A stretch of DNA of 5,378 bases from Candidatus Fermentibacterales bacterium (GCA_016928495.1 JAFGKQ010000080.1:1-5378); one strand, 5' to 3'; positions 1 through 5,378 are shown, counted from the first letter of the stretch. Numbers and translations are program-made. Notes: generated from the letters alone by a model not told the origin.

Positions 1-460
1 CTCCACCGGGCTCGCCGAGGGTCCGACGGCTTTCGAGAGGGTCCTCGAGGTCATCGCGAACCTGGACCCGGGGGTGTTCAGAGCCGAGCTGTGCCCGGGC
101 TACTACCGCTCGGTGGACAGCCCCCGGCAGCTCCTCCGGGCTTGCGTAGATGCGCTTGCCGGACTGATCGCGCCCTACCGACCGGGCTCCGGATGGGGGA
201 AAGGCATCCTGATCCACGAGTCCGCCCGGGTGGCCGATACCGCGAGCCTGAGGGGCGCCGTCTGGCTCGACCGCGATACGAGGGTCGGCGAGAACTGCGA
301 GCTGGAGAATTGTGTTATACTGTCCGGTGCGCGCGTGGGGCCCGGGGCGGTGCTGAGGAGCACGCTCGTCGCCCCCGGAGCGATCGTGCCGGAGGGCGCC
401 CTGGCCACGGACAAGTACCCGAAGGTGCTCGAAGGGGGCCGCAATGCTGACCAGGATTAG
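1..460 (+). CDS. Sugar-1-phosphate nucleotidyltransferase, C-terminal part (5' end outside window)
   Basis: This is the end of a nucleotidyltransferase that would make an NDP-sugar from a sugar-1-phosphate and an NTP in the cytoplasm. The frame is open from base 2, so the GTG at 74 is internal; 152 residues are visible. The segment GYYRSVDSPRQLL (bases 98-136) matches the 'GYW.D.GTP..YL.A' element that closes the catalytic domain of mannose-1-phosphate guanylyltransferase-like enzymes. After a short linker, hexapeptide-type repeats follow (bases 206-406), as in the beta-helix tail of such enzymes. The Rossmann-like catalytic domain with the GxGxRL signature is off-window. The TAG stop at 458-460 lies inside the next gene, a GmhA-like isomerase. 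That neighbour suggests the substrate is a heptose-1-phosphate (HddC-like role), but mannose-1-phosphate or glucose-1-phosphate is equally compatible with what is visible. The family call is fairly sure; the substrate is not. Confidence 0.82.
   Translation, partial: STGLAEGPTAFERVLEVIANLDPGVFRAELCPGYYRSVDSPRQLLRACVDALAGLIAPYRPGSGWGKGILIHESARVADTASLRGAVWLDRDTRVGENCELENCVILSGARVGPGAVLRSTLVAPGAIVPEGALATDKYPKVLEGGRNADQD
206..406 (+). other. Left-handed beta-helix (hexapeptide repeat) domain of the nucleotidyltransferase
   Basis: Within the partial nucleotidyltransferase, the stretch beginning ILIHESARVADTASL and running to VPEGALA shows the six-residue periodicity of hexapeptide repeats. Small or aliphatic residues recur at every sixth position (for example ARVADTASL, TRVGENCEL, ARVGPGAVL, APGAIV). 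Such tails in sugar-nucleotide pyrophosphorylases mediate oligomerisation or allosteric control. Only rarely are they active acyltransferases. No acyltransferase active-site histidine context is evident here, so a structural role is more likely. Confidence 0.7.
432..438 (+). promoter_or_regulatory. Shine-Dalgarno sequence of the gmhA-like gene
   Basis: AAGGGGG ends five bases before the ATG at 444. It lies inside the coding region of the upstream nucleotidyltransferase, whose stop is 14 bases downstream of this ATG. The purine run fixes 444 as the start and fits translational coupling of the two genes. Confidence 0.65.
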
Positions 461-1025
461 CACCTACCTTCGCGAGATCAGCGATCTGGTCCTGAAGATC
501 CCGCCGGACGAGATCGGGAGGATCAGCGACCTGATACTCGGGGCCTACGAGACCGGAAGAAGGGTCTTCGTTTTCGGCAACGGCGGCGGCTCGGCCACCT
601 CGGCCCATTTCGTCTGTGATCTGGCCAAGGGAACGGCCAGACCGGGAAGGCCGAGGCTCAAGGCCATATCCCTCGTGGACAACATGCCGCTGCTGACCGC
701 GTGGGCAAACGACACCGACTACAGGAACACCTTCGGGGAGCAGCTCGTCAACCTCGTCGAGGAGGGCGACGTGGTCATAGGTCTCTCGGGAAGCGGCATG
801 AGCCCCAACGTGGTCAACGCCCTGAGAGTCGCCAACGATGCGGGAGCCGTCTCGGTCCTGCTCAGCGGCTTCGACGGAGGCGAGGCGGCTTCAGTGGCGA
901 GTATGTCTATAGTAGTGCCGTCCAGTGACATGCAGCAGATAGAGGACACTCATCTCATCCTGGCCCACATAATCTACCGGTGCGTGAGGGACCACATCGA
1001 CGGAAGGACCGGGTCCACGGGCTAG
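444..1025 (+). CDS. gmhA: D-sedoheptulose-7-phosphate isomerase (GmhA-like, SIS domain)
   Basis: It is expected to convert sedoheptulose 7-phosphate to D-glycero-D-manno-heptose 7-phosphate, the first step of ADP- or GDP-heptose synthesis for lipopolysaccharide or other surface glycans, in the cytoplasm. The 193 residues match the usual length of the family and form a single SIS domain. Visible signatures are VFVFGNGGGSATSAHF (residues 41-56), AISLVDNMPLLTAWANDTDY (74-93), GDVVIGLSGSGMSPNV (108-123, the phosphate loop) and VPSSDMQQIEDTHLILAH (158-175). H55, D59, E167 and H175 fall at positions that correspond, by my alignment from memory, to the zinc ligands His61, Glu65, Gln172 and His180 of E. 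coli GmhA. The Gln-to-Glu change is seen in GmhA-like proteins with the 'MQQIED' motif, common outside Proteobacteria. The Ser of canonical GNGGS is Gly49 here. The start at 444 is supported by a strong ribosome-binding site. The gene overlaps the nucleotidyltransferase by 17 bases, and its TAG stop overlaps the stop of the convergent gene. A different phosphosugar specificity is possible. Confidence 0.88.
   Translation: MLTRISTYLREISDLVLKIPPDEIGRISDLILGAYETGRRVFVFGNGGGSATSAHFVCDLAKGTARPGRPRLKAISLVDNMPLLTAWANDTDYRNTFGEQLVNLVEEGDVVIGLSGSGMSPNVVNALRVANDAGAVSVLLSGFDGGEAASVASMSIVVPSSDMQQIEDTHLILAHIIYRCVRDHIDGRTGSTG
1022..1025. other. Shared stop CTAG of two convergent genes
   Basis: The palindrome CTAG gives the TAG stop of the gmhA-like gene on the plus strand (1023-1025) and the TAG stop of the barrel gene on the minus strand (1022-1024). 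The two operons therefore meet tail to tail with a four-base overlap and no room for an intergenic terminator. Confidence 0.9.
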
Positions 1026-2746
1026 AAGTCCGCGTACACCCTGACGAATGCCGTCCGGTAGTGAGCGTCGTTCGCTTCGGTCTCCCCGTACTGGAAGACC
1101 TCTCTGAGCGCCATGTGCAGGAACATCTGCCTGCCGTACGCGGTGAAGGTATGATCCAGCTCGGCCTGCAGGGTGGCTCGGGAGAAGCCCTCGCCGCCCC
1201 CGCTCCTGTCCTGCTCCATGAGGTACTGGAAGCCCGCGGTTATCGTCGTTGACCTCGTGAACTCGTAGACCAGCTTGGCGAGAGCAAGCTCCTGGGTCGT
1301 GAAGACGTCCTCGCGCTCGCTGAAGAGGAAGCCGTGCCTGATCTTCAGCTTGGCCATCGGCACGAGCTGGAGGTCCCTTCGGAGTGGCATGCTCCTGCTC
1401 ATCCTGGCCACGCCCACCTGGTAGAGCCGCCTGGGGCCCTCGGGCAGCCGCCATGATGCATCCAGCCTGGCGCCGAGAGAGAGGAAGGTGTTGGTGATCG
1501 AAGTGACGTCCACCACTCCCGAGAGGCTCGAGTAGATGTCGTCCGGGAAGAGCGGCCGCTCCGGGATAGGTGCGCTGCCGGAGACCCGCACCAGGCTCTC
1601 GGAGATACCGTCCCTCACTCTCCTGACCTGGCCGTAGATGTCGAGCCTGCCGGACAGAAGCTGCTTCTCCCATCCGCCCGCGAGCTGGACCGCCCACTGG
1701 CTGCCCTCGCCGACTATCTCGCTGTCGGCCCAGGCGGAGATGCCGGCATAGCGGAGGTCCAGGATGTCTCCGCTCTCCCACTCGACGCTGGAGACCATGC
1801 CCTGGCGGTCGACCGGATACCGGTAGTCAGGCTCCAGATCGTTCTCCTCCCGATCCCTGATCCCGTTGTTGTTCCAGTCCTCGCCGCGCAGGAAGTCGTC
1901 GTCTACCTCCCACATGAGGAAATCGTCGTCGTAGTCGACTATCCCGTTGTTGTTGCGGTCCAGCAGAAGCGGGATCACGTCCTCGGCCCTCTCGTTCCAG
2001 TCCTCCGTGTGATCACCGTCGTCGTTATCCTGAACCGTAGCCCTGGCGTCGAAGCCGGGAGCGACTCTGAACGCCTCGGCTCTGACGAGGAAGGGCCCTG
2101 CCAGACGATAGCCTCCGAGGACCGCCGCCTCCTCCCTGTTGAGCCTGTCCCAGGCGCACTCCAGGTCGAAGCCCGTTGCGCTGAAGTCGCCCGAGACGTG
2201 AGCTCCGGTCACCCGGCTCTCGAAGCGCCGGCCGGGAAACGAGTCGGGCTCGACGATGGCGTCGGCCTCCGAGAGGGCGACGCTCCAGGTCCTGTCCTGC
2301 CACCTGAGCTCCCCGGCGAGACCGACGTGCTTCGACTCGACATCAGGCAGAAGCAGGAGGTCAGCCCGTACCTGGCCGCGCTCGACGGTCCACCTCATTC
2401 CGTTCAGCTCCTCCCTGCTGAGGACGAACGTGTTGTAGGTCGCTGGGACATCGCCCAGCCTGAGCATGCTCCTGGTCCGGCCTTCGGTCTCCTCGATCAC
2501 GAGGACTGCCCGGATCCCGTCCAGGAAGAGGTAGTCGAAATCGAACTCGTTGCGGTTGAGAAGTAGCTCACGCTTTCCGCTCAGGAAGTCGTAGCTGGAG
2601 AGGAACTCGTACTCGAGGTACCCGGTGATGTAGAGCTTGCCGAAGACGCTGTAGACATCCTCGACCTGCGCCTCCGCTCCTGCCGGGCAGATCAGGGCCA
2701 GCAGAAGGGAGAGCACACGCCTGAGGCCCGGGCCGGAGAGCCTCAT
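1022..2746 (-). CDS. Exported probable outer-membrane beta-barrel protein with EF-hand-like calcium loops
   Basis: I do not recognise a named family. The 574-residue product starts with a signal peptide: R2, R9 and R10, then a hydrophobic core at residues 11-20, then AEA|Q with likely cleavage after residue 26. Residues 28-235 and 315-574 are rich in short amphipathic segments with alternating polar and aromatic or aliphatic residues, separated by charged turns. The protein ends FVRVYADF; a terminal Phe with alternating hydrophobics (V568, V570, A572, F574) fits the outer-membrane beta-barrel assembly signal. Residues 240-307 form a very acidic insert (26 Asp/Glu in 68) with two near-perfect EF-hand loops, probably an extracellular or periplasmic loop that binds calcium. 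No catalytic motif is evident, so a porin, transporter or surface scaffold is the best inference. The ATG at 2746 overlaps the stop of the propeller gene (ATGA), with GGAG nine bases upstream as a modest ribosome-binding site. The outer-membrane location is inferred; the exported status is well supported. Confidence 0.78.
   Translation of the reverse strand: MRLSGPGLRRVLSLLLALICPAGAEAQVEDVYSVFGKLYITGYLEYEFLSSYDFLSGKRELLLNRNEFDFDYLFLDGIRAVLVIEETEGRTRSMLRLGDVPATYNTFVLSREELNGMRWTVERGQVRADLLLLPDVESKHVGLAGELRWQDRTWSVALSEADAIVEPDSFPGRRFESRVTGAHVSGDFSATGFDLECAWDRLNREEAAVLGGYRLAGPFLVRAEAFRVAPGFDARATVQDNDDGDHTEDWNERAEDVIPLLLDRNNNGIVDYDDDFLMWEVDDDFLRGEDWNNNGIRDREENDLEPDYRYPVDRQGMVSSVEWESGDILDLRYAGISAWADSEIVGEGSQWAVQLAGGWEKQLLSGRLDIYGQVRRVRDGISESLVRVSGSAPIPERPLFPDDIYSSLSGVVDVTSITNTFLSLGARLDASWRLPEGPRRLYQVGVARMSRSMPLRRDLQLVPMAKLKIRHGFLFSEREDVFTTQELALAKLVYEFTRSTTITAGFQYLMEQDRSGGGEGFSRATLQAELDHTFTAYGRQMFLHMALREVFQYGETEANDAHYRTAFVRVYADF
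1844..1960 (-). other. Two EF-hand-like calcium-binding loops in the barrel protein
   Basis: Loop 1 (residues 263-274, bases 1925-1960) reads DRNNNGIVDYDD, and loop 2 (residues 290-301, bases 1844-1879) reads DWNNNGIRDREE. Both match the twelve-residue DxNxNGxxDxx(D/E) pattern, with acid or amide at positions 1, 3, 5, 9 and 12, Gly at 6 and Ile at 7. They are 15 residues apart, separated by an acidic linker with several phenylalanines. A weaker acidic run, DNDDGD, lies just before them at residues 240-245. Dockerin- and EF-hand-type loops of this sort bind calcium; here binding is inferred. Confidence 0.7.
2669..2746 (-). other. Signal peptide of the barrel protein
   Basis: Residues 1-26 show a basic start (MRLSGPGLRR), a hydrophobic core VLSLLLALIC, a Pro-Ala-Gly turn and AEA before Gln27. 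This is a typical type I signal peptidase site. Cys20 is not in a lipobox, because Ile precedes it, so a lipoprotein is unlikely. Confidence 0.85.
2743..2746 (-). promoter_or_regulatory. ATGA stop-start overlap coupling propeller and barrel genes
   Basis: On the minus strand the bases ATGA hold both the ATG of the barrel gene and the TGA of the upstream propeller gene. This arrangement normally means translational coupling on one mRNA, and it supports both the start chosen for the barrel and the view that the two products are made together. Confidence 0.85.
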
Positions 2747-5378
2747 GGAGGACCGCTCCAGAGCTGCCAGCGGGCCGTCTCCGGGCTGTAGCTGAGCACT
2801 CCCATGCTTCCGGCCACCCAGATCCTCTCTCCATCGAAGGCAATGTCCTCCACGGGAACCGCGGTGGGGCTCCCGGGAGCCCGGAGCGGAGGAGGCTCGA
2901 TCCTGCTACCGTCGATGAACAGGCCGGAGGGGGAACCGGCGAAGACGTGGCCCCCGCGCAACAGGATGCAGGAGACACGACCCTCGACCCGCATCGTATC
3001 AGCCGAAGGGCCCGGTCCCCCGAGTATGACCCTGCCGTCGGCCAGGCCGACCACCCAGCCTGCATCCACGGCCTCGGCCGAGAGACAGGAGGCCAGGTAT
3101 CGCGGCAGCTCCAGGAGCGTGCTCCAGGTTCCAGCCCCCGCGTCGAACCTTTCGAGCGTCGTGGAGCTGAGGACCATCGCATCTCTCCCCAGGGACGCGA
3201 TGTCCAGCAGGTTCGAGTTGCGAAGATCGGCCGCCATGGCACTGGAGACGGCGCGCCTCGCTGCTCTCTGCCTGCCGGTGTGCCACGTCCACCCGGGGGT
3301 GCGGAACCGCTCCAGCTCGGCCGTCGCAGCACCGCCCGCCGTAGCGGCCCAGACATGGCCCTCTCGGGAGGAGATTGCCCTGACACTGCCCTCGGGAAGA
3401 CTCGTGCCGGAGCCATAGGAGAACCAGAAGTCTCCCGCCAGGTTCAGAGCAAAGACGGCCCCACGGACAAGGGAAACCCACAGATAGTCATCAGAGAAAC
3501 ACAGACCGCTGACTGCGGCACCCTCGCCCCAGGGCGCGCGGGTTCGCCACTCACCGGTCTCGAGGTCGAGCATCCTGACCTCGTCGGAGCTGGCCACAGC
3601 GACCATGCCGTCGGCAACGTCTATGGAGGAGAAAGTCCTGTCTTCCGCGGGACACGCGCAGACGGGGAGCTCCGTGACCCGGAACCAGGAGCCGTCCCCG
3701 GGACGGTAGAGCACGACTCCCGATCCGGTGCCGATCAGCGCCAGATCATCGGTCGAAGCAAGACTCAGCACATCGAGAGACGGCAACAGGGCCAGACCAG
3801 ACTCGGTGAAGCCGTAGCCCGCGGGAGAGCCGTCGGGCAGGAGCATGTCCAGGCCAACCCCATCGCTTGCCAGAAGCAGGATGGCCCCGCAGGAGGCGAT
3901 ATCATCGTAGAAACCGGTAGTGAGCCCATCGAAGGGCATGAAAGCCCTCCAGGAGCCCTCCGACGGGCTCCACCGGAAGGTGCCCCACCCGGTGAGCAGC
4001 CAGACGAATCCTCCGGCCTCCTCGACCCGACTGATGTAGGCGTCCTGCAGATCCGGCACGCCCGGACCTTCAGGAGAGCGCCAATAGCCATCGCTTCCGT
4101 CGCGGATGTCCAACCACCGCACCCCGCTGTCGCCAGAGCAGAGGACCAGGCTGTCACCCACAAGCCACAGCCTGTCCACATCCACACCCGCCCCCCTCAC
4201 GGGGACCATCTCTCCGGGGCCTCGCCAGACCCGGCCGTCGCTGTCAACGGCAAACAGAGACCCGTTTGCTGCGATAGCGTCGACTATCCGCCCGTCCTGC
4301 CGGATCAGGGCGACCGTGTCCGAAGCAACGGGCCTGACGGGTCCCGGCGCTTCCAGGACGGCGCCCCCGACGCAATAGAGCATCCTCTCCCCGTCCGAGA
4401 GGCAGAGGCAGCCGGGTGGCCCCTGGAACAGGCTCAGGGTGTACGAGCTGTCTATCAGGGCTATCCAGCCGGCATCCGAGGCGCAGACAAGGCTGCCGCC
4501 GATCACGTCCATGGACGAGGCTCGACCTGCCGCCGTCGGCGCGAGTCTCCCGTGATAGGCCCATTCCAGGTCGCTCGAGACGCTCCAGAGGTGGTTCCCC
4601 CGCTCCACGACCCAGATGCGGCCCCTCCACGGCTCGGACAACCCGGCCTCCCCCGTGACCAGCGCGAAACCGGTGGAACCCGACCGCCACCAGGGGAGCG
4701 TGGTCGCAGCGGGGCCGGACTCCATGCTCCAGGGATCGCGGTGGTCGGCTCCGGCACGCCATCGCGATCCGTCCATGCAGGTCGCGAGGAGAGCGGAGTC
4801 GTTCCATTCGAGTCCGATGACGGAATGAGGGCAAGGAGGTGGGAGATGCTCGATCAGCATCCCGTTCCGTAGAGAGATGGCGACTCCGGATGCGTCGAGC
4901 GCCACCGCGAGGGTGTCTCCCGACGAGGCCATGGCCGAGGTCCAGGGGGACGGAAGCTCCCGTGCGAGGCCGATCGCGGCTCCACCCGTTACGAGATCGT
5001 ACACGCCTCCTCCCCATCTCGAGACCAGAGTCCCCAGGGTGTCCGAAGCGGGACAACCCAGCCTGGCATCGGCCCCGGGCAGCTCGGCCCAGAGGTCCCG
5101 TGCGATGTCGTAGCTGTAGAGGCCGCCGGCAGCACCTGCCACAAGGAGGCGCCCATCCGATGACTCGATGAACGAGCAGGAGGTCGGCGACTCGCCACGC
5201 CCGTCGCCGACTATCTTCCAGGTGCCGGTGGACCTCAGGTAGCGGACCACCCCGCCCTCGGCGCACCCCGCCCACATGTAGCTGCCGTCATCGAGCAGAC
5301 ACAGAGCGCGGTCGGAGGGCAGGACGTCCAGCTCGGTGAAGTACTCCCAGGTTCCGATGTCCCTGTCGTAGCGGCAGA
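2743..5378 (-). CDS. Very long beta-propeller repeat protein (5' end outside window)
   Basis: I do not recognise a named protein. The visible 877 residues are almost wholly diverged repeats of about 40 residues. Each has a hydrophobic strand before a small-residue turn and then a Gly-rich strand pair, with a shape like 'RIWVAGSMGVLSYSPETARW'. Clear copies, counted from the Met at 5277, begin near residues 44 (LLVAGAAGGLYSYD), 376 (SLVLCSGDSGVRWLD), 424 (FVWLLTGWGTFRWS), 513 (ALIGTGSGVVLYRP), 598 (YLWVSLVRGAVFAL), 641 (HVWAATAGGA), 777 (HVFAGSPSGLFI) and 818 (RIWVAGSMGVLSYS). I count about twenty in all, enough for roughly three seven-bladed propellers. They resemble the two-component-regulator or PorZ type of propeller. 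The frame is open past the Met at 5277 to the window edge, and those extra residues (for example YDRDIGTWEYFTELDVLPSD) are again propeller sequence, so that Met is internal and the signal peptide, if any, is off-window. The protein ends right after its last blade, with no C-terminal sorting domain. It is coupled to the barrel gene. Likely a binding or scaffold protein; location and partner are unknown. Confidence 0.8.
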   Translation of the reverse strand, partial: CRYDRDIGTWEYFTELDVLPSDRALCLLDDGSYMWAGCAEGGVVRYLRSTGTWKIVGDGRGESPTSCSFIESSDGRLLVAGAAGGLYSYDIARDLWAELPGADARLGCPASDTLGTLVSRWGGGVYDLVTGGAAIGLARELPSPWTSAMASSGDTLAVALDASGVAISLRNGMLIEHLPPPCPHSVIGLEWNDSALLATCMDGSRWRAGADHRDPWSMESGPAATTLPWWRSGSTGFALVTGEAGLSEPWRGRIWVVERGNHLWSVSSDLEWAYHGRLAPTAAGRASSMDVIGGSLVCASDAGWIALIDSSYTLSLFQGPPGCLCLSDGERMLYCVGGAVLEAPGPVRPVASDTVALIRQDGRIVDAIAANGSLFAVDSDGRVWRGPGEMVPVRGAGVDVDRLWLVGDSLVLCSGDSGVRWLDIRDGSDGYWRSPEGPGVPDLQDAYISRVEEAGGFVWLLTGWGTFRWSPSEGSWRAFMPFDGLTTGFYDDIASCGAILLLASDGVGLDMLLPDGSPAGYGFTESGLALLPSLDVLSLASTDDLALIGTGSGVVLYRPGDGSWFRVTELPVCACPAEDRTFSSIDVADGMVAVASSDEVRMLDLETGEWRTRAPWGEGAAVSGLCFSDDYLWVSLVRGAVFALNLAGDFWFSYGSGTSLPEGSVRAISSREGHVWAATAGGAATAELERFRTPGWTWHTGRQRAARRAVSSAMAADLRNSNLLDIASLGRDAMVLSSTTLERFDAGAGTWSTLLELPRYLASCLSAEAVDAGWVVGLADGRVILGGPGPSADTMRVEGRVSCILLRGGHVFAGSPSGLFIDGSRIEPPPLRAPGSPTAVPVEDIAFDGERIWVAGSMGVLSYSPETARWQLWSGPP

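Follow-up and report, generated by a model that had tools for sequence, protein, structure and literature searches.

In Bacteroidota, PorP-like outer-membrane barrels hold cargo proteins with type B tails at the cell surface, and PorE, a protein that combines a TPR region with a propeller, binds PorP (PMC9143113). Both PorV and the PorP-like barrels are 14-stranded (PMC9143113). PorP/SprF, its type B cargo and PorE offer a working model of a barrel that holds the surface protein of a neighboring gene and is contacted by a propeller-bearing protein (PMC9143113). The type IX system has been called restricted to Bacteroidetes (PMC4793230, PMC7463736). Here, we compare with these systems a pair of adjacent genes that encode a large exported β-propeller and an outer-membrane β-barrel.

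The window, i.e., the whole 5,378-bp stretch of DNA that we analyzed, is an entire contig (C166) of a 2.3-Mb draft genome in 337 contigs. Its minus strand carries a complete 574-amino acid frame encoding the barrel (1022–2746) and the final 877 codons of a longer frame encoding the C-terminal part of the propeller (2743–5376), which is open at the right contig end. On the plus strand, the 3′ end of a sugar-nucleotidyltransferase-like gene with a hexapeptide C-terminus (2–460; assigned by Pfam and NCBIfam matches, with full-length relatives in L025 and L034) is followed by a gene for a GmhA-like SIS-domain isomerase (444–1025; Pfam and NCBIfam matches), whose stop codon overlaps that of the convergent barrel gene. 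An earlier note on this sequence had described a propeller of more than 877 residues whose stop overlaps the start of the barrel, with no gene between them. The open reading frames and the junction bear this out: at 2743–2746 on the minus strand the sequence reads ...GTCCTCC-ATGA-GG..., with the TGA of the propeller overlapping the ATG of the barrel, and our reading of the frames in the window places no gene between the two. Neither gene is an artifact, and each encodes an exported protein. The note had further taken the coupling to mark partners made in fixed ratio. However, the same 4-bp overlap occurs at 16 of 63 same-strand junctions sampled from 21 contigs of the source genome, in a crude count of open reading frames that asked for a start codon at exactly that position. 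With this base rate the overlap is ordinary in the genome and uninformative on partnership, and we rejected it as evidence.

The start of the propeller gene lies on another contig. Used as a query against its own genome, the propeller gave a second match on contig C163, at the left end of which a minus-strand frame opens with a signal peptide (MTSSPTGPRSGGPLGLARAGSSLLVLLLFLQLSAALRA) and shows four clear blades before it is cut off by the contig end. Farther into the contig are genes for a zinc-ribbon protein, an aminotransferase and RsmD. The GmhA and aminotransferase genes are convergent in all 33 relatives that have both on one contig, at a distance of 425–563 bp in 32 of these genomes, and the zinc-ribbon gene fills the gap in those that were read. 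In the source genome, the conserved GmhA flank lies on C166 and the zinc-ribbon/aminotransferase flank on C163, in matching orientations, and each contig breaks off within a propeller gene on the expected strand. The blade register of the broken ends is complementary, C163 ending in ...DGLRSGDVRDIVLR and the window beginning with CRYDRDIGTWEYF, with at least ~12 residues missing. Since a search for a sequence overlap between the two ends found none, the adjacency of C166 and C163 is not read directly, yet we infer it strongly from synteny and blade register. Joined in this way, the propeller would comprise at least ~1,100 residues and, given the signal peptide on C163, be Sec-exported, as the exported propeller of the earlier description requires. 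The junction between the GmhA and zinc-ribbon genes, located at 1025 in the window and at 651 in L012, also carries inserts in other genomes: two near-identical VCBS-type proteins with a MerR-like gene and a small downstream frame in G011 (L021, 2789–7400), one VCBS-type protein in G021 (L031, 3855–5810), and possibly another insert in G018 (L023, from 5869).

The propeller is a Reg_prop-type multi-propeller protein of at least ~1,100 amino acids that carries a signal peptide but no C-terminal sorting domain. Reg_prop scores above the Pfam cut-off of 20.4 bits in both halves (24.0 bits in the window part, 31.4 bits in the other). On its own, the C163 part reaches 8.8e-17 against 4a2l, which is the periplasmic sensor propeller of BT4663, and a profile built from the propeller and ten relatives reaches 4e-76 against the same entry. 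That profile matches both BT4663- and BT4673-type sensors and, far more weakly, PorZ (E 3.5e-11). The structural model, with a pLDDT of 53, contains confident four-stranded blades only at residues ~448–680 and is weakly trustworthy at both ends, which makes it too poor a basis for counting propellers. The best fold matches of this partial model are again the BT4663 and BT4673 sensors, followed by the triple-propeller protein DDB1. Blade sequence and fold thus liken the protein to the propellers of Bacteroides hybrid two-component sensors, although it is longer, is exported on its own, and has no recognized Y_Y_Y, transmembrane or kinase part. The end of the protein lies within the window and is formed by a blade (...LSYSPETARWQLWSGPP), and a Pfam search at E values up to 1 found no C-terminal sorting domain (CTD, CHU_C or FlgD-like). 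The absence of a PorZ-like C-terminal domain had been pointed out before, together with a loose analogy to PorZ; the profile match lends this analogy some substance, but the Bacteroides sensor propellers match far better, and in contrast to PorZ the window propeller has no sorting domain and no PorU or anionic-LPS context was seen. Relatives of the propeller, in the order and in a broad sample of genomes, are partial matches only, mostly 22–40% identical. The source genome encodes a second exported propeller of 777 amino acids (L013, G000:C270, 707–3040), which ends in an apparent FlgD/CHU-type tail and in this differs from that of the window. Giant propellers also occur in genome G357 (L213 and L223; open frames of 1,346 and 1,405 amino acids), at least one of them with a lipoprotein-like start.

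The second gene encodes a signal-peptide-bearing outer-membrane barrel. Residues 1–26 (2669–2746) form the signal peptide, which by inspection ends in AEA before Q, with a helix at residues 6–19 in the model. AlphaFold2, supplied with 88 sequences, predicted ~25 strands with a pLDDT of 83 and a pTM of 0.81, and Foldseek and VIA returned outer-membrane barrels in general, so that the barrel with an acidic loop proposed from the sequence stands. Similarity to MtrB, LptD, FimD, SlpA and other large barrels (Z about 12–14, 5–10% identity) reflects generic outer-membrane fold likeness, and we rejected kinship with MtrB, LptD or FimD on this ground. A relationship to SprA was likewise rejected after hmmsearch and hhalign: the SprA model TIGR04189 gave no NCBIfam match to the barrel, and profile-profile comparison, which had been proposed as a check, returned a probability of 8%. 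SprA does appear in the VIA alignment list at Z 11.7, among many barrels between which this score does not discriminate. TonB-dependent receptor models (plug domain and TonB_dep_Rec) gave no Pfam match at E values up to 1, and neither did the PorP_SprF or PorV Pfam models, whose barrels have 14 strands rather than ~25.

Between two barrel strands, the model and the family alignment place an acidic loop at residues 237–316 (1799–2038), in which 27 of 80 residues are D or E and 7 are K or R. It contains three EF-hand-like motifs (D240NDDGD, D263RNNNGIVD and D290WNNNGIRDREEND) and the pattern VDDNDD...DxNxNGxxDxxE[ND]DxxPDYxY...G that is conserved among relatives. The D, N and E positions of the loop are near-invariant across 88 family members, which is partly a product of the pattern used to find them. 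Counting strands back from the C-terminus of the model, on which the surface topology rests, this loop and the other longest loops probably lie on the outer face.

When the barrel served as the sole query, neither 60 genomes nor a contig scan yielded a relative at usual cut-offs, and searches against Pfam and NCBIfam gave no match. Its family was opened instead with a degenerate DNA pattern of the loop scanned over 84,980 species genomes, which yielded at least 119 stretches in Latescibacterota, Handelsmanbacteria, Gemmatimonadota, Poribacteria, Ignavibacteria and Bacteroidota. The proteins bearing the pattern have ~770–1,100 residues and can be aligned with the window barrel over the loop and the C-terminal region. 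The family profile scores 102.6 bits against the whole barrel. Because the loop could mislead such a comparison, it was masked, which left 29.7 bits, compared with −2.0 bits for the best of 200 shuffles and 2.6 bits for the best unrelated outer-membrane protein tried. Outside the loop, identity to any relative is below 20%. The window barrel has no counterpart to profile positions ~190–455 and lacks most of what separates the first strands from the loop, a region that is usually long in the family although its length is not a defining feature; one interval measures 75 residues against a family median of 181.5. Among the matches listed it is the shortest complete member of the family. Together, these sequence comparisons assign the barrel to an unnamed family found in Latescibacterota, Gemmatimonadota, Ignavibacteria, Bacteroidota and Poribacteria, within which it is shortened and highly divergent. 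It shares with the other members (loci L036–L115 and L170–L181) the acidic loop module and the order of barrel segments up to the C-terminus but has 574 residues instead of ~770–1,100, and the gene upstream of it encodes a tailless propeller. Neither Pfam nor NCBIfam has a model for the family, and no solved relative was found by sequence. The view that neither protein of the pair belongs to a named family thus holds for the barrel but fails for the propeller, in which Reg_prop exceeds its cut-off. Literature searches by phylum and T9SS terms returned no paper describing this barrel family, and a search combining one candidate lineage name with propellers returned nothing. Acidic-loop barrels often occur in tandem copies (e.g., L042, L045, L050, L061, L085, L113 and L180) and often lie downstream of F5/8-type or CHU_C/FlgD-tailed surface proteins. 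They are also present in G357, on contigs other than those of its giant propellers.

We then asked whether the two genes stay together in other genomes. Of the 42 genomes in the order, the source genome alone has the barrel, and 9 of 385 genomes in a broad sample have the family. No propeller was detected by phmmer near the family loci found with the pattern, and none was recognized by eye beside further family loci. The two genes are therefore not conserved together, which the earlier note had named as a ground for refuting its proposal; the two other grounds it gave, a propeller without an export signal and a failed barrel prediction, do not apply. Their pairing is a single-genome observation, better described as a plausible local partnership than as a proven new system. 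A gene pair of the type "surface protein, then barrel" does recur in the family, because CHU_C domains occur in 26 of 39 upstream neighbors and in 7 of 37 downstream neighbors (Fisher p 3e-5, a value that overstates independence as the loci are related to one another). FlgD_ig is found in 24 of the 39 upstream neighbors. TPR proteins are frequent downstream, and PorV/PorP/FadL-like barrels, TPR proteins and ExbB/ExbD also lie near family barrels. The CHU_C/FlgD tail, a frequent but not defining feature of the upstream neighbor in the family, is absent from the window.

Most likely, by analogy, the barrel would anchor or receive a surface partner encoded just upstream, since the family pattern of an exported β-rich protein followed by a barrel resembles that of type B cargo and PorP-like barrels. 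For the reading in which the barrel acts as anchor or receptor and the propeller as its local partner, we estimate a probability of roughly 45%. The two genes would then form a lineage-specific cassette of exported envelope proteins that closes a housekeeping operon (RsmD, aminotransferase and zinc-ribbon genes). The barrel, presumably inserted by the BAM machinery via its C-terminus (...YADF), would expose the predicted calcium-binding acidic loop at the cell surface and serve as outer-membrane anchor or receptor for the β-rich protein encoded directly upstream. Here, that partner would be the propeller, which might dock on the periplasmic face, as has been suggested for PorE on PorP, or at the surface loop. 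In comparison with the 14-stranded, FadL-family PorP-like barrels, the window barrel is far larger and unrelated in sequence. Lacking a sorting tail, the propeller is not the usual kind of partner, and with less than 20% identity outside the loop the function of the barrel may have changed.

The occurrence of the pair in one genome only, with the barrel in 1/42 genomes of the order and its family in 9/385 of the broad sample, speaks against this reading and favors a rival one, in which the two exported proteins are unrelated to each other and are cotranscribed only because their genes share an insertion-prone junction. The barrel would then act on its own as a porin or transporter, and the propeller would be an independent binding protein in the periplasm or at the surface. 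We consider such mere neighborhood nearly as likely as a partnership: phmmer detected no propeller beside the relatives of the barrel, one quarter of same-strand junctions have the same overlap, and the junction holds other cargo in G011, G021 and possibly G018. Yet both are envelope proteins, and family barrels elsewhere also follow genes for large exported β-rich proteins.

That the pair belongs to a type IX secretion-related unit, in which the barrel, like PorV or PorP, would serve as collector or anchor and the propeller, like PorZ, as accessory, appears improbable. In its favor, SprA (TIGR04189) is above cut-off in 40 of 42 genomes of the order including the source genome (416.6 bits), family barrels often neighbor CHU_C-tailed proteins and PorV/PorP/FadL-like barrels, and the profile of related propellers matches PorZ. 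However, the barrel has ~25 predicted strands against 14 in PorV/PorP-like barrels (PMC9143113) and no profile link to SprA, and SprA-bearing relatives do without the pair. Because cargo and PorZ are defined by a C-terminal domain that is missing from the propeller, the classical type IX route is not supported, even though the lineage owns the SprA translocon. The earlier idea that the propeller is exported through the barrel, or plugs it, draws on the presence of a large barrel and has adjacency as its one piece of evidence; Pfam and NCBIfam revealed no plug domain or translocation partner, we know of no solved barrel that passes a folded propeller, and we regard this as highly improbable.

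Extending the anchor reading beyond the window, acidic-loop barrels might constitute a separate class of surface anchors in several phyla, parallel to PorP/SprF and each holding the β-rich protein encoded upstream. In this lineage, the barrel would have lost part of its length and gained a giant sensor-type propeller in place of its former partner, resulting in a surface or periplasmic complex for sensing or binding. We put this forward as a speculative and rather unlikely extension. The window in any case leads to a large unnamed barrel family in several little-studied phyla, often multicopy and frequently preceded directly by a gene for a tailed surface protein. Should the barrels anchor the products of these neighboring genes, they would represent a general mode of holding proteins at the surface outside the Bacteroidota model organisms, and the window barrel, as the shortest complete member among the matches listed, would be a convenient minimal version for study.

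The order of the source genome seems to lie outside Bacteroidota, and SprA-type proteins of ~1,870 amino acids are nearly universal in it (G000:C152, L238; elsewhere, e.g., L235, L236, L237 and L241). A further conserved protein of ~1,038–1,066 amino acids, with a terminal phenylalanine like that of an outer-membrane barrel, is encoded in L232, L233, L234, L239 and L240. It has a short stretch in common with the SprA model at positions ~600–650, and in three of these five loci its gene lies directly upstream of one for a protein that looks like a POTRA/BamA-type barrel.
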